From assembly GCA_000999315.1 (NCBI GenBank), contig LCFW01000007.1, positions 1-64,000 of the forward strand: DNA of 64,000 nt. Reading direction: 5' to 3'. Source of the stretch: Candidatus Peregrinibacteria bacterium GW2011_GWF2_43_17 (GTDB lineage Bacteria; Patescibacteriota; Gracilibacteria; UBA1369; UBA12470). The position numbers and the translations under genes are program-made. Positions 1 through 64,000 of the stretch are shown piece by piece (position 1 is the stretch's first letter; each line of letters starts with the position of its first letter). The notes under the pieces are model-generated. The model saw nothing but the letters and a program-made list of their open reading frames with translations. It was not told the origin of the DNA and did not search any database.

Positions 1-450
1 TCCAATCACGATCGCCTTTCATCTTCTTGAGAAGTTCGGCCACCTTCGGGTCTAGCTCCATTTCGACATTAACAGATTCAATCTTATTCTCCCCGGGGGG
101 TATAAAGTTGCCTTGTAGTCTCTTACGTAAGTTTCGAGTTCCGCCTTGCTCATCGTGTTTGTTTTCTCGGCCCAGAATCCGGCATTTTCTTTCGTCGCGA
201 TTGCTATTACAGGTTTTACGCAGTTAATACCCTTCTTCTCTACAATCTTCTTCAATTCGGGTTTATCTTCTACCGCTCTGATAACCCACAACGCCGTATC
301 CACCATCGCCTTACTCATCCCCGCCAATTTCGCCGCATAATCGTAAATACTTGAAAAACCTTTTTCGCGCCAAATCTCCTCTCGCGCTATCTCGGGTAAC
401 AATAAAGCGCACCGTCTCAACCAATATTTCGCACTCTTCCCATACTTCAC
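1..450 (-). CDS. HNH-endonuclease-type N-terminal region, frameshifted, runs off window edge
   Basis: The reading frame opens at a GTG (448-450) and runs to a stop at 52. Its text (LPEIAREEIWREKGFSSIYD, then MSKAMVDTALWVIRAVEDKP) resembles the helical N-terminal region that precedes HNH nuclease domains in many Patescibacteria proteins. After about position 118 the matching sequence continues in another frame as LQGNFIPPGENKIESVN and then ELDPKVAELLKKMKGDRDW up to base 1. Adding one base near 117-118 joins the halves as VRD-LQGNF, which fits the family. The gene is therefore either truly broken or carries a one-base assembly error. The HNH domain itself would lie left of the window and is not seen, so nuclease function is inference only. 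Other starts upstream of the GTG are possible. Confidence 0.6.
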
Positions 451-740
451 AAATTCCGCATGTATGTTTTTCGTATTTTCGCAGTTAAATCGTGCCTCTC
501 TTATATCACTTTAACAGGAGGAAGTCCACCATCCCGACTGGACTTTTCGCGCGGTGATGGCACGCTCACCTTTTTCGCGTTGCGGCATGCCGAATTCATG
601 GCGAAATTCGTGTTATCTCGCGTGGAAAAACCTCGCCTTGCAGGATACAAATTTTGATGCAAAAATCGCCTCATCCCCCCACGAAAAAACCACGACGCAA
701 ACCTCGTTTTGCAACACGTCGAAATTCGCACCACCTCCCC
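451..740. other. Gap without a supportable gene
   Basis: These 290 bases separate the HNH-like gene from the DUF5663 gene. Open frames exist on both strands (for example 501-734 minus) but their translations are rich in Arg/Cys/Ser with no domain look. I see no tRNA, clear terminator or repeat. Confidence 0.4.
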
Positions 741-1052
741 TTACTCTCCGACCGCCGACAAATACAACTCTCGAAACTCCGCAAAAGCTTTCGCGAAAAC
801 CTGCTCGTAATTCGGCACATTTTGGCGAATATAATCTTCGACTTGCTTCGCGTCCATTTCGTCGGTCTCGATTTTGGCCTGAAAATCCACCCTCTTCTGA
901 TCGGGCAGGGCCTCCATAACCGCAAGCATAAGCCTATCTTCGAGCCTAACATACAGCTCGTCAATCATTTTGTCCTGATCCGCCTGCGGCAAAGCCCCCA
1001 TCCCGGCCTCCTTGATCAAATCCGTAAGAAATTTCTTGATGTTTGGATCCAT
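741..1052 (-). CDS. DUF5663-family small protein
   Basis: This is a 103-residue acidic, all-helical protein starting MDPNIKKFLTDLIKEAG. The frame is open 20 codons further upstream, but I chose the ATG at 1050-1052 because the upstream part is low in coding character and the family normally begins just before the 'DLI..KG/AG' helix. The body (QDKMIDELYVRLEDRLMLAV, then MEALPDQKRVDFQAKI) matches the pattern of DUF5663, a small family common in Patescibacteria and of unknown role. It lies 61 bases downstream of the giant repeat-bearing gene on the same strand and may be co-transcribed with it. No signal peptide or metal-binding motif is visible. Confidence 0.75.
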   Translation of the reverse strand: MDPNIKKFLTDLIKEAGMGALPQADQDKMIDELYVRLEDRLMLAVMEALPDQKRVDFQAKIETDEMDAKQVEDYIRQNVPNYEQVFAKAFAEFRELYLSAVGE

Positions 1053-1113
1053 ATTTTGTTTTTGTTTAAGTGATAAAAGTATAAAGCACGAACCTGTAGT
1101 TTTACCAGTCATT

Positions 1114-1932
1114 TTAGAGAGGTCTTACCTCCCTCAATCTGCGCATAAGCATCTTAAATCGTGACAACAGAGGTTGGCTCTCGCCGGCAACACCAAAAAC
1201 TCTAAGAAACTGCTCAGGCTCCGTTTCATTGGCAAAAATCAACTTGGCGGTATTCCCCAAGATCAAATCAAGAAGTCTTTTGGTTGCGGAACCATCCTCC
1301 ATAGCCTTAAGTGCTATAGCAAATTGCTCACCTTGATCGGGTGCAACATATAAATTCAATTGTCTTTGCCCATTCACGCTAACAACTTCGAACGGCATAA
1401 AGGAATTCAAATACGATTTAAAAGGTTCGCCTTTTAAAAGTTTCCTTATGTCATCTTCATCCTTATCTTCTAATGTTGTTGAAACTTCGGGCGCCACAAG
1501 TGGTGTCTCAGATGGTTCGACAGGTTCGGCAACAGGAGCTCTTTCCGCTTCCACCCCCACCGGTGTCGGTCCGGCTACGGGTTCAACAGGTAGCGTTGCC
1601 GGTACTTCCGGTGCTTCTACCGGCGTTGGCGACGGTCTTGGCATTTCCGCTCCCGCTGGTTCTACCGCGGGTCCGGGGGCAACAAATGGTGTCTCAGATG
1701 GTTCGACAGGTTCGGCAACAGGAGCTCTTTCCGCTTCCACCCCTGCCGGTGTCGGTCCGGCTACGGGTTCAACAGGTGGCATCTCGGGTGGTTCGACAGG
1801 TTGTTCGGTAACAGGTGTCCTTGCCGCTTCCACCCCTGCCGGTGTCGGTCCGGCTATGGGTTCCGTTTGCGGAACAAGTTCGGGTCCGGTAGAAAATGGA
1901 TCCTCTGTATCCCGCCTAAGTTCCGGCGGCAC
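1114..1932 (-). CDS. C-terminal segment of the giant repeat protein (third frame)
   Basis: This open frame is the natural continuation of the 1854-7199 frame once the hexanucleotide tract at 1966-2070 is put back in phase. In this frame the tract reads Pro-Thr repeats and runs on as NVPTSGETPPEEVPPELRRD. Then come about three Pro/Glu/Val-rich repeats built around VEPVAGPTPAGVEAERAPV, and finally a globular end of about 110 residues (EDKDEDDIRKLLKGEPFKSY to the C-terminus) that reads like a conserved domain. Called alone, it starts at an internal ATG (MPPELRRD), which is unlikely to be the true start. The repeats share nearly identical DNA 186 bases apart (about 1501 and 1687). Function is unknown. 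Confidence 0.7.
   Translation of the reverse strand: MPPELRRDTEDPFSTGPELVPQTEPIAGPTPAGVEAARTPVTEQPVEPPEMPPVEPVAGPTPAGVEAERAPVAEPVEPSETPFVAPGPAVEPAGAEMPRPSPTPVEAPEVPATLPVEPVAGPTPVGVEAERAPVAEPVEPSETPLVAPEVSTTLEDKDEDDIRKLLKGEPFKSYLNSFMPFEVVSVNGQRQLNLYVAPDQGEQFAIALKAMEDGSATKRLLDLILGNTAKLIFANETEPEQFLRVFGVAGESQPLLSRFKMLMRRLREVRPL
1480..1870 (-). repeat. Long direct repeats coding Pro/Glu/Val-rich units
   Basis: Blocks of about 90 bases starting near 1501 and 1687 are almost identical, and a shorter, more diverged copy lies at about 1801-1862. They encode the VAGPTPAGVEAERAPVAEPV-type units of the giant protein. Near-identity at DNA level suggests recent duplication or gene conversion. Confidence 0.75.
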
Positions 1933-4900
1933 TTCTTCCGGAGGAGTTTCGCCACTGGTAGGTACGTTGGGCGTTGGCGTTGGCGTTGGCGTTGGCGTTG
2001 GCGTTGGCGTTGGCGTTGGCGTTGGCGTTGGCGTTGGCGTTGGGGCGTTGGCGTTGGCGTTGGCATCACGGGTTGTACCGGCTCCACTGGTGGCAGTTCC
2101 GGCTTCGACTCATCCTTTTCTCCCGGCGCTACCGGCTTAATATTCGGATCATAAGGAGGCTTAAAGAACGTATCTTCCGTTGACGGCGGCCTCGAATCTA
2201 CCGGGTCCGGCAACTGGGTTATCAATCTTTGCCCATGCCTGGAATCCGGCAACTGCCTTCCTGCCTGTTCCTCAAGCGTCGGCCCTTCTATCCGAGGTGA
2301 GTCCGGCAACTTCGTTATCTGCGGCGGTTCCGGTGATTTCGGTGGCGTAGGCACAATCGGCTCAACGTCTCCCCAATCCCATTCTGTCCAAACATGACCG
2401 TTTACATAACCGGGTTGAGGATATAATTCAGCCGCCGTAAGTTCAGCGACTGGGGCCAAAGACGAGCCATCCGGTCCAACAAACACAAATCCATGACCAA
2501 GCGCCTCTGAAAAACCAGCCCCCTGTCCGGGCACTTCACCACCTTTATATTTTTCCAAATTCACAGGTCTTGAAACAACAACCGGAGGCATAACAAACAC
2601 CTCGCCTTTTTCACCGGTAATCAAATACTGGTAACTTGGACATTCGCCGTCAACTATCGGAGAGGTATATCCCCAGCTATCCGGATTTGGGATTTCTCCA
2701 GTAACGGAATACTCCATCCCCGAAGGTACCGGTGGCAACACCGGACCCGGTCCCGGCGGCGGAACTTTTATCGCATCCGTACCGTCAACTTTCGCTAAAG
2801 ACCTGATCAGCCCGCTATCATCTTGCGCGCACATAACGTACTCGCCCAAATATCTCGGATTCGCACCTCCCGACACATCGAAAAACTGTTTCAATTCGGG
2901 ATGCGCCGCAAAATCTATCGTAGCCGAATGCGTAGTCGGATCTATCGGGACTTTGAAATAAACCAAATCCCCGCTCGCATCATGCGCCCCCAAATACAAC
3001 CCTATTTTGCCGGCCGCAAACACAGGTGGAACACTTAACGACTCCGCTCCGCTCGTCGGTTGTCCGCCCGCAAGCATTTTATCAATATTGAAAACCACGT
3101 TCCCATGAGCATCCAAGCCTTTCCCTCCGATACCTCCGAAATGTAAATGTTGCTCATGTACGCTTTCGTAAACCGGCAAAGTATTGTTATGCCAATGTCC
3201 GCCCAATTTGTAATGTTCAAATCCCGAAACCCCTCCCGCGCTCGGAGTACCCGGCACGCCTGGCACGCCACCCGGCACACCCGCAACAGGCACCTCCGTC
3301 ACGCTCAAATGTTTCACTCCCGTCAAATAATCCAAACTCGGTTGAGTGAATTTCCCGTCAACAATTACTATATGGCCCTTCACCTCATCCGCAGTTAGAG
3401 CACCCGTCCCAACCAATTTCCCCAAAACCGTCGAAGCGTCATCCGTTGGGATATTGATACCCGTAATCCCGCCCGGAGCCACGTCAAACCCGTTCGCAGT
3501 CATCCAGTTTTGATCAACAACATGAGTACCGGGGATATAAGCCTCGTTCGGCAATTTGAAACTCGCCGGCACATTAACGGTTATATGTTCACTCGCTCCA
3601 CCCGGCACCCTGACCTCAAACCCTCTTGGCGCAATCGCCCCTCCGTACAAAGGATGTGTGGGCACGCCCGGGTTTGTAACATCTTCGGTAACCCTAAATC
3701 CATGCGACTCAAATTCGCGGATGGTATCCGGTGTCATCCTGCAATCGCTTCCATATCGAGGATTGTCCACTCCATGATCTTTCGCGAACTGATCCAAGTC
3801 ATTTACAGCACCATAATCAACTCTCGCATTATGCCCCCACGCCATGTGGTACAACTTGCTCGCGCCGAATCCGATTGCACTTGTAGCCGCCCCGAACAGA
3901 GCGCCTGTTCCAAACGCATAAGCATTTTCTCTTCTTTTTACTCCCTTAAACGCCTTATATTGCCCTGTAATCATTTGATTCAAAGCATCCATAATCGGCG
4001 CCTTAACCGTTCTAACCTTGTCCTCAACCTCTTGCTCGGTCAGACCGTTTCTAACCATATGTTTCTTCCCTTCTGAAATCATAAATAAAAGTTTCGTTCT
4101 CTCTTGCTCGACATGTTTTTCATCAGAGAATGAAATCAAATCCACCCTCGCCCCGCTTCTTTCTTTTCTGCCACTCAAAGACATTTCGTTTCTGGCTTCC
4201 GCCTCGGCGACAGCCGCAAATAAAGCATCTTGATCTCCGGCCTTAATAGCCGCGTCAATCGCGTTAATCATCTCGAGAGCCGGTTTTTTCTTGGTTGTGA
4301 CTTTTTCCAAATCAGCTTCAAAAGTCCCCGCTTCGGCACCATAAGCACCCAAAGCTTCCCTTCTGTTCTTATGAGCCTCTTGCATAATCACGGCTCTGTC
4401 TCTATGAAGAACTGCGAGCCCTCCACCAACAGCAATCCCCGCGCCAACGGCGACAAGCGCCGGCCCAATAGCCGGAGCCGCAACCATCGCTCCCAATCCG
4501 AGCGCAACAGCTTTCCTACCCATCGAACCCGCTATCGCGTTATAACCGAAATTTACGATCCCGTAAGTAACGATACCCGCACTTGTCGGAGAGGTAAGCC
4601 ACTTGAGAATCTTATGTCTTTCTCCCCACTGTTGTAATCTCTTAACAAATCTATTCGCCCAATTCTTATCTCTCATTTCCGAATGCACATCCACATTCGT
4701 CGCCCTTCCCAATTTCAAAGCCAATTTGAAATTATCCAAATCCAAATTCACCAAGCCCGCAATATGTCTCCTTTTGAGGTCTTCCATCTTTTCAACCGCA
4801 TTCGAAACAACAAGATTGTCCGCAGTTTCGCTTGTTGGAGGAGTACCCCTCTCCGTTCTTATTTTATTCACCAAGAAGGTCGCTCGCAGTTTAAATCTCG

Positions 4901-7199
4901 CATCATCAACGGAACCGACAAGATAACCTCTCGCCAAATCGTTAAGCTCATCCATCAAAGCGCCATCCTTGAACGTATCCACAACCTCGCTCTCGCTCAA
5001 TCCCAATTCAAACCTGTTCACAATCGCCGTAACTTCCGCCTCATGTTCGACCGCCTTACCCGCATCCCCGCTCATAACCTCTTTGAAAAAGTTAGGATCG
5101 GCTTTCAATTTATCAACAAACTCTTGTTCATATTTATCTATATACCCTTGCCTTGCCAAAGACCTTCCGTAAGACCTTACGAACTTCCCAACCTTCCAGA
5201 ATTTTGGAATGATTTTCCAAACAGACCCCGGATTAATCTCCGCCATCTCTCTTTCATATCTTTCTTCGGCCAACCTTCTCGCAACTTTCTTCAACTTCTC
5301 TTCAACATCAACCGCAACAACAGTCATCTCGCCTTGTCTATCTCGTTCCATAAATCTGACACGAGGAACTTTCGGACTCTCCGGCGTCTGCTCAATGAAA
5401 GATAAGTATTTAAACAGCGGTCCGTAATCATGGAATCCGGCATTTTTCAGCAATTGATAAATCGCATACAAAGCTTGCAAATCTTTTATCTCCAAGCCGA
5501 ACTGTTGCGCATACTCTTTGTTTTGATATATTTTCGCAACCTCTTCATAAGATTTATCACCGAAATTTCTGAAATTCTGACAAAGAACCGTAAGCAACCT
5601 TCTGACTTCCGTCGTGAAACCGTTGTCCTTCTCCCCCTCCTTAATATATAAGTCCCTCAAACCGGCAGGTAAAGTATCAATATTGGCTCTTATAACAGCC
5701 ATCGCATCGTCATAATTGCCATGATCTACATCCAAAAACTTCTGCGCTTCCTTGCCCCTTACTTCGGTATTTGGGATTTTCCTCCAACCCGCCTGCGTAT
5801 CAATCAATGAAAACACAACCGGTTGCGCATCAAGAGTTTTATAAAACTTCAACGCCGCGAGAACCTGCACAAAATTCGACTCGTGCCAACTGTTCGGCAC
5901 AAGCGTAATCGCTCTCATGTAAAGCTTCCCACCTCTTTCTTCTATAGCTTTTATCAAATCATCTATCATCTTCCTTCTGGCATCTCCGTCGCCTTTTTGA
6001 TCGCCCAAGAGCGTATCCAAAATCCCGTTTATACCTTCAAGTACACCCGGATTATCTTTTTCAAACTGATCCAACGTCATATTGCTCTCGGGATCATTAA
6101 CGGTTTGATAATTACCTTTCCCCGGCTCAATGGTATTCAAAATCATGTTTGCGATCTTCCTCGTAATATCGTCAATCCTCGCCGGCTTCACACGAACCGC
6201 GCCAGCAAGAATTTTTAATTTCCTGTCCCATTTGACACAACCATCTTGGTCCTCTTCGCCTGGCTTAATACCCATAATTTCACCGAGTATTTTCTCAGCC
6301 ACTTTATATCTGCCACCTTCGGCCGCAATTTTTTCCGGCGTATAACCTGCAATTTTCTCGACAAGCTGAACTCTCAACTCATCAGCCTCTTTTTCAAGCG
6401 CAAAGTGTTTTTCTTTCTTTTCTTTCGTCGCTTTCAAAACGCTCAAATGAACTCCGTATTCAGCCTTCTCTTCATCGCTCAACGACAAAGATTCATCCGG
6501 ATCCTCCGCGTCAAAAACCACCACGGGCTCTTTGTCCGACGGCAATCCCATCCTGTCGTCATCCCAATAAAATTTTCCATTATGTTCTCTGACGTGATTC
6601 CATCTTTCACTCAAAGAAACTCCCGCATTGAGAGATTCAAGATGCAATTCGTCCGCCATTTTATTCAAAAACTCTTTGAATTTTTTCTTATCCTCTTCGC
6701 TCAAATGCCCCGCAATCTCGTTATATTTTCTCCTCGCCAAAGTACACATGTAAGCCAGCTGCGTAAGCGGCTTTCTGTTGCCAACATTCGCTCCCAGTAT
6801 ATCGAAAAGCTCTTTGTAATCGGGCGCCCCTTCCTTCATCAAAAGTTCTGCGAATTTTTTCGTCTCCGCTTCTTTCCCCTGCACGCTATCCACAAACATT
6901 CTTTCGAGATTATCAACGGCGCGTTGGTTGACTTTTGGCGGAGGAACTGACTTGCCGATACCCTCCTCGACTGGCACGTCTCCCTTCTTGCGCGGCAATC
7001 TCGGCTCAACAACATCCCCCGGCGTACGTCCTTCCAACGTAGGATACTTCGGAGGAACTACTGTTTTTTTCGGCAACCTTGTCAACCTTGGTTCGATAAT
7101 ATCCCCGGGCGTACGTACGGTCTGCGACGGCACGGATGTCCCGGTACCTTCTTCAACCGACGGCACGGATGTCCCGGTACCTTCTTCAACCGACGGCAC
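1854..7199 (-). CDS. Main segment of a giant surface- or membrane-associated repeat protein (second frame)
   Basis: This 1,781-codon frame is the middle of a larger broken gene. It opens inside the 33-nt repeat (PSVEEGTGTSV units), passes a Pro-rich stretch, and then contains a long, mostly helical charged region. Two hydrophobic segments follow: about residues 870-930 (SPTSAGIVTYGIVNFGYNAI, then a Gly/Ala-rich stretch) and about residues 1095-1120 (GTGALFGAATSAIGFGAS). After them come beta-rich Gly/Pro/Val sequence and a Pro/Asp-rich tail. Past about position 2045 it reads Gln-Arg repeats from an out-of-phase hexamer tract, so the last ~75 residues are probably not native. I recognise no catalytic domain. 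The two hydrophobic segments suggest a bitopic or hairpin membrane anchor with large soluble parts; this is inference. Confidence 0.8.
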   Translation of the reverse strand: MPSVEEGTGTSVPSVEEGTGTSVPSQTVRTPGDIIEPRLTRLPKKTVVPPKYPTLEGRTPGDVVEPRLPRKKGDVPVEEGIGKSVPPPKVNQRAVDNLERMFVDSVQGKEAETKKFAELLMKEGAPDYKELFDILGANVGNRKPLTQLAYMCTLARRKYNEIAGHLSEEDKKKFKEFLNKMADELHLESLNAGVSLSERWNHVREHNGKFYWDDDRMGLPSDKEPVVVFDAEDPDESLSLSDEEKAEYGVHLSVLKATKEKKEKHFALEKEADELRVQLVEKIAGYTPEKIAAEGGRYKVAEKILGEIMGIKPGEEDQDGCVKWDRKLKILAGAVRVKPARIDDITRKIANMILNTIEPGKGNYQTVNDPESNMTLDQFEKDNPGVLEGINGILDTLLGDQKGDGDARRKMIDDLIKAIEERGGKLYMRAITLVPNSWHESNFVQVLAALKFYKTLDAQPVVFSLIDTQAGWRKIPNTEVRGKEAQKFLDVDHGNYDDAMAVIRANIDTLPAGLRDLYIKEGEKDNGFTTEVRRLLTVLCQNFRNFGDKSYEEVAKIYQNKEYAQQFGLEIKDLQALYAIYQLLKNAGFHDYGPLFKYLSFIEQTPESPKVPRVRFMERDRQGEMTVVAVDVEEKLKKVARRLAEERYEREMAEINPGSVWKIIPKFWKVGKFVRSYGRSLARQGYIDKYEQEFVDKLKADPNFFKEVMSGDAGKAVEHEAEVTAIVNRFELGLSESEVVDTFKDGALMDELNDLARGYLVGSVDDARFKLRATFLVNKIRTERGTPPTSETADNLVVSNAVEKMEDLKRRHIAGLVNLDLDNFKLALKLGRATNVDVHSEMRDKNWANRFVKRLQQWGERHKILKWLTSPTSAGIVTYGIVNFGYNAIAGSMGRKAVALGLGAMVAAPAIGPALVAVGAGIAVGGGLAVLHRDRAVIMQEAHKNRREALGAYGAEAGTFEADLEKVTTKKKPALEMINAIDAAIKAGDQDALFAAVAEAEARNEMSLSGRKERSGARVDLISFSDEKHVEQERTKLLFMISEGKKHMVRNGLTEQEVEDKVRTVKAPIMDALNQMITGQYKAFKGVKRRENAYAFGTGALFGAATSAIGFGASKLYHMAWGHNARVDYGAVNDLDQFAKDHGVDNPRYGSDCRMTPDTIREFESHGFRVTEDVTNPGVPTHPLYGGAIAPRGFEVRVPGGASEHITVNVPASFKLPNEAYIPGTHVVDQNWMTANGFDVAPGGITGINIPTDDASTVLGKLVGTGALTADEVKGHIVIVDGKFTQPSLDYLTGVKHLSVTEVPVAGVPGGVPGVPGTPSAGGVSGFEHYKLGGHWHNNTLPVYESVHEQHLHFGGIGGKGLDAHGNVVFNIDKMLAGGQPTSGAESLSVPPVFAAGKIGLYLGAHDASGDLVYFKVPIDPTTHSATIDFAAHPELKQFFDVSGGANPRYLGEYVMCAQDDSGLIRSLAKVDGTDAIKVPPPGPGPVLPPVPSGMEYSVTGEIPNPDSWGYTSPIVDGECPSYQYLITGEKGEVFVMPPVVVSRPVNLEKYKGGEVPGQGAGFSEALGHGFVFVGPDGSSLAPVAELTAAELYPQPGYVNGHVWTEWDWGDVEPIVPTPPKSPEPPQITKLPDSPRIEGPTLEEQAGRQLPDSRHGQRLITQLPDPVDSRPPSTEDTFFKPPYDPNIKPVAPGEKDESKPELPPVEPVQPVMPTPTPTPQRQRQRQRQRQRQRQRQRQRQRQRPTYLPVAKLLRKKCRRNLGGIQRIHFLPDPNLFRKRNP
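1966..2070 (-). repeat. Hexanucleotide (GTTGGC)n tract with a phase-breaking 2-nt insertion
   Basis: About 17 units of GTTGGC (plus strand) encode Pro-Thr repeats in the correct frame. At 2042-2045 the unit reads GGGG where GG is expected, which adds two bases. In gene direction this turns PTPT into QRQR and leads to a stop at 1854. Downstream of the tract the PT frame stays open to 1114. Confidence 0.9.
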
Positions 7200-7747
7200 G
7201 GATGTCCCGGTACCTTCTTCAACACGGATGTCCCGGTGCCTTCTTCGATCTGCGGCGGCACGGGCATTTCCGTTTTGTCAAAATACGACTCTCCCGCCTT
7301 CAAAATCCTCTCAAGAATCTTTAAATCCTCAAGTATTCTCGCTCTATCGAAATTACCTATATTTCGGAACCTTCTCCTAATATCCGAAATCATTTCGGTT
7401 TTTGTAGCCAAAACCACAACCACATCACGAACATTAAACAACTTCTCCGGAACGCGAATCACATCTTTTTTCTTATTCGCATCATTCATAACTTCGCCCA
7501 AAGGCGTCACTCTGATATCCGCTTTCGGATAATTGGTCACCTCTTCCATAAACCTTTTACACGAAGGATCTTCTGAAAATCGTTTTGCCAAATTCTCGGC
7601 GCCACCAATCGCTTTTCTCAAAAAGATCCCCTCGTCGGAAGATATTTTAGCCTTGTCTTCAGCTTGAAATCTCGCAATCAAAGATTCCAGCCTTTCAAAA
7701 TCAAATTGCGACTCTCGAGCTTCTACGGTTTTTGGTGTGTTAGCCAT
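7082..7747 (-). CDS. N-terminal segment of the giant repeat protein (first frame)
   Basis: The true start of the giant gene is probably the ATG at 7745-7747 (MANTPKTVEARESQFDFERL). About 165 residues of charged helical sequence follow, ending in a short PPQIEEGTGTSV that matches the 11-residue unit PSVEEGTGTSV. After that the frame becomes LKKVPGHPCRR repeats, which is the same 33-nt repeat read out of phase, and stops at 7082. Seven bases (CCGTCGG in gene direction) are missing after the first GTG compared with the neighbouring units. Restoring them joins this frame to the 1854-7199 frame. No signal peptide is seen at the N-terminus. Function unknown. Confidence 0.75.
   Translation of the reverse strand: MANTPKTVEARESQFDFERLESLIARFQAEDKAKISSDEGIFLRKAIGGAENLAKRFSEDPSCKRFMEEVTNYPKADIRVTPLGEVMNDANKKKDVIRVPEKLFNVRDVVVVLATKTEMISDIRRRFRNIGNFDRARILEDLKILERILKAGESYFDKTEMPVPPQIEEGTGTSVLKKVPGHPCRRLKKVPGHPCRRLKKVPGHPCRRRPYVRPGILSNQG
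7127..7249 (-). repeat. 33-nt tandem repeat with a 7-nt deletion
   Basis: About three and a half units of 33 bases encode PSVEEGTGTSV. Units at 7128-7160, 7161-7193 and 7194-7222 match; the unit at 7223-7249 follows after a loss of seven bases (between 7222 and 7223). The loss changes reading frame inside the giant gene. Confidence 0.9.
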
Positions 7748-7788
7748 ATTTTTTTGTTTTTAATATTTTTTTTAAATATATGTAAAAA

Positions 7789-8022
7789 TTAATTTGTTGC
7801 TAAAATCATTTGTTCGGAGAAAAGCACCTTCGCCAAATCCGGCAAAGAGTCCGATAAAACTTTCAGCGCGATTACCTGATCGTTGTAATTCGAACAAATA
7901 CTCAGCATAAAAAAAATCGGATACATCTGTTCCAAGCTGACCACGCCGGACATAAGCGCCTGCGCAATCGCTCGCTTGATTTTAACCTGTAAATTTTTGT
8001 TTTTGTCTTCGGTTTTAAGCAT
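7789..8022 (-). CDS. Small protein of unknown function
   Basis: A 77-residue protein (MLKTEDKNKNLQVKIKRAIA...) with a charged N-terminus and two amphipathic or hydrophobic helices (MSGVVSLEQMYPIFFMLSIC; VIALKVLSDSLPDLAKVLFS). It is not a typical signal peptide or lipoprotein. It lies 41 bases upstream of the giant gene on the same strand and has a promoter-like sequence just upstream, so it may be the first gene of a transcript 77aa-giant-DUF5663. I do not recognise a family; a small helical partner or chaperone of the large protein is only a guess. Confidence 0.6.
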   Translation of the reverse strand: MLKTEDKNKNLQVKIKRAIAQALMSGVVSLEQMYPIFFMLSICSNYNDQVIALKVLSDSLPDLAKVLFSEQMILATN

Positions 8023-8039
8023 GCGTTTTTGAAAATATC

Positions 8040-8053
8040 ATTATATGATACCA
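8040..8053 (-). promoter_or_regulatory. Promoter-like element before the 77-aa gene
   Basis: On the minus strand the sequence reads TGGTATCATATAATGATA; TATAAT lies at 8040-8045 and TGGTATCAT at 8045-8053. Either could act as a -10 with about 18-25 bases to the start at 8022. No good -35 is seen. Confidence 0.45.
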
Positions 8054-8192
8054 CAAAAACGGCTTTTCTTCAATAGCGTAACGCGTTCAGCGATTGCGAA
8101 TCGATCTCGTTACCCGCCATTCCGTCCCAGGACGGACCTCGACAGATTGGAAAAAGCAAGATCCGCCTTCGCTCTACGAAGAAATTAAAATT

Positions 8193-8265
8193 AAGGAACC
8201 TCTGAAAAATGTGATTCCGTTACGAAATTCTCATTCTTAGGAAGTATGTTTTTCAGAGGTTCTTT
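8193..8265. repeat. 17-bp inverted repeat (GGAACCTCTGAAAAA type)
   Basis: The left arm at 8193-8209 and the right arm at 8249-8265 are complementary (core GAACCTCTGAAAAA), enclosing about 39 bases. The right arm covers the stop codon of the 8264-9907 gene, so it could end that transcript. The same 14-base core occurs once more at 20920-20933 without a partner arm, which suggests the end of a small inverted-repeat element rather than a plain terminator. Confidence 0.65.
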
Positions 8266-9907
8266 ATCTCACTATCCCTCTCATCCCCACCTCTTCCTCC
8301 CCCGCCTTCACTCCGAAAATCGCGCTGTTCAAAGAGTCCAAATATTCGACGATTTTACCCGCCTCGGCCGACACGGTTCCGCTCCCCGACAACACGCTTT
8401 CCGCAGTCTGAACCAGCCCCAAATAATCCGCCACCACCGCTAGATCGAGATAAAAAATCGTATTATCGTATCCTTTGATGGCCTTTATCGCATCGCTGAA
8501 AGTCTCGTCTTCCAAAAGCGAACTTTCTTCCGAGAAAACCTCCCAGTCCGGATAAGTCGAAATTATCAAAACGTCGTCCTCCGTAACCCCGTAAAACAAA
8601 CTTATCATTCCGGTCAACGAATAAGTCGGCATCACTTGTCCCAAAGCCGCCATATCCATCGAAACAACATTGAAATCACCACCCATCACTTCCGCCTCCG
8701 TTTTGATCAAAGATGAAAACGCCCCGCTCTCATCATACTCGAAAAGCGCCACCAACGACGAGATTTGCGCGTCTATTCGATCAACAAAATCATCCGCCCC
8801 GTCATGATTCGAAGACGCATCCGCAATTATCGAAAAATACGGCAGAGAGTCCGCCCCCTTATGCACCGCGATCGCATACCCTTTATCCAAAAAACTCAAA
8901 ACATCCTCCCTGACATCCATCCCCAAATACTTTGTCGCATAAGAATCCAATGTCGCATAAAACCCTTCCGCATCCCCGCTTTTAAGAGCGAAAAGTTCCA
9001 CTATTTTCGCAAATCCGCCAGCCTCCTCGTAAAAAGCTATCCCTTCCGCCGGCACATATTTCGTCAAATAAACTTCTTCTCCCGAGATATCCGAAATCGA
9101 AATCCCATACTCCGCAATCGCCTCCTTGTCCCCAACACCATACCCGCTCAACAAAAGCGCTCCGTCCTCAAAAGAAAATCCGATAACTTCACTTTTAAGT
9201 AAAATATTTCCCAAAGAAAATATTCCCAAAGAGTCGCCACCGATTTCACCATACCCCGCAACATCTACATAAACATACCCCAAATAAGGCGACTCTATCT
9301 GCGAAACGCCATTCATATACTCTTCATTGTCAAACAAACTTTCGCTATCTTCGACCGCAAGTTGCCCTTCCGCATTCATAAGGACGGTCGAACTGCTCGC
9401 AACCACCAAAACATCATCCAACAACGCCGTATAACTTTCACCATTGTCATTTTGGCTCACATAAACATCGAAATCGGATAGGGCCAACTCTGACGCCTCC
9501 CCTCTTTCAACCGTCGAGTCCAACCACTCCCGCGCCTTCACCTCATCCGCAACCGTCATGGCAACGAAATTATCCGTTCCCGCATACGCCATCACCATCC
9601 TAAACCCATCCTCTCCGATTATTGGCTTAATATCTTCGTCGTAATTTACCCCGATTCCCGCAAACCCTTCTTGCACTTTTGCAAAAAAATCGTCCGTACT
9701 GGAGAAATTATTTATAAAATTCTCGAACTCCGCCCTCTGCCCCGCATTCTTCGTCGTCACCGACAACACAAACCACACGTCTTTCGGCAACAGTTTCTCG
9801 ATCAAAACCCCGCCATCGCTGGAATTTAATGTCTCGAAACTCGGCCCGGTACAACCGACCAAGAAAATAACACCCGCCAACATCACCGCAAAAAGTATTT
9901 TTTTCAT
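8264..9907 (-). CDS. DUF3352-like lipoprotein
   Basis: A 547-residue protein with an N-terminal lipoprotein signal: basic MKK, hydrophobic core, then lipobox FLVGC with the lipidated Cys at residue 19. The mature part alternates strands and helices, with segments such as DVWFVLSVTTKN, AGTDNFVAMTVADEVKAREW, YTALLDDVLVVASSSTVLMN and GFSFEDGALLLSGYG. This arrangement is typical of DUF3352, a family of exported proteins of unknown role. It should be anchored to the outer face of the cytoplasmic membrane. It lies 22 bases downstream of another lipoprotein gene on the same strand, so the two are probably one transcript. No enzyme motif is visible. Confidence 0.75.
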   Translation of the reverse strand: MKKILFAVMLAGVIFLVGCTGPSFETLNSSDGGVLIEKLLPKDVWFVLSVTTKNAGQRAEFENFINNFSSTDDFFAKVQEGFAGIGVNYDEDIKPIIGEDGFRMVMAYAGTDNFVAMTVADEVKAREWLDSTVERGEASELALSDFDVYVSQNDNGESYTALLDDVLVVASSSTVLMNAEGQLAVEDSESLFDNEEYMNGVSQIESPYLGYVYVDVAGYGEIGGDSLGIFSLGNILLKSEVIGFSFEDGALLLSGYGVGDKEAIAEYGISISDISGEEVYLTKYVPAEGIAFYEEAGGFAKIVELFALKSGDAEGFYATLDSYATKYLGMDVREDVLSFLDKGYAIAVHKGADSLPYFSIIADASSNHDGADDFVDRIDAQISSLVALFEYDESGAFSSLIKTEAEVMGGDFNVVSMDMAALGQVMPTYSLTGMISLFYGVTEDDVLIISTYPDWEVFSEESSLLEDETFSDAIKAIKGYDNTIFYLDLAVVADYLGLVQTAESVLSGSGTVSAEAGKIVEYLDSLNSAIFGVKAGEEEVGMRGIVR

Positions 9908-9929
9908 ATTTTTATTTGTTTAAAAAGCA

Positions 9930-10661
9930 TCACAAGCTATCCTCAAACACCAAAACCTCCGTAACCACATAGTCGGAATAAGCGGTAAAATCGCCTATCG
10001 GATCAACAACTTGTTCCGGATCGAAGCTACCCTCCTGCGGCTCATCCAAACCGACATACATTTGAATCATATCGCCATTCTCGTCAGCATAAAAAGGAGT
10101 CAATAAATGCATATAAATCCCGTAATCCGGCATAGTCGCCGCAGGACCACTGCAAGCCCACGTAACGCTCACCGGATCCATCATGACAACTTGCGGTATG
10201 GCAAAAGCCAACTGATCTGAAAACCCTTCGAAATCCCCGAAAGTTTGATTATAATTTTCTCCTTCATCCGGCCCCAAATAAGCCGCCACCTCAAACGATC
10301 TCGGCTCGTAATCTTCCGCCGCCAGTTCGTAATCACACGCAGTTGCGGTACCGTAATTCAAACAATTATAACCGGTAAGAGCTATCGTACTTTTTTGATC
10401 GATAGGCTCCCCGCCATCAAGACTGAAAAGAAGCTGGACCGAATACTGCCCGCTCCCCGTACAAACCTTCATGCCTTCACCCGAATCAAGCACCGTAGCG
10501 AGATCATCCGGATTATGTACAATCTCAACCGCCCCCGCAAGAGTTACCAATCGATACGTACCGTCTTCGGTAGCGCCTTCCGGCAAATCCAAGCCGGCAT
10601 CCCCAGCGCATCCGGCAAACAACACCAGCGCAAACAGCCCCGCAAGATAAATCTTTTTCAT
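9930..10661 (-). CDS. Lipoprotein of unknown function
   Basis: 243 residues with a clear lipoprotein signal (MKKIYLAGLFALVLFAGCAG; lipobox FAGC, Cys 18). The mature part holds several Cys (KVCTGSG, YNCLNYGTATACDYE, TWACSG) that could form disulfides, which would fit the thiol-disulfide protein coded about 450 bases away. It precedes the DUF3352-like lipoprotein gene in the same direction, 22 bases away, and follows rpmG. I do not recognise a family. Confidence 0.7.
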   Translation of the reverse strand: MKKIYLAGLFALVLFAGCAGDAGLDLPEGATEDGTYRLVTLAGAVEIVHNPDDLATVLDSGEGMKVCTGSGQYSVQLLFSLDGGEPIDQKSTIALTGYNCLNYGTATACDYELAAEDYEPRSFEVAAYLGPDEGENYNQTFGDFEGFSDQLAFAIPQVVMMDPVSVTWACSGPAATMPDYGIYMHLLTPFYADENGDMIQMYVGLDEPQEGSFDPEQVVDPIGDFTAYSDYVVTEVLVFEDSL

Positions 10662-10673
10662 ATTTAATTGGAT

Positions 10674-10847
10674 TTAACTCTTCGTATCTTTCCTCTTATG
10701 ATCCATGCTCTTCCTGCACTTCGCACAATATTTTTTCTTGGTCTTTTTTATCTTTTCATTGCTCTTTTTGTTATAAGTGGAAATATATCCCGCCTTGTTA
10801 CATTCGGAGCAATACCAAGTGCAAAATGTGCTTTTTCCTCTGGCCAT
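10674..10847 (-). CDS. rpmG: 50S ribosomal protein bL33
   Basis: A 57-residue basic protein starting MARGKSTFCTWYCSECNKAG and ending RKSMDHKRKDTKS. Two CxxC pairs (CSEC at residues 13-16, CAKC at 41-44) form the zinc ribbon of zinc-binding bL33. The central YISTYNKKSNEKIKKTKKKY is the usual Lys-rich hairpin before the second pair. The start is the ATG at 10845-10847 and the stop TAA at 10674-10676. It lies 12 bases upstream of the 243-aa lipoprotein gene on the same strand. It is easy to miss because it is so short. Confidence 0.9.
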   Translation of the reverse strand: MARGKSTFCTWYCSECNKAGYISTYNKKSNEKIKKTKKKYCAKCRKSMDHKRKDTKS

Positions 10848-10975
10848 ATTTGAATTTTGATAAAATTAAGCGTGTAGATTCTAACGAAAAATCAACTTTT
10901 GTCAAAACTTTCTCCCCGGAAAGAAAAAGGCCAACCCGTTAAAACAACATTGCAATATTAAATGCCGGCATCGAT

Positions 10976-11113
10976 ATGCTAAAATACGACTTGGTCCCAT
11001 ACGCGCAAGACTTAAAAGATTTACTCAGGCAAATTCGCAAAGTTCCGGAACTCAACTTGAGCGCACACGTCTACTCCAAACTGAAAAATCAAACATTAAA
11101 AACACTTCCATGA
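10976..11113 (+). CDS. Possible 45-aa leader or coupled ORF
   Basis: An ATG at 10976 opens 45 codons (MLKYDLVPYAQDLKDLLRQI ... NLSAHVYSKLKNQTLKTLP) that end in TGA overlapping the ATG of the next gene (ATGA at 11110-11113). Such overlap is typical of translational coupling. The peptide is amphipathic and helical; no family is recognised. It may be a remnant or a small partner gene. Confidence 0.35.
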   Translation: MLKYDLVPYAQDLKDLLRQIRKVPELNLSAHVYSKLKNQTLKTLP

Positions 11114-12288
11114 AAAAGCTTCTCATATACCTTCTGCTATCTACGGTCTGCGGCCTACCATCTATTTCGACAGCTTTCGCCGAAGAAACCTGCCAACCCG
11201 GCGACCCGGGTCATTACGAATTTTCCGTCTTCACCCGTGAAACATGCGGTCACTGCCAAGATTTGGAAGAGTTTCTCGAAACGGATTTCAAAGAAGCGGT
11301 CACAAACATCACCCCTAAATATTACGACCTCGACGATTCCGCCAATTACGATCTTTTCAAAGAATTTTGCAACAATAACGGATTAACTCGATCAACTCCG
11401 ACAATCCTGATCGGAAACCAAATCATACAAGGCTTCGGAGGCGCGGATTCAACCGGTCAACAACTGATAGACCTCGCCCTCACGATGACGGACAACAGCT
11501 TTTTCGAAGATTACAACACTCAAGAAGTTTCAAGCTCGAGCGAGATGATCATCGAAGCACCTTTTATAGGCGAAATAGACCTCACGGAATACTCCCTCCC
11601 CATCCTATCCGTAATTCTTGGCTTTGTTGACGGATTCAACCCGTGCGCAATGTGGGTTTTGATAATGTTTTTAACAATTCTGCTCCAAGCCGGCAACAGA
11701 AAGAAAATGTTCCAAATGGCGGGCATTTTTATCATCGCGGAAACACTGATGTACTATTTGATTTTAAACGTCTGGTATAAAACTTGGGACTTCGTGCAAC
11801 TGGACAACGTCGTCACCCCCATAATAGGAGCTGTATCCGTGGGCGCAGGTATTTATTTCATTTATGAATTTTTCACGAATAAAGATGGCGAATGCAAAAT
11901 CACATCTTACGAGCAGAAACAGAAAATCAGCACCAAGATAAAAAATCTCGTCACTCTTCCACTTACGATTGGTGTGTTTTTCGGGACTTTGGCGCTGGCT
12001 TTCTCGGTCAATATCATTGAATTCGCTTGTTCAATCGGCATCCCGCAAGCTTTCACAAAAGTACTCGACCTCAACAACCTCGGATTCGTTTTGAGACAAA
12101 TATACATCATGACATATACGCTTTTTTACATGATGGACGACTTTTTGGTCTTCGGAATCGCATTGTTTAGCTTCCAATTCCTCGGTCTCACCACGAAATA
12201 TACCCGTTATTGCCTAATCATCGGCGGCACGATCATGTTGGTCTTAGGCTACTTCTTCATCTTCGCCCCGGAAAAACTGATACTCTAG
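11110..12288 (+). CDS. Secreted glutaredoxin-like domain fused to a DsbD/CcdA-type membrane protein
   Basis: 392 residues. The N-terminus is a signal peptide ending near STAFAEE. A thioredoxin-fold domain follows (about residues 35-130) with the redox pair in TRETCGHCQDLEEF (CGHC, glutaredoxin/DsbA-like) and the cis-Pro region RSTPTILIG. From about residue 160 there are six or so membrane helices, the first containing GFVDGFNPCAMWVL. This is the NPC motif of CcdA/DsbD proteins, which carry electrons across the membrane; a second Cys lies in NIIEFACSIGIPQAF. The expected role is moving reducing power outward for disulfide handling in exported proteins. The signal-peptide coding region contains heptanucleotide repeats (11139-11173). 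Confidence 0.85.
   Translation: MKKLLIYLLLSTVCGLPSISTAFAEETCQPGDPGHYEFSVFTRETCGHCQDLEEFLETDFKEAVTNITPKYYDLDDSANYDLFKEFCNNNGLTRSTPTILIGNQIIQGFGGADSTGQQLIDLALTMTDNSFFEDYNTQEVSSSSEMIIEAPFIGEIDLTEYSLPILSVILGFVDGFNPCAMWVLIMFLTILLQAGNRKKMFQMAGIFIIAETLMYYLILNVWYKTWDFVQLDNVVTPIIGAVSVGAGIYFIYEFFTNKDGECKITSYEQKQKISTKIKNLVTLPLTIGVFFGTLALAFSVNIIEFACSIGIPQAFTKVLDLNNLGFVLRQIYIMTYTLFYMMDDFLVFGIALFSFQFLGLTTKYTRYCLIIGGTIMLVLGYFFIFAPEKLIL
11139..11173 (+). repeat. Heptanucleotide array inside signal-peptide coding sequence
   Basis: Five consecutive 7-mers TCTGCTA, TCTACGG, TCTGCGG, CCTACCA, TCTATTT share the TCTACNN pattern seen at five other sites in the window. Here they are translated as part of the signal peptide core. 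Confidence 0.55.
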
Positions 12289-12335
12289 GCGGCACTTAGC
12301 CTAGCAGCGCTTAGGAAATTCCACGGCACCATACA

Positions 12336-12376
12336 TATCAAAAATCCCGCCCGAATTACCAAGCAGGATTTTGATA
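12336..12376. terminator. Bidirectional hairpin between convergent genes
   Basis: TATCAAAAATCC (12336-12347) pairs with GGATTTTGATA (12366-12376) with one bulged A, giving an 11-bp stem flanked by A and T runs. It lies between the thiol-disulfide gene and the convergent tiny lipoprotein gene and could end both transcripts. Confidence 0.65.
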
Positions 12377-12390
12377 CGAATCAAGTCGAA

Positions 12391-12579
12391 CTACTCGGCA
12401 ACTTCTTCAGTTACAGGTTCCACGACCACAACCGCCGCCTCTTCGCCACCATCTATCTCAACTTCGACTGCAACACCGTCATCTTCCGTTTCCGGAGTGA
12501 CAACCTCTTCTTCGGTCTCAAGACAGCCGAAAGCTGTCAAAAGCCCCAAGACAGAAAGCATAGCCAATAGTTTTTTCAC
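12391..12579 (-). CDS. Tiny acidic lipoprotein
   Basis: 62 residues: a lipoprotein signal (MKKLLAMLSVLGLLTAFGC, Cys 19) followed by a short, very acidic Glu/Val tail (LETEEEVVTPETEDD...). The tail is too short to fold as a domain, so it would be a lipid-anchored acidic peptide on the cell surface. No family recognised. It is convergent with the thiol-disulfide gene and divergent from smpB. Confidence 0.65.
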   Translation of the reverse strand: MKKLLAMLSVLGLLTAFGCLETEEEVVTPETEDDGVAVEVEIDGGEEAAVVVVEPVTEEVAE

Positions 12580-12705
12580 GGCTAATAAGTTAAAGGATAA
12601 TTCGCGCAGGATTTTAATAAGCGATAACGACTCTGTAAAGTAAATTCTCCAAAATCCGTCTTGACGGCTTGCTCAAACATTTACCTGGAGGCTAAAATAG
12701 AGACC

Positions 12706-13152
12706 ATGGAACCGATACTCAACAAAAAGGCGTTACACGATTACGAAGTGTTAAACAAACTCGAAGCCGGACTGATTCTTGCAGGGCACGAAGCCAAATC
12801 CATCAGAAATGGCGGAGCCACCTTGAAGGGCAGTTATATTACGATTAAAAACAGCGGAATTTTTACTCAAAATCTTTCAATCTCGAGATATAAATACGCC
12901 TCAATAACGGATTATGATCCCAAGCGGCCGCGCCAACTTTTGCTTTCAAAGAAAGAAATCGAATATTTAACCTCGCAGGAGAACCAAAAAGGCGTTACAA
13001 TCATCCCCCTCGACATCCATTTCAAAAACAATTTCGCTAAAATGACAATCGGCATTTGCAGAGGTAAAAAACTTTACGACAAAAGAGTGACTCTGAAAAA
13101 GAAAGCCGACGATCTCGAGATAAAACACGCACTCAAAAAATTTAACAGATAG
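12706..13152 (+). CDS. smpB: SsrA-binding protein SmpB
   Basis: 148 residues with the SmpB beta-barrel signature: LHDYEVLNKLEAGLILAGHE, VKSIR-like AKSIRNGGATLKGSYI, and the C-terminal LYDKRVTLKKKADD that matches the family's 'YDKR.....d' tail placed in the mRNA path. It binds tmRNA (found at 46977-47381) and brings it to stalled ribosomes. I chose the ATG at 12706; the frame is open 15 codons upstream but those residues do not fit the family. TAAAAT at 12693-12698 is only seven bases before the ATG, and GGAGG lies 15 bases before it. It heads an operon with nadE, the NMN adenylyltransferase and the phosphohexomutase. Confidence 0.95.
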   Translation: MEPILNKKALHDYEVLNKLEAGLILAGHEAKSIRNGGATLKGSYITIKNSGIFTQNLSISRYKYASITDYDPKRPRQLLLSKKEIEYLTSQENQKGVTIIPLDIHFKNNFAKMTIGICRGKKLYDKRVTLKKKADDLEIKHALKKFNR

Positions 13153-13158
13153 CACAAG

Positions 13159-13965
13159 ATGAAGACAACATATAAAGAGCTCGTTAAAAACCTTAAAAAA
13201 GAGGTTAAAAGTCGCGGATTCGACAAAGTCGCCATCGGATTATCGGGCGGCCTCGACTCAGCCGTAACATTGAAGATTGCCGTAGATGCTCTCGGAGCCG
13301 AACACGTCGCCGCATTAATCATGCCGGAAATCGGCATTTCAAGCGCTGAAAATATCGAACACGCGAAAATCCTTGCCGAACATTTTAAGGTAAAAACTTA
13401 CTATCAACCGATCAACTCATTCTTGGTAAGCTTCCATTTCACACCCTGGGGAAGTACTCCGGTAAGCCAAATGAATTTGAGATCGCGCCTCCGCATGGTT
13501 CTTCTTTACGCTTACGCAAACACGCAAAACGCGCTCGTTCTCGGCACATCGAACAAGAGCGAACTTTTGCTCGGATACGGAACCAAATACGGCGACCTCG
13601 CCGCGGATATCGAAGTAATCGGGAATCTTTACAAAACCGACGTTAAAGAACTTGCGAGATTTATGGGATTGCCGAGCGAACTCATTGAAAAAGTTCCAAC
13701 CGCCGAACTCGCCCCCGATCAAACGGATGAAGGAGATCTCGGCGCTCCGTATGAAACTTTGGATAAAATATTGAAGCTGAACGAAGAAGGCAGGAACGAA
13801 GAAGCGATCGCCGAACGCGGATTCGACCCTTCTTTGGTAAAAAAGATTCTTCAAAGAATCGCGCTCAATAAACATAAATCCAAACTCCCGCCAATCATCC
13901 CGGCCGAAGTTGAAAAATTCAACGAAATCGAAATCCCGATGGAAGATCAGCAACAACTTTTTTAA
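13159..13965 (+). CDS. nadE: NH3-dependent NAD+ synthetase
   Basis: 268 residues, the short ammonia-dependent form with no glutaminase domain. The PP-loop SGGLDSA (residues 30-36) binds ATP. LVLGTSNKSELLLGYGTKYGD is the conserved region that binds deamido-NAD and ATP, and AELAPDQTDEGDLG is the family's later loop. It converts nicotinate adenine dinucleotide to NAD+, the last step of NAD synthesis. It starts six bases after smpB and ends one base before the adenylyltransferase gene, so all are surely one transcript. The short C-terminal tail is Glu/Ile rich. Confidence 0.95.
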   Translation: MKTTYKELVKNLKKEVKSRGFDKVAIGLSGGLDSAVTLKIAVDALGAEHVAALIMPEIGISSAENIEHAKILAEHFKVKTYYQPINSFLVSFHFTPWGSTPVSQMNLRSRLRMVLLYAYANTQNALVLGTSNKSELLLGYGTKYGDLAADIEVIGNLYKTDVKELARFMGLPSELIEKVPTAELAPDQTDEGDLGAPYETLDKILKLNEEGRNEEAIAERGFDPSLVKKILQRIALNKHKSKLPPIIPAEVEKFNEIEIPMEDQQQLF

Positions 13966-13966
13966 A

Positions 13967-14488
13967 ATGACAACATCTTTATTTATAGGAAGATTTCAGC
14001 CGTTCCATCTTGGACATTTGGACGGACTCAAGCAAGCTCTCGCGAAAAGCGACCGCGTAATAATCGGCATCGGCAGCGCCGAAGAAAACTACACCGAAGA
14101 TAATCCTTTCACCGCGGGCGAAAGATTTGAAATGATTGAAAAAACTCTCTCCGCTGAAAGCATCGAGCGAGAAAAATACATCATCATTCCGATAAGAAAC
14201 ATTCAGAATTTCTCACTTTGGACTTCTCACGTAAAACTTCTTTGCCCGACTTTTCAAAAACTTTTCACCGGCTCTCACATCGTAAAAGAACTTTTTGAAA
14301 AACACGCACCCGACATACAAATCGTCAAACTCAAAATGAACTTGAAAATTTCCGCGACAGAAATCCGCAAAAAAATTCTCGCCCAAGACAAATCCTGGCA
14401 AACAATGGTCCCGCCCGCAATCACGAAATATTTAAAAGAGAAAAAAGCTTTTAATCGCTTGAAAGATACTCGTTTACCTAAAAAATAA
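13967..14488 (+). CDS. Nicotinamide-nucleotide adenylyltransferase (archaeal-type, NadM-like)
   Basis: 173 residues. The N-terminus has the nucleotidyltransferase motif GRFQPFHLGH (HxGH), then IIGIGSAEENYTEDNPFTAG and, near the C-terminus, ISATEIRKKIL (the ISxTxxR motif that binds phosphates). This pattern is that of archaeal-type NMN adenylyltransferase, which joins NMN or NaMN to AMP. Beside nadE it completes the last two steps of NAD synthesis. The start is the ATG at 13967, one base after the nadE stop; an upstream in-frame ATG overlapping nadE (13910) is unlikely. Confidence 0.88.
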   Translation: MTTSLFIGRFQPFHLGHLDGLKQALAKSDRVIIGIGSAEENYTEDNPFTAGERFEMIEKTLSAESIEREKYIIIPIRNIQNFSLWTSHVKLLCPTFQKLFTGSHIVKELFEKHAPDIQIVKLKMNLKISATEIRKKILAQDKSWQTMVPPAITKYLKEKKAFNRLKDTRLPKK

Positions 14489-14489
14489 C

Positions 14490-15890
14490 ATGCTTAACCC
14501 GTTAATTTTCCGCGCCTACGATATCAGAGGCATTTACCCAACCGATCTGAATCGTGAAACCATCGAACTTATCGGCAAAGGTTTCGGTACGTATTTGATT
14601 AAATTTTATGACAAAAAAAATCCGCGAGTTGTAGTCGGCAAAGACACTCGCCTTTCAAGCCCCGAGCTCCAAAAATTTTTCATAAAAGGATTAACTGAAA
14701 CGGGATGTGACATCGTGGACATCGGCGAAAGCACCTCCCCTCTCGTCTACTACGCGGTGCACAAATACAAATTCGACGGTGGCGCTAACTTAACCGCCAG
14801 CCACAACCCGAAAGAGTACAACGGCGTAAAACTTCTCGGCAAAGAAGGCCACTCGATCTGCGGCGACGAAATCCAGGAAATTTTATCAATAATAAAATCC
14901 GGCGAATTCGCAGAAGGCCTTGGCGAAGTCGAATCGAAAGATGACATTTTCGACGACTACCTCGCGGACATCAAGTCCAAAATCGAACTTAGGAAAAAAC
15001 TTAAAGTCGTAATTGACGCGGGCAACGGCGTGGCCGGACTTTTCGCACCGGAATTATTCGAAGAACTTGGCTGTGAAGTTGTAAAAATGTACTGCGACCC
15101 GGATGGCAACTTCCCGAACCACGAGGCCAACCCAGAAGACGCGAAAAACCTCGCCGAACTTTCAAAAAGAGTTGTCGAAGAAAAGGCTGACTTGGGAATT
15201 GGATTCGATGGCGACGGCGATCGTATCGGAATCATCGACGAAAAGGGCAAACACTACAACTCTGACGTCATCCTGATCCCGATCGCAAGAGACCTTCTGA
15301 AATACACTCCGGGCGCAAACATCGTCTTCGACATAAAAAGCTCGAAAATCCTCGAAAACGATATCGCAAAGCACGGCGGAAATCCGGTCAGATCGCGCAC
15401 CGGCCACTCCTTCATAGAAAAAACCATGAAAGACATCGGCGCCCCTCTCGCAGGCGAAACAAGCGGCCACATGTTCTTCGGCAAAACATATTACAACTGG
15501 TACAACTTCGATGACGCAATGTTCGCGGGATGCGTGATTTTAAGAATTTTATCCGAAGCGGATCACCCCTTCTCCAACTTCTTCGGCGATCTCCCGAAAG
15601 TCGCCAACACCCCCGAAATAAAAGCCTCCTGCCCCGACGAAACCAAATTCAAACACATTGAAAAAATCCGCGACCACTTCGTCCCGCTCTACGACTGCCT
15701 GACAACCGACGGCGTCTTCGTAAATTTCGACAAAGATTCTTGGGGGGCGATCAGATGCTCAAACACAACGCCTTGCATGACAATCAGATTCGAAGCCCCA
15801 AACGAAACACGCCTGGAAGAGATCCAAAAAATAATGCACTCTCATCTCTCAAGCTATCCCGACATCGACACCTCGTGGTACAATTCCTAA
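14490..15890 (+). CDS. Phosphomannomutase/phosphoglucomutase
   Basis: 466 residues of the alpha-D-phosphohexomutase family. Domain 1 has TASHNPKEYNG with the phosphoserine. Domain 2 has GIGFDGDGDRIGII, the Mg-binding loop. Domain 3 has GETSGHMFF, the sugar-binding loop, and domain 4 has the phosphate-binding RCSNTTPCMTIRFEA. It interconverts hexose 6- and 1-phosphates, feeding nucleotide sugars for the envelope polysaccharide genes elsewhere in the window. Start ATG lies one base after the previous gene. Mannose versus glucose preference cannot be told from sequence alone. Confidence 0.92.
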   Translation: MLNPLIFRAYDIRGIYPTDLNRETIELIGKGFGTYLIKFYDKKNPRVVVGKDTRLSSPELQKFFIKGLTETGCDIVDIGESTSPLVYYAVHKYKFDGGANLTASHNPKEYNGVKLLGKEGHSICGDEIQEILSIIKSGEFAEGLGEVESKDDIFDDYLADIKSKIELRKKLKVVIDAGNGVAGLFAPELFEELGCEVVKMYCDPDGNFPNHEANPEDAKNLAELSKRVVEEKADLGIGFDGDGDRIGIIDEKGKHYNSDVILIPIARDLLKYTPGANIVFDIKSSKILENDIAKHGGNPVRSRTGHSFIEKTMKDIGAPLAGETSGHMFFGKTYYNWYNFDDAMFAGCVILRILSEADHPFSNFFGDLPKVANTPEIKASCPDETKFKHIEKIRDHFVPLYDCLTTDGVFVNFDKDSWGAIRCSNTTPCMTIRFEAPNETRLEEIQKIMHSHLSSYPDIDTSWYNS

Positions 15891-15891
15891 G

Positions 15892-15926
15892 TCTACTACC
15901 TACTATCTACCGTCTACCATCTATCC
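15892..15926 (+). repeat. Heptanucleotide array before the two-helix membrane gene
   Basis: Five 7-mers TCTACTA, CCTACTA, TCTACCG, TCTACCA, TCTATCC lie directly between the mutase stop and the proposed start at 15928. The array resembles the one at 43217-43244. Confidence 0.7.
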
Positions 15927-15927
15927 C

Positions 15928-16122
15928 ATTATCGCCTACATCGTCGTCGGAATCTCAATAATAGCTTTTTCGGCCTATGCAACGGTCGCAATCAGTCATG
16001 CAATAAAATTCAAGCACCTTTCCAAACGCGCACTCTATTTAACATACGGCTTCATCGGCACATCAACGGTAATAATCATCGCTCTGCTGATCACAACTTT
16101 CGGCACGAATTGGAATTTTTAG
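15928..16122 (+). CDS. Two-helix membrane protein with a probable ATT start
   Basis: A 64-residue open frame with strong membrane character: helix 1 IIAYIVVGISIIAFSAYATV, a basic loop (AIKFKHLSKRAL), helix 2 YGFIGTSTVIIIALLITTFG, then TNWNF and TAG. The pattern of hydrophobic and basic residues is that of a real protein, but there is no ATG or GTG in frame. I place the start at ATT 15928 because the context TCTATCCC-ATT mirrors TCTATTCC-ATG of the ABC gene at 43246. Infrequent ATT starts are known (infC). It follows the mutase on the same strand by 37 bases. Confidence 0.55.
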   Translation: MIAYIVVGISIIAFSAYATVAISHAIKFKHLSKRALYLTYGFIGTSTVIIIALLITTFGTNWNF

Positions 16123-16129
16123 ATAGCAA

Positions 16130-16225
16130 GATTTTTTGATATCGCTGTGAACGATTCCGCAGTGATCCTATTTCAATACCAGAAATAGGAAGCGAGGACT
16201 TAGTGAACAGCGATATCAAAAAATC
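16130..16225. repeat. Long hairpin element, copy 1 of a conserved-core family
   Basis: A perfect 19-bp stem (16130-16148 with 16207-16225) encloses a conserved core: GAACGATTCCGCAGTGATCC, an inner 8-bp stem CCTATTTC/GAAATAGG, and AAGCGAGGACTTAGTGAA. It sits between convergent genes and touches the stop of the exported-protein gene, so it may end both transcripts. Related copies lie at 46814-46863 and 46877-46975, with different outer stems. Confidence 0.75.
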
Positions 16226-18528
16226 TAATTGAACACCGGTAACGCCTCCGGCGGCCTGTATTCGATAATCACCGGATGTATCCAATAGTCGCCTGTGTAT
16301 TCCGACCGCTCGTACCCGGGACACTCTTCGTACTCCTCGCCACCTTCAACGACCGGGTAACAAACTTCGAAATAACTTGTATATTCGAGATCTTGTTGCA
16401 TCGACTCCACGCAATCCCCTTCTTCGCCGTCGCCCAGGACACACCCCTCTTCGTATCCGCCGACAGTATTTTCGGAAACCAACGATCCCCAAATATAAAA
16501 CTGATTTGGCAAACTTTCACCGTCAAAAGCTTCATCTTGAATAATGGCACCGCTTTCCTCTCCGCGATATAAGCTTCCATCCAAGAAAATATTCGCATGC
16601 AAATCGCCCACGGCACGATCCGCATACAAATCCCCGCCGTTACCATCTTCGTCTTGAAGTACGATTATCCCCAGCTCACCGCCATCTTCCTCTCTGGCTA
16701 TATCCGAAATGACATACGCATCCGCACCGACTATAACAATCGTCTTATGAAAATTTTCATCCAAAGTCGTTCCTTTTATCGTAATTAAATCGTCACCATC
16801 GCCAAAGAAATACGCAACATCGTCCGATGAAAGACTTGTTCCTTGCGAAACATACCAAGAACTCAAATCCACACTGCCGTCTCCGGCGCTTTCATACACG
16901 CCGTTTGTAACTTTTGAAACCTCTTTAAATATGGCATTTCTTATCTCGACCCTATCCAAATTACCCACGGTGGTAACATCGTCGTCATTGTTATAAAGTC
17001 CGCTAACCGTACCTTCGACCCAAACCCGCGGCTCTTGCACGCCCGCGCTTCGATCTGCAATTTCAACAATTTCAGATGGATAATATACTGTTTTCGTATC
17101 AATTCCGACCATCAAATACACGCTCGCCATGGCGACCGCGGCCGGATCTTCGGGAAGTTCCGACGCCCCGCTCAAATCGCAAAGCTCAATTCCGGTCAAT
17201 TCGGCAACCGCCGCCAACGATCCTCCCGCCGCCAAATATACCCCTCCCGGAACAGTAACACTCGACAGTCCGCAACCGGTCTGCCCAAATGTATAATTCG
17301 GATCATCCACATAATAATCCACCGGGATCACCAAGCTTCCGGCAACCGTCGCTCCATTTTTCACAACATTCCCGGCCGTAAAATTATAACTCGCCCCCTC
17401 CGTCAAAGTCGGCATATCGCTATAACTGAGAACTCCTTCAATCCCGAAATCATCTATTTCATACAAAGGCGCGAAAGACAACATCTCGGAAAAATCGACA
17501 TCCGCATTCCCTTCATACAAATCCCCCACCCACTTCGAATCCGCCACGTCAGTGGAAACACCATACGCGCCCGTGCTAACCCACTCGAACTCTCTCTCAA
17601 GTTCCGCCTGAATTTCAATTTCATCAGTAATATATAAATAATCATCCTCGCTCGTCCCGCAACTCTCCAGGTCACCATCCAAATCCCCGCACCAAGCATC
17701 GCTTGTCGGAGCATAAGACCCTATATCGAAATAATAATTCACGATATCACCGGCAATATCATAAGATCCGAAATAAATATCTCTCATCACCGCATCGTTT
17801 TGCGACCCGCCGCCCGTAACTTGATCCAATCTCAAATCGCTAACCCCTAGATCGGCATACAGTAGTCCTTCAAACATGAAAGTTTCGTCCAGAAAATCTT
17901 CCGTAATCGCATAAGGCACCTCCGACAAATCAATCTCTGCGGTTATCCTGTACCCGCTGTTCACCCCATCCGCAACCGGCAAACCGTCCGCCCTGATGTC
18001 TCCATAAGTTTCAATCGAAAAACTTATCCCAACCTGCAACATGGGCATCTCTTGCTCAAGATCTTCAAAACTCAAATTTCCAATATGCGCATTCGTCGCC
18101 TCCCCGTAAATCACGCCGTCGCTTAAATCGGTATAAACACCGCTCAAATCAAACCACACCCCGTAAGACGAAGTCGGCAAATACGGGTTCAAAGGGGCAT
18201 AAGCATACCCGCTCCATTCCGCCAGCCCGTCTAAATCGGCATCGGCCAAATCCATACTTGCGGAAGAATGAATACGATCGCTTTTATCCAAATAAATCAA
18301 TCCCAAATTCGAACTTCTGACTTCTCCATCCAATTCTCCGGCGGAATTAACACACGCCGTCCCGTAATAATCCGCATCAACATAACCGGTATTAAAAGAG
18401 GCATGGGCCGCGCTGTCACCCGTAAAATAATAACAATCCGTATCGGCGGAAAATGCGACATTCTGTCCGACAAACATTATCGGCAAAACAAGCACAAAAG
18501 GTACAAACCCGAATAATTTTGTTTTCAT
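16225..18528 (-). CDS. Large exported protein of unknown function
   Basis: 767 residues starting MKTKLFGFVPFVLVLPIMFV, a good signal peptide cleaved near NVAFSADTD. I chose this ATG because the frame open upstream runs into topA and has no signal character. The mature protein is acidic, Tyr/Asp/Gly rich and beta-like. Segments such as SNLGLIYLDKSDRI and LAEWSGYAYAPLN recall the GWAWSENIGWISF-type surface repeats common in Patescibacteria, but are diverged. A later region (about residues 480-690) looks like extracellular fibre or polysaccharide-binding sequence. It probably sits on or leaves the cell surface. No enzyme motif is seen. Confidence 0.75.
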   Translation of the reverse strand: MKTKLFGFVPFVLVLPIMFVGQNVAFSADTDCYYFTGDSAAHASFNTGYVDADYYGTACVNSAGELDGEVRSSNLGLIYLDKSDRIHSSASMDLADADLDGLAEWSGYAYAPLNPYLPTSSYGVWFDLSGVYTDLSDGVIYGEATNAHIGNLSFEDLEQEMPMLQVGISFSIETYGDIRADGLPVADGVNSGYRITAEIDLSEVPYAITEDFLDETFMFEGLLYADLGVSDLRLDQVTGGGSQNDAVMRDIYFGSYDIAGDIVNYYFDIGSYAPTSDAWCGDLDGDLESCGTSEDDYLYITDEIEIQAELEREFEWVSTGAYGVSTDVADSKWVGDLYEGNADVDFSEMLSFAPLYEIDDFGIEGVLSYSDMPTLTEGASYNFTAGNVVKNGATVAGSLVIPVDYYVDDPNYTFGQTGCGLSSVTVPGGVYLAAGGSLAAVAELTGIELCDLSGASELPEDPAAVAMASVYLMVGIDTKTVYYPSEIVEIADRSAGVQEPRVWVEGTVSGLYNNDDDVTTVGNLDRVEIRNAIFKEVSKVTNGVYESAGDGSVDLSSWYVSQGTSLSSDDVAYFFGDGDDLITIKGTTLDENFHKTIVIVGADAYVISDIAREEDGGELGIIVLQDEDGNGGDLYADRAVGDLHANIFLDGSLYRGEESGAIIQDEAFDGESLPNQFYIWGSLVSENTVGGYEEGCVLGDGEEGDCVESMQQDLEYTSYFEVCYPVVEGGEEYEECPGYERSEYTGDYWIHPVIIEYRPPEALPVFN

Positions 18529-18561
18529 TTTGGTAAAAGCTTTTATGTATAATATCGTATT

Positions 18562-18570
18562 ATTATACCA
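18562..18570 (-). promoter_or_regulatory. Extended -10 promoter before the exported-protein gene
   Basis: On the minus strand TGGTATAAT (TATAAT at 18562-18567) lies 33 bases upstream of the ATG at 18528. It is one of several TGGTATAAT elements in this window. Confidence 0.6.
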
Positions 18571-18587
18571 AAAAAGCACCCTGCTGT

Positions 18588-20771
18588 CTACATCCCGCAC
18601 TTCAGACAAACATTCCCGCTTTTCTTCTCCGCCATCACCCAGCCGCACTTCGGACAAGGCTCTTTCGAAAGTTTATCCCACGAAGCAAATTTGCATTTCG
18701 GGTACTTATTACATCCGTAAAAAGTCTTTCCCCTTTTTGTGCGTTTCTCGACAACTTGCCCTCCGCACTCGGGACACTTGACCCCAATCATATTCACTAT
18801 TTTCTGAATGTTTTTACATTTCGGATAGGCGCTACAAGCCAAGAACGGACCGTATCTTCCAACCTTCACTTCCATTTGCGCTCCGCATTTGGTGCATTTT
18901 TTATCGTGAAATTTTTTCTCGGCGGTTTCGATCTCTTTTTGTTCGGCGGCATTCTTTCCGAGAGGTTTCGCGTTTTTACATGTCGGATATTTAGAGCATG
19001 ATAAAAACTTCCCGAATCGTCCGAATTTTATAACCATTTTCGCTCCGCATTTCTCGCAAATCTCGTCGGTTTCCTGAGCGATATCTTCCTTTTTAATGGA
19101 TTTATTTTTGGCTTCTATAAGCGCATGGAAAGGCCCATAAAAAGCTTTCAAAATCGGGACCCATTCTTTTTCACCTTCGGCGATTTTATCCAAGTCGTCC
19201 TCCATCTCGGCAGTGAATTGATAATCAACGATATTCGGAAAGTGTTCGACCAAAAGATCAACGACAACATTCCCGATATCTTCCGGCACAAGTTGTTTTT
19301 CGGGATTTTTCACAATATATCCTCTTTGCACGATTGTACCGATCGTCGGAGCGTAAGTGCTCGGTCTGCCGATCCCCAAGGATTCGAGTTTTTTCACAAG
19401 CGACGCCTCCGTATATCTCGCCGGCGGTTTCGTGAAATGTTGCGTCGGCTCGATTTTCTCAACATCAAGACCATCTCCTTCGGCAACATCGGGCAAAATC
19501 TTTTCCGAATCTTGCTCGTCACCCTCATCCAAACCTTCTATATAAACTTTCATAAAGCCATCGAATCTCATAACTTGACCGTTCGCACGGAGCAAATATT
19601 TCCCGGCGGAAACATCGATCGCCGTTCTGTCGGAAATGCAAGTCGGCATCTGCGACGCAATCGTTCTCTCCCAAATAAGCTTGTAAAGTCTAAAGTGGTC
19701 TCGTCCTATTTTATCTTTCAGGTCGTCCGGCCTAATACTCAAATTAACAGGTCTGACAGCCTCGTGAGCCTCCTGCGCGCCTTTCTTATTCTTATATCTC
19801 CTCGCCTCGGAAAGAACATATTTTTTACCATAATCCGCTTCTATAACTTCTTGCGCCTGTTTCAATGCAAGCTCGGAAATCTTCACGCTATCCGTTCTCA
19901 TATAAGTTATCAAGCCGTGTTCGCCGTGCCCGCCTTCATACAACTCTTGAGCGACAAACATCGTTCTCTTGACCGACATATGCAATTTTCTCGCAGCCTC
20001 CTGTTGTAACGTAGATGTCGTAAATGGTGGTGGCGGAGTTCTGTGGTGCTCCTTTTTTTCTATTTTTTGGACCGTAAAATCTTCCTTCTCGAGATCGGCA
20101 ACTATTTTTTTCGCGGTTTTCTCATCCCCCACTTTTTCTTCAATCAAAAAAGATTCGAACTCGCCGTTTTTATGCTCGCAAAGTGCACAAATTTTCCAAT
20201 ATTCTTCAGGCTTAAAAGCTTGAATCTCTCTTTCCCTTTCCACAATCAACCTAACCGCAACGCTCTGCACGCGACCGGCGGACAACCCATATCGGATTTT
20301 CCTCCAAAGAAGAGGAGAAAGTTCATAACCGACCAATCTATCAAGAATTCTTCTTGCCTGTTGTGCATCAACAAGCTTCATGTCTATTTCGCGCGGGTTT
20401 TCGACAGCCTCGATAATCGCAGGTTTCGTAATTTCATGAAAAACTATTCTTTTTGGTTCTTTTTTTAACCCAAGGGCCTCTTTCAAATGCCAAGAAATAG
20501 CTTCTCCTTCGCGGTCCTCATCAGTCGCCATCCATATTATCGTCGATGCTCCGATTTTCGACTTAAGACTCAATATCACCTTCTTCTTATCGGTCGACAC
20601 TATATATTTAGGTGTAAAATTTTTCTCGGTATCAACCCCCATTATCGACTTCGGAAGATCTCTTACGTGACCCATCGAGGCCTCAACAACATAATCATGA
20701 CCGAGAAATTTCGAGATCATTTTAGCCTTAGCCGGAGACTCAACTATCACGAGATTTTTCGCTATAGCCAT
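18588..20771 (-). CDS. topA: DNA topoisomerase I
   Basis: 727 residues, type IA. The N-terminal TOPRIM begins IVESPAKAKMISKFLG, and the acidic triad DEDREGEA is present. The catalytic Tyr is in GLITYMRTDSVKIS (about residue 289), and SAGRVQSVAVRLIVER follows the family. The C-terminus carries three or four zinc ribbons from about residue 575 (CEKCGAKMVIKFGRFG, CTKCGAQMEVKVGRYG, CPECGGQVVEKRTKRG, then CPKCGWVMAEK). The enzyme removes negative supercoils in the cytoplasm. It stands upstream of the exported-protein gene, which appears to have its own promoter. The start ATG at 20769-20771 sits 35 bases from a good promoter. Confidence 0.96.
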   Translation of the reverse strand: MAIAKNLVIVESPAKAKMISKFLGHDYVVEASMGHVRDLPKSIMGVDTEKNFTPKYIVSTDKKKVILSLKSKIGASTIIWMATDEDREGEAISWHLKEALGLKKEPKRIVFHEITKPAIIEAVENPREIDMKLVDAQQARRILDRLVGYELSPLLWRKIRYGLSAGRVQSVAVRLIVEREREIQAFKPEEYWKICALCEHKNGEFESFLIEEKVGDEKTAKKIVADLEKEDFTVQKIEKKEHHRTPPPPFTTSTLQQEAARKLHMSVKRTMFVAQELYEGGHGEHGLITYMRTDSVKISELALKQAQEVIEADYGKKYVLSEARRYKNKKGAQEAHEAVRPVNLSIRPDDLKDKIGRDHFRLYKLIWERTIASQMPTCISDRTAIDVSAGKYLLRANGQVMRFDGFMKVYIEGLDEGDEQDSEKILPDVAEGDGLDVEKIEPTQHFTKPPARYTEASLVKKLESLGIGRPSTYAPTIGTIVQRGYIVKNPEKQLVPEDIGNVVVDLLVEHFPNIVDYQFTAEMEDDLDKIAEGEKEWVPILKAFYGPFHALIEAKNKSIKKEDIAQETDEICEKCGAKMVIKFGRFGKFLSCSKYPTCKNAKPLGKNAAEQKEIETAEKKFHDKKCTKCGAQMEVKVGRYGPFLACSAYPKCKNIQKIVNMIGVKCPECGGQVVEKRTKRGKTFYGCNKYPKCKFASWDKLSKEPCPKCGWVMAEKKSGNVCLKCGM

Positions 20772-20805
20772 TTGGAAGTTTTAAATTTGAAAAGACGCGA
20801 GCTAG

Positions 20806-20834
20806 AAAGTAAATTAGCCAACACTTGTTGTCAA
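20806..20834 (-). promoter_or_regulatory. topA promoter
   Basis: Minus strand TTGACA (20829-20834), a 17-base spacer, then TACTTT (20806-20811), with the topA ATG 35 bases downstream. The -35 is perfect; the -10 matches half the consensus. Confidence 0.55.
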
Positions 20835-21101
20835 ACCGAATTAAATTTTCACGGTCCCGCGCGAGCAGCATAGAGTTGGTATTTTTGGTCAGGTAATTCG
20901 TTCACAACACATATACTTGGGAACCTCTGAAAATAGCCACTCCGAATAGACAAAAACAGCAGGTGGGGCGTTCCTCACTTTTTCGCGCGGACAAAGATAA
21001 AAAATCCCGGCGAAATCGCCATCTCACCATCTTCGCACTCACCCCTTTGATTACCACACAACATTTCCCGACTCAAACAGCAGAAAATCGCCGTAAATCC
21101 C
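20835..21101. other. Intergenic region between topA and HU promoters
   Basis: The region holds no convincing gene. It contains the lone motif GGAACCTCTGAAAA at 20920-20933, shared with the inverted repeat at 8193-8265. A plus-strand frame at 20963-21154 lacks coding character. Confidence 0.4.
20919..20934 (+). repeat. Single copy of the GGAACCTCTGAAAA motif
   Basis: The 14-base core equals the arms of the inverted repeat at 8193-8265. No complementary arm is found nearby, so it may be a decayed end of the same kind of element. Confidence 0.5.
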
Positions 21102-21129
21102 TTGCCCTAGCCACAAAGCCACATATAAT
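21102..21129 (+). promoter_or_regulatory. HU gene promoter
   Basis: TTGCCC (21102-21107), a 16-base spacer and TATAAT (21124-21129), 37 bases before the ATG at 21167. I see no Shine-Dalgarno sequence in the leader. Confidence 0.65.
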
Positions 21130-21166
21130 TGGTTTTGTTCTATTTACCTCCTAACACAAACCAAAC

Positions 21167-21442
21167 ATGACAAAACAAGATTTGGTAAATGCGGCCGCAG
21201 AGTCCGCTAACATTACCAAGAAGTCTGCAACACAAGCACTCGACGCAATTCTCGAAACAATAACGAAATCGCTCAGAAAAGGTGACAATGTAACCATCAC
21301 CGGTTTCGGCACATTCAGAATTTCCAAGAGATCCGCCAGAAAAGGCGTCAGCCCGAGAAACCCGAATCAGGAGATCAAAATCCCTGCCATGAAACTTCCG
21401 GCTTTCCGCGCAGGCAAGACATTGCGAGATGCTGTTAGATAG
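21167..21442 (+). CDS. HU-family DNA-binding protein
   Basis: 91 residues with all HU landmarks: MTKQDLVNAAAESANITKKS at the N-terminus, ITGFGTFRISKRSARKGVSP (the GFGTF strand and start of the beta arm), RNPNQEIKIPA with the intercalating Pro, and PAFRAGKTLRDAV at the end. As a dimer it bends and compacts DNA. It is a single gene with its own promoter, just upstream of pheS on the same strand. The start is the first ATG after the promoter. Confidence 0.95.
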   Translation: MTKQDLVNAAAESANITKKSATQALDAILETITKSLRKGDNVTITGFGTFRISKRSARKGVSPRNPNQEIKIPAMKLPAFRAGKTLRDAVR

Positions 21443-21528
21443 GTACGAGAAAGTCCCGCTTAGCGGAACGCTCCATGCGCAATACATTCAAAGCCCTTCA
21501 CCAAACGAGGGATTTTTCCAAACCTATG

Positions 21529-21556
21529 GACTACAGACTGCGGACTATGTACTATG
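21529..21556 (+). repeat. Diverged heptanucleotide array before pheS
   Basis: Four 7-mers GACTACA, GACTGCG, GACTATG, TACTATG resemble the TCTACTA arrays seen elsewhere and end 22 bases before the pheS start. Confidence 0.5.
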
Positions 21557-21578
21557 CTTTCGTATTAACCCATAATTT

Positions 21579-22622
21579 ATGCCCGCTTCCACCCTGCAAT
21601 CGCTTCTTCCTGAAACACTTGCGAAGATAGAAAAAATCTCCGACTTGAAAACTCTCGAAAATCTTGAAGTCGAAGTTTTGGGCCGCAAAGGCAAACTCAC
21701 GGACATGCTTCGCGGCATTAAAGATCTTTCCGACGACAAAAAGAAAACTTTCGGCCAAGAAGCCAACAAAATAAAACTTGAACTCGAGTCGGCATTCGCG
21801 CAAAAACGCGACAAGCTCGAGAAAAAAGCTTTAAGCGAAAAACTTAAAACCGAAATTTTCGACATCACGGAACCCGGAATCAAGCCGGAGGTCGGCCACG
21901 TCCACCCCCTTTCAAAAGTTCAATGGGAAGTCGAAAACATATTTTCCCAAATGGGATTTGCGATCATGGATGGTCCGGAAATCGAATCCGAATATTTCAA
22001 TTTCGAAGGCTTAAATATCCCCGCTCATCATCCGGCTCGCGACATGCAAGATACTTTTTTTATAGATAAAGAACATGATCCGAAATTCGGGAAACTGGTT
22101 CTTCGCACACATACCTCCCCGGTTCAAGTCAGAACGATGCAAAAATACGGCGCACCGCTGAGAATAATCGTTCCCGGACGCGTATTTCGATATGAAGCGA
22201 CCGACGCATCTCACGACACAACGTTCGATCAAGTCGAAGGACTTTTAATAGACAAAAACATCTCACTCGCGCACTTAAAAGGCGTACTCGAAGAACTTTT
22301 AACAAGACTTTTTAGGCAAAAAGTAGTGGTCAGATTCAGACCAGGCTATTTCCCATTCGTCGAACCCGGACTTGAAGTTGACTTCTCGTGCTTACTTTGC
22401 GAAGGCAAAGGTTGCCGAGTATGCAAGCACTCCGGCTGGATGGAATTTATGGGAGCTGGCATGGTCCACGAAAATGTTTTGAAATCAGGCGGAATCGACC
22501 CTAAGGAATATCAAGGGTGGGCGTTCGGTTTCGGATTAACAAGACTCGTCCTCATGCGCTACGGCATCGACGATATTCGTTTATTAAAAAGCTCCGACCC
22601 GCGCTTCCTGGAACAATTTTAA
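21579..22622 (+). CDS. pheS: Phenylalanyl-tRNA synthetase alpha subunit
   Basis: 347 residues. After an N-terminal coiled coil (about 1-95) the class II core starts at GHVHPLSKVQWEVENIF. Motif 2 is in RVFRYEATDASHDTTFDQVE, and the phenylalanine pocket and motif 3 are in FPFVEPGLEVDFSC and WAFGFGLTRLVLMRYGIDDI. A CLLCEGKGCRVCKHSG insertion has four Cys and may bind zinc. It charges tRNA-Phe as an alpha2-beta2 tetramer with PheT, coded 19 bases downstream. ATG at 21579 gives the usual length. Confidence 0.96.
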   Translation: MPASTLQSLLPETLAKIEKISDLKTLENLEVEVLGRKGKLTDMLRGIKDLSDDKKKTFGQEANKIKLELESAFAQKRDKLEKKALSEKLKTEIFDITEPGIKPEVGHVHPLSKVQWEVENIFSQMGFAIMDGPEIESEYFNFEGLNIPAHHPARDMQDTFFIDKEHDPKFGKLVLRTHTSPVQVRTMQKYGAPLRIIVPGRVFRYEATDASHDTTFDQVEGLLIDKNISLAHLKGVLEELLTRLFRQKVVVRFRPGYFPFVEPGLEVDFSCLLCEGKGCRVCKHSGWMEFMGAGMVHENVLKSGGIDPKEYQGWAFGFGLTRLVLMRYGIDDIRLLKSSDPRFLEQF

Positions 22623-22624
22623 CA

Positions 22625-22638
22625 TCTACTATCTAATT
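22625..22638 (+). repeat. Two heptanucleotide units between pheS and pheT
   Basis: TCTACTA and TCTAATT fill most of the 19-base gap and end three bases before the pheT ATG. Confidence 0.5.
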
Positions 22639-22641
22639 CAT

Positions 22642-25044
22642 ATGAAACTCTCTCTCTCTTGGCTCAAAGATTACATCAAGCTCCCCGACGATTTAACTCC
22701 GAGACAAATCGCCGACTTGCTCACCCTTCACACCGCTGAAGTTGAAAGCGTGGAAAATCAGGGTAAAGGTTTCGCGAATATGGTCGTCGGCAAAATAATG
22801 GAAGTCAAAAAGCACCCAAACGCCGACAAATTAAGGATAGTAATGACGGACATCGGGCATGGATCTCTCGTACAGATAGTATGCGGAGGCGGTAATTTGA
22901 AAGACAATATGCTGGTCGCAGTAGCCTTGCCGGGTGCATTTGTAAAATGGCACGGAGAAGGAGACTTGGTAAAACTCGAACAAGCGAAAATCCGCGGCGA
23001 AGAAAGCTTCGGCATGATTTGCGCCGGCGAAGAGATCGGCTTAAAAAAATCGAAAGAGGGTGAAATTTCCGATCTGACAAAAATCAAAGCGGCACCGGGC
23101 ACCCCTCTTACGGAAGCCCTTGGACTAAACGACACCGTCATCGAAATAGACAACAAGTCTCTAACTCACAGGCCGGATCTTTGGGGACACTACGGCGTAG
23201 CACGAGAACTTGCCGCATTAACAGGAACAAAACTCAAAAAAATCCCTCTGAGAACAACCGTCGAAATCGTAAACGCCTCTCACGAAAAACTGAAAGTCGA
23301 CGTACAAAGCAAATATCTTTGTCCGCGCTACATGGCGGTAAAAATCTCGGGCATAAAAATTGAAAAGTCACCAAAATGGCTTATCCAAAAACTCACAGCC
23401 GCGGGCCATTCGACTTACAACAATATCGTAGACATCACTAACTTTATTGCATCCGAACTCGGTCAACCGATGCACGCATTTGATTCGCGACTAATAGAAG
23501 GTGGCATCGTCGTACGCACCGCGCAACCGAGCGAAAAAATCAAAACTCTCGACTCCGAAGAAAGATCTCTTTCTCCGGCAAATCTTCTCATTTGCGATAA
23601 TGTAAAAGCGATCGCAATCGCCGGCGTAATGGGTGGAGAAAATTCGGAAATCAAAGACGACACAACGGAAATTATTTTCGAAGCCGCAACTTTCGACCCC
23701 GTATCGGTAAGAAAAACATCCGTCACGCTTGGTCTTCGCACCGAAGCCGTACAAAGATTTGAAAAAAGCCTCGACCCGAATCTCGCGGAAACGGCAATCA
23801 AACGCGCGGTAGATTTAACATTAAAAATCTGCAAAGGGTCCTCCCTTTCGAGCCCAATCGTAGATATTAAAAATTTCGACCGGAAACAAACCGTAATCGA
23901 AACTTCGACTACCGGCATCACAAACAAAATCGGCGCCGAAATTTCGGAAAAAGATATTATAAAAATCTTAAGAAGCCTCGAATTCAAAGTAAAAAAGTCG
24001 GGCAAAAAACTTGTCATCGAAGTCCCCTCATGGAGAGCCACCCGCGACATCAACAACGAAAACGACATTACCGAAGAAATTGCAAGAATTTTCGGCTACA
24101 CAAATATACCTTCGATCCTCCCGCAACTTCCGATAAAACTCCCCGAAGAAAACATCGAAAGATTCTTGAAACACAAAGCTCGCGACATTCTATCACTCGG
24201 CTTAGGACTTTCCGAAATCTACAACTATTCATTCTATAGCTCGGAAGACATTCGCAAATGCGCACTCAATGAAAAAGAACATCTGCGCCTCAAAAATTTT
24301 CTCTCATCCGATCAAACCCACATGCGCACTTCCCTCATGCCGGAAATGTTAAAAGCCCTCCGCGAATCCCTCAAGTACAACGCCACTCCGAAAATTTATG
24401 AAATCGGAAGAACGTACAAGGAAATCGGCGAATACATGCCGCTCGAAGAAAAATGGATAGCCTGCTTAATCACAGGCGAAAGATCTTTTTTGAAAGCCAA
24501 AGGTTGCGCCGAAACATTTTTAAACAAATTCGGCTCGCAAGATTTTGAAACAAGAGAAGAAGAAATCCCTCACCCGCTCGCACACCCGGCAAAATCGGCA
24601 ACCATAACCGCAAAAGGTCAAAAAATCGGATACATATATGAAATTCATCCCGAAGTACTGAAAAATTACGGCATTAAAACGGCAACCTCTGTATTCGAAT
24701 TCAACTTCACGAAATTGGTATCACTCGGCTTAAGACAACACAAGTACGCGCCTCTCCCGAAATTCCCATCCATGCAATTCGACATCTCCGTCGTACTCCC
24801 GGAAAAAATAACGACCGAAGAAGCCAAAAAAGCGATCAGGCAAGCCGGCGAAAACTTGATCAAGAATCTCGACCTGTTCGATATTTATAGAGGAGAAGGC
24901 CTCGAAAAAAACGAAAAAGCTCTGGCTTTCCACGTAACCCTCCAGGCCAACGATCGCACTTTGACCGACGCCGAAATGACGGAAGTTCAAAAGAAGACTT
25001 TTGAGAATCTGGAAAAGATAGACGGAAAAATCAGAGGGAAATAG
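22642..25044 (+). CDS. pheT: Phenylalanyl-tRNA synthetase beta subunit
   Basis: 800 residues, the usual bacterial length. Domains in order: the N-terminal part MKLSLSWLKDYIKLPDDLTP; an OB-fold tRNA-binding domain (about 45-150, VGKIMEVKKHPNADKLRIVM and QAKIRGEESFGMICAGEEIG); the B3/B4 editing domain (SLTHRPDLWGHYGVARELAA, YMAVKISGIKI, YNNIVDITNFI); the B5 domain (about 400-480); the catalytic-like domain; and the C-terminal anticodon-binding FDX-ACB domain (YAPLPKFPSMQFDISVVLPE). It forms the tetramer with PheS and edits mischarged Tyr. It ends just before a bidirectional terminator. Confidence 0.97.
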   Translation: MKLSLSWLKDYIKLPDDLTPRQIADLLTLHTAEVESVENQGKGFANMVVGKIMEVKKHPNADKLRIVMTDIGHGSLVQIVCGGGNLKDNMLVAVALPGAFVKWHGEGDLVKLEQAKIRGEESFGMICAGEEIGLKKSKEGEISDLTKIKAAPGTPLTEALGLNDTVIEIDNKSLTHRPDLWGHYGVARELAALTGTKLKKIPLRTTVEIVNASHEKLKVDVQSKYLCPRYMAVKISGIKIEKSPKWLIQKLTAAGHSTYNNIVDITNFIASELGQPMHAFDSRLIEGGIVVRTAQPSEKIKTLDSEERSLSPANLLICDNVKAIAIAGVMGGENSEIKDDTTEIIFEAATFDPVSVRKTSVTLGLRTEAVQRFEKSLDPNLAETAIKRAVDLTLKICKGSSLSSPIVDIKNFDRKQTVIETSTTGITNKIGAEISEKDIIKILRSLEFKVKKSGKKLVIEVPSWRATRDINNENDITEEIARIFGYTNIPSILPQLPIKLPEENIERFLKHKARDILSLGLGLSEIYNYSFYSSEDIRKCALNEKEHLRLKNFLSSDQTHMRTSLMPEMLKALRESLKYNATPKIYEIGRTYKEIGEYMPLEEKWIACLITGERSFLKAKGCAETFLNKFGSQDFETREEEIPHPLAHPAKSATITAKGQKIGYIYEIHPEVLKNYGIKTATSVFEFNFTKLVSLGLRQHKYAPLPKFPSMQFDISVVLPEKITTEEAKKAIRQAGENLIKNLDLFDIYRGEGLEKNEKALAFHVTLQANDRTLTDAEMTEVQKKTFENLEKIDGKIRGK

Positions 25045-25045
25045 A

Positions 25046-25077
25046 AAAAGCCCCCGCATATAAACACAAGGGCTTTT
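25046..25077. terminator. Bidirectional terminator between pheT and the WxL-like gene
   Basis: AAAAGCCC (25046-25053) pairs with GGGCTTTT (25070-25077) around a 16-base loop. It lies right after the pheT stop and before the convergent gene's stop at 25082. Confidence 0.8.
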
Positions 25078-25081
25078 GTTG

Positions 25082-25666
25082 CTACACTATGGAAAAAGTA
25101 AGAGTTGTCGTATAAGTTCCCGCCGGTTGAGAACCGGGAATCACTAAATCTATGGTCGGCGTGAATATACACGTATCAACGCGTACTATCGAAGTATCTG
25201 CTGTAACCAAATCTTTAGGATCAGATATCGTCCCCGTACCGGTGAAAGGGTTTACGGCAGAAGTTACCGTTACGCCCGTAACGCAATCCGAACTTCCGAT
25301 TGCGGCAAGTCCTCCGATTGTACTCCCGGCCATTTCGAATCCATCATATGGTATCGCATTCATGGTCGTGAGATCGAGAAAGTTTTCGGTAGTAACGAAT
25401 AACGTATACCCCACATTCGTAGATCTGAGATCGGAGAATTGCACAGGGTCTCCGTTTGGGAATGTTACGTCCGTAAGATCTTGATCGCTGGTCGAAACAC
25501 TTGCACCTGCGAAGTTGGCACTTGCAGGAACCGAATCGATTGTCAACCCACCGGCTGAGATGACAACGTCACTTGTTGTTGTAGTAGCCGATGCTAAAGC
25601 GAAAAACGTAACGTTGGCAATCATTGCGGCAACGATAACGATACCGCACAGTTTTTTATTTTTCAT
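25082..25666 (-). CDS. Exported WxL-like beta-sandwich protein
   Basis: 194 residues with a signal peptide (MKNKKLCGIVIVAAMIANVTFFALASA). The mature protein is Thr/Ser/Val rich. It has a block FSDLRSTNVGYTLFVTTENF in the middle and ends PTIDLVIPGSQPAGTYTTTL-TFSIV, the hallmark end of WxL-type domains (P.i.l.IP...paGtY...lt.s). Such domains bind the cell wall or each other in Gram-positives; here the protein is a single domain, so a surface or fibre subunit is likely but inferred. It is convergent with pheT and stands alone. A T-rich leader precedes the ATG at 25666. Confidence 0.7.
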   Translation of the reverse strand: MKNKKLCGIVIVAAMIANVTFFALASATTTTSDVVISAGGLTIDSVPASANFAGASVSTSDQDLTDVTFPNGDPVQFSDLRSTNVGYTLFVTTENFLDLTTMNAIPYDGFEMAGSTIGGLAAIGSSDCVTGVTVTSAVNPFTGTGTISDPKDLVTADTSIVRVDTCIFTPTIDLVIPGSQPAGTYTTTLTFSIV

Positions 25667-25793
25667 TTTTTGATGTTTTTAAATGTTATTTGAAATAAAT
25701 TGTCAAAGACCATCATTAGTCAGTTTTTCATGCTTATCAAAACATAATAACATGGAAAAGGAGTGCTGTCAAGAACCGCATTTGCTCCCTTTG

Positions 25794-25802
25794 TGGTATT
25801 AT
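25794..25802 (+). promoter_or_regulatory. Extended -10 promoter of the PBP gene
   Basis: TGGTATTAT (TATTAT at 25797-25802) is 28 bases upstream of the ATG at 25831; no clear -35. Confidence 0.5.
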
Positions 25803-25830
25803 TTCACGGCAAACATTACCACCAACCAAC

Positions 25831-28542
25831 ATGGTCCGATTTATAAAAACACCCGTCTCCGCAACATGGGAAAAGATTAAGCCTCATCACGCGATGCCCA
25901 AAAAAGTTCGCATGATCAGGTGGGTGCTAATCATCGCCGGCGGAGGAATCTTATCGTTATTCGTCTTGCTGTTTCTCTTGGCTTTGATGTTGAACTTCAC
26001 CCTCCCGAGCGTAGCCGAATTGGCCGACATGAATTTGGAGGAGTCTACCATTATATATGATCGCGAAGGCAATCAGCTTTACGCCATTCACGGCGAAGAA
26101 AACAGAATCATGACCGATTTGCCGGACATTTCCGACTATCTCGTGGAAGCAACGATCGCAACCGAAGACGACGACTTTTATAGCCACCCTGGATTTGATA
26201 TAAAATCGCTCTCGAGAGCTTTAATCAACAACATCCTCGGCAAACCGATTTCCGGAGCCTCCACCATCACCCAGCAATTTATAAAAATAAAATATCTATC
26301 TCCCGAAAAAAGCTACATCAGAAAATTCAAAGAGCTTATTCTCGCAATCAAACTCGAGATATTCTTCTCGAAAGATGAAATCCTGGAAATGTATCTGAAT
26401 GAAATTCCTTACGGCAACAACGCATATGGAGCCGAACTCGCGGCCGAAGTATATTTCGACAAAAAAGCTTCCGAGCTGACTCTCGCCGAATCGGCGATAC
26501 TCGCCGCAATTCCGAACGCACCGACTTATTACTCTCCTTATGGCAATCATACATACTCAACCATAAACGTTGAATTCACCGAGGAGATGCTCGCCGACAG
26601 AGAAATCGCGACGGAAGACGACTTAAACGAAGATGAATACTCCCTTGGACTGATCGGTCAAACGTATACTTTGTCGGAAGACGATTCGGTATATATTAAA
26701 GGTCGCGTGGATATCGTCCTCGAACGCATGGTTAAAGAAGGGTACATCACCGAATCTCAAATGCTAGCGACATTGGAAGACGTCCAAACGGTGGAATTCG
26801 CGGAATATCGCGCGAATATCGCTGCGCCTCATTTCGTATTTTATGTAAAAGAAGCTCTTGAAGAAAAATACGGCACGGAGCTTGTGGAACAAGGCGGACT
26901 GAAAGTTTACACAACCCTGGATCCGACAATGCAAGATTATGCCGAAGAAGCCGTCGAAACATATAAAAACTCCAATCTTGAAAATTACGGCGCGAGCAAC
27001 TCCGCGCTCGTAGCCATACAGCCCGAAACCGGACAAATATTGGCGATGGTAGGCTCGGCGGAATACGGAAACGAAGATATCGCCGGCAGTGTAAATATGG
27101 CAACAAGCCTGAGACAACCCGGGTCATCATTCAAGCCAATAGTTTACGCGCTCGCTTTCCTTAATGGCGTACTTTCTCCGGCAACTGTTTTATACGATGT
27201 TCAAACGTACTTCGGAACCGACAGCCCGCAAGATTACAGCGGCACGTTCAAAGGTCCGGTCAGCGTAAGAGAAGCAATCGGTCAATCCCTTAATCTACCG
27301 GCAATTAAGGCGTTCTTCTTGGCGGGAGGCGAAGAGGCCGTTGTGGATTTCGCCGAAACACTCGGCATCACAACATTGAATCACGACGGGAATTACGGCT
27401 GGCCGTTGGCACTCGGGGCCGGAGAGGTTACCCTGCTTGAACTCGTCAATACGTATGCAGTCTTCGCAAGCCAAGGCAATTACCTGAAAGCAACCGCAAT
27501 TCTGAAAATCGAAAACGCCAATGGGGAAATTATAGAACAATGGGAAGGAGCCGACGCCATTCGGGTACTTGATCCGGAAGTTGCCTATCTCATTACCAAC
27601 GTTTTATCCGACACAACATATCGTCTCGGTTCGAACCTGACCATAGACGGTCAAATCAACGCCGCCAAAACGGGTACTTCCGACAAAAAAATCGAAGACG
27701 GCACCTCTCGTCCAAATAACTGCTTGGCACTTGGTTATACAACAAGCCTCGTCGCGGGAGTTTGGACCGGAAACGCCGACGGAAGCGTAATGTACGGAAA
27801 CGCCGACGGCTATACCACCTCCGCCCCGATCTGGAAATATTTCATGACAAAAGCGCTCGAAGGAAAAGCCGCGGAAGAGTTTCCCCGCCCGGGCGACATC
27901 AAGGACATGGCAATCAGCATAGCCACGGGCAAACTTCCTTCGGAAAACACCCCGTCCGAAGCGATTAAAACTGATATTTTCGCTTCATTCGCAATCCCAA
28001 CCGAACTGGACAACTCATACGTAAAAATCGAGATAGACTCCGAATCCGGCAAACTCGCTACCGAATTCACGCCTGAAGAGTCGAAAGTCGAAAAAGTTTA
28101 CAGAATATATCAAGAAACTTTCAGCGAATACGCAAACTGGGTTTCGGGAGTGGAAAGATGGCTCACGGAAAAAGTTTCAGCCGGAGAAATCGAACTCCCC
28201 CCAACGGAATATGACGACATCCACACTTCGGAAACCGTTAACAAGCAACCAACGATAACCATCGTCTCTCCATCGTCGCTCAGCACAATCGAAACCGGCA
28301 CAACGGAAATAGAAGTTGAGATCACGGCGGAAAACGGCGTAAAAAAGGTTGAATTTTATACAAATGATAATTTGCAGTATACCTCCACGGAAGCTCCATA
28401 CACGGGAAGGATAAGATTGGCATCGACCTACTCGACCACAACCATCGAAGTCACCGCGAAAGTTTACGACACGTACGGCTACACCGCGGAAAGTACAATC
28501 GAACTGAAAATAACCAAATCATCATCCGACTCGGAATTATGA
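25831..28542 (+). CDS. Class A penicillin-binding protein (transglycosylase/transpeptidase)
   Basis: 903 residues. A membrane anchor spans about 28-55. The GT51 glycosyltransferase domain has the catalytic EDDDFYSHPGFD (Glu about 112), GASTITQQFIK and KEILEMYLNE-like KDEILEMYLNEIPYGNNAYG. The transpeptidase domain has SSFK (about 430), SLN (about 486) and KTGTS (about 613). The C-terminal ~90 residues form an Ig-like domain (TITIVSPSSLSTIETGTTEI ... EVTAKVYDTYGYTAESTIEL) often appended to PBPs of this type. It polymerises and cross-links peptidoglycan outside the membrane, consistent with murD, murJ and FemAB genes in the window. Its stop TGA supports the standard code. Confidence 0.95.
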   Translation: MVRFIKTPVSATWEKIKPHHAMPKKVRMIRWVLIIAGGGILSLFVLLFLLALMLNFTLPSVAELADMNLEESTIIYDREGNQLYAIHGEENRIMTDLPDISDYLVEATIATEDDDFYSHPGFDIKSLSRALINNILGKPISGASTITQQFIKIKYLSPEKSYIRKFKELILAIKLEIFFSKDEILEMYLNEIPYGNNAYGAELAAEVYFDKKASELTLAESAILAAIPNAPTYYSPYGNHTYSTINVEFTEEMLADREIATEDDLNEDEYSLGLIGQTYTLSEDDSVYIKGRVDIVLERMVKEGYITESQMLATLEDVQTVEFAEYRANIAAPHFVFYVKEALEEKYGTELVEQGGLKVYTTLDPTMQDYAEEAVETYKNSNLENYGASNSALVAIQPETGQILAMVGSAEYGNEDIAGSVNMATSLRQPGSSFKPIVYALAFLNGVLSPATVLYDVQTYFGTDSPQDYSGTFKGPVSVREAIGQSLNLPAIKAFFLAGGEEAVVDFAETLGITTLNHDGNYGWPLALGAGEVTLLELVNTYAVFASQGNYLKATAILKIENANGEIIEQWEGADAIRVLDPEVAYLITNVLSDTTYRLGSNLTIDGQINAAKTGTSDKKIEDGTSRPNNCLALGYTTSLVAGVWTGNADGSVMYGNADGYTTSAPIWKYFMTKALEGKAAEEFPRPGDIKDMAISIATGKLPSENTPSEAIKTDIFASFAIPTELDNSYVKIEIDSESGKLATEFTPEESKVEKVYRIYQETFSEYANWVSGVERWLTEKVSAGEIELPPTEYDDIHTSETVNKQPTITIVSPSSLSTIETGTTEIEVEITAENGVKKVEFYTNDNLQYTSTEAPYTGRIRLASTYSTTTIEVTAKVYDTYGYTAESTIELKITKSSSDSEL

Positions 28543-28547
28543 TGTTT

Positions 28548-29699
28548 TCAGGTTGCGCCAACCCCGCCAACCTTTCGAATAGCAACCAGGAGCCCGTTCC
28601 CGATATTTTCAATCCTGCTCTCAAAAGCGGGATCGTTTTTCACATCCGATAAAAACTTCTTGATCATATTCCCTCCGCCATGAGACACGACATTGTCCGC
28701 AACGATAACCCCTCCGATATTCAACCTGGATTTAACCGCCTCGAAATAAGACGGGTACTCGTATTTTGTCGAATCCAAAAACACCATATCGAAAGTCACC
28801 CCGTCAAAAACACCTGATTTCAACACTTCCGGCGCATGCCCTCGCACCAAGGTAACACCATCCTCCACTGCGACTTCTTTAAAATTTCTCTCCGCAATAT
28901 CCCCCCTCTCTTTATGCGACTCCACTGTAAAAACTTTCGCCCCGCTCGCCGCAAGCCATAAAGCCGAATATCCGACCGATGTCCCGAATTCCAAAACATT
29001 CCGTGCTCCGATTTTTCTCGCCATATTCATCAGAAATCCCCCCGTCTCCTTCCCGCAAATCCAATATTTATTCTCCTTCGCACTCTCCTTCTCCATCTCC
29101 TCAATCTTTTTATTCATTATTAAAAATCTTCTTACTTTCCCCACCGCCAGCCCCCTGTGGCTTACCTTCCCTTTTTCCTCACGAGTCAATCCCGCATAAA
29201 CCATACTCATCCCTTCCGGTATGAAACACGAACTCAAAGGCAACCCCGGCAATAAAGGCGACATCGGCCTCTCCGTAATCACTCCGTCAACCTCCGCAAA
29301 AAAAGTCATCTCCGAAAACCCGCCTCCTGTCAAAACCGCCGAACAAACAAACTTCGCCTTCCTGTTTTTTTCACCTTTCATTCTTTTCAAAAAAAATCCG
29401 AGCCACTCCTCATCCGAAGACCCTTCTCCAACCCCCCATCTGCGAGTTTTCAATCCCAATTCTCCCTTAAGCGCCGAAACCTCCAATCCGGAATCATCCG
29501 CCAACGTAACCTCGCCCGACCCGCTGAAAAATCTCGCCTTAATCAGCGCATTCTCTTCATAAGTCGCACCGTTTTCAATCGGCTCTCCTTCGAGCTTAAG
29601 ATCGGAAACGGACACGATTTCATAAGGCACTCCGGACAAAATGGCAGCCAACTCTTTGAATTTCCCTTGATTCCTCGTTGCAATCAGAAGTTTTTTCAT
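28548..29699 (-). CDS. RdgB/HAM1 nucleotide pyrophosphatase fused to an O-methyltransferase
   Basis: 383 residues. The first ~195 form a complete ITPase/XTPase: ATRNQGKFKEL at the start, YEENALIKARFF, LADDSGLEVSALKGELG and the family's SHRGLA. Such enzymes remove dITP and XTP from the nucleotide pool. From about 205 a class I SAM methyltransferase follows (NVLEFGTSVGYSALWLAASG for SAM binding, FDMVFLDSTKYEYPSYFEAV, GGVIVADNVVSHGG), like the caffeoyl-CoA/catechol O-methyltransferase group. No stop or start separates them; the internal Met of FLIMNKK could be an old start. I chose ATG 29699; the open frame extends eight codons upstream into the divergent gene. Confidence 0.88.
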   Translation of the reverse strand: MKKLLIATRNQGKFKELAAILSGVPYEIVSVSDLKLEGEPIENGATYEENALIKARFFSGSGEVTLADDSGLEVSALKGELGLKTRRWGVGEGSSDEEWLGFFLKRMKGEKNRKAKFVCSAVLTGGGFSEMTFFAEVDGVITERPMSPLLPGLPLSSCFIPEGMSMVYAGLTREEKGKVSHRGLAVGKVRRFLIMNKKIEEMEKESAKENKYWICGKETGGFLMNMARKIGARNVLEFGTSVGYSALWLAASGAKVFTVESHKERGDIAERNFKEVAVEDGVTLVRGHAPEVLKSGVFDGVTFDMVFLDSTKYEYPSYFEAVKSRLNIGGVIVADNVVSHGGGNMIKKFLSDVKNDPAFESRIENIGNGLLVAIRKVGGVGAT

Positions 29700-29702
29700 A
29701 CT

Positions 29703-31052
29703 ATGATTGAAAAGCGCCAGCACTTTACTACGTACGCAAAGATGTTACAAATCATCACAACTCTGGTTTCGGCATTCATACTGATTTTAATAATGGAAAG
29801 AAAGCCGGTAATCGGATTGATTATCGCGATTATGACGGCAACGCTCGGCGAACTCGGCAGGCTCCCCGACTGGACCAATTTGCCCTACTTGATTAACGAC
29901 CTTTTTCTGCCATTCCTGATTTTCGTTTGGATACTTAAAAAAATCGCCCTGCAAAGAAATTTTAAAATTCCCCCGCTACTTTTACCGATACTGGTTTGGA
30001 TTCTGATAGCCGCGCTGTCGCTTATGATAAACGCCTCTTGGCAAGAAGGCGTGCTTTACTTGGTCAGATTCATCGAATATTTCTTCCTGTATTTGATAAC
30101 CGTGGACGAAATCAAACAAGACGAGAAAAACCGCAAATTCCTTTTCGCAAGCATTGTTATCGGCGCACTACTGGTATCATTTTTCGGACTCCTGCAACTT
30201 AAATACTACCCAAGTTTTTACGACCTCAACATGATGGAGGAAGGGTGGGACCCGCATATAAACAGGCTTCTTTCGACATGGTTCGATCCCAACTTTGTCG
30301 GCGGATTTTTAGCGTTTATAATTTGTATCTTATTTGGCATCCAAATATCTGATAAAAAATTTTATAAGCACCCCTTGCTCTTCATTTCTTCGCTTTTCCT
30401 TCTCTTCTCTCTCTATCTCACCTACTCGCGTAGCGCTTACCTCGCCTGCGGCATCGGAATTCTCGTAATCACCGCCTTGAAATCTCGCAAACTCTTTTTA
30501 CTCGGAATGTTGACCGTCACGATTCTTTTTGTGACACTGGGCAAAGCCCAAGAAAGATTTTTGGATCTATGGGAAAGCGCAAAAAGCATACTCGTACAAG
30601 ACGGCTTCAATTCTTATTTTAATCCGGACGCGACATCCCGCCTGAGAGTGGACTCTTGGCAAAACGCACTGGCGATTATCAAGGAAAATTTTTGGTTCGG
30701 ATGCGGATATAACGCCTACAAATACTCCGCATGGAAATTGGGAATGGTCGCGGATTTGGAAGAACACTCGTCAACAGGCTCGGACTCTTCGTTATTAAAC
30801 ATATTCGCGACAACCGGCATATTCGGATTTGTCGCTTATCTGTGGTTTTATATGAAAGCTTTGATTATCGGCTTTAAAAACAAAACCGACGGTTACAATC
30901 TCGGCTTAACGGGTGCTCTCATCGCGCTGCTTGCACATGCGACTTTCGTGAACAGCCTCTTGTTCCCCCACATGCTTGTATTTTTCTGGATAAGCCTGGG
31001 TTTGCTCAACGCTTCTCCCAATACTCCGGCACATCTTTCTTCCCGTACCTGA
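29703..31052 (+). CDS. O-antigen ligase/polymerase-like membrane protein
   Basis: About 450 residues with ten or more membrane helices and one large outside loop around FGCGYNAYKYSAWKLG ... EEHSSTGSDSSLLNIFATTG. The Wzy_C/WaaL-type pattern is seen in LYLTYSRSAYLACGIGILVI and the loop's His plus following helix. Members join or polymerise surface glycans. With the flippase at 55691-57211 it suggests an exported polysaccharide. Starts at 29703 (MIEKRQH) or 29742 (MLQIITT) are possible; with 29703 only three bases lie between divergent start codons. Its 3' end overlaps the convergent regulator gene by 47 bases. Confidence 0.85.
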   Translation: MIEKRQHFTTYAKMLQIITTLVSAFILILIMERKPVIGLIIAIMTATLGELGRLPDWTNLPYLINDLFLPFLIFVWILKKIALQRNFKIPPLLLPILVWILIAALSLMINASWQEGVLYLVRFIEYFFLYLITVDEIKQDEKNRKFLFASIVIGALLVSFFGLLQLKYYPSFYDLNMMEEGWDPHINRLLSTWFDPNFVGGFLAFIICILFGIQISDKKFYKHPLLFISSLFLLFSLYLTYSRSAYLACGIGILVITALKSRKLFLLGMLTVTILFVTLGKAQERFLDLWESAKSILVQDGFNSYFNPDATSRLRVDSWQNALAIIKENFWFGCGYNAYKYSAWKLGMVADLEEHSSTGSDSSLLNIFATTGIFGFVAYLWFYMKALIIGFKNKTDGYNLGLTGALIALLAHATFVNSLLFPHMLVFFWISLGLLNASPNTPAHLSSRT

Positions 31053-31848
31053 TATTTTTACCTTCAAGTTTCGGATCGTAAACCTGCCCTATTTCTTGAT
31101 CGTATTGCTTCGCTCTTTCGCAAGCAAGCTCGAAAAGTTTCGCGAAAGCGTCAGCCACCTCTCTCCCTTGAACTATAACCGCGAATTTCTCCTTCAAAGA
31201 CATAATCGCAACTTTGTCATCATAAATATTAATCTCGGGTGAAATCGTATAGGCGGACGGCACAATGTAAGACTTCCTGATATGTTTTTTATCCAAAGAC
31301 TTAATGCGAAAAGACTCTTTCGTATAAGCCAAAAAGCACTTAACCGGAATCCCCTTCTCGGTCCTTCTCTGATAATATTCGGGGAAATAACCCGGAAAAA
31401 ACGCATGTTGATTCTCAACGGACGCGTAACCCAATATGGGAGTTTTCGCGGTCAAAGTATCTTCATAAGCGCTTATAACCCCTTCCACTCCCTCGTAAAA
31501 ACGAACCTTCAGCTTGCCTTCGGGATTGTTGTAAAGACTTTTTAGTTGAGGAATGGACTCTTCGGCCTCTTTAAGCTGGTTTTGCTTATCGGCAATCTCT
31601 TCTTTCAACATTTGCGCGATTCTATCCGGATTTTCAGCCGAATAAACCATTCTGCCCTTCTCCTCGTGAGAATTGACAAGCCCGCGCAATTCCAACGCAC
31701 TCAAAAGATGATACGTGTTGGTGCGAGTCACGTGCGACTTTTTGGCGACATCGGTAACCGACGAAGGACCCAGCTCCAAAAGCGCCACGTAAACCAACGC
31801 TTCCTTCTCGGCAAGTCCGAATCTGACCAAGGTTTGCGGTAAAGACAT
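31006..31848 (-). CDS. TrmB-family transcriptional regulator
   Basis: 280 residues. The N-terminal winged helix is MSLPQTLVRFGLAEKEALVY ... SSVTDVAKKSHVTRTNTYHL, the usual TrmB start. A short coiled coil (about 78-110, EIADKQNQLKEAEESIPQLK) and a C-terminal effector domain (RFYEGVEGVISAYEDTL, then a region like HKD-type sensor domains) follow. TrmB proteins in archaea sense sugars; the Patescibacteria versions are poorly known. The start at 31848 is the family's usual one; the frame is open 15 codons more. It has a consensus promoter and a structured leader of about 130 bases, with a palindrome near the start that may be its own operator. Confidence 0.85.
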   Translation of the reverse strand: MSLPQTLVRFGLAEKEALVYVALLELGPSSVTDVAKKSHVTRTNTYHLLSALELRGLVNSHEEKGRMVYSAENPDRIAQMLKEEIADKQNQLKEAEESIPQLKSLYNNPEGKLKVRFYEGVEGVISAYEDTLTAKTPILGYASVENQHAFFPGYFPEYYQRRTEKGIPVKCFLAYTKESFRIKSLDKKHIRKSYIVPSAYTISPEINIYDDKVAIMSLKEKFAVIVQGREVADAFAKLFELACERAKQYDQEIGQVYDPKLEGKNIRYGKKDVPEYWEKR

Positions 31849-31869
31849 GATTTTCAGATTAAATTTTTG

Positions 31870-31887
31870 TGTCAAAAAAATATTGAC
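31870..31887 (-). promoter_or_regulatory. Candidate operator upstream of the TrmB-type gene
   Basis: TGTCAA and TTGAC form an inverted repeat with a seven-base A/T spacer, 22 bases before the start at 31848. The place and symmetry suit autoregulation; binding is not shown. Confidence 0.35.
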
Positions 31888-31929
31888 GCTCACAGCCTAC
31901 TCTCGATGAAAAATTTGTCAACATACGAA

Positions 31930-31958
31930 GAGAAGAAGACCTTTCGGAACTTCTTCTC
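31930..31958 (-). promoter_or_regulatory. Stable hairpin in the TrmB leader
   Basis: GAGAAGAAG (31930-31938) is fully complementary to CTTCTTCTC (31950-31958), giving a nine-base-pair stem in the transcript starting near 31979. No T-run follows in the transcribed direction, so it is not an ordinary terminator. Confidence 0.5.
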
Positions 31959-31985
31959 GTTCTACCATTTGACCACTCTGCGACC

Positions 31986-32013
31986 ATTATAGCCCCCTTC
32001 GCGTCCGTGTCAA
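31986..32013 (-). promoter_or_regulatory. Full-consensus promoter before the TrmB-type gene
   Basis: Minus strand TTGACA (32008-32013), 16-base spacer, TATAAT (31986-31991). Both hexamers are perfect. Transcription would begin near 31979, about 130 bases before the start codon and 31 bases after the relA/spoT stop. Confidence 0.75.
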
Positions 32014-32043
32014 TCTTTTTACACAACATGACTTGCGCAAACA

Positions 32044-33963
32044 TCAAACACATTTTCTAACAACCTTTACGTTGGTAATATCTTCAATCTGCTTCAAATC
32101 TATATACAAATGGTAAATCTGGTCAAAGTCCGACACTTCCAAGATGAATATCTGCTCGGCGGTTCTGGTTTTTATATCAACCGATATGTTCGTATCAAGA
32201 ATATTCAACCCTTTTTTCGCCATCAACCTGGTTATGTCGTTAAGAAGCCCCGGCCTGTCGGAACTGTATATTTTCAGACAAACCATGTTTTTCCCGGATA
32301 TAAGCTTTTTGCCAAGAATTCTACTTTCACCATACAGTTGGATTAAAACATTTTTTACCGAAACTTCCCCATTCCCCAATGCCGAAACCAAATCCGCAAC
32401 CGTATCAAACTTGGTTTTGCTGAAAACGACCTCTTTTATATACAAATACTCTTTTTCAAAACTCTTCCCCAGAAAAGTCCTCAGGTTTTCGCTTAACAAC
32501 CTTGTCCCCCGTTCCTGCGCATCGCCATTTTTTGCCAACCATTTTCTTATCTCGCCTTTGGCTTTTCCGGTTTTAACCCGGTCCAACCAAATTATATCCG
32601 GACCTTTGACGTCTTTCGTCATTTCAATCTCAACAACATCCCCGGTACGCAATGTTTTAAGAGGATTTCTAATCCTTTTATTTATAAAAACTTTGCCCAG
32701 GCGGTTCCCGATATTGGAATCTATCGAATAAGCGAAATCCGCCACATTCGCCCCCTCAGGTAAATTTATAACTCGCCCTTGTTTCGTAAAAACCAACATC
32801 CTGTCTCCGAACAAATCGCCCTTCACTTCTCTAACAAAGTCGATATCCGTTCCATACATTTTTTGCAAATTTTTAATTTCCAAAACCCAAGAATACCCCG
32901 TTTTATCATTGTCGTTCTTCAACCTGTTTTTATACCACACCGCAGCTATACCGTAATTCGCCGAATCCTCCATTTCTCTCGTTTTGACGTGAAAAGTTAT
33001 CGTCTTGCCTTCCGGACCGAAAACATATGTATGCAAACCCTTATAATTATTAACTTTTGGCATGGAAATATAATCGCGAAAATCCGATTGTCTCGGCAAC
33101 CAAAGAGAGTGAATCATCCCGATCGCCTTGTAGCAATCCCAAACCTCCGGAACCACGATATTGATAAATGAACTTTCACCCACAAAATCAAAAAACCTCC
33201 CTTTTTCCTGTCTCAACCTATACATCCTGTAAAGATTATCCATAGTCAAAGATATCTCAACGATAAGTCCGTTCGATTTCGCCACATGCTTGAAGTCGGA
33301 AATGATTTTTTTAAAAAAGACATCCCTCTTCTCTTTCGCGGTCAATCGTTTTTTATAAAAATACTCGTAATCCGAAGGCGCAAGATATTTAAAACTCAAG
33401 TCCTCAAGCTCGATCATAACCTTCCATATACCGAGCAATTTGGCCAGCGGCACATAAACATCCATAGTTTCCCTGGCAATCCTTTCTTTTTTCTTCGGAG
33501 GAACATGTTTAAGTGTTTCCATATTGTGCAAACGATCGGCAAGCTTAACCAAAAGCACCCTCATATCCGAACACGTCTTAACAAGTAATTTTCTCAAAGA
33601 TCCCAAATTCCGCTCGGTCTGTCTGTCTCCGTAATAAATATCAGAAAGCTTCGTCACGGAATCCACCAAAAACGCCACTTCTTTCCCGAATATCTTTTTA
33701 ATATCATCTATTTTCGAGGTCGTATCTTCAACAACGTCATGCAATAAGGCAGCCATGATGGTTTTGTCATCGACCTTCATATCGGCAAGAATCGCCGCGG
33801 CACCGGTCGGATGAATCATATAAGGCTCGCCCGAATGCCTAACACACCCTTTGTGTGCATTTTCGGCATACTTGTAAGCCGCCTCGATAGCCTTCAAATC
33901 GGCCTTCGGGTCATACGACTTCACTTTGTTAACCAGTTCTTTCGCGGAAAGCATAAAAAACAT
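32044..33963 (-). CDS. Long RelA/SpoT homologue with intact hydrolase and degenerate synthetase
   Basis: 639 residues with the full RSH layout: HD hydrolase (about 25-180), synthetase (about 215-340), TGS (about 385-445, FTKQGRVINLPEGANVADFA) and a C-terminal ACT domain (about 565-635). The hydrolase residues are all present: H51 of YMIHP, HDVVEDT at 75-81 and D142 in KLADRLHN. In the synthetase several key positions differ from the family: the GRPK motif is LTMD (238-241), the Arg of the 'RVIV' strand is Asn 268, and the catalytic Glu of EIQIRT is Thr 322 (TFHVKT). D296 of FRDYI and the NYKGLHT motif are kept. It probably only degrades (p)ppGpp. ATG at 33963 or 33954. Confidence 0.9.
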   Translation of the reverse strand: MFFMLSAKELVNKVKSYDPKADLKAIEAAYKYAENAHKGCVRHSGEPYMIHPTGAAAILADMKVDDKTIMAALLHDVVEDTTSKIDDIKKIFGKEVAFLVDSVTKLSDIYYGDRQTERNLGSLRKLLVKTCSDMRVLLVKLADRLHNMETLKHVPPKKKERIARETMDVYVPLAKLLGIWKVMIELEDLSFKYLAPSDYEYFYKKRLTAKEKRDVFFKKIISDFKHVAKSNGLIVEISLTMDNLYRMYRLRQEKGRFFDFVGESSFINIVVPEVWDCYKAIGMIHSLWLPRQSDFRDYISMPKVNNYKGLHTYVFGPEGKTITFHVKTREMEDSANYGIAAVWYKNRLKNDNDKTGYSWVLEIKNLQKMYGTDIDFVREVKGDLFGDRMLVFTKQGRVINLPEGANVADFAYSIDSNIGNRLGKVFINKRIRNPLKTLRTGDVVEIEMTKDVKGPDIIWLDRVKTGKAKGEIRKWLAKNGDAQERGTRLLSENLRTFLGKSFEKEYLYIKEVVFSKTKFDTVADLVSALGNGEVSVKNVLIQLYGESRILGKKLISGKNMVCLKIYSSDRPGLLNDITRLMAKKGLNILDTNISVDIKTRTAEQIFILEVSDFDQIYHLYIDLKQIEDITNVKVVRKCV

Positions 33964-34014
33964 TTTCGGTTAAAAAGTAAATTAATTTTACCTGTATCAG
34001 GTTCGATAGTCAAT

Positions 34015-34848
34015 TTAATGAGTTCTAATCGGTTTCAACCATGCATACTCTCCTCCGCCCACCAACAAATCTCTCAGTTCTGACAGCGTCATGTCGGAAG
34101 GATTATACAACACTTGTCCGATCCAGGCTTCGCCGATCTGTTGCGACGGCAGGGACTCCCAAACCGAAGGAATTTGCTCTGCTCCTTCTTCGACAACCTC
34201 TGGCGAACCATCATCGTCATATAAAAAAGTATTTCCATTATAAGTAAACATTTGTCCTTCTTCATACATGGGATCTAATTTCCCAACAATTTGCAAATCC
34301 GACTTGCCGGTGGGATCCCATGGCGTATAAATCGAAACGATAAAAGATCCGTCTTCGCAAAAACTCGCATAATCGGCGGGCTGGATTACAATCGTTTCGC
34401 TATCTGCAAAACTGTATCCCAAAAAATTACCGGCAATCTGAAGTTCTGACGACAAGCCAGAATTCAAGAAGACTCGAGCATCGCTAATATCAACTCCGTA
34501 TGACGTAATCGTCCCAACCGGATAACCGTCTTCCGGCCAATAACAATCCGCCGTTTTTGCGCCAAACGTGGCAAGATACTGCGACATTACCGAATCTTCG
34601 TCGGCAAAAACACTAAAATAGTCGGCATCACAATAAACCCCCTCTTCCCCATTCCATCCTCCTTGTGCCTCCATACCAACAGGGCGACATCCCGCACCCG
34701 TGGAAACACAAAAAATCGCCGAGAGAGCCATTCGGCGAAATAAAGATTTACGAGAAACAACTTCCGTGGAAACACACGAAGGTATTCGACTATCAACATC
34801 GGCTACTGACGGATTGGTGATTTTTTCTGCAAGTCGCCCGAAAAACAT
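34015..34848 (-). CDS. Putative exported protein of unknown function
   Basis: 277 residues. The N-terminus is charged; a hydrophobic stretch about residues 38-54 (RRMALSAIFCVSTGAGC) with a following Cys resembles a late lipoprotein signal, though the lipobox is imperfect. A start nearer that stretch is possible. The rest is acidic and Tyr/Asp/Gly rich with several Cys (GVYCDADYF, TADCYWPEDG, YASFCEDGSF), typical of small beta-rich exported proteins. It lies 51 bases upstream of the RSH gene on the same strand. I recognise no family. Confidence 0.6.
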   Translation of the reverse strand: MFFGRLAEKITNPSVADVDSRIPSCVSTEVVSRKSLFRRMALSAIFCVSTGAGCRPVGMEAQGGWNGEEGVYCDADYFSVFADEDSVMSQYLATFGAKTADCYWPEDGYPVGTITSYGVDISDARVFLNSGLSSELQIAGNFLGYSFADSETIVIQPADYASFCEDGSFIVSIYTPWDPTGKSDLQIVGKLDPMYEEGQMFTYNGNTFLYDDDGSPEVVEEGAEQIPSVWESLPSQQIGEAWIGQVLYNPSDMTLSELRDLLVGGGEYAWLKPIRTH

Positions 34849-34974
34849 AAGTTAAATGTTTTAAGCCAAATAAGAACGTGAGTCTATAACAAAATTGGCG
34901 ATACAAGGATTGTTTCGTAATCGTTGTTTTTGCCGACTGCAAACCATCATAAACGGTTTTTAAGAATTCAAACT

Positions 34975-36861
34975 TCATCCACGACTCTCCGTTCTATCCA
35001 CAATTAAATCTATCTCTTTCTGCGTCAAGGCACCGGCCGCCGCTTCGGCCAAAAAAGTGTCAACTTCGATAGTCGAAAAAACTCCAGTCCGTTCGACTTC
35101 ATACAGTTGATGAAAAGTTGTTATATCCGAAGGTGGAACCCATCCGCCATAACTTGCAACCATGTCTCGCAACTGCCGGTACATTCGCGAATTGTTTTCC
35201 ATTCTTTCAAGCGATCCTTCCAAAATATCATCATTTGCCGCCAACATTTTATGAGTTTTTTCGATCACGGCACGAACATCATCTTTGCCAACCACATCTT
35301 CCGCCGCATCCCAAACGGTCCCATAATGTCGCACCTCGTCCTCGCCAACATCAGCAACAATCTTTTCAGGAGTTTTGGCAACAACCGTCGGAACAATTGG
35401 CGGATCGGCATCATGCGATTTATTCGGCAAAAGAACGGCTACGCAAAGAGCCGCAATACCGGTAACCGCCATAGCGAACCTTCGTAATCCCTTCTTCGGT
35501 TTTTCAATAGGCATAACGAATTCTCGCGAACAACTTGCGCCATCGAATATCGGAATAACTTTTTCGGGAATACCGCTATCGGCAACAAACAATCTTGCCA
35601 CGCCGTTATCGACAGGGATCTCGCCGCTCATTTCAACCTCTTTATCACCGGGAACATCAGGAACAAGCCCCTTCCGAATCTCATTAAAAGGACTTACGGC
35701 TATCATATTAGCCGCACCGGCAAAAGCATCTAGCAAAGATCTATGAGCTCCGGCGAAACATTTCAAAGGGCTATCGCAATTCGAATCATCATATCCGGCA
35801 CCACTACAATTTTTATAAACGCCTTCGTAAACGGCATAAATACAACTACGCATTCGGGAAGCATCGGCAAACGCACAACAAGAACTACCGCTAATTGCGT
35901 TGTCCAACTTGTCAAACTCACTAAGAACTTCATGCAGCCCCACCAGCAATGCCGGAGAATTCACCTTTATGACATCGAGTGAAAACGTAACAGAATCGGC
36001 AATATACCTCCACCAAGCCTGTTGCATATCACGACCGGCCGTCACCCTAACAAATTCGGCAACATCGTGAAGCATTCCTAGGGCACTTTCTATAAATTTT
36101 ACACGCTCACCGCTATTCACGTACAACGTCACGCGCTCATTCACGGGCTTATCCATATATCCTTCCGGTACGGACCCGTCTACGCTATCTTCACCTTCAA
36201 TCAAAACTTCATCATCTTCAACAATCCGAATCCCCGACCCGCCAACATCCTCGCAATTCGGTTTCACGGCTCTTATATCGGATACCCCCGCATCTTCAGC
36301 ATGCACAAGCCTCCGCTCATAATCACTTATGGCGGCTGGCAAACCGAGTCTTTCACGAGCCTCTTTATGCCTTTGTTGCAAATTTCCAAGCCGACCTTCG
36401 ACAATATCCATCCCGGAATCTATAAAACAAGATGCGGCATCCTTTAAAATCGGTTGGACCCCATTCATAAAACCATTAAAAAGATCGCAATACGCGTAAT
36501 CCACATATTTCGGAGGGATAAGCGCCTTCCCATGCTCATAATATTTTCTTACTCCGACATAAAACCCTTCCAAAATCTCAAAAATCACATTGTTCAAACG
36601 ACTCACCTCGCGCAGAGCACCACTCCTATCGATATCCCATATCGCCTCAATTCGCCTTTTCCCATGCTTTAAAACACCTTCGATTAATTCGATTTTATCA
36701 ATCATCAACCTGCTATTATGCGATCCGTCGCTATTTTCCAACCTGTACCGTTTCGGGATCCTCTCGGCAGCCAGCCTCAACTTAGCATTAAAATCATCTA
36801 GCCCAGCAACAACCCGGTCTTTCTGCAATTCCGACGAACCTTGTGTATCCAAAGCCATCAT
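34975..36861 (-). CDS. Large protein with one membrane helix, unknown function
   Basis: 628 residues. Residues 1-180 are helical and charged (FNAKLRLAAERIPKRYRLEN; EILEGFYVGVRKYYEHGKAL). An acidic linker follows, then a helical region with Cys (SGSSCCAFADASRMRSCIYA, NCDSPLKCFAGAHRS). A single membrane helix lies about 460-480 after a basic cluster (KPKKGLRRFAMAVTGIAALC). The C-terminal ~150 residues are again helical and probably outside. A large cytoplasmic part with one helix and a smaller outer part suggests a signalling or scaffold role; that is inference. The start may be either of two adjacent Met codons (MMALD). Confidence 0.7.
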   Translation of the reverse strand: MMALDTQGSSELQKDRVVAGLDDFNAKLRLAAERIPKRYRLENSDGSHNSRLMIDKIELIEGVLKHGKRRIEAIWDIDRSGALREVSRLNNVIFEILEGFYVGVRKYYEHGKALIPPKYVDYAYCDLFNGFMNGVQPILKDAASCFIDSGMDIVEGRLGNLQQRHKEARERLGLPAAISDYERRLVHAEDAGVSDIRAVKPNCEDVGGSGIRIVEDDEVLIEGEDSVDGSVPEGYMDKPVNERVTLYVNSGERVKFIESALGMLHDVAEFVRVTAGRDMQQAWWRYIADSVTFSLDVIKVNSPALLVGLHEVLSEFDKLDNAISGSSCCAFADASRMRSCIYAVYEGVYKNCSGAGYDDSNCDSPLKCFAGAHRSLLDAFAGAANMIAVSPFNEIRKGLVPDVPGDKEVEMSGEIPVDNGVARLFVADSGIPEKVIPIFDGASCSREFVMPIEKPKKGLRRFAMAVTGIAALCVAVLLPNKSHDADPPIVPTVVAKTPEKIVADVGEDEVRHYGTVWDAAEDVVGKDDVRAVIEKTHKMLAANDDILEGSLERMENNSRMYRQLRDMVASYGGWVPPSDITTFHQLYEVERTGVFSTIEVDTFLAEAAAGALTQKEIDLIVDRTESRG

Positions 36862-37147
36862 TTTTAGGTTAAATTACATCAGGCGAAAACTTATAAAACA
36901 GGTTGTTGAAAAAGTCAAGCCATTGCCGGGAAACATACCGGATCGCGTAAAAACAGCTGAAGGGAAACCTTTCGTGGAGTTTTCTTGAGCTTTTATACAT
37001 ATCTTCGCTACCTCATGTGAGCCTGCCTACCGGCAGGTAGACGTGTCATAGTCGTACTATCCGCAACGCTATATGGAGTTTTTGCATTCGCAAAAACAAA
37101 CTTGATAATATGGCCACTGGGATCGCTTCGCTTCCCGTGGCTGTTGA
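36862..37147. other. Intergenic stretch with several short palindromes
   Basis: No gene is seen. Palindromic pieces include CTGCCTACCGGCAG near 37024, TTTTTGCATTCGCAAAAA near 37078, and a stem GCCACTGGGA/TCCCGTGGC near 37112-37142. TCCGCAACGCTAT near 37060 resembles part of the hairpin-family core described at 46877-46975. The region leads straight into repeat copy A. Confidence 0.5.
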
Positions 37148-37283
37148 CAGACCGTCCGACAATGAAATTGGAGGACGGTCCTAAACAAGCGAAGGATTGA
37201 CGCGTAAAATGTTATTCTGTGCAACAGATAGCAAAAAGCATTGCGTGCGTTTTCTTAAAAAAGTTCATTGTCGAACAGCCTGG
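37148..37283 (+). mobile_element. MITE-like inverted-repeat element, copy A (136 bp)
   Basis: Almost identical to copy B at 39456-39598: one substitution (TCGAACA against TCGGACA) plus a 7-base difference in the middle. The ends CAGACCGTCCGACAATGAA and the complement of TTCATTGTCGAACAGCCTG form 19-bp imperfect inverted repeats bounded by CAG...CTG. The element holds no open frame of note. It lies beside the tRNA-Ser gene. No obvious target duplication is seen. Confidence 0.8.
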
Positions 37284-37320
37284 GCTTATAGGATGGGCCG
37301 TTCGCTTCGCTACCGGCCTG

Positions 37321-37410
37321 TGGCGGAGAGAAAGGGATTCGAACCCTTGTGCCGCTTTCGCGACAACACGCTTTCCAAGCGTGCGCCTTCAGCCACTCGG
37401 CCATCTCTCC
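37321..37410 (-). tRNA. tRNA-Ser (GGA)
   Basis: Reading the minus strand from 37410: acceptor GGAGAGA, D-arm with GGCCGAGTGGCTGAAGGC, anticodon stem-loop CACGCTTGGAAAGCGTG with anticodon GGA, a long variable arm (TTGTCGCGAAAGCGGCA) as expected for Ser, T-arm AGGGTTCGAATCCCT, the closing acceptor strand TCTCTCC, then G and an encoded CCA (37321-37323). Confidence 0.97.
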
Positions 37411-37449
37411 AAAATTGCGGAGTTTATCCTACCAAAAAGCCCGCATAAA

Positions 37450-37458
37450 TGGTATAAT
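37450..37458 (+). promoter_or_regulatory. Extended -10 promoter before the 354-aa gene
   Basis: TGGTATAAT, with TATAAT at 37453-37458, is 21 bases before the ATG at 37480. The following TTTAGATAAAA resembles the start region of the 480-aa gene at 58963. Confidence 0.65.
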
Positions 37459-37479
37459 ATTTAGATAAAATCACGAAAA

Positions 37480-38544
37480 ATGTTTTTTAAAGAAAAAAGA
37501 TTGGTGTGGGATACTCAGCTGGAAACGGGGCCGGTACGGCTGGAAACGACTTCGGAAAAAGAAGACGATCCCGATGAAGGAGCGAAAACCACCCCCGAAG
37601 AATCCGCGCAAAAAAAATCGGAAGCCCAAACTGCCGCCGAGACAGAAAGCATGGACGCGAGCAAGCAAGCCGACGAACTCGCGAGAACGACCGAACAAAC
37701 GACTTCGCCCACGCCCGAAACCGAATCTCCAGAACAAGAGGAGCCAACCCAAGCATACAAATGGCTCGAATCCACGGTTGGGAAATCATTGGCGAAAATA
37801 ATAGCCGTAGTTGCTGGTCTTTTCGGATTAAAAATATTTGGAAACGAAGATACGACAGCGCGCAAGGCCGCAGATAAACTCGTAGAAAAAAACAAAACCG
37901 AATATCAAGCCGTTATAATCGAACTCATTGGCCAGAAAAAACTTCCAGATAAAGTAATCATAAGCGATACCGACCCTGCCGTCCTGGCAACAGATTACGA
38001 CATCAAGACACCCGATGATTTAAAGGCTTTTTTTCAAGATAAAACTCCCCTCCACATCACGGAAGAAACCGACATTATTGATTATATGGAAATGATCGCA
38101 AAACAAGCCGCAGGGACGACGACCGCACCAGCAACACCGCAAGCTCCCGTCGAGAAGGCGGACACATCATCACCTTTCGACAGTAAGCCTCCAAGTGAAA
38201 TCGACTTATCGGCTCCCAACGCATGCGGAAGGTTCAAATTGAAAACGGGGGAAGAACTACGGATCACAAAATACTATATGGAAATCGGAGGGAAAAAATT
38301 CAAAGTGGAAGTCAAATTTGGATTTTGTATCGACCTCCAGTTTAATAAAATAACCCCGTCCACCGAAGGATTCTTAATCGGCATAGAAGCGGGGATGAAG
38401 AAAGAAAACATACCTTTCGACGAATCCAAGATGGCGCAACTGATACAAGGACTTTATCAAAAAAAGAGCTTGTCGTCTTTTGAACAAACCGCTTTAAACA
38501 AAAAAGGCGAAGAACACACATTCCTTTTCACCGCAATCGCCTAA
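37480..38544 (+). CDS. Protein of unknown function with a low-complexity N-terminus
   Basis: 354 residues. After [20 protein letters not shown] comes a Glu/Thr/Ala/Lys-rich disordered stretch (about 20-90), then a short hydrophobic segment about 103-118 ([19 protein letters not shown]) that may be a membrane anchor or buried helix. A helical region follows, then a Thr/Pro/Ala linker (about 205-235) and a C-terminal domain (about 240-350, [20 protein letters not shown] ... [20 protein letters not shown]). No family is recognised. It has its own promoter, and its stop overlaps the end of the convergent rpmB gene by four bases. Confidence 0.7.
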
Positions 38545-38735
38545 ACCTTCGACTTTCTCATCGTTCTCAAGCATCTCGTACAAATTCTGCCTGTCGAGAA
38601 ACTTTTTTTAACAGAATCGTAAACGCTTTTTTCAACAAGATTCGGGAGGAATCTTCTGTTTGTCTTCCTGTTGGAATGACTCACTGTATGACCTCCTGAA
38701 GGATGCTTCCCGCATTTTGTGCAAACTCTAGACAT
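38541..38735 (-). CDS. rpmB: 50S ribosomal protein bL28
   Basis: 64 residues: [33 protein letters not shown] and a C-terminal [20 protein letters not shown]. The [20 protein letters not shown] stretch is the bL28 signature, and two CxxC pairs (CTKC, CTRC) suggest a zinc ribbon. It assembles into the large ribosomal subunit. It is convergent with the 354-aa gene and its stop overlaps that gene's end by four bases. Confidence 0.95.
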
Positions 38736-38812
38736 GGTATTAAATAAAAGTTAAGCTCTTTTAAGCAGGGAGAGTCTAATATGAGAAAACCTCATTTGCA
38801 AGCGAAAAAACC

Positions 38813-39442
38813 ATGGGCTTCATCTTCACAATCATAGCTTTTCTCATCGTCCTGACCATCCATGAATTTTCACATGCGTGGATGGCAAATCGTTTGGGCG
38901 ACCCGACCGCAAAATACGCCGGCAGAGTCACACTGAACCCAATGGCGCATCTCGACCTGATGGGCACTCTGCTTCTTATATTCATAGGCCTGGGTTGGGG
39001 CAAGCCGGTCCCCGTAGATCCAAGAAATTTCGAAAAGCCGATAAGAGACTCGGCGATTGTCGCCGCCGCGGGTCCCGCTTCAAATATCGTTTTGGCATTT
39101 GCAACGGCAATTCCTTACAAATACTTGATGACTTCGGGGTCTGAAAATTTAGCACTTCTCGGAGGATTTTTCGGAGCCGTTTTCCAACTTTCGCTTGTCC
39201 TTTTTATATTCAACTTTTTGCCATTCCCTCCTCTGGACGGCTCGAAAGTAGTAGGCTATTTCATGCCGATGAAATATCAAAGACAGTACCAAGAATTTCT
39301 ATATAACGGTCCGAAATACTTCATGATTTTCATGATCGTGGATATGTTTTTGATAGAAGAAATTCTCGGAGCATCAATCGTCTGGAGCGTCATTTCCTAC
39401 CTGTACGCAATAATCAGCACGGCGATTCTTTCTATTACTTAG
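38813..39442 (+). CDS. Site-2 protease family membrane metalloprotease (M50)
   Basis: 209 residues with four or more membrane helices. The zinc motif HEFSH (HExxH) is at residues 18-22 in TIHEFSHAWMANRLGDPTAK, followed by AGRVTLNPMAHLDLMGTLLL. The third zinc ligand lies in FLPFPPLDGSKVVGYF (the xDG motif). This is the short SREBP/SpoIVFB-like form without PDZ or CBS domains. Members cut membrane proteins inside the bilayer; the target is not known. Repeat copy B begins 13 bases after its stop. Confidence 0.92.
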   Translation: MGFIFTIIAFLIVLTIHEFSHAWMANRLGDPTAKYAGRVTLNPMAHLDLMGTLLLIFIGLGWGKPVPVDPRNFEKPIRDSAIVAAAGPASNIVLAFATAIPYKYLMTSGSENLALLGGFFGAVFQLSLVLFIFNFLPFPPLDGSKVVGYFMPMKYQRQYQEFLYNGPKYFMIFMIVDMFLIEEILGASIVWSVISYLYAIISTAILSIT

Positions 39443-39455
39443 CACAAGGAAACCT

Positions 39456-39598
39456 CAGACCGTCCGACAATGAAATTGGAGGACGGTCCTAAACAAGCGA
39501 AGGATTGACGCGTAAAATGTTATTCTGTGCAACAGATAGCAAAAAGCATTGTAAAAACAATGCGTTTTCTTAAAAAAGTTCATTGTCGGACAGCCTGG
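39456..39598 (+). mobile_element. MITE-like inverted-repeat element, copy B (143 bp)
   Basis: See copy A. This copy has the fuller middle: GCATTGTAAAAACAATGC forms a hairpin that is cut short in copy A by seven bases. An inner pair CCGTCC/GGACGG near the left end adds another stem. The two copies, in the same direction, flank a 2.2-kb block with tRNA-Ser, the 354-aa gene, rpmB and the M50 gene. Confidence 0.8.
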
Positions 39599-39617
39599 AA
39601 GTGCTTCTAAGCGCAAT

Positions 39618-39800
39618 TCACTCAAAGCCATTTGAAAAGACCCCGCTCTCCTCTTTAAGAAGAAAACGGGGTCTTTCCACGATGCCGCCGACCCAATAGA
39701 ACACAAAATCCTGGTAAACAGGTGGGATTTTGCACCTCAAGACCACGGTCCCGAGAAATATTAAAACCCCATAAATGAAAAGGTCGAGTTTGTGTTTCAA
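39618..39800 (-). CDS. Doubtful 60-aa membrane-like ORF
   Basis: MKHKLDLFIYGVLIFLGTVV is hydrophobic enough for one helix and a second weak one follows (VYQDFVFYWVGGIVERP). However, the frame covers the strong terminator-like hairpin at 39636-39676, which makes a real gene less likely. No start signals are seen. The rest of the gap between the M50 and murJ genes shows nothing further. Confidence 0.2.
   Translation of the reverse strand: MKHKLDLFIYGVLIFLGTVVLRCKIPPVYQDFVFYWVGGIVERPRFLLKEESGVFSNGFE
39636..39676 (+). terminator. Strong terminator hairpin
   Basis: AAAGACCCCG (39636-39645) pairs perfectly with CGGGGTCTTT (39667-39676), followed by a short pyrimidine run. It would end transcripts from the M50 gene. 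Confidence 0.75.
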
Positions 39801-39890
39801 AGATCAAAGCGAACATCACAGAAAGTACTTAGATTTATACAGCTCGTAAGGAACATAGTCAAATCACACAAAAAATGGTAATTAATCATC

Positions 39891-41294
39891 ATGCTCCAAA
39901 ATTTCGCCGCAAAATTTCGCCACAAAAAAGAAGAGGCCGGCGGAGTAAGAAATCTCATCCTGCACACTTCTTTCGCCCTCATGCTAACTTCAGGTACGAG
40001 TTATATGCTCGGCCTCATCCGCGACAAGATTTTCGCAAACAAATTCGGTGCCGGAGGAGAACTCGACATCTATAACGCATCATTCACGATCCCCGACTTA
40101 TTTCTGTCTGTTTTCGCAACCGCCGCTCTATCCGCCGCATTCGTCCCGATATTCGTCAAAATCAGAGAAAAGAGCGACAAAATCGCCATGGAATATGCGA
40201 GCAAGGTTTTATCATTTATTTTGACGGGGCTTCTTTGCGCGATAACCTTATACGCAATCTTTGTACCATTTTTCGTAGACTCGCTCGTGCCGGGCTTTAG
40301 CGCAGAGCAAAAAAGTAGTTATATTCTTTTGGTTCGACTGATGCTTTTGTCGCCATTGTTTTTTACCGTCAGCAACACGCTTGGCGGGATTTTGATAAGC
40401 ACAAAAGATTTTTTGTGGTACGGGATTTCGCCGGTTTTATACAACCTGGGAATTATTTTGGGAGCAACGGTTTTTTATGAAATTTTTGGTTTGCCGGGAT
40501 TGGTTTTGGGCACCATTACAGGAGGGGTTTTCCATATGAGTGCGCGACTGATCACGTCTTTCAAGAGAGGTTTTAGATTTAAAATTAATTTCAAAATAGA
40601 TCAAAACATCAAAGACACAATCAAACTCATGCTCCCGGCGATAATACCGTTGGCATTATGGCAAGTTTTATTAAATTGGTTCGTAAGACTGTCGTCGGAA
40701 CTGCCGGAAGGAAGCGTCACCGTCTATAATTTTTCGAGAAATTTTCAAAGCGCACTCGTAAGCCTCGTAGGAATTTCGATCGCCCTTGCTGCTTTTTCCG
40801 AACTGTCAAAATTATCCGCTGAAGGAAAAATCGAGGAGTTTAAAAAAGTCGTTCGCAAAAAAACAGTCTTTGTTTTCGGTTTTACGACGCTGGCCGCATT
40901 ATGCCTTGCTTTAGCCTCAAAACTCACGATCTCCATACTGCTCGGCGGAGGCGAATTCGGAGAAGAATCAGTGAAGCTTACCTCGTTGATGCTCGCCGTT
41001 TATTGCATCTCGATTCCGTTTGAAAGCCTGATGTATTTATTCGCGAAAGCCCATTACGCCCTCAAAAACACGCTTCGCCCTTCGCTGATTTACGCGTTTT
41101 CGATCTTGGTAATTATCGCTACGAGCGCAATTCTCAAAAATCACATCGGCATTTTTTCAATTCCCGTCTCATTCGCGATCGGCATGTGCTTGCAAGTTGT
41201 CGGACTGCACCTGTCTTTGAAGTTTCTGATGTCAAAACTCATAATCCCTGGCCAGATCCGCGAGTGGCGTGTGTCGCCCTCCGTCCACAAGTGA
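39891..41294 (+). CDS. murJ: Lipid II flippase MurJ
   Basis: 467 residues with about 13-14 membrane helices. The start ALMLTSGTSYMLGLIRDKIF and FGAGGELDIYNASFTIPDLF match the family's first helices (with the conserved GxxRD), and FVPIFVKIREKSDKIAMEYA and ASKLTISILLGGGEFGEESV are typical later motifs. It moves lipid II across the membrane for peptidoglycan synthesis, in line with the PBP and MurD genes. The 3' end overlaps the convergent 127-aa gene by 63 bases. ATG 39891; MLTSGTS further in is too late. Confidence 0.93.
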   Translation: MLQNFAAKFRHKKEEAGGVRNLILHTSFALMLTSGTSYMLGLIRDKIFANKFGAGGELDIYNASFTIPDLFLSVFATAALSAAFVPIFVKIREKSDKIAMEYASKVLSFILTGLLCAITLYAIFVPFFVDSLVPGFSAEQKSSYILLVRLMLLSPLFFTVSNTLGGILISTKDFLWYGISPVLYNLGIILGATVFYEIFGLPGLVLGTITGGVFHMSARLITSFKRGFRFKINFKIDQNIKDTIKLMLPAIIPLALWQVLLNWFVRLSSELPEGSVTVYNFSRNFQSALVSLVGISIALAAFSELSKLSAEGKIEEFKKVVRKKTVFVFGFTTLAALCLALASKLTISILLGGGEFGEESVKLTSLMLAVYCISIPFESLMYLFAKAHYALKNTLRPSLIYAFSILVIIATSAILKNHIGIFSIPVSFAIGMCLQVVGLHLSLKFLMSKLIIPGQIREWRVSPSVHK

Positions 41295-41615
41295 GGATTT
41301 CCTCTTTCGTCGCCCCTTCCCCGCCTTTCGTTCTTTTAATTTACATAAAACAACTTCTTCGACCATTTGCCTTATAATCAAAAAGTCCGCGATAACTCGC
41401 CAGTAATGCGGACGATCAACGTTCATTATACGTTCCAATGCTTTTATTTGACCGCCTCGTAAGGCTTCCAGGGTTCGCCTGGCAACCTCTTGTTCGTTCG
41501 ACGTAAATAATTCCGATTGCGACAAAACTTCAACCGCAAGATGAACAATAGTCTCCCTCAAGACAAGTTTCTCGGACAACATCCCTCTTTTTTCTTCTTC
41601 CGGCAAATGTTTCAT
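41232..41615 (-). CDS. Small helical protein of unknown function
   Basis: 127 residues: an amphipathic helical body (LVLRETIVHLAVEVLSQSEL, EVARRTLEALRGGQIKALER, WRVIADFLIIRQMVEEVVLC) and a very basic tail (KLKERKAGKGRRKRKSSLVD) that could bind nucleic acid. The C-terminal 21 codons overlap the end of murJ on the other strand, so the tail is constrained by both genes. It lies just downstream of the C39-like peptidase gene. No family recognised. Confidence 0.6.
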   Translation of the reverse strand: MKHLPEEEKRGMLSEKLVLRETIVHLAVEVLSQSELFTSNEQEVARRTLEALRGGQIKALERIMNVDRPHYWRVIADFLIIRQMVEEVVLCKLKERKAGKGRRKRKSSLVDGGRHTPLADLARDYEF

Positions 41616-41651
41616 ATGGGGTTTAAAAGAAAAGGAGTTGAGTTTATAGAT

Positions 41652-42476
41652 TTAATCCCCCGCTGTCAAAACCAAAACGTTTTTCTCCCCAAAACTAATA
41701 TCTATGTCGTCCCAATCGTGAAGTGCGTCCATAAGCACCTCGTGAGAATACTGATAATTGTGCCCGTTTCGCGTCCCAACATCGTTCGTGATTATATTCG
41801 AATCGTCAAACCCTTTCAAAACCATCATGTGATAAAGCGGCCCAAGCCCCGTATAATTCGGATTCCCAAGCAACCTGCCGGCAAAAGGCGCGACTATCGG
41901 ATTCCCTTTTGCAATCTCGACTTTCAAGTCATCTACCGTCGGATCTGTCAAAATCTCCCAATCGTCAAAGCCGTAATATCCGGTCAAAATCTCCGCCGTC
42001 TGCGCAATCGTTGTATGCTCATAAGAACCGAAATAAGAAGTTTCCCAATCGATAAGAGCTAAAAGCTCGGTATGAAATTCTTCTTTCGTCATGCTAATCC
42101 CGGAAACAAAATTATAAGCCAAAATCAAGCTCGCCTCCTCGCACGCCTCCTGATACGGCAGCGACCAATCGGCATAAGGCGCCTGAGAATAAAACTGAAT
42201 ATCGAGATTTATAGATCCGGAATAAGCCGAAATCGCGGGCTCCTCGATCTCTTCTTCCACGACTGGTGCCGACTTAGGAGTCTCAATTTCATCAAGTGAA
42301 ATCTCAACTATATCGCTATGTGTCACGTCGTACTGATAAGCGAAATACGCTTTTTTTGCCGCAACATACACGCCGCCCAAAAGAATGATCGCGAAAATCA
42401 AAATCAATAGAATTTTTAAAGTTTTCTTGTTAAACATCGGGGTTTTTAGTACTCTTTCTGCGCTCACTTGCTCCAT
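41652..42476 (-). CDS. Membrane-anchored C39-like cysteine peptidase
   Basis: 274 residues. A membrane helix near the N-terminus (KILLILIFAIILLGGVYVAA) is followed by a Glu-rich linker, then a papain-like domain: FYSQAPYADWSLPYQEACEE with the catalytic Cys in QEACEEASLIL, and the His region YHMMVLKGFDDSNIITNDVG. This is the peptidase_C39-like layout common in Patescibacteria. It should act outside the cell; the substrate is unknown. Starts: ATG 42476 or the later ATG at 42437 (MFNKKTLK), which gives a more usual signal anchor. It is divergent from tRNA-Thr, 19 bases away. Confidence 0.82.
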   Translation of the reverse strand: MEQVSAERVLKTPMFNKKTLKILLILIFAIILLGGVYVAAKKAYFAYQYDVTHSDIVEISLDEIETPKSAPVVEEEIEEPAISAYSGSINLDIQFYSQAPYADWSLPYQEACEEASLILAYNFVSGISMTKEEFHTELLALIDWETSYFGSYEHTTIAQTAEILTGYYGFDDWEILTDPTVDDLKVEIAKGNPIVAPFAGRLLGNPNYTGLGPLYHMMVLKGFDDSNIITNDVGTRNGHNYQYSHEVLMDALHDWDDIDISFGEKNVLVLTAGD

Positions 42477-42495
42477 ACTATCAAATAAAGGTCGC

Positions 42496-42571
42496 GCCGC
42501 GGTAGCTCAGTTGGTAGAGCACGTCCATGGTAAGGACGGGGTCACCGGTTCAATTCCGGTTCGCGGCTCCA
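42496..42571 (+). tRNA. tRNA-Thr (GGT)
   Basis: Acceptor GCCGCGG pairs with the closing strand before T-CCA; D-arm GCTCAGTTGGTAGAGC; anticodon stem-loop CGTCCATGGTAAGGACG with anticodon GGT; T-arm ACCGGTTCAATTCCGGT. CCA is encoded at 42569-42571. The 181-aa gene on the other strand ends inside its T-arm and acceptor. Confidence 0.97.
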
Positions 42572-43095
42572 CAGCTATTGAAAATCCTTTTGCAATCTAC
42601 ATGAAGTTCCATAGTTAAGGCTTCTTCGTTCGTAGAGATAAATTCCGGCTCCAGCTCCCACAAAGCCAGCTCTATAATATTCATCCAGAGCTCGAACACC
42701 TCCTCTTTCGTCTCCGAATTATCATCTGCGGCGGTCGTATCTTCTTCACAGTTCGCCTTTATCATGTCTGAAAACATATCCAGAAATTGATTGAAAAGAA
42801 CTCTGACCTCACGAGTTTGACCACCGATATCGTCAAGGAGTATCGGCACGCTTTCGTCACAAGCGCCCATGTTACCCTGCGGGACCAGTCTTCGCAAAAC
42901 GACTTCGAATATCGTCGTTATGGCAAATCCGAGAATTTTTTTTACGGACATCGTTCTCGCTTCACCATCGATTTCAATCAAATGATATAATACCAGAAAA
43001 TCCAGCTTTGCCAGGATGTTTCCAACAGCGGTTACTATCGCGGCTTCATTAAGCTTGTCCGGATATTTCAAGCGAGTATTTCTGAAAGTCTCCAT
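42550..43095 (-). CDS. Protein of unknown function
   Basis: 181 residues, mostly helical (NEAAIVTAVGNILAKLDFLV, KKILGFAITTIFEVVLRRLV, NQFLDMFSDMIKANC) with an acidic linker and a C-terminal helical part (EVFELWMNIIELALWELEPE). No signal peptide or motif. The last seven codons overlap the tRNA-Thr gene on the other strand, so the true end may be earlier in evolution but the frame is clear. I do not recognise it. Confidence 0.55.
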   Translation of the reverse strand: METFRNTRLKYPDKLNEAAIVTAVGNILAKLDFLVLYHLIEIDGEARTMSVKKILGFAITTIFEVVLRRLVPQGNMGACDESVPILLDDIGGQTREVRVLFNQFLDMFSDMIKANCEEDTTAADDNSETKEEVFELWMNIIELALWELEPEFISTNEEALTMELHVDCKRIFNSCGAANRN

Positions 43096-43216
43096 TTTTT
43101 GACTTTAAAGAACCGCATTTTATCGCTTTGTCCGGCTTATGCAAGCCGTTTAATCGCTTGCCTCCCGTTCGCTTTTGTTGTATCTTAACCAAGCCTCCCG
43201 CATTCCGTGTCTGCAG

Positions 43217-43244
43217 TCTACTATCTACAATCTACAGTCTATTC
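43217..43244 (+). repeat. Heptanucleotide array before the ABC exporter
   Basis: Four exact 7-mers TCTACTA, TCTACAA, TCTACAG, TCTATTC end one base before the ATG at 43246. They fill the place where a Shine-Dalgarno would be. Confidence 0.8.
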
Positions 43245-43245
43245 C

Positions 43246-44952
43246 ATGTCCAACCCAATATTCTCACTTCTCGCGGAATCCTTCAAGTATGCCAAAGGCC
43301 ACAGAAAAATGATGATTTTCTACCTCGCACTTTCGGCAATCGCAAATATAGTAATTCTTTTCGAGCCTTACGTCTTCGGGCAAATGCTCGTCACGCTTCA
43401 GAACGGCGGCGATCCGCAAGTGCTCATGAAAAAGGCAACCTCCTACATCGCAATCCTGGTCGCTCTGCCGATTATATTCTGGATTTTTCACGGCACCTCC
43501 AGGTATTTCGAAAGAAAAGTCGCATTCTTCGTAATGGGATTTTACCAACAATCGGCCCTGCAAGCGCTTTTTTCGCTCCCGATGGAATGGCACAGAAAGC
43601 ATCACTCCGGCAAAAATATAGACAAAATCAGAAGAGCCGGGATGGCGCTTTTGAATTTCGCCAGCGACATTTTCGTTCTCGTTGAAATTTTCGTAACACT
43701 TTTCGGAGCATTTATTTTGCTCTTTTTTGTAAAATTTTACGCCGGACTCATCGCGTTCCTGGTCACATTTCTCGCGTTCACGGTTGTCATACTTTTCGAT
43801 CGAATACTTTTCAAACAATATAAAAATCTGAACTCGGCATACGGGAAAACCGCGTCGGCCGTACACGACTACGTCTCAAACGTATTTACGGTTTTAACCA
43901 TGAGATTCGAGCGCAGTGCCATAAAAGAATATCTGCGAAGATATTTCGCACCGTTCCCGCTTTACAGAAAAAACGTAATCCTCAACGAATTCAAATGGGC
44001 AAGCGTAACCGTCACGGTAATGGTTATGACAATTTTCGTAATCGCTTACGAAATCAGAAGTGAGCTTTTAACGGACGGTGTCGTATCGCTCGGAATTCTT
44101 TATACCCTTTTCGCATACATGGATCGCGTCGGAAGCAGATTTTACGAATTCGCGTGGAAATACAGCCAAACGGTTGAGCAAAACGCCTCTCTCAAATCCG
44201 CAGAAAACATTTTCAACGATTACGGAAAATTCGGGTTTAAGTCTTCGGCAAAGCCTCCCAAAAACTGGAAGAAAATAGAAATCCGCAACCTGCATTTCAC
44301 ATACCTCGACGAGAAAAGAACCAAGCACCAAATCGAAAACATTTCTCTCGACATCCCGAGAGGCGCCCGCATCGCCTTCGTCGGCGAAAGCGGTTGTGGG
44401 AAAAGCACGGTTCTCGGACTCCTCCGCGGAATTTACAAAGCCAGCAAAGCATCCGTATTTGCCGACGGTAAAAAACTGCACCACGGCCTCGCGCATCTCG
44501 CGCCGATCACAACTTTAATGCCGCAGGAACCCGAAGTTTTCAACAATACGATCAGATATAACGTCACTATGGGCGTTCAAATACCCGCGGATCGCATAAA
44601 AAAAGCCCTCGATTCGGCAAGATTTTCCTCGGTCTTAAAAAAGCTTCCCGACTCTCTCGACACCGACATCGCCGAAAAAGGCATCAACCTCAGCGGCGGG
44701 GAAAAACAAAGATTAGCGCTCGCGAGAGGACTGATCGCCGCAGAATCAAGCGACATCCTGCTCATGGATGAACCGACAAGTAGCGTGGATATGAAAAACG
44801 AACGCGCAATTTTCGAAAACATCTTCAAGGAAACCCCCGACAAAACCATCATCGCGTCGGTACACCGATTGAGCCTTCTGCCGTTATTCGATACTGTTTG
44901 CCATTTCGAGGAAGGAAAGCTGATAAAATGCGACACCAAGGCCGCAAACTAA
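43246..44952 (+). CDS. ABC exporter (fused permease and ATPase)
   Basis: 568 residues. The N-terminal half has six membrane helices (MMIFYLALSAIANIVILFEP ... IAFLVTFLAFTVVILFDRIL). The ATPase has Walker A GESGCGKST, Q-loop PQEPEVFNN, signature LSGGEKQRLALARGL, Walker B ILLMDEPTSSVD and the H-loop in ASVHRLSLL. It works as a dimer exporting lipids, peptides or drugs; the cargo is not clear. I start it at ATG 43246 because the 13 codons before it are made from the heptanucleotide repeats. It is convergent with the ArfB-like gene. Confidence 0.93.
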   Translation: MSNPIFSLLAESFKYAKGHRKMMIFYLALSAIANIVILFEPYVFGQMLVTLQNGGDPQVLMKKATSYIAILVALPIIFWIFHGTSRYFERKVAFFVMGFYQQSALQALFSLPMEWHRKHHSGKNIDKIRRAGMALLNFASDIFVLVEIFVTLFGAFILLFFVKFYAGLIAFLVTFLAFTVVILFDRILFKQYKNLNSAYGKTASAVHDYVSNVFTVLTMRFERSAIKEYLRRYFAPFPLYRKNVILNEFKWASVTVTVMVMTIFVIAYEIRSELLTDGVVSLGILYTLFAYMDRVGSRFYEFAWKYSQTVEQNASLKSAENIFNDYGKFGFKSSAKPPKNWKKIEIRNLHFTYLDEKRTKHQIENISLDIPRGARIAFVGESGCGKSTVLGLLRGIYKASKASVFADGKKLHHGLAHLAPITTLMPQEPEVFNNTIRYNVTMGVQIPADRIKKALDSARFSSVLKKLPDSLDTDIAEKGINLSGGEKQRLALARGLIAAESSDILLMDEPTSSVDMKNERAIFENIFKETPDKTIIASVHRLSLLPLFDTVCHFEEGKLIKCDTKAAN

Positions 44953-45023
44953 GACCCTACAACGAGTATTGTGCGTCATACCGTCCTAGGTATTTGAATA
45001 TACATTTTCAACAATCATCGCTA

Positions 45024-45051
45024 TCTACTATCTACTATCTACTATCTCCCC
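45024..45051 (+). repeat. Heptanucleotide array at the ArfB-like gene end
   Basis: Three exact TCTACTA units and TCTCCCC. On the minus strand the array encodes the last residues and stop of the ArfB-like gene. This is the only array not placed just before a start codon. Confidence 0.8.
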
Positions 45052-45384
45052 TCTCCCCCTCTTCACCTCCGCCCGCCTTCTCTTCGCCTCAAGCATTTTT
45101 TCCTTCGCCCGCTTTGATCTTTTTTGTTTTTGACGACGAATTTTATAAACCTCTTTTGCTTTTTTCGACTCTCGCCAAGCAACAACTTGCTCGATTTTTG
45201 CAACCAAAAGCTTGTAAGCCGCCGCCCTGTTTTTCTCACGCTCTCGATACAACTGGCACTTCACTGTAATCCCTGTTGGCAAATGTTTTATCCAAACACA
45301 GCTGGATGTTTTGTTTATTTTTTGCCCGCCGGCGCCACCGCCTCGTATGAACTTTTCTTCGATATCAAAAGAAGATATTTGCAT
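45028..45384 (-). CDS. ArfB-like peptide chain release factor
   Basis: 118 residues. The GGQ motif that cuts peptidyl-tRNA is in FIRGGGAGGQKINKTSSCVW, followed by IKHLPTGITVKCQLYREREK, as in the catalytic domain of release factors. There is no codon-recognition domain. The long basic tail (AKEVYKIRRQKQKRSKRAKE) matches ArfB, which puts its tail in the empty mRNA channel of stalled ribosomes. It would back up the SmpB-tmRNA system found here. The stop lies inside a heptanucleotide array, so the last few residues may be recent. Its ATG overlaps the stop of the upstream gene at 45384. Confidence 0.85.
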   Translation of the reverse strand: MQISSFDIEEKFIRGGGAGGQKINKTSSCVWIKHLPTGITVKCQLYREREKNRAAAYKLLVAKIEQVVAWRESKKAKEVYKIRRQKQKRSKRAKEKMLEAKRRRAEVKRGRGEIVDSR

Positions 45385-45971
45385 TATTTTTTATATAAAA
45401 GCACCAGCCCCGCGAAAAGCGCCACCGCCATTTTCATTTCTTCCTCGGAAACGGACTCTTCAAGTTTGAGATCGCTATACGTCCCGTTCCAAAAACCCCT
45501 CTTTGAAAAAACATACCCGACAACCTTTCCCACGCCGTTTTTAATCACATATTCGTGAGTCGGATTATACAAGTTCGTCATCTCATCCAAAACTCTCTTG
45601 GCAACCGAGCTGTTAATGATTTCAAGCGTCAAAAAAACGCCACCATCCGGCTTCAGAATCTCCCACTTCTCCGCCCCGAACGCCATCACCGTTTTAAAAA
45701 TAGCCCACGCCATAGTCCCAAGCAGTTTGTCTCCTTTTTCGGCATCAAAAATCTCCCATGTCGCGTACCCAAACCTCCCTCTTTTATGTTTGAGCTTGAG
45801 CAGTTTAACCGTCTTCGTCTTATCCGTAAACACATTCATTTCGCCGAATATTTTCGACTTAAAAAACAACATCGGATTTTTCGTTTGCGGATCGGTACCG
45901 ACACACGAAAGCGGCGACGCAAATAAGCTCAATACCCCCCTCTCGCAACGAATATTTTTTATTTTTTGCAT
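45384..45971 (-). CDS. Protein of unknown function with LURP/scramblase-like look
   Basis: 195 residues from the ATG at 45969-45971. Antiparallel beta pattern: MLFFKSKIFGEMNVFTDKTK, LKLKHKRGRFGYATWEIFDA, VFLTLEIINSSVAKRVLDEM, ending in a hydrophobic helix (MKMAVALFAGLVLLYKK). This order (curved sheet plus a final buried helix) recalls tubby/LURP-one/scramblase-type folds, but no signature is certain. A -10-like TATAAT lies only seven bases before the ATG, which suggests a leaderless message. Its last base overlaps the ArfB-like start. Confidence 0.65.
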   Translation of the reverse strand: MQKIKNIRCERGVLSLFASPLSCVGTDPQTKNPMLFFKSKIFGEMNVFTDKTKTVKLLKLKHKRGRFGYATWEIFDAEKGDKLLGTMAWAIFKTVMAFGAEKWEILKPDGGVFLTLEIINSSVAKRVLDEMTNLYNPTHEYVIKNGVGKVVGYVFSKRGFWNGTYSDLKLEESVSEEEMKMAVALFAGLVLLYKK

Positions 45972-45977
45972 ATTCGT

Positions 45978-45983
45978 ATTATA
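45978..45983 (-). promoter_or_regulatory. -10 element giving a possible leaderless transcript
   Basis: TATAAT on the minus strand, six bases before the ATG at 45971, within the last codons of the radical SAM gene. The expected start of transcription falls on or next to the start codon. Confidence 0.4.
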
Positions 45984-46755
45984 CCCACGGATTCTCTTTT
46001 GCAAAATCCGGAATTAAAATCTTTCTACTCTCCGCGGATTGCGCCCACCCGTTTTTAAATCCTTTTTTAATCAAAAATTTGAAAGTATTATCAAACTCAT
46101 CCTCGGTAAGCACGCGATTTATTTCGGGAAAATTTGCGGCGTTGTGTAACGGCGAATACTGATTCATCAAGCTGACATGCAGATCGGTGCTAATTTCAGC
46201 AAGCTTGTTAAGCGCTTCAAAACTGTTTTCGAGATTTCCGGGCAAAACCAAGTGTCGAACGACAATCCGATCCGAAACGCCCACCTGTCTTACCATCTCT
46301 TTTATCGCCGCCGTGGCAACGCCCGAGTAATTCCGCGCTCCTGAATATTTCAGCCCAACTGCATCAATCCCGTATTTAAAATCCGGCAAATAAATATCAA
46401 CAAATCCTTCCATCTCGCGAAGTATTTCAACTTTTTCATACGCATTTGAATTCCATAAAACAGGGGTTTTCAACCCTCCATCACGTGCGATTTTTATCGC
46501 CTCTTTTATCTGTTTAAACCAAATTGTCGGAGTCACAAGATCTATATTCGCAGACCCATCCGCTTGCAACTTCAACATAATCTCGGCCAGTTCTTCGGCG
46601 CTATACTCGCGACCTATGCCACCTTGTGAAATTTGAAAATTTTGACAAAAAACGCACCTCAAATTACACCCCGTAAAAAATATTCCTCCCGCAGGACAAA
46701 ACGGCGGCTCTTCACCAAAATGTTTCCCAACCCAAGCAATTTTAATTTTATTCAT
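45979..46755 (-). CDS. Radical SAM protein (PflA/AmmeMemoRadiSam-like)
   Basis: 258 residues from MNKIKIAWVGKHFGEEPPFC. The iron-sulfur motif is in GGIFFTGCNLRCVFCQNFQI (CxxxCxxC). DLVTPTIWFKQIKEAIKIAR and VDIYLPDFKYG, and later VRHLVLPGNLENS, match the pyruvate-formate-lyase-activating-enzyme-like group often annotated AmmeMemoRadiSam-type. The substrate is not known. The frame is open upstream to 46809, but those codons (MSCHGARNG...) are read from a repeat core, so I take 46755 (46761 is also possible). Confidence 0.85.
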   Translation of the reverse strand: MNKIKIAWVGKHFGEEPPFCPAGGIFFTGCNLRCVFCQNFQISQGGIGREYSAEELAEIMLKLQADGSANIDLVTPTIWFKQIKEAIKIARDGGLKTPVLWNSNAYEKVEILREMEGFVDIYLPDFKYGIDAVGLKYSGARNYSGVATAAIKEMVRQVGVSDRIVVRHLVLPGNLENSFEALNKLAEISTDLHVSLMNQYSPLHNAANFPEINRVLTEDEFDNTFKFLIKKGFKNGWAQSAESRKILIPDFAKENPWV

Positions 46756-46813
46756 AAACATTTCGGACAATTCCGCAACGCTACCGTTCCGTGCTCCATG
46801 GCAAGACATTTTT

Positions 46814-46863
46814 TATTGTCTTGAGCGACTCCGCAACAAGCGAGGACCTAATGAAAGATAATA
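46814..46863. repeat. Hairpin element, copy 2 (short form)
   Basis: TATTGTCTT (46814-46822) pairs with AAGATAATA (46855-46863) with one G-T pair. The core GAGCGACTCCGCAACAAGCG and AGGACCTAATGA is shared with the other copies but lacks the inner stem. Just before it, 46739-46785 repeats the other half of the core (ATTCCGCAACGCTACCGTTC), so the elements seem nested. Confidence 0.65.
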
Positions 46864-46876
46864 CAACCAACTGCAA

Positions 46877-46975
46877 GACAAATATTTTTGTTGCGAACGA
46901 CTCTGCAACGCTACTGTTCCATGCTTCAAGCTGGAACAGTAAGTGAAGCCCTAGTGAGCAACAAAAATATTTGTC
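46877..46975. repeat. Hairpin element, copy 3, next to tmRNA
   Basis: A perfect 18-bp stem (46877-46894 with 46958-46975) with core GAACGACTCTGCAACGCTAC, inner stem CTGTTCC/GGAACAG, and AAGTGAAGCCCTAGTGAG. It begins one base after the encoded CCA end of tmRNA. The outer stem differs fully from copy 1 yet is perfectly paired. Confidence 0.8.
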
Positions 46976-46976
46976 C

Positions 46977-47381
46977 TGGTGGAGATGCCGGGACTCGAAC
47001 CCGGGTCTAAAGGTTTAGTAAATTCCGTTTAAATCCATATCAAGCTCTAATGTGTGGCAAGAAAGGATAAAGAACTTGCGAAAAGCCCTTTCAAGCCGGT
47101 TTAAAAGTTTAAATCGTATGAACCAAACTCCAAGCCCAACGATCGATCCTCAAAAATAACGTTTTGCCGCGACTATGAGGCCTTGCCTCGGAAAACGGGT
47201 TTTCAGAAATTAATCCGAGAACACTTACGCCGCTACGGCAACTCGGTTGCCATAGACGAACGCTGCTAAACTTTCGTTTGCATTTAGATTTTGTATCGAA
47301 CTTTGGATACGACGGGACCGATACTACCGCCGAGATTAAAGAACTTATCTAAAATCCTCTATCGAAGCCAAATACATCCCC
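46977..47381 (-). ncRNA. ssrA: Transfer-messenger RNA (tmRNA)
   Basis: 5' end GGGGATGTATTTGGCTTCGA at 47381 and 3' end with T-arm CCGGGTTCGAGTCCCGG, CATCTCC, A, CCA (46977). GGGGATG pairs with CATCTCC. The tag frame runs from GCA (47279-47281) to TAA (47225-47227) and encodes ANESLAAFVYGNRVAVAA, an 18-residue tag ending in AA as protease tags do. Stem-loops before and after fit the pseudoknots. With SmpB it frees stalled ribosomes and marks the product for decay. One-piece, not permuted. Confidence 0.97.
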
Positions 47382-47402
47382 ACATTTCAAAGAGCAAACA
47401 CC

Positions 47403-47408
47403 ATTATA
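47403..47408 (-). promoter_or_regulatory. ssrA promoter -10
   Basis: Minus strand TGATATAATGG (TATAAT 47403-47408), a TGn-extended -10, 21 bases before the mature 5' end, leaving about 15 bases for 5' processing. Confidence 0.6.
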
Positions 47409-47426
47409 TCATAAATTTATCCCTCG

Positions 47427-47795
47427 TTACTTCTCTCCTTCTCCCAAAACCAACCTCATCAAAAAATCCGCTAATGCCTTCTGCCTCACCTGGAAGCTTG
47501 AAGATGTAGGATCGGTAGCATGCTCTATATCGGAAACGAGCAACTCAAGAACCTGTCTCAACCTGGCATCCTCCGTACGTCCGATTTCGGATCGTACGAG
47601 CTCCAAAAACGCACACCCCCCTCTCTGAACCAAAACTTGATACGCCCCCGTCATCTTAATGGCGGAAACGTCGTCGCTCGGCATAGCTAAAACCACCTCT
47701 TTCAACGTCTGCAGTTTCGCGCCAAATCTCCGCAAAACAACCGCCTCTTTTCCTCCACCATTGCCCGGCACTTCGCCCATAAAAACTTTTATCAA
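47427..47795 (-). CDS. Small protein co-transcribed with mfd, unknown function
   Basis: 122 residues, helical (LRRFGAKLQTLKEVVLAMPS, FLELVRSEIGRTEDARLRQV, LELLVSDIEHA). It starts three bases after the mfd stop, so it is translated from the same message. No domain is recognised; a link with transcription-coupled repair is possible only by position. Confidence 0.6.
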   Translation of the reverse strand: MIKVFMGEVPGNGGGKEAVVLRRFGAKLQTLKEVVLAMPSDDVSAIKMTGAYQVLVQRGGCAFLELVRSEIGRTEDARLRQVLELLVSDIEHATDPTSSSFQVRQKALADFLMRLVLGEGEK

Positions 47796-47798
47796 ATT

Positions 47799-50700
47799 TT
47801 ACTCCCTAATCCACTTCCCCCTCTCGACCTTCCCCGCCAACTTTTTGAAACATTCCGCAAGCTCGTCCGTCCAATGAACACCAAGATTCGCGATTTTACA
47901 TTTCAATTTCGTCCCCGAAATTATCCACTTCGGATTATATTCGAGCAAATTCATAATATTTTCCGGCTTTACCTTGTCCGACATCGTAAGCACGATCTGT
48001 CTTTCGACATCGCTATGCACACTCTCCGCTCTTACGTTCGTCAGGTTTGCCTTTTTCGCCAACAATTTCAACTCAAGAATTTTGAACAAATTCAAAACCT
48101 CCGACGGCATCCTGCCGTAATCGTTCGTCACCTCGACCTTAAGTTCGCCCAAATATGTCATATTGTCCGCGCCTGCAAGTTTCTGGTAAACATTAATTTT
48201 ATCCCTGAAATTCACAACGTAGTCATCCGGGATTAACGCGGGTAGGGGCAACTCGATCGAAACCTCAATCGGTCTCTCTTCGGCCTCGGTTACAACCCCG
48301 TCTTTAAGCGCCTCGACAGCTTGATTCAACATCCTGATAAAATGACTGACGCCAACCACGTTGATAGACCCGTGCTGACTCACACCGAGAATATCTCCGG
48401 CGCCCCTTATCTCCAGATCTTTCATCGCTATTTGGAAACCGCTACCAAGCTCGGAAGCCTCTACGATCGCGCGTAGCCTCTTCTTCGCATCAAGCGGCAA
48501 CTTCTGCTGGGTATACAAAAAGAATGCATAAGCCTGCCTTCTGCTTCGCCCCACTCGGCCTCGCAATTGATACAACTGCGCCAGCCCGAACCTTTCCGCA
48601 TTATTAACTATCAAGGTATTCGCATTCGGAAGATCTATCCCGTTTTCAATAATTGTCGAGCTCACAAGCACGTCAAACTCCCCGTCTTTAAACGCCATAA
48701 TCCTGCTTTCCAATTCGGAACTTCCGAGCTTCCCGTGAGTCACGACAAATTTCGCTTCCGGCACAAGCGATCTCAGTTTATCAGCCATGTCTTCTATTGT
48801 CTGAACCCTGTTGTGTAAAAAATAAACCTGCCCGCCTCTCGCCTTCTCCTCCAAAATCGCCATCCTTATCAAGTTGTATCCAAATCTTCTAACTTCCGTA
48901 ATTATCGGCAATCTGCCCGGAGGCGGCGTTGTAATCGTCGTAATATCTCTAAGCCCGTTCAAGCTTATGTTCAACGTTCTTGGTATCGGTGTCGCGGTCA
49001 GCGTCAAAATATCAACCTCCGTCCTCAACTCTTTCAGCTTCTCCTTTTGCTTAACTCCGAACCTCTGCTCCTCGTCTATAATCACAAGCCCGAGATCTTT
49101 AAAATGCACGTCCGGCTGTAAAATCCTATGCGTCCCGATAATAATATCAACCGCGCCATTCGCAATGTCGCGAAGAATCTTTTTTTGCTCGCCTTGCGAC
49201 CTGAACCTGCTCAACATTTCTATCCTCACGTTGAACTCGTCCATTCTTTTTTTGAAACTCTTGTAATGCTGATCCGCCAAAATCGTAATCGGCGAAACCA
49301 GCGCAACCTGCTTCCCGCCTTTCACCGCCTTAAACGCCGCCCTCATCGCAACCTCCGTCTTGCCGAACCCGACATCTCCGCAAACAAGCCTGTCCATCGG
49401 CTTTTCTCTTTCCATGTCGAGCTTAACGTCATGTATTGCCCTGATTTGCCCGGGCGTTTCTTCATATGGGAATGTTTTTTCGAATTGCTCTTGCGTAGGA
49501 TCGTCATCCCGGAATGTGTGCCCTTTCGCCTGATTTCTTTTCGCATAAAGCTCCAAAAGTTCTTTCGCGATTTTCTCCGTCTCTTTTTTCACCTTGCTTG
49601 TGAGAGTCGCCCATTCCGCGGAACCAAGCCTGGTAAGACGAGGGGGTTGGTCGCCCGCGCCGATAAATTTACTCACTTTGTCCGCCTGGTCTATCGGGAC
49701 AAAAAGCTTGTCGTTTTCCGCATAACCAATTTTTAAATACTCCCTGGTAACACCGTCTACAGTTTTTTTATCCAGCCCCATGAAAAGACCGATTCCGTGA
49801 TCGGTATGAACAACGTAATCGTTAACTTTCAGCCCGGTTAAGAAGTCCGAAAAAACTCTGTATTTCGCATCTTCCGCTTTTTTACTTTCCTTGAGATCCA
49901 CGACCTCTTTGTCGGTGACGGTGACGACTTTTATTTTCGGGTTCTGAAACGGAACCGGAAATGGATCGTTTTTATCAATCAAAACAATATTCACCCTGTA
50001 CTGCTGGAGGCCGGAGCCGTTTTCAACAATATGATATTTAACCTCTTTGTCCTCGAAAGCACCTTTATATTCGGCAAGATTTTTTGTAAACAAAGCTATT
50101 TTCCAATCCATCGCGATTTTTTCTTTCACGTCGGCAATAAAGTCGAGCACGTTCTGATATCTCAGGACTGATAAGTAATGTAAGTGGTGGTGGTATGCCG
50201 ACTCTTCCATGAACGACGTAAAATTCACCTTGTACGTAGATGGATCCGCCATTTTTTGCGCTTCGTCGTACAGTGCCGCCTCTTCGTCGGGGATTTCAAG
50301 ATCGTCGTCCACAATCAACGACCCCTTTTGGAAATAATCAAAAATTGAGCTTTTATTTTCGGTGTCTCCTGTCGGGAAAATCGCAAGCTCGTCGATTTTC
50401 GCGCCAACTTCTTTTGTATCAAGATCGTATGAAGAAATTTTCTCCACCTTGTTAAACCCAACTTCTATTTGCACGGGCTTTTCAAGATTCACGGGGTGAA
50501 GAAGCAGGATTTCGCCGGATTTATAATACTGCCCTTTTTCTATTCTTTTATCGCTTGAAACCTCGTACCCGATATCTATCAATTTGTTGAAAATCGTGAC
50601 CGCGTCGGCGGAGTCACTTTTTCTTAAAGAAAAAATTTTGCCCGCAATGCTTTCCGGTTTCGGATAAAGGGCGAGCGCATCTTTATACTCCATCACAAAA

Positions 50701-51050
50701 ACCCCGCCGCTTTTCAAACAAGCTTCCGATAAAAAGTAAGATGTTTTTATTTTGTTTTTCCTCTCGGTATCGTCGTCGAGATACTCGTTTTTCTCTATGT
50801 CTAAAAACCTTACGTTGAAGCTTCCCCATGCCGTCATCGCCGCACATATCTGCTCTTTTTCTTGGTGGTTTGAAACTATCCAAAGGGTGTTTTTCACGTC
50901 TTTTTTCGCCAAAATCAATCGTGACACGAAAAAGGCCTTGGAAGAATAATTTCCTCCTCCGGATATCGTTGTAACACCATCGGAGCAAAATTGTGAAACC
51001 GCGTCCTTGTCAAAGGAGTCGGTAAACAAACGTATTAAATCTGTTACCAC
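47799..51050 (-). CDS. mfd: Transcription-repair coupling factor Mfd
   Basis: 1,083 residues. A shortened UvrB-like N-terminal part (about 1-370), the RNA-polymerase-binding domain (LKVNDYVVHTDHGIGLFMGL), then the SF2 motor: CGDVGFGKTEVAMRAAFKA (Walker A), IIDEEQRFGVKQ (Walker B, DEEQ), TLTATPIPRTL, STIIENGIDLPNANTLIV and QLRGRVGRSRRQAYAFFLY. The TRCF C-terminal domain covers about 930-1060. It pushes RNA polymerase off lesions and calls UvrA. It sits 31 bases after dnaN on the same strand. Confidence 0.96.
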   Translation of the reverse strand: MVTDLIRLFTDSFDKDAVSQFCSDGVTTISGGGNYSSKAFFVSRLILAKKDVKNTLWIVSNHQEKEQICAAMTAWGSFNVRFLDIEKNEYLDDDTERKNKIKTSYFLSEACLKSGGVFVMEYKDALALYPKPESIAGKIFSLRKSDSADAVTIFNKLIDIGYEVSSDKRIEKGQYYKSGEILLLHPVNLEKPVQIEVGFNKVEKISSYDLDTKEVGAKIDELAIFPTGDTENKSSIFDYFQKGSLIVDDDLEIPDEEAALYDEAQKMADPSTYKVNFTSFMEESAYHHHLHYLSVLRYQNVLDFIADVKEKIAMDWKIALFTKNLAEYKGAFEDKEVKYHIVENGSGLQQYRVNIVLIDKNDPFPVPFQNPKIKVVTVTDKEVVDLKESKKAEDAKYRVFSDFLTGLKVNDYVVHTDHGIGLFMGLDKKTVDGVTREYLKIGYAENDKLFVPIDQADKVSKFIGAGDQPPRLTRLGSAEWATLTSKVKKETEKIAKELLELYAKRNQAKGHTFRDDDPTQEQFEKTFPYEETPGQIRAIHDVKLDMEREKPMDRLVCGDVGFGKTEVAMRAAFKAVKGGKQVALVSPITILADQHYKSFKKRMDEFNVRIEMLSRFRSQGEQKKILRDIANGAVDIIIGTHRILQPDVHFKDLGLVIIDEEQRFGVKQKEKLKELRTEVDILTLTATPIPRTLNISLNGLRDITTITTPPPGRLPIITEVRRFGYNLIRMAILEEKARGGQVYFLHNRVQTIEDMADKLRSLVPEAKFVVTHGKLGSSELESRIMAFKDGEFDVLVSSTIIENGIDLPNANTLIVNNAERFGLAQLYQLRGRVGRSRRQAYAFFLYTQQKLPLDAKKRLRAIVEASELGSGFQIAMKDLEIRGAGDILGVSQHGSINVVGVSHFIRMLNQAVEALKDGVVTEAEERPIEVSIELPLPALIPDDYVVNFRDKINVYQKLAGADNMTYLGELKVEVTNDYGRMPSEVLNLFKILELKLLAKKANLTNVRAESVHSDVERQIVLTMSDKVKPENIMNLLEYNPKWIISGTKLKCKIANLGVHWTDELAECFKKLAGKVERGKWIRE

Positions 51051-51081
51051 TTTCGAATCTTTATATTAAAAATCGGAGCGA

Positions 51082-52185
51082 CTAGAGCTTAAGCGGCATA
51101 ATTATATGCACAAAGTCGTTTTTCTTCAAGGGTTTTATGGAAACGGGGTTGATTTTGTCAACCATTTCTATGGCGATTTTATCGTCGGCAACGCTGGATA
51201 ATACGTCAAGTATGTACTGTGCGTTCAGTGCAACTTTGTTGTTTTCTCCGGTAATTTTAATGTCTAAGTCCGCCCTGCCTTCGCCAACCTGTGTTTCGTC
51301 GGTCGAAACAATCATTTTCCCGTCATTTGTAACTGAGATTTTCACGTTGTTGTTTGTCTCCATCACGAAAAGGCTGACTTTTTTTACGGCCAATATTAGG
51401 TCTTCGCGCTCAACCTCGCATTTTGTCTTTGGTTCTTTTGGTAAAATTTTCTCATAGTCGGGGAAACGTCCTTCTATAAGCCTGGAAATTAAAACCGTAT
51501 CTCCGCATTTGAATAAAACCTGGTTGCTTGATGCGCTCACCTCTATGACGCCCTTTGCCAGTGTGATTATTCTGCCAAGCTCAATAATTGTTTTTGATGG
51601 GATTATAAAGTCGGCGCTGGATTTAACATCGGAGGAAAGCTTTATCACTTTTTGAGAAAGCCTATAGCTGTCGGTGGCAACCATTAAAAGTTCATCTTTT
51701 TTAAACCCGAACAAAACACCCGTTAAGACCGGCCTGACTATGTTTGTCGAAGCCGCAAACGCAACTTGCGAAACGGCATCTTTAAAACTTTCAACCGGGA
51801 TCTCGAAAGACATAGTCCCTTCAACTTTCGGAATCATTGGAAACTCTTCCGCCGGAATACCTTTGATTTTTGTTTCCGAATGGCTGGCTTTAACCGACAG
51901 TGTGACGCCGTCTTCAAGTTTCAACTCGACGTCGCCATCTTTCAACAACCCGACATAGCTTGTAAAAATCTTCGCTGGAATTGTAACGCTCCCCTCGTTT
52001 ATAACGTCGGCTTCGAGAACCGTCTTGATCGCGATTTCAAGATTTGTTGCGGACAAAACAACCTTCTTCCCCTCAACGCTTAATAAAATGTTGTTTAAAA
52101 CCGGAAGGGTGTTGTTCGGACTAACCGCCTTGTTAACAATATTTAGGGCGCTTGCGAGCGCTCTTTGTGAGCATTTTACTTTCAT
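51082..52185 (-). CDS. dnaN: DNA polymerase III sliding clamp (beta)
   Basis: 367 residues: start MKVKCSQRALASALNIVNKA, then NTLPVLNNILLSVEGKKVVL. Three similar domains follow; the second has GVLFGFKKDELLMVATDSYR, and the end has NPVSIKPLKKNDFVHIIMPL (the usual M-P-x-R/K-L C-terminus as MPLKL). It forms the ring that keeps the polymerase on DNA. In many bacteria it lies near dnaA and the origin; here its upstream region has origin-like features. dnaA itself is not in the window. Confidence 0.97.
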   Translation of the reverse strand: MKVKCSQRALASALNIVNKAVSPNNTLPVLNNILLSVEGKKVVLSATNLEIAIKTVLEADVINEGSVTIPAKIFTSYVGLLKDGDVELKLEDGVTLSVKASHSETKIKGIPAEEFPMIPKVEGTMSFEIPVESFKDAVSQVAFAASTNIVRPVLTGVLFGFKKDELLMVATDSYRLSQKVIKLSSDVKSSADFIIPSKTIIELGRIITLAKGVIEVSASSNQVLFKCGDTVLISRLIEGRFPDYEKILPKEPKTKCEVEREDLILAVKKVSLFVMETNNNVKISVTNDGKMIVSTDETQVGEGRADLDIKITGENNKVALNAQYILDVLSSVADDKIAIEMVDKINPVSIKPLKKNDFVHIIMPLKL

Positions 52186-52489
52186 GTGTGTTTATTTAAA
52201 TTTACGTCTTATTGATTATAAATACTTTTAAACATTTTTCAATTGACCAATTTAATAAAGAATCTTAATTGTTATATAAATAAAATAGTAATAATAGTAA
52301 CAACTTTCCAAAACCGCCAAAACATCACAAAACATACTTTTTAAACCTACCCCCCTCTCACCGTCAAAGTTCAAAAAATGTGCAAAACCCAATCCCTCCA
52401 AACCCGCATCGGTAAGCCCCAAGTCAACAGAACACAAAATTAAACCTTCAAAACCCCACCAACATTGTGCAAAACCCCTGCACATCCCT
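52186..52489. other. AT-rich, strand-biased region next to dnaN, candidate origin
   Basis: The 304 bases between RNase J and dnaN hold no gene. On the minus strand a G+T-rich stretch is followed by TACTATTATTACTATTTTAT (near 52276-52302), which looks like a DnaA-trio tract, and then a very AT-rich run. TTTTGCACA, two mismatches from the DnaA box TTATCCACA, occurs twice (near 52380 and 52466) as part of a longer direct repeat. No perfect DnaA box is present. Confidence 0.3.
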
Positions 52490-54328
52490 CTAGTTTCTCA
52501 TGGCAAGTACGACGATTAACGGTCTTCTCGCAAGCATTCTATGTGACACCCCGTCCAAAACTCTTTTGACATAATTGCACACATCCCACTGTTTTGCCTT
52601 GGGGTCTTTGTGCAAAATCTGTTTATAAGATTTCTCAGCCTCCTCTTTTAATTTAGCCACAACCTTTTCCGATTCTTTCATATATACAAACCCCCTCGTT
52701 GTTATAAAGGGCTTTTCAAGAAGCTCCTTGCTTTTCTTATTCATCCTAAAGACGACAACAACAATTCCGTTTTGCGCCATTATTTCCCTGTCGAGCAAAA
52801 CCTGCGATCCTATATCGCCGGTTCCCAGTCCGTCCACAACTATATAGTTCGACGGAACCCTCTCTTCGGTTTGACGAATTCGGCCGTTTTCTATTTCCAA
52901 AACATCCCCGTTTGAATCAAAAAGAAAAACATTCTCTTCTTTAAACCCGATCCTTCTCGCGATTTTCGCATGAGCCGTTCGCATATATAAATTCCCGTGT
53001 ATCGGAACAAGATTTAGCGGATTTATAAATCGCATCATTTGCTCCAGGTCATCCTGGTTCCCGTGTCCCGAAGTGTGCACGTCCATAATGTCGTTATTCA
53101 CAATGTTCGCCCCGAGCTTACACAAATTATTGATAACCGTCGCGACCGCCTGCTCGTTGCCGATAATCGGGTGAGCGGAAATTATAACGGTATCTCCTTT
53201 TTTAATTTGGACCTGTTTGTGATCCTTCAAAGACATTCTCGTGAGCGCGGACATCGCCTCCCCCTGACTTCCGGTTGTAAGTATCAAAACTCTATCATCC
53301 GGCATTTTCAAAACCTCCTTAAGCGACTTCACAACCCCTTTCGGAATTTTCAAATATCCGAGTTCGCGCGCGATTCTTATGTTGACCTCCATGCTTCGTC
53401 CGCTTATCGCGACAATGCGTCCGTGCCTTTGAGCCGAATTTAAAACTTGCTGGATTCTTCCTATCAAAGAAGCGAAAGAAGCAATAATAATCCTACCATT
53501 CGTCGAAGCGATTACGTTGTCCAAAGACTCGCCGATCACCCTTTCCGAAACGGTTCGTCCCGGCTTAAGAGCATTTGTGCTGTCCGAAAACAAGGCTATA
53601 ACCTTTTCGCTTCCCTGCCTGCTACCCAAAAACTTCATTTTATTGATTTCGGCGGGCTTGTCGTCAGCCGGGTGGTTGTCAAACTTGAAATCTCCCGTAT
53701 GCACAATTGCACCAATCGGAGATTTTAAATAAACGCCAACTCCATCCGGGATACTATGATTAACTCTGAAAAATTTCGCCTCAAAATATCCGAGCCTCAC
53801 CACGCTATCACTCCTTATCTCGCGCAGATCGGCCTTTTTCAAAATATCAAACTCCTCCAACTGTTTTTTTATCAAACCCATCGTAAGCTTCGTCGCATAA
53901 ACCGGCGGGAATCCAAGTCGTGGCAACACATAAGGCAACCCGCCAATATGGTCCATGTGTCCGTGGGTGATAATTATTCCACGAATGTTTTTTTGCCGTT
54001 CCTCCAAATACGTTACGTCGGGGACAACATAGTCGATACCCAACATGTCCTCTTCGGGGAACTGGAATCCCATGTCTACAACTACAATATCGTCGGCATA
54101 TTCAAACACCATTGCGTTCTTGCCGACCTCTTCCAATCCACCAAGTGGGATTACGCGCAACTTGCCGCCTTTTCGATGTGGCGGGACCTTGGGTTTTGTT
54201 TTCAACGGGATAAGAGTTGACGTCGAAACGGACAGCTTGTCATCAGAGCCATCATGTAAAATTTGCGTGATCCATTTGTCCAATTTCTCTTCGTCAGGTC
54301 TCCTTCCCCGGATTGTCTCTTTTTGCAT
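52490..54328 (-). CDS. rnj: Ribonuclease J
   Basis: 612 residues. After a ~45-residue N-terminal extension the metallo-beta-lactamase core starts LRVIPLGGLEEVGKNAMVFE and has ITHGHMDHIGGLPYVLPRLG (HxHxDH zinc motif), IVHTGDFKFD and FSDSTNA. The beta-CASP part has SFASLIGRIQQVLNSAQRHG and TTGSQGEAMSALTRMS, followed by HTSGHGNQDDLEQMMRFINP. The C-terminal domain follows. It is a 5'-to-3' exonuclease and endonuclease for RNA turnover. A TGGTATAAT promoter lies 25 bases before the ATG. Confidence 0.95.
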   Translation of the reverse strand: MQKETIRGRRPDEEKLDKWITQILHDGSDDKLSVSTSTLIPLKTKPKVPPHRKGGKLRVIPLGGLEEVGKNAMVFEYADDIVVVDMGFQFPEEDMLGIDYVVPDVTYLEERQKNIRGIIITHGHMDHIGGLPYVLPRLGFPPVYATKLTMGLIKKQLEEFDILKKADLREIRSDSVVRLGYFEAKFFRVNHSIPDGVGVYLKSPIGAIVHTGDFKFDNHPADDKPAEINKMKFLGSRQGSEKVIALFSDSTNALKPGRTVSERVIGESLDNVIASTNGRIIIASFASLIGRIQQVLNSAQRHGRIVAISGRSMEVNIRIARELGYLKIPKGVVKSLKEVLKMPDDRVLILTTGSQGEAMSALTRMSLKDHKQVQIKKGDTVIISAHPIIGNEQAVATVINNLCKLGANIVNNDIMDVHTSGHGNQDDLEQMMRFINPLNLVPIHGNLYMRTAHAKIARRIGFKEENVFLFDSNGDVLEIENGRIRQTEERVPSNYIVVDGLGTGDIGSQVLLDREIMAQNGIVVVVFRMNKKSKELLEKPFITTRGFVYMKESEKVVAKLKEEAEKSYKQILHKDPKAKQWDVCNYVKRVLDGVSHRMLARRPLIVVLAMRN

Positions 54329-54353
54329 AAGTAAAATTAAATTCTCAGTATCT

Positions 54354-54362
54354 ATTATACCA
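54354..54362 (-). promoter_or_regulatory. Extended -10 promoter of RNase J gene
   Basis: Minus strand TGGTATAAT with TATAAT at 54354-54359; expected leader of about 19 bases to the ATG at 54328. Confidence 0.65.
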
Positions 54363-54365
54363 CGA

Positions 54366-54394
54366 TTTACATAAAAAGGGAATACCTGTATGCT
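54366..54394 (+). promoter_or_regulatory. Candidate murD promoter
   Basis: TTTACA (54366-54371), 17-base spacer, TATGCT (54389-54394). The start of transcription would be at or next to the murD ATG at 54403, so the message may be leaderless. Confidence 0.4.
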
Positions 54395-54402
54395 TTTTTC
54401 GC

Positions 54403-55722
54403 ATGAAGTCTAAAATCGCAATCTTGGGGTTTGGCATCGAAGGCGAATCGATCGCCAACTATCTTTTAAAGAAAAATTACAAAGATATAACTATCTGCGA
54501 CTCCGATGCAAACCTTGCAAACAAACCGAAACAATTTAAATACATTCTCGGTCCCGATTATCTAAAAAACTTAAACCGCTTCGATATAATTTTCAGATCA
54601 CCCGGCATACCTTTCCAAACCAAAGAAGTCCTTCTCGCCGGCAAAAAAGCAACGAGCGTCACCCGCTACTTTTTCGAGCACTGCCCATGCAAAATCATCG
54701 CCGTAACGGGTACAAAAGGCAAAGGAACAACAAGCACTTTGGCCTACGAAATGCTAAAAAAAGCCGGCAGAGACGCATACCTCGGAGGCAATATCGGCAA
54801 CTCGCCTCTCGACTTTCTCGACAAACTCAAAAAGGAATCAATAGTCGTTCTCGAACTCGGTCACGGGCAAATCGAAGACCTTGAAACGGGACCCGACATC
54901 GGAATTATTCTCGGTGTAACGCAAGACCATCTCGATTACCACCCCGACATCAAGACTTATAGGAGCGCCAAACATCCGTTAATTTCCAAACAGAAAAAAT
55001 CCCAAATCGCCATAATCAACGAGGATTATGAAGGCAACGAACCGTTTTTAACATTGGGCGAAGGTCGAAAATTTAAAATCTCAACAAGGGGGGAGACCCC
55101 TCTGGGCGCATACGCACACAAGCAAAAACTCATCATCAAAACCGACAAAAAACAACTTGAATTAATAGATGCTTCGCAAATAAAACTTCTCGGACCTCAC
55201 AATATAGAAAACGCACTTCCCTCTTCGCTCGCCGCATTTTTAAGCGGGGTCTCAAAAGAAAACATCGTGCACGTTTTAAAAACTTTTCGAGGACTTCCGC
55301 ACAGACTTGAATTTGTTTGCGAAAAAAACGGAATAAAATTCATAAACGACTCGTTCTCCACAACGCCGGAAACCTCAATCGCCGCAATCAACTCTTTCGC
55401 GACCTCGCTCATACTCGTCGCCGGCGGCTCTGAAAAACACGCCGACTTCACATCTTGGGCGGAAGCCGTTAAAAACGCCAAACACCTGAAACAAATAATC
55501 CTGATCGGATTAACCGGACCGCGCATGGCGAAAGCGATCGGCAGAGATGGCAGAATCATGCTTGTCAAAACACTCGAGAATGCATTTTTAAAAATCAGAA
55601 AATTCGCCACGAAAGGTGACACTGTCGTGATGTCGCCCGCCTGTGCGAGTTTCGACCAATTTAAAAACTACAAGGAGAGAGGCGAAGCGTTTAAAAATCT
55701 TTCGCGTTCGTTTGCGGGCTAG
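54403..55722 (+). CDS. murD: UDP-N-acetylmuramoylalanine-D-glutamate ligase
   Basis: 439 residues. N-terminal Rossmann domain (KSKIAILGFGIEGESIANYL); ATP-binding loop VTGTKGKGTTSTLAYEML; central domain with GVTQDHLDYHPDIKTYRSAK; LPHRLEFVCEKNGIKFINDS and SFSTTPETSIAAINSF in the later part; C-terminal domain with VMSPACASFDQFKNYKERGE. The final motif (SPACASFDxFxxxxxRG) is specific for MurD among Mur ligases. It adds D-Glu to the muropeptide in the cytoplasm. The last 32 bases overlap the convergent flippase gene. Confidence 0.95.
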   Translation: MKSKIAILGFGIEGESIANYLLKKNYKDITICDSDANLANKPKQFKYILGPDYLKNLNRFDIIFRSPGIPFQTKEVLLAGKKATSVTRYFFEHCPCKIIAVTGTKGKGTTSTLAYEMLKKAGRDAYLGGNIGNSPLDFLDKLKKESIVVLELGHGQIEDLETGPDIGIILGVTQDHLDYHPDIKTYRSAKHPLISKQKKSQIAIINEDYEGNEPFLTLGEGRKFKISTRGETPLGAYAHKQKLIIKTDKKQLELIDASQIKLLGPHNIENALPSSLAAFLSGVSKENIVHVLKTFRGLPHRLEFVCEKNGIKFINDSFSTTPETSIAAINSFATSLILVAGGSEKHADFTSWAEAVKNAKHLKQIILIGLTGPRMAKAIGRDGRIMLVKTLENAFLKIRKFATKGDTVVMSPACASFDQFKNYKERGEAFKNLSRSFAG

Positions 55723-57211
55723 GGGCCTCCCTTCCGCGAATCGACAGCAAGAGCTCTTTCGAAAACCCGCCCGTCAAAAACAAAATCCCTCCGTAAATAA
55801 TCCCGCCAAGCGGCACCAATGCGAGCACGTTGGCGTTTTGCAAATACGAATAACTGAAATCTTTTAGAGCCCAAACCGACAAGCCCATAACCGCACCCGC
55901 GAACAAAACTTTCCAAATCGTATTAAAACTAAAAGTGAATTTAATATGTTTTCTTGCGGCGAAATACGCCAAGACAAGAAGTAGCGTTTCGGTCGCGATA
56001 CTTGTAATCGCCGCCCCCCTGGCCCCCAAATGCGGGATCATTAAAAGATTCAAAGACACATTGAAAATCGCGCAACATCCGTTAATCCAAAGAAGCTTGT
56101 TTTGATAATTCGTCGCAATCAAAGTGTAAATAAACAGGCTGTTCATGAAAGCAACAGTCATCCCGACCATCAGGAATTTAAGAACAATGTCCGACCCATA
56201 AAAACCCTCGCTTATTCTGCTCAAAAACTCGGGGCTCGAAACCACGAAAATTATCTGATACGCGAGCACGAAAGTCCCAATCACCATCGGCACCGCCGCC
56301 ATAAAAAGAAAATCAAAACTATACCTCAAAATATCAGTCACCCTGTTGGTCTGATTTTTGACATGTCTGGTCAAAACCGGCAAAACGCTGTTCATAAAAA
56401 ACACCGGCACGAGCGACAAAATCTCAAGCACCCTCATCGGCACGCCATAAACCCCAACCTCCGTCGGCCCCTTCATCATCAGGAGCATAATCGACCCGAC
56501 CCTGAAATAAATCATATTCAAAACCAGCGCCGTTCCGTACGGCAAAGCTTTCATCAAAATTTGCTTAATATACCCCCAATCTTTCCCGAACCCGATCCTG
56601 CCATATTTTCTCGCCGCCAAAAAAGTCACAAAAACCAAAACGAAATTCCCGACAACCCCCGCGAAAATCAGATGGTAAAAACTTGCCGAGACAGGATCTT
56701 TATACCAAAAAAAGACCACAATAATCATATACATAAGCGCTGTCATTTTCCCCAAAACCTGCGCCACAGCCGCATACTGCATTTTCAAATTCAACTGCAA
56801 AATACTCGACAACGAACTTTGCAAAATCGAAAGGAAAACCGCAACCGAAGCGATCACGATTCCCAAATGTATCTCACGATATTGCGGTATCAAATAAGCC
56901 GCCAAAGTCGCGCAAGTCATGATTATCACACACAACCCCATCCTCAAAGTCAGTATGTTCGCGAAAATCGCATCCTTTTTCGCGCGGTCATCTTCTTTCG
57001 CCATCTCCCTAACCGCAATCGTAAAAAGCCCCAAATCCGCCGCTATCCCGAAAAAAGCCAAAAACTCATAAACCGCCGCATACTTCCCGTACCCCTCCAG
57101 GCCCAAATAATTCGTAATAATCTTTACGATAAAAATACTCAAGCCGGCCATAAACACCCTCCCGGCAATTTGAGTCACGGTGTTACTCAGAACTTTTCTC
57201 GCAACAGACAT
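55691..57211 (-). CDS. Polysaccharide flippase (Wzx-like, MOP superfamily)
   Basis: 506 residues with about 14 membrane helices. The N-terminus ARKVLSNTVTQIAGRVFMAG and YGKYAAVYEFLAFFGIAADL ('G...Y...' followed by 'D.Gl') is the usual start of polysaccharide transporters. Later helices include MLLMMKGPTEVGVYGVPMRV. It moves lipid-linked sugars outward. With the O-antigen-ligase-like protein it suggests a surface glycan. Overlaps murD by 32 bases at the 3' end. A TGGTATATT promoter lies 22 bases before the ATG. Confidence 0.88.
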   Translation of the reverse strand: MSVARKVLSNTVTQIAGRVFMAGLSIFIVKIITNYLGLEGYGKYAAVYEFLAFFGIAADLGLFTIAVREMAKEDDRAKKDAIFANILTLRMGLCVIIMTCATLAAYLIPQYREIHLGIVIASVAVFLSILQSSLSSILQLNLKMQYAAVAQVLGKMTALMYMIIVVFFWYKDPVSASFYHLIFAGVVGNFVLVFVTFLAARKYGRIGFGKDWGYIKQILMKALPYGTALVLNMIYFRVGSIMLLMMKGPTEVGVYGVPMRVLEILSLVPVFFMNSVLPVLTRHVKNQTNRVTDILRYSFDFLFMAAVPMVIGTFVLAYQIIFVVSSPEFLSRISEGFYGSDIVLKFLMVGMTVAFMNSLFIYTLIATNYQNKLLWINGCCAIFNVSLNLLMIPHLGARGAAITSIATETLLLVLAYFAARKHIKFTFSFNTIWKVLFAGAVMGLSVWALKDFSYSYLQNANVLALVPLGGIIYGGILFLTGGFSKELLLSIRGREAPSPQTNAKDF

Positions 57212-57233
57212 TTGTAAGAAGTTAAGCTAAGGA

Positions 57234-57242
57234 AATATACCA
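57234..57242 (-). promoter_or_regulatory. Extended -10 promoter of the flippase gene
   Basis: Minus strand TGGTATATT (TATATT 57234-57239), expected leader of about 16 bases. Confidence 0.5.
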
Positions 57243-57291
57243 CAACGGCGTTTGGAAGAAGAGCTCATGTTATGTTAAATTCATTTGCGCC

Positions 57292-58389
57292 ATGCAAGAA
57301 ATAAAAGAAAAACTTACCCATACGCTAACGGAAATAGATTCCGCAAGGACATTTTTGCATTTCCCCGATCTCGCCGAAGAACTCAAAAATTGCGAAATGG
57401 AAATGTCCACTTCCGGATTTTGGGACGACCAGGTGCACGCCAAGAAGGTTTCGGAGCGCGCGGGATTTTTAAGAAAAACAATAGACGGGTGGAATGATTT
57501 TGAAAAAGAGATAAAAGAAATGCTTGAAATGACCGAGATCATAGACCCGGTAAACGATGCGGACAGCTTCAAAGATCTGCAGAAAAACACACAAGCCGTG
57601 CTGAAAAAACTGAACAAACTTTCAATCCAACTTTATCTCGGAGGCAAATATGACAACGACAACGCTATAATTTCGATCCACGCCGGAACGGGAGGAGTTG
57701 ATGCGCAAGACTGGGCCGAAATGTTACTTAGAATGTATTTGAGATATATAGAAAACAAAGAATGGTCGGCGGAAATTTTGGAAAAAACCGCGGCGGAAGA
57801 AGCCGGCTTAAAAAGCGTTTCAATCATGGTAAAAGGACCTTTCGCATACGGCTTTTTGAAAGAAGAACATGGTGTCCACAGACTTGTCCGCATGAGCCCG
57901 TTTAATTCCGGCGGAACCCGCGAAACATCTTTCGCTCTTGTGGAAGTCATCCCCGAAATTCCCGAAAGCGACGTTGAAATAGACGACAAAGATCTCGAGA
58001 TAGAAACTTTCCGAGCAGGCGGACACGGCGGTCAAAACGTGAACAAAACGGACTCAGCGGTAAGACTGCGGCACATCCCAACCGGCCTAACCGTCCACTG
58101 CCAAAACGAACGATCCCAACTTCAAAATCGCAATACCGCGATGAAACTTCTCAAATCCAAACTTGTCGTCCTCCAAGAAAAACACCATCTTGCGACAATC
58201 GAACAGGTCAAAGGCGAACACGTCCAACACTCTTGGGGCAACCAAATCAGATCTTATGTTCTGCATCCGTATAAAATGGTGAAAGACCACCGCACCGATT
58301 ACGAAACCACCCAGATAGATAGGGTCCTTGACGGCGAGCTGGACGACATAATCGAAGCATCCTTAAGGCAACACAAAAATGAATCTTAA
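57292..58389 (+). CDS. prfB: Peptide chain release factor 2
   Basis: 365 residues. The N-terminal coiled coil, the RF2-specific SPF tripeptide in RLVRMSPFNSGGTRETSFAL, and the GGQ loop in ETFRAGGHGGQNVNKTDSAV are present. The protein is coded in one frame from the ATG at 57292, so the autoregulatory +1 frameshift found in many prfB genes is absent. It reads UAA and UGA stops, which fits with TGA stops in the window. Overlaps def by 11 bases. Confidence 0.96.
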   Translation: MQEIKEKLTHTLTEIDSARTFLHFPDLAEELKNCEMEMSTSGFWDDQVHAKKVSERAGFLRKTIDGWNDFEKEIKEMLEMTEIIDPVNDADSFKDLQKNTQAVLKKLNKLSIQLYLGGKYDNDNAIISIHAGTGGVDAQDWAEMLLRMYLRYIENKEWSAEILEKTAAEEAGLKSVSIMVKGPFAYGFLKEEHGVHRLVRMSPFNSGGTRETSFALVEVIPEIPESDVEIDDKDLEIETFRAGGHGGQNVNKTDSAVRLRHIPTGLTVHCQNERSQLQNRNTAMKLLKSKLVVLQEKHHLATIEQVKGEHVQHSWGNQIRSYVLHPYKMVKDHRTDYETTQIDRVLDGELDDIIEASLRQHKNES

Positions 58390-58876
58390 AATTCTCATCG
58401 GTACCAAAAATAAGACATTGCGAACTCCTTCTGAACCGATTCGCAAAACAGACTCCAAGATAAAAAAACTTATCAAGGACATGGACGAAACGATATACGC
58501 GCAAAACGGCGTCGGCTTGGCGGCGCCGCAAGTCGGTACCAATCTCCGGCTCATCCTCGCGAGGTTAAATTCGAATACCGACTCCGAAGTTCTCGTTCAT
58601 CTCATCAATCCCGAAATCGTATATTTTTCAAAAGAAACAGTCGAAGAGGAAGAAGGATGCCTGAGCGTCCCAAAACGGTGGGGCTTGGTGAATCGCAGTA
58701 AAGAAATTATTGTCAGGTTTATCACGCCAAAAAACCAACCTCAAACTCTGAAACTCGAAGGGCTTAACGCAAGAATCGTTCAACACGAGATAGACCATCT
58801 CGATGGGATCCTTTTCACGGACAAGGCGAAAAACATTCACGAAAAAAAAGCAACGGAAAAAGAAACGACAATATGA
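58379..58876 (+). CDS. def: Peptide deformylase
   Basis: 165 residues. All three metal motifs are present: GVGLAAPQVG, EEGCLSVP and QHEIDHLDGILF. It removes the formyl group from new proteins. The ATG lies inside the prfB end (11-base overlap), so the genes are translationally coupled. Ends in TGA. Confidence 0.96.
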   Translation: MNLKILIGTKNKTLRTPSEPIRKTDSKIKKLIKDMDETIYAQNGVGLAAPQVGTNLRLILARLNSNTDSEVLVHLINPEIVYFSKETVEEEEGCLSVPKRWGLVNRSKEIIVRFITPKNQPQTLKLEGLNARIVQHEIDHLDGILFTDKAKNIHEKKATEKETTI

Positions 58877-58920
58877 TTGCACGGGCCCCAAAACAATCTA
58901 TGGTCTGTTACCCCCTTCCA

Positions 58921-58929
58921 TGGTATAAT
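58921..58929 (+). promoter_or_regulatory. Extended -10 promoter before the 480-aa gene
   Basis: TGGTATAAT (TATAAT 58924-58929), 33 bases before the ATG at 58963; followed by TTATAGATAAATAAA, similar to the region at 37450-37470. Confidence 0.65.
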
Positions 58930-58962
58930 TTATAGATAAATAAATCTCAAAAATCTCAAATT

Positions 58963-60405
58963 ATGCCATCGCAACAAGAAACACTGCGTGAGCAACCGGA
59001 ATCCTCTCCATATGTTGACGTTCATCCGGGCGCGAAAGAAACAATAAAAGAAGTTATCAAAACCCCCGATCTCGCATGGGGTCTTCCGGAACCTTTTGCC
59101 AAATCCACGGGCAGGATAAGCAGAGTGGATTCCGGGAATCTCGCGACGATCATGGAAAAACACATCAGATATTTATTCGCGAGAACCGGCCTGAAAGAGT
59201 CGCGGAACGAAAACGCTCTCCCGTATGATCCAATGTGCCTCGGGTCCGCCATGAGGCTTCTTCAAGAAGGCGGAATAAAAGTATATGACGACAGCGGGAC
59301 GATCATACCTTTCGGCGACATCCAAAAAGTTGCCGACCAAAAACCTCTTTATATCCAAGGACAAGGGTTGGTTTTGATGATTTTTCAGGATTTGGAACAA
59401 AGAGGGGCTCCACCGGAAACCGCTTCGCACACGACTGCACGCAGAGAAGCGACACGTGAAAGAACCGCGCTTGGCGCAAGCGTTGAAATGACGGCTGTTA
59501 GAGAAACGATTCTTGAACCGCAACACGCGGAAGCGGTCGCGACAAATATGATTTCTTATATGCTTGGCTCAAACCACAATGATGTTATGGGAACAGTCGG
59601 GTTAGCCGGCTCGAATAAAGAGGAAATAGTAGCCGCATTTTCAAGTATTTTCGCCAATCGGCAAACGGAAGCCACCGTCCTTCTCACACAAGGAGATCGT
59701 CCGTCAATCATGATATCAAAAGGGCGCACGGCATATTATTTCGAAGTTAGAACATCGCAAGCCAATACTCAATATTCGATAGTAAAACAAGGCGCCAATA
59801 TCCGAATCGAAGAAATCCACAGGGAAAATATGGTAAAACCGGTCGCAACAAACACGACTGTCGAGCAACCGGGGACATCGGTGGAACACGCAACCCGAGA
59901 AACACTGCTCGCCAGATACGGTGGGCTGCAGGGAGCCGTCGTCGCGCTCGAGTCCCAAAACGAATGGAACAATATAAGCAGACAAACTTACACCGAACTC
60001 GCAAGATTCGGGCAAATAACAGATACAAAAGAGGCGAAAAAATACTGCAAAGACAACCTCGACATGACCTGCGCAATCACCAAAAAAGAACTCGAAAGGG
60101 TTTACGCGCTTTCGGTCGAAATGGAGTATTACAAGGAGCAGTTCGGCTTCGATTTCGCGAGCAAAACCATAAGTGAAGCTTACAGAATGATCGCTGATAG
60201 AATCGCGAAAACAAAATCCACCACCGCAAAAACAACAAGAACTTCTGTCAGAACCGCCGGCGAAACATCATCCTCCTCGCACAAGAAAGCTCCTTCTCAT
60301 CACGAGTCCGCAAGATATTATTACAAATATCCCAAAGCCCACAACCGTTACGGCGACCACGGGGGTAATCACACTTACCCGGGTCAACATCTTGGGAGGA
60401 GCTAG
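58963..60405 (+). CDS. Protein of unknown function, cytoplasmic by look
   Basis: 480 residues without signal peptide or membrane helix. Parts: N-terminal (about 1-150) with DLAWGLPEPFAKSTGRISRV and IRYLFARTGLKESRNENALP; an Arg/Glu/Thr helical linker; a middle alpha/beta part (VATNMISYMLGSNHNDVMGT; SIMISKGRTAYYFEVRTSQA); a helical part (ETLLARYGGLQGAVVALESQ; KKELERVYALSVEMEYYKEQ); and a basic, His/Ser/Thr/Tyr-rich tail. I recognise no family. It shares promoter layout with the 354-aa gene at 37480. Ends five bases before the stop of the convergent FemAB-like gene. Confidence 0.7.
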   Translation: MPSQQETLREQPESSPYVDVHPGAKETIKEVIKTPDLAWGLPEPFAKSTGRISRVDSGNLATIMEKHIRYLFARTGLKESRNENALPYDPMCLGSAMRLLQEGGIKVYDDSGTIIPFGDIQKVADQKPLYIQGQGLVLMIFQDLEQRGAPPETASHTTARREATRERTALGASVEMTAVRETILEPQHAEAVATNMISYMLGSNHNDVMGTVGLAGSNKEEIVAAFSSIFANRQTEATVLLTQGDRPSIMISKGRTAYYFEVRTSQANTQYSIVKQGANIRIEEIHRENMVKPVATNTTVEQPGTSVEHATRETLLARYGGLQGAVVALESQNEWNNISRQTYTELARFGQITDTKEAKKYCKDNLDMTCAITKKELERVYALSVEMEYYKEQFGFDFASKTISEAYRMIADRIAKTKSTTAKTTRTSVRTAGETSSSSHKKAPSHHESARYYYKYPKAHNRYGDHGGNHTYPGQHLGRS

Positions 60406-60410
60406 CGACC

Positions 60411-61421
60411 TTACACCCTCTTCCTCCCTCTCATTACCCAATACCAAAACCACGATATTTCCTTTTCCCGTGCCTCCGCATACGCGACCCTCTTCCCGCC
60501 AAATTTCATCTTGAAATCCGTTATCCCCGCCCACGGATGATTCGTGTCTCCCTCGGGAGCAATTCCAAACAAATCGTAAAATTTCATCCCCGCCTTTTTC
60601 GCATCCCGCATCGCTGTCCACTGGAGCAGGTATGGTGCCATGCAATTCCGATATTCGTTCGCCGACGCACCGAAATAATAGATCGCCGTATTTTTCAGGG
60701 CGAAAGGAGCTTGCGACTGGAGCCCTCTTCTATAATAAGTCACGATAATTCCGGCAACCACCTTTCCCCCCACTTCCGCCAAATATAATTTTACCGACTC
60801 CTCAAGCGCCTCAAACATTTTTTCATAATATTTAAGCTCATGCCCCGAGAATTTATCCCTTTCGGTCGTCTCTTTGAAAATTTTATAAAAATCCGAAACT
60901 TTATCCGATATCCGCACCGTCACGCCGCTTTTCTCCGCTATCTTGATATTATATCGCCCCTTAGGCTTCATCTGTTTTAAAATCTCTTCCTCACTCCCCG
61001 CCAAATCAACAATCAGCGAATGTTCCGGATAATAATGCGCATGAGCCTTTCTCCCCCACTCATCAAAAAACTTCACCTCGCCGTGCAAGCTCGGCGGCTC
61101 AATCCTCACAAACACGCAGTTATCCTTTTTCCCAATTTTCAAAATCCCCTCCATCAAAATATCGAACACTTCTTTTGAATCCGCAAGCGGTCCTCTCGGT
61201 ACAAAATACCAACAAAGCCCAAACGGCAAAAACTGTTTCACGACCACCGCGCCCGCAACAACCTTTTTCCCACCCTTAACTCCGCAAATAATCGCCCTCC
61301 CCCTCCCCTCCGACCCGGATTGAAAATCCGCCCACATCGAAGTCTGATGAATATTCCCATAAATATGATTTTTAGAAAAATCATCCATCTCTCCGCGCGA
61401 AATTTCAGAAAAAACAAACAT
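60411..61421 (-). CDS. FemAB-like peptidoglycan bridge aminoacyltransferase
   Basis: 336 residues with two GNAT-like halves: NHIYGNIHQTSMWADFQSGS at the start, then GLCWYFVPRGPLADSKEVFD, LAGSEEEILKQMKPKGRYNI (the FemAB 'm..k.R.ni' motif), GKVVAGIIVTYYRRG, YYFGASANEYRNCMAPYLLQ and YDLFGIAPEGDTNHPWAGIT with FKMKFGG near the end. Such enzymes use charged tRNA to add amino acids to the stem peptide of lipid II. It follows the two paralogous genes on the same strand. The start is the ATG at 61421. Confidence 0.9.
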   Translation of the reverse strand: MFVFSEISRGEMDDFSKNHIYGNIHQTSMWADFQSGSEGRGRAIICGVKGGKKVVAGAVVVKQFLPFGLCWYFVPRGPLADSKEVFDILMEGILKIGKKDNCVFVRIEPPSLHGEVKFFDEWGRKAHAHYYPEHSLIVDLAGSEEEILKQMKPKGRYNIKIAEKSGVTVRISDKVSDFYKIFKETTERDKFSGHELKYYEKMFEALEESVKLYLAEVGGKVVAGIIVTYYRRGLQSQAPFALKNTAIYYFGASANEYRNCMAPYLLQWTAMRDAKKAGMKFYDLFGIAPEGDTNHPWAGITDFKMKFGGKRVAYAEAREKEISWFWYWVMRGRKRV

Positions 61422-61488
61422 GAGCGAAATTAGAACGCCAAAAGTTTATCATAAAACATGTCATCATCGCAGGCTACTTCGCCGAGGC

Positions 61489-61905
61489 TTATGGCAGAAC
61501 TGCACAAAAAACATCCTCAAACGTAAAGCCTGCCGCCACGACATTGTCCAAATCCTTCCTGCAATGATCGGGGCAACTTACGCCAACCGACGCAAAACGA
61601 CGCCTATGTACCATTACAAACTCCAGAAGTTCTCGTTCTTGCGGAGCCAACTCTCGTTGGAATGAATGTCTCACGACATCAACCCTCACTGCGGGCAGTT
61701 GGAAATCTCCCGGGGTCGACTCGACCAACGCGCGCAAGCTATCGAGAACAGGTCTGCAATTCGCGAGTACCACTCGTTTCGGAGGGACGTTCAAGTTGTC
61801 GGCTAAAACATCTCGCGTGGTTTTGGATTTGGTGCAGTTCTCCGACGCAACAACTCCTGCGGCTGATTCGATTTGAGAGGTCAATGGTGATGACGATAGC
61901 GGCAT
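61489..61905 (-). CDS. Small protein, paralogue 2 of a tandem pair
   Basis: 138 residues. It aligns with the next gene over most of its length: VVASENC..., RVVLANCRPVLDSLRALVES, LPAVRVDVV, APQERELLEFVMVHRRRFAS, VGVSCPDHCRKDLDNVVAAG. The alternating pattern suggests a small Rossmann-like or receiver-like alpha/beta domain, but no catalytic motif is seen. It lies between its paralogue and the FemAB-like gene in the ftsA-ftsZ direction. Confidence 0.7.
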   Translation of the reverse strand: MPLSSSPLTSQIESAAGVVASENCTKSKTTRDVLADNLNVPPKRVVLANCRPVLDSLRALVESTPGDFQLPAVRVDVVRHSFQRELAPQERELLEFVMVHRRRFASVGVSCPDHCRKDLDNVVAAGFTFEDVFCAVLP

Positions 61906-61931
61906 AGAGACGCGGTTATGAATTAAAGTGT

Positions 61932-62378
61932 TTAAACCGTACTTTTGCGGACAAACTCGGCAATAGCTTTCGGGGTTTTATTCAAAACAATCGGCATACC
62001 GGGTGCGACCGCTCTCAAGCCATCTTGGTATTTATCGGGACAAATCGCGGCAACTCCGGCAAAACGTTCCCTGGAAGCCATCAGAAATTCCAGGATTCTG
62101 CGTTCATCAGGGCTAACGGTGTCGCCTTCAAGCAGTCCCGCAATATCTACCAAAACGGGAGGCAACTTTTTACCGACCGCTTGTGATATTGCCAAGACCT
62201 CTCCAAGTCTCGCGGCAAGATTTCCACAATTGGCAAGAATCACACGGTCAATATCGTCCCGGGAGACTTCGAGGGCCTGGGCAAACACGCGTCGTAATTC
62301 GTCGGAATCGGAAATCCGCTCCGACGCAATAATTCCTTTCGATTTCGGTATCCGGGTTTCCAACGCTTCAATCGGCAT
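61932..62378 (-). CDS. Small protein, paralogue 1 of a tandem pair, next to ftsZ
   Basis: 148 residues: IIASERISDSDELRRVFAQA, DRVILANCGNLAARLGEVLA, LPPVLVDIAGLLEGDTVSPD, RRILEFLMASRERFAGVAAI, CPDKYQDGLRAVAPGMPIVL. Shared with its neighbour are the [IV]LANC, LPxVxVD, P.ER..LEF.M..R.RFA.V and CPD motifs. The order of strands and helices with VD, 'R' and CPD resembles a receiver-like fold without the usual acidic pocket; inference. It begins 90 bases after ftsZ on the same strand. Confidence 0.7.
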   Translation of the reverse strand: MPIEALETRIPKSKGIIASERISDSDELRRVFAQALEVSRDDIDRVILANCGNLAARLGEVLAISQAVGKKLPPVLVDIAGLLEGDTVSPDERRILEFLMASRERFAGVAAICPDKYQDGLRAVAPGMPIVLNKTPKAIAEFVRKSTV

Positions 62379-62468
62379 AAAATAGTAATAAATAAATAAT
62401 TAATTAATCCAAACAGCCATATTGATCAAAGAATTTTTGTAGGCACCGAGGGGACTGCAAAAATTCGT

Positions 62469-63638
62469 CTAACGCCCCATCTTCTGCCTTATAAAGGCGG
62501 GTATATCGTATTCACTATCCGTCTCTTTTACCGAATGTATATCGGGCAAAGCGGAAGTATGAATTGACGTAATTGGTTTTTTGGATTGTTCGAAACCTGT
62601 TGCAACAACCGTGATCTTGATTTCGCCCGTGTAAGAATCATTGATAACCGCACCGAAGATGATATTTGCATCCGGGTCTGCGGCTTCCGTAATAATTCTT
62701 GCGGCTTCGTCCACTTCGAACATGCTTAGATCGTTGCCACCTGTAATATTGAACAAAATTCCCTTTGCGCCCGAGATATCCATCTCGAGAAGAGGACTAT
62801 CGACGGCAGCCCTTGCAGCCTCGGTTGCACGATTTTCACCCGTACCATAACCGACACCCATGAGAGCCGAGCCGGCATTTTCCATGATCGCCTTCACGTC
62901 TGCGAAGTCGACGTTGATCATTCCGTGAACGGTGATCAAATCGGAAATGCCTTGTACGCCTTGCCTCAAAACATCGTCAACGACGGTGAAAGCCTCTGTC
63001 AAAGGAGTCTTTTTGTCTATAAGAGACAAAATCTTGTCATTCGGGATCACGATCATCGTGTCCACTTTGTTCTTGAGGTTCTCAAGACCTTCGTCGCATT
63101 GAACCCTGCGCCTGTTCCCTTCGAACGAGAAAGGCTTGGTAACGACAGCAACGGTGAGAATGCCGAGCTGTTTTGCGATATCCGCGATAACGGGAGACCC
63201 TCCGGTTCCCGTTCCGCCTCCAAGACCGCACGTGATAAAGACCATATCGGCTCCTTCGAGAGCTTGCTTGATCTCTTCACTGCTTTCTTCGGCCGCTTGC
63301 CTTCCGACTTCCGGATGGCTCCCGGCACCAAGACCTCGGGTCGTGGCCTTGCCGATATTGATTTTCGTAGGAGCTTCAGAATGATAAAGCGCCTGTGCAT
63401 CCGTATTAACCGTAATGAATTCAATGCCTTTTACATTAGCCTTGAACATTCGGTTAACGGCATTTCCACCTCCTCCCCCTACTCCGATAACTTTGATCGA
63501 AGCAACAGGAGTAATATCGGGAGTTACCTCCAGATTTTTCCTTTTGCTTACCGAACCTGAAAACAGATTCCTTAGTGAGTCGTCAGAGCCGCTTCCGCGC
63601 GTAGTTCCTTGTGTCATATAGTTGTGATTAGGAGACAA
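62469..63638 (-). CDS. ftsZ: Cell division protein FtsZ
   Basis: 389 residues. [31 protein letters not shown], the tubulin signature [20 protein letters not shown] and the synergy-loop region [20 protein letters not shown] are present. The C-terminal tail [12 protein letters not shown] is the conserved peptide that binds FtsA. The family usually has GGGTGTGA; here the last position is Gly. It forms the Z-ring at midcell. The N-terminal ~45 residues are a low-complexity extension. Alternative start MTQGTT seven codons in. Confidence 0.97.
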
Positions 63639-63699
63639 ATAGGGGGTTCAACGTGAATCTGTTCGCGATAGACATTTCACAAACAGATTCGATATATAT

Positions 63700-64000
63700 T
63701 TAAGGTAATAATCCCTTTATCCAATTCTTAACTCCGCCAAGCACTTTATCCATTTTGATTCCTTTTAAATCAAAACCATAGCCGCTACCGGCATGACCTT
63801 CAAACCTCGCGCCCCATAACGCCAATCCGATGGCCGTGGCATAAGCGGGGTCATCGATTTTATCGACCACTCCTTCGAAATTCTGAGGGAATCCGATCTG
63901 TACGGGTAAATTCAGGGTATCTCTTGCCAAGTCCACGACTCCCGGCATCTTGATCGCCGCGCCTGTCAAAATTGCACCTGCCGGCAACATTCCGTCTCGG
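63700..64000 (-). CDS. ftsA: Cell division protein FtsA, C-terminal part (cut by window edge)
   Basis: The frame runs from the window edge (RDGMLPAGAILTGAAIKMPG) to GGVKNWIKGLLP. The LPAGxxLTGG-like motif with following MPGVVDLARDTLNLPVQIGF and DPAYATAIGLALWGA is the C-terminal actin-fold part of FtsA. The end has the usual amphipathic helix (VKNWIKGLL) that ties FtsA to the membrane. It precedes ftsZ by 61 bases, the common order. The N-terminal part lies outside. Confidence 0.92.
   Translation of the reverse strand, partial: RDGMLPAGAILTGAAIKMPGVVDLARDTLNLPVQIGFPQNFEGVVDKIDDPAYATAIGLALWGARFEGHAGSGYGFDLKGIKMDKVLGGVKNWIKGLLP

Follow-up and report, generated by a model that had tools for sequence, protein, structure and literature searches.

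The window analysed here is a 64,000-nucleotide stretch of a Peregrinibacteria contig. Three consecutive open reading frames lie on its minus strand at the coordinates that the preliminary description had given (Table 1). Together they span 6,634 nt, and with both proposed length corrections, which restore a 26-nt repeat copy to 33 nt and an 8-nt unit to 6 nt, the span becomes 6,639 = 3 x 2,213, in agreement with the 6,639 bases and 2,213 codons calculated earlier.

Table 1. Features of the giant gene and its surroundings (window positions)
Feature	Position	Strand	Basis and content
C-terminal frame	1114..2109	-	272-aa ORF 1932-1114 in a frame open from 2109
Imperfect 93-nt repeat	1506..1863	-	TRF; proline-rich linker
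Middle frame	1854..7199	-	Frame open from 7277, ORF of 1,781 aa; helical core; hydrophobic at residues 893-934 and 1095-1114; proline-rich thereafter
CCAACG hexamer tract	1965..2064	-	TRF; (PT)n linker; one 8-nt unit (break 2)
N-terminal piece	7082..7747	-	221 aa ORF; ATG at 7747; N-terminal region
33-nt tandem array	7125..7246	-	TRF; VEEGTGTSVPS; break 1 at a copy of only 26 nt
Upstream gene	8264..9907	-	Lipoprotein-like, DUF3352; conserved neighbour

Two frame breaks within tandem arrays

The first break lies in the 33-nt array, which consists of three copies with 100% matches (7125-7223) and an adjoining short copy of 26 nt (7197-7246). The upstream frame ends in ...IEEGTGTSV, and the middle frame continues the same repeat peptide, (VEEGTGTSVPS)n. 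Past its first EEGTGTSV copy the N-terminal piece runs on for about 46 out-of-frame codons, including the nonsense peptide KKVPGHPCRR, to a TGA stop, while the apparent start of the middle frame is a GTG positioned inside the 33-nt repeat.

The second break lies in the hexamer array (GTTGGC/CCAACG), which has 16.2 copies including one irregular unit and is the sole such tract in the examined sequence of the source genome. Here the middle frame passes from PTPTPT to a nonsense overhang, QRQRQR, and the PT series continues in the C-terminal frame, which consists of a proline-rich linker and some 110 terminal residues. The roughly 5 kb separating the breaks, described earlier as open throughout, indeed carry no lesion.

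Elsewhere on the minus strand of the window, an 810-aa frame of unknown family (16225-18657) overlaps the topoisomerase I gene (18588-20771) by 70 nt; the TTG assigned as its start may be wrong.

Relatives of the giant gene

Relatives of the core of the middle frame, with its VDVEEK...LAEER motifs and hydrophobic segments, were found in three further genomes: G001 (Candidatus Peregrinibacteria CG2_30_44_17, MNZJ01000032.1) from the same family, and G059 (JADZCU010000004.1) and G068 (JAGOLJ010000004.1) from the same order. No others turned up among 89 genomes from the order and a sample of 288 from the class; the genomes searched included no second genome of the source species or genus. The gene is a member of a patchy, hitherto undescribed family of membrane proteins of about 2,200 aa, present in 4 of the 89 genomes of its order.

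The comparison with related genomes that had been proposed earlier, for an intact protein of about 2,212 aa, yielded one of 2,172 aa in G068. This homolog is a single open frame, in contrast to the three frames of the source assembly. It has the same core, the same two hydrophobic regions and a similar total length, and a (PT)n-rich linker follows its probably exported part at the position of the hexamer tract; it differs from the window protein in the N- and C-terminal regions, and identity reaches 34% in the best stretches. The G059 homolog begins at a contig end and has an in-frame (SGDT)n linker at the position of the hexamer tract. In G001, the N-terminal region and the core lie in one 1,060-aa frame, 41-46% identical to the window protein across about 830 residues and preceded, as in the window, by a DUF3352 gene; unlike the window gene, it breaks off at the first hydrophobic segment, where the contig ends, and has no 33-nt repeat between the N-terminal region and the core.

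Because the G068 homolog is a single frame and G001 joins the N-terminal region to the core in one frame, the three frames are one gene, not three. This bears out the earlier proposal of one gene broken twice, each time within a tandem repeat, on the grounds of frame continuity and an uninterrupted relative. Three separate genes are barely credible: a possible start codon can be found in each frame, but that of the middle frame is the GTG inside the repeat, the overhangs past both breaks are nonsense, and the reading conflicts with G068 and, as far as the first two pieces are concerned, with G001 as well.

The two ends of the protein are less conserved. The N-terminal piece shows a weak global similarity to the G001 N-terminus (z ~2.6), BLAST gave no match between the two, and no convincing match to this piece was found in the relatives; nor did the C-terminal region of about 110 aa have a convincing relative. 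Since the direct N-terminal similarity is weak, the join at break 1 is supported by position and frame more than by sequence.

Two of the homologs have further neighbours. Beside the G059 homolog (7197-9911 of its locus) lies a frame of 904 aa that combines two peptidoglycan-binding domains with a weak match to glycosyltransferase-2; a glycosyltransferase gene comes next. A RuBisCO large-subunit gene is located downstream of the G068 homolog (3-1038 of its locus).

Predicted architecture of the protein

No family in Pfam, NCBIfam or PHROGs fits the giant protein, and profile searches of solved structures gave marginal matches alone (VPS28 and an ion channel, E ~0.03), which we take as chance. 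The sequence before the hydrophobic segments abounds in Lys, Arg and Glu, whereas after them Lys and Arg are scarce and Pro is frequent. By the positive-inside rule, this composition suggests that the N-terminal half is cytoplasmic and the C-terminal half exported. AlphaFold models of both halves, computed from 3-4 sequences, are of low confidence (mean pLDDT 39 and 53); they hint at a mostly helical N-terminal half and a C-terminal half with some strands.

The protein does not resemble a secreted cell-wall adhesin, which would combine an N-terminal signal peptide with a wall-anchor domain: the N-terminal piece has no N-terminal hydrophobic segment and no visible signal peptide, and the Pfam and NCBIfam scans revealed no wall-anchor domain. 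The earlier designation as a surface protein is thus plausible for the C-terminal half only, as some 1,000 residues at the N-terminus appear cytoplasmic. We infer that the single gene would encode a membrane-anchored Peregrinibacterium protein of about 2,200 residues. Its N-terminal half would be long, helical and probably cytoplasmic; membrane segments would come next, and then a C-terminal half that is probably exported and sits on flexible linkers of Pro/Thr-rich repeats. The likely role of the protein would be to display an extracellular domain on these linkers.

Peregrinibacteria are reported to be enriched in huge proteins of more than 5,000 aa (PMC11573180). The window protein comes from the same candidate phylum but is smaller, at about 2,200 aa. 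A much larger likely surface protein is found in the source assembly itself: contig C2 (8053-23799, minus strand) contains an uninterrupted frame of 5,249 codons, whose product has a hydrophobic segment at the N-terminus, numerous acidic repeats of the DxDxDG type and an apparent SLH sequence near the C-terminus.

Origin of the frame breaks

Frame switches were sought with a coding model trained on long ORFs from the same assembly, the giant gene excluded, using a Viterbi path with penalised switches. The scan covered 409,327 nt, i.e. the whole of contig C7 and samples from C1-C6, C8 and C9. At high stringency exactly two frame switches were called, both in the giant gene. At a lower stringency, which detects 60 of 83 simulated lesions, three additional switches were called, and all three proved false: two mark places where one gene gives way to another, and the third falls in a fully open frame. 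The sampled assembly is therefore otherwise clean, and assembly-wide indel noise was rejected, no other switch having been upheld in 409 kb. An earlier frame model based on codons alone recovered 16 of 83 simulated lesions and was given up as too insensitive. An alternative genetic code with TGA readthrough was rejected as well: TGA terminates 52 of 200 long coding frames and is a normal stop. If two lesions fell at random in the giant gene, both would land in these two arrays with a probability of roughly 0.1%, or about 0.8% once the imperfect 93-nt array is counted as a target.

Of the explanations named earlier, assembly error fits best. We assign a probability of about 0.6 to the reading that both breaks are assembly or consensus errors and not a biological switch. 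They would have arisen by imperfect joining inside the two near-perfect tandem arrays, each some 100 nt in length, where assembly is ambiguous. Several observations point this way: each break is flanked by the same repeat peptide read in different frames; the relatives are uninterrupted at the matching places (G068 and G001, with the G059 linker in frame); both lesions are non-unit changes (26 for 33 nt and 8 for 6 nt); and the 5,249-codon frame of the same assembly is free of frame switches. In public bacterial genomes, assembly often gives rise to spurious frameshifts, and it is a recognised cause of false pseudogenes (PMC11017572). On the other side, this reading needs two independent errors in one gene, and since a coding array of about 245 nt (C1, 33486-33730) came through in frame, repeats are not always broken in this assembly. 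True indels, too, concentrate in repeats. The main lesson is that repeat-rich giant genes in draft genomes may resemble pseudogenes.

If the strain had acquired real indels recently, or if the consensus had captured minority variants from a mixed population, the gene would be newly disrupted, or disrupted in part of the population. We consider this unlikely, though it has several points in its favour: tandem arrays are mutation hot spots; the base quality appears good, as the sampled assembly is otherwise without sequencing-type frameshifts; and the family is patchy, so the gene may be dispensable. It would require, however, two separate non-unit indels in a single gene without further decay in 5 kb, and slippage usually gains or loses whole units, which would keep the frame here. 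The population mixture suggested earlier survives within this lesser alternative. A reading in which frame-changing indels in the arrays join or detach the N- and C-terminal parts, so that cells of one population differ, seems improbable.

The preliminary description had also raised slippage-driven on/off switching, and this is not supported. Phase variation, with the two repeats acting as on/off switches for the protein or for its N- and C-terminal parts, would account for the location of both breaks in repeats, and it typically targets large exported proteins. Like phase-variable loci of Neisseria and Haemophilus, the giant gene has tandem repeats in its coding sequence and specifies a large protein that is probably exported. 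Translational switching at such contingency loci, however, needs units that are not multiples of three and frame changes by whole units, whereas neither break is based on such a repeat: the units are 6 and 33 nt, and the altered copies measure 8 nt and 26 of 33 nt. Since both units are multiples of three, their gain or loss would alter the length of the linker and not the frame; in a survey of Neisseria, repeats of 3, 6 and 9 nt likewise keep the frame when unit number changes (PMC5084427). In addition, the relatives have other, in-frame linkers at these places, and a limited literature search found no phase-variable locus of such a kind in Patescibacteria. We therefore regard phase variation as very improbable. 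If the breaks proved both real and variable, they would count as evidence that a giant exported protein undergoes phase variation in Patescibacteria, a group with many members believed to live on other cells.

Programmed translational frameshifting, which would fuse the pieces into one protein, is more doubtful still. From the sequence, both breaks could be crossed by a shift in the same direction (-1), but a canonical slippery heptamer was seen at neither site and the homologs carry the parts in one frame.

Two further repeats were noted. On contig C8 (4876-5154), a 90-nt unit is present in 3.1 copies with 98% matches, in sequence that is non-coding by the model used. In the window, the heptamer CTATCTA forms a perfect repeat of 3.9 copies (45021-45047) outside the coding frames found; judged by its unit length, which is not a multiple of three, it is a better candidate for slippage effects than the repeats of the giant gene.
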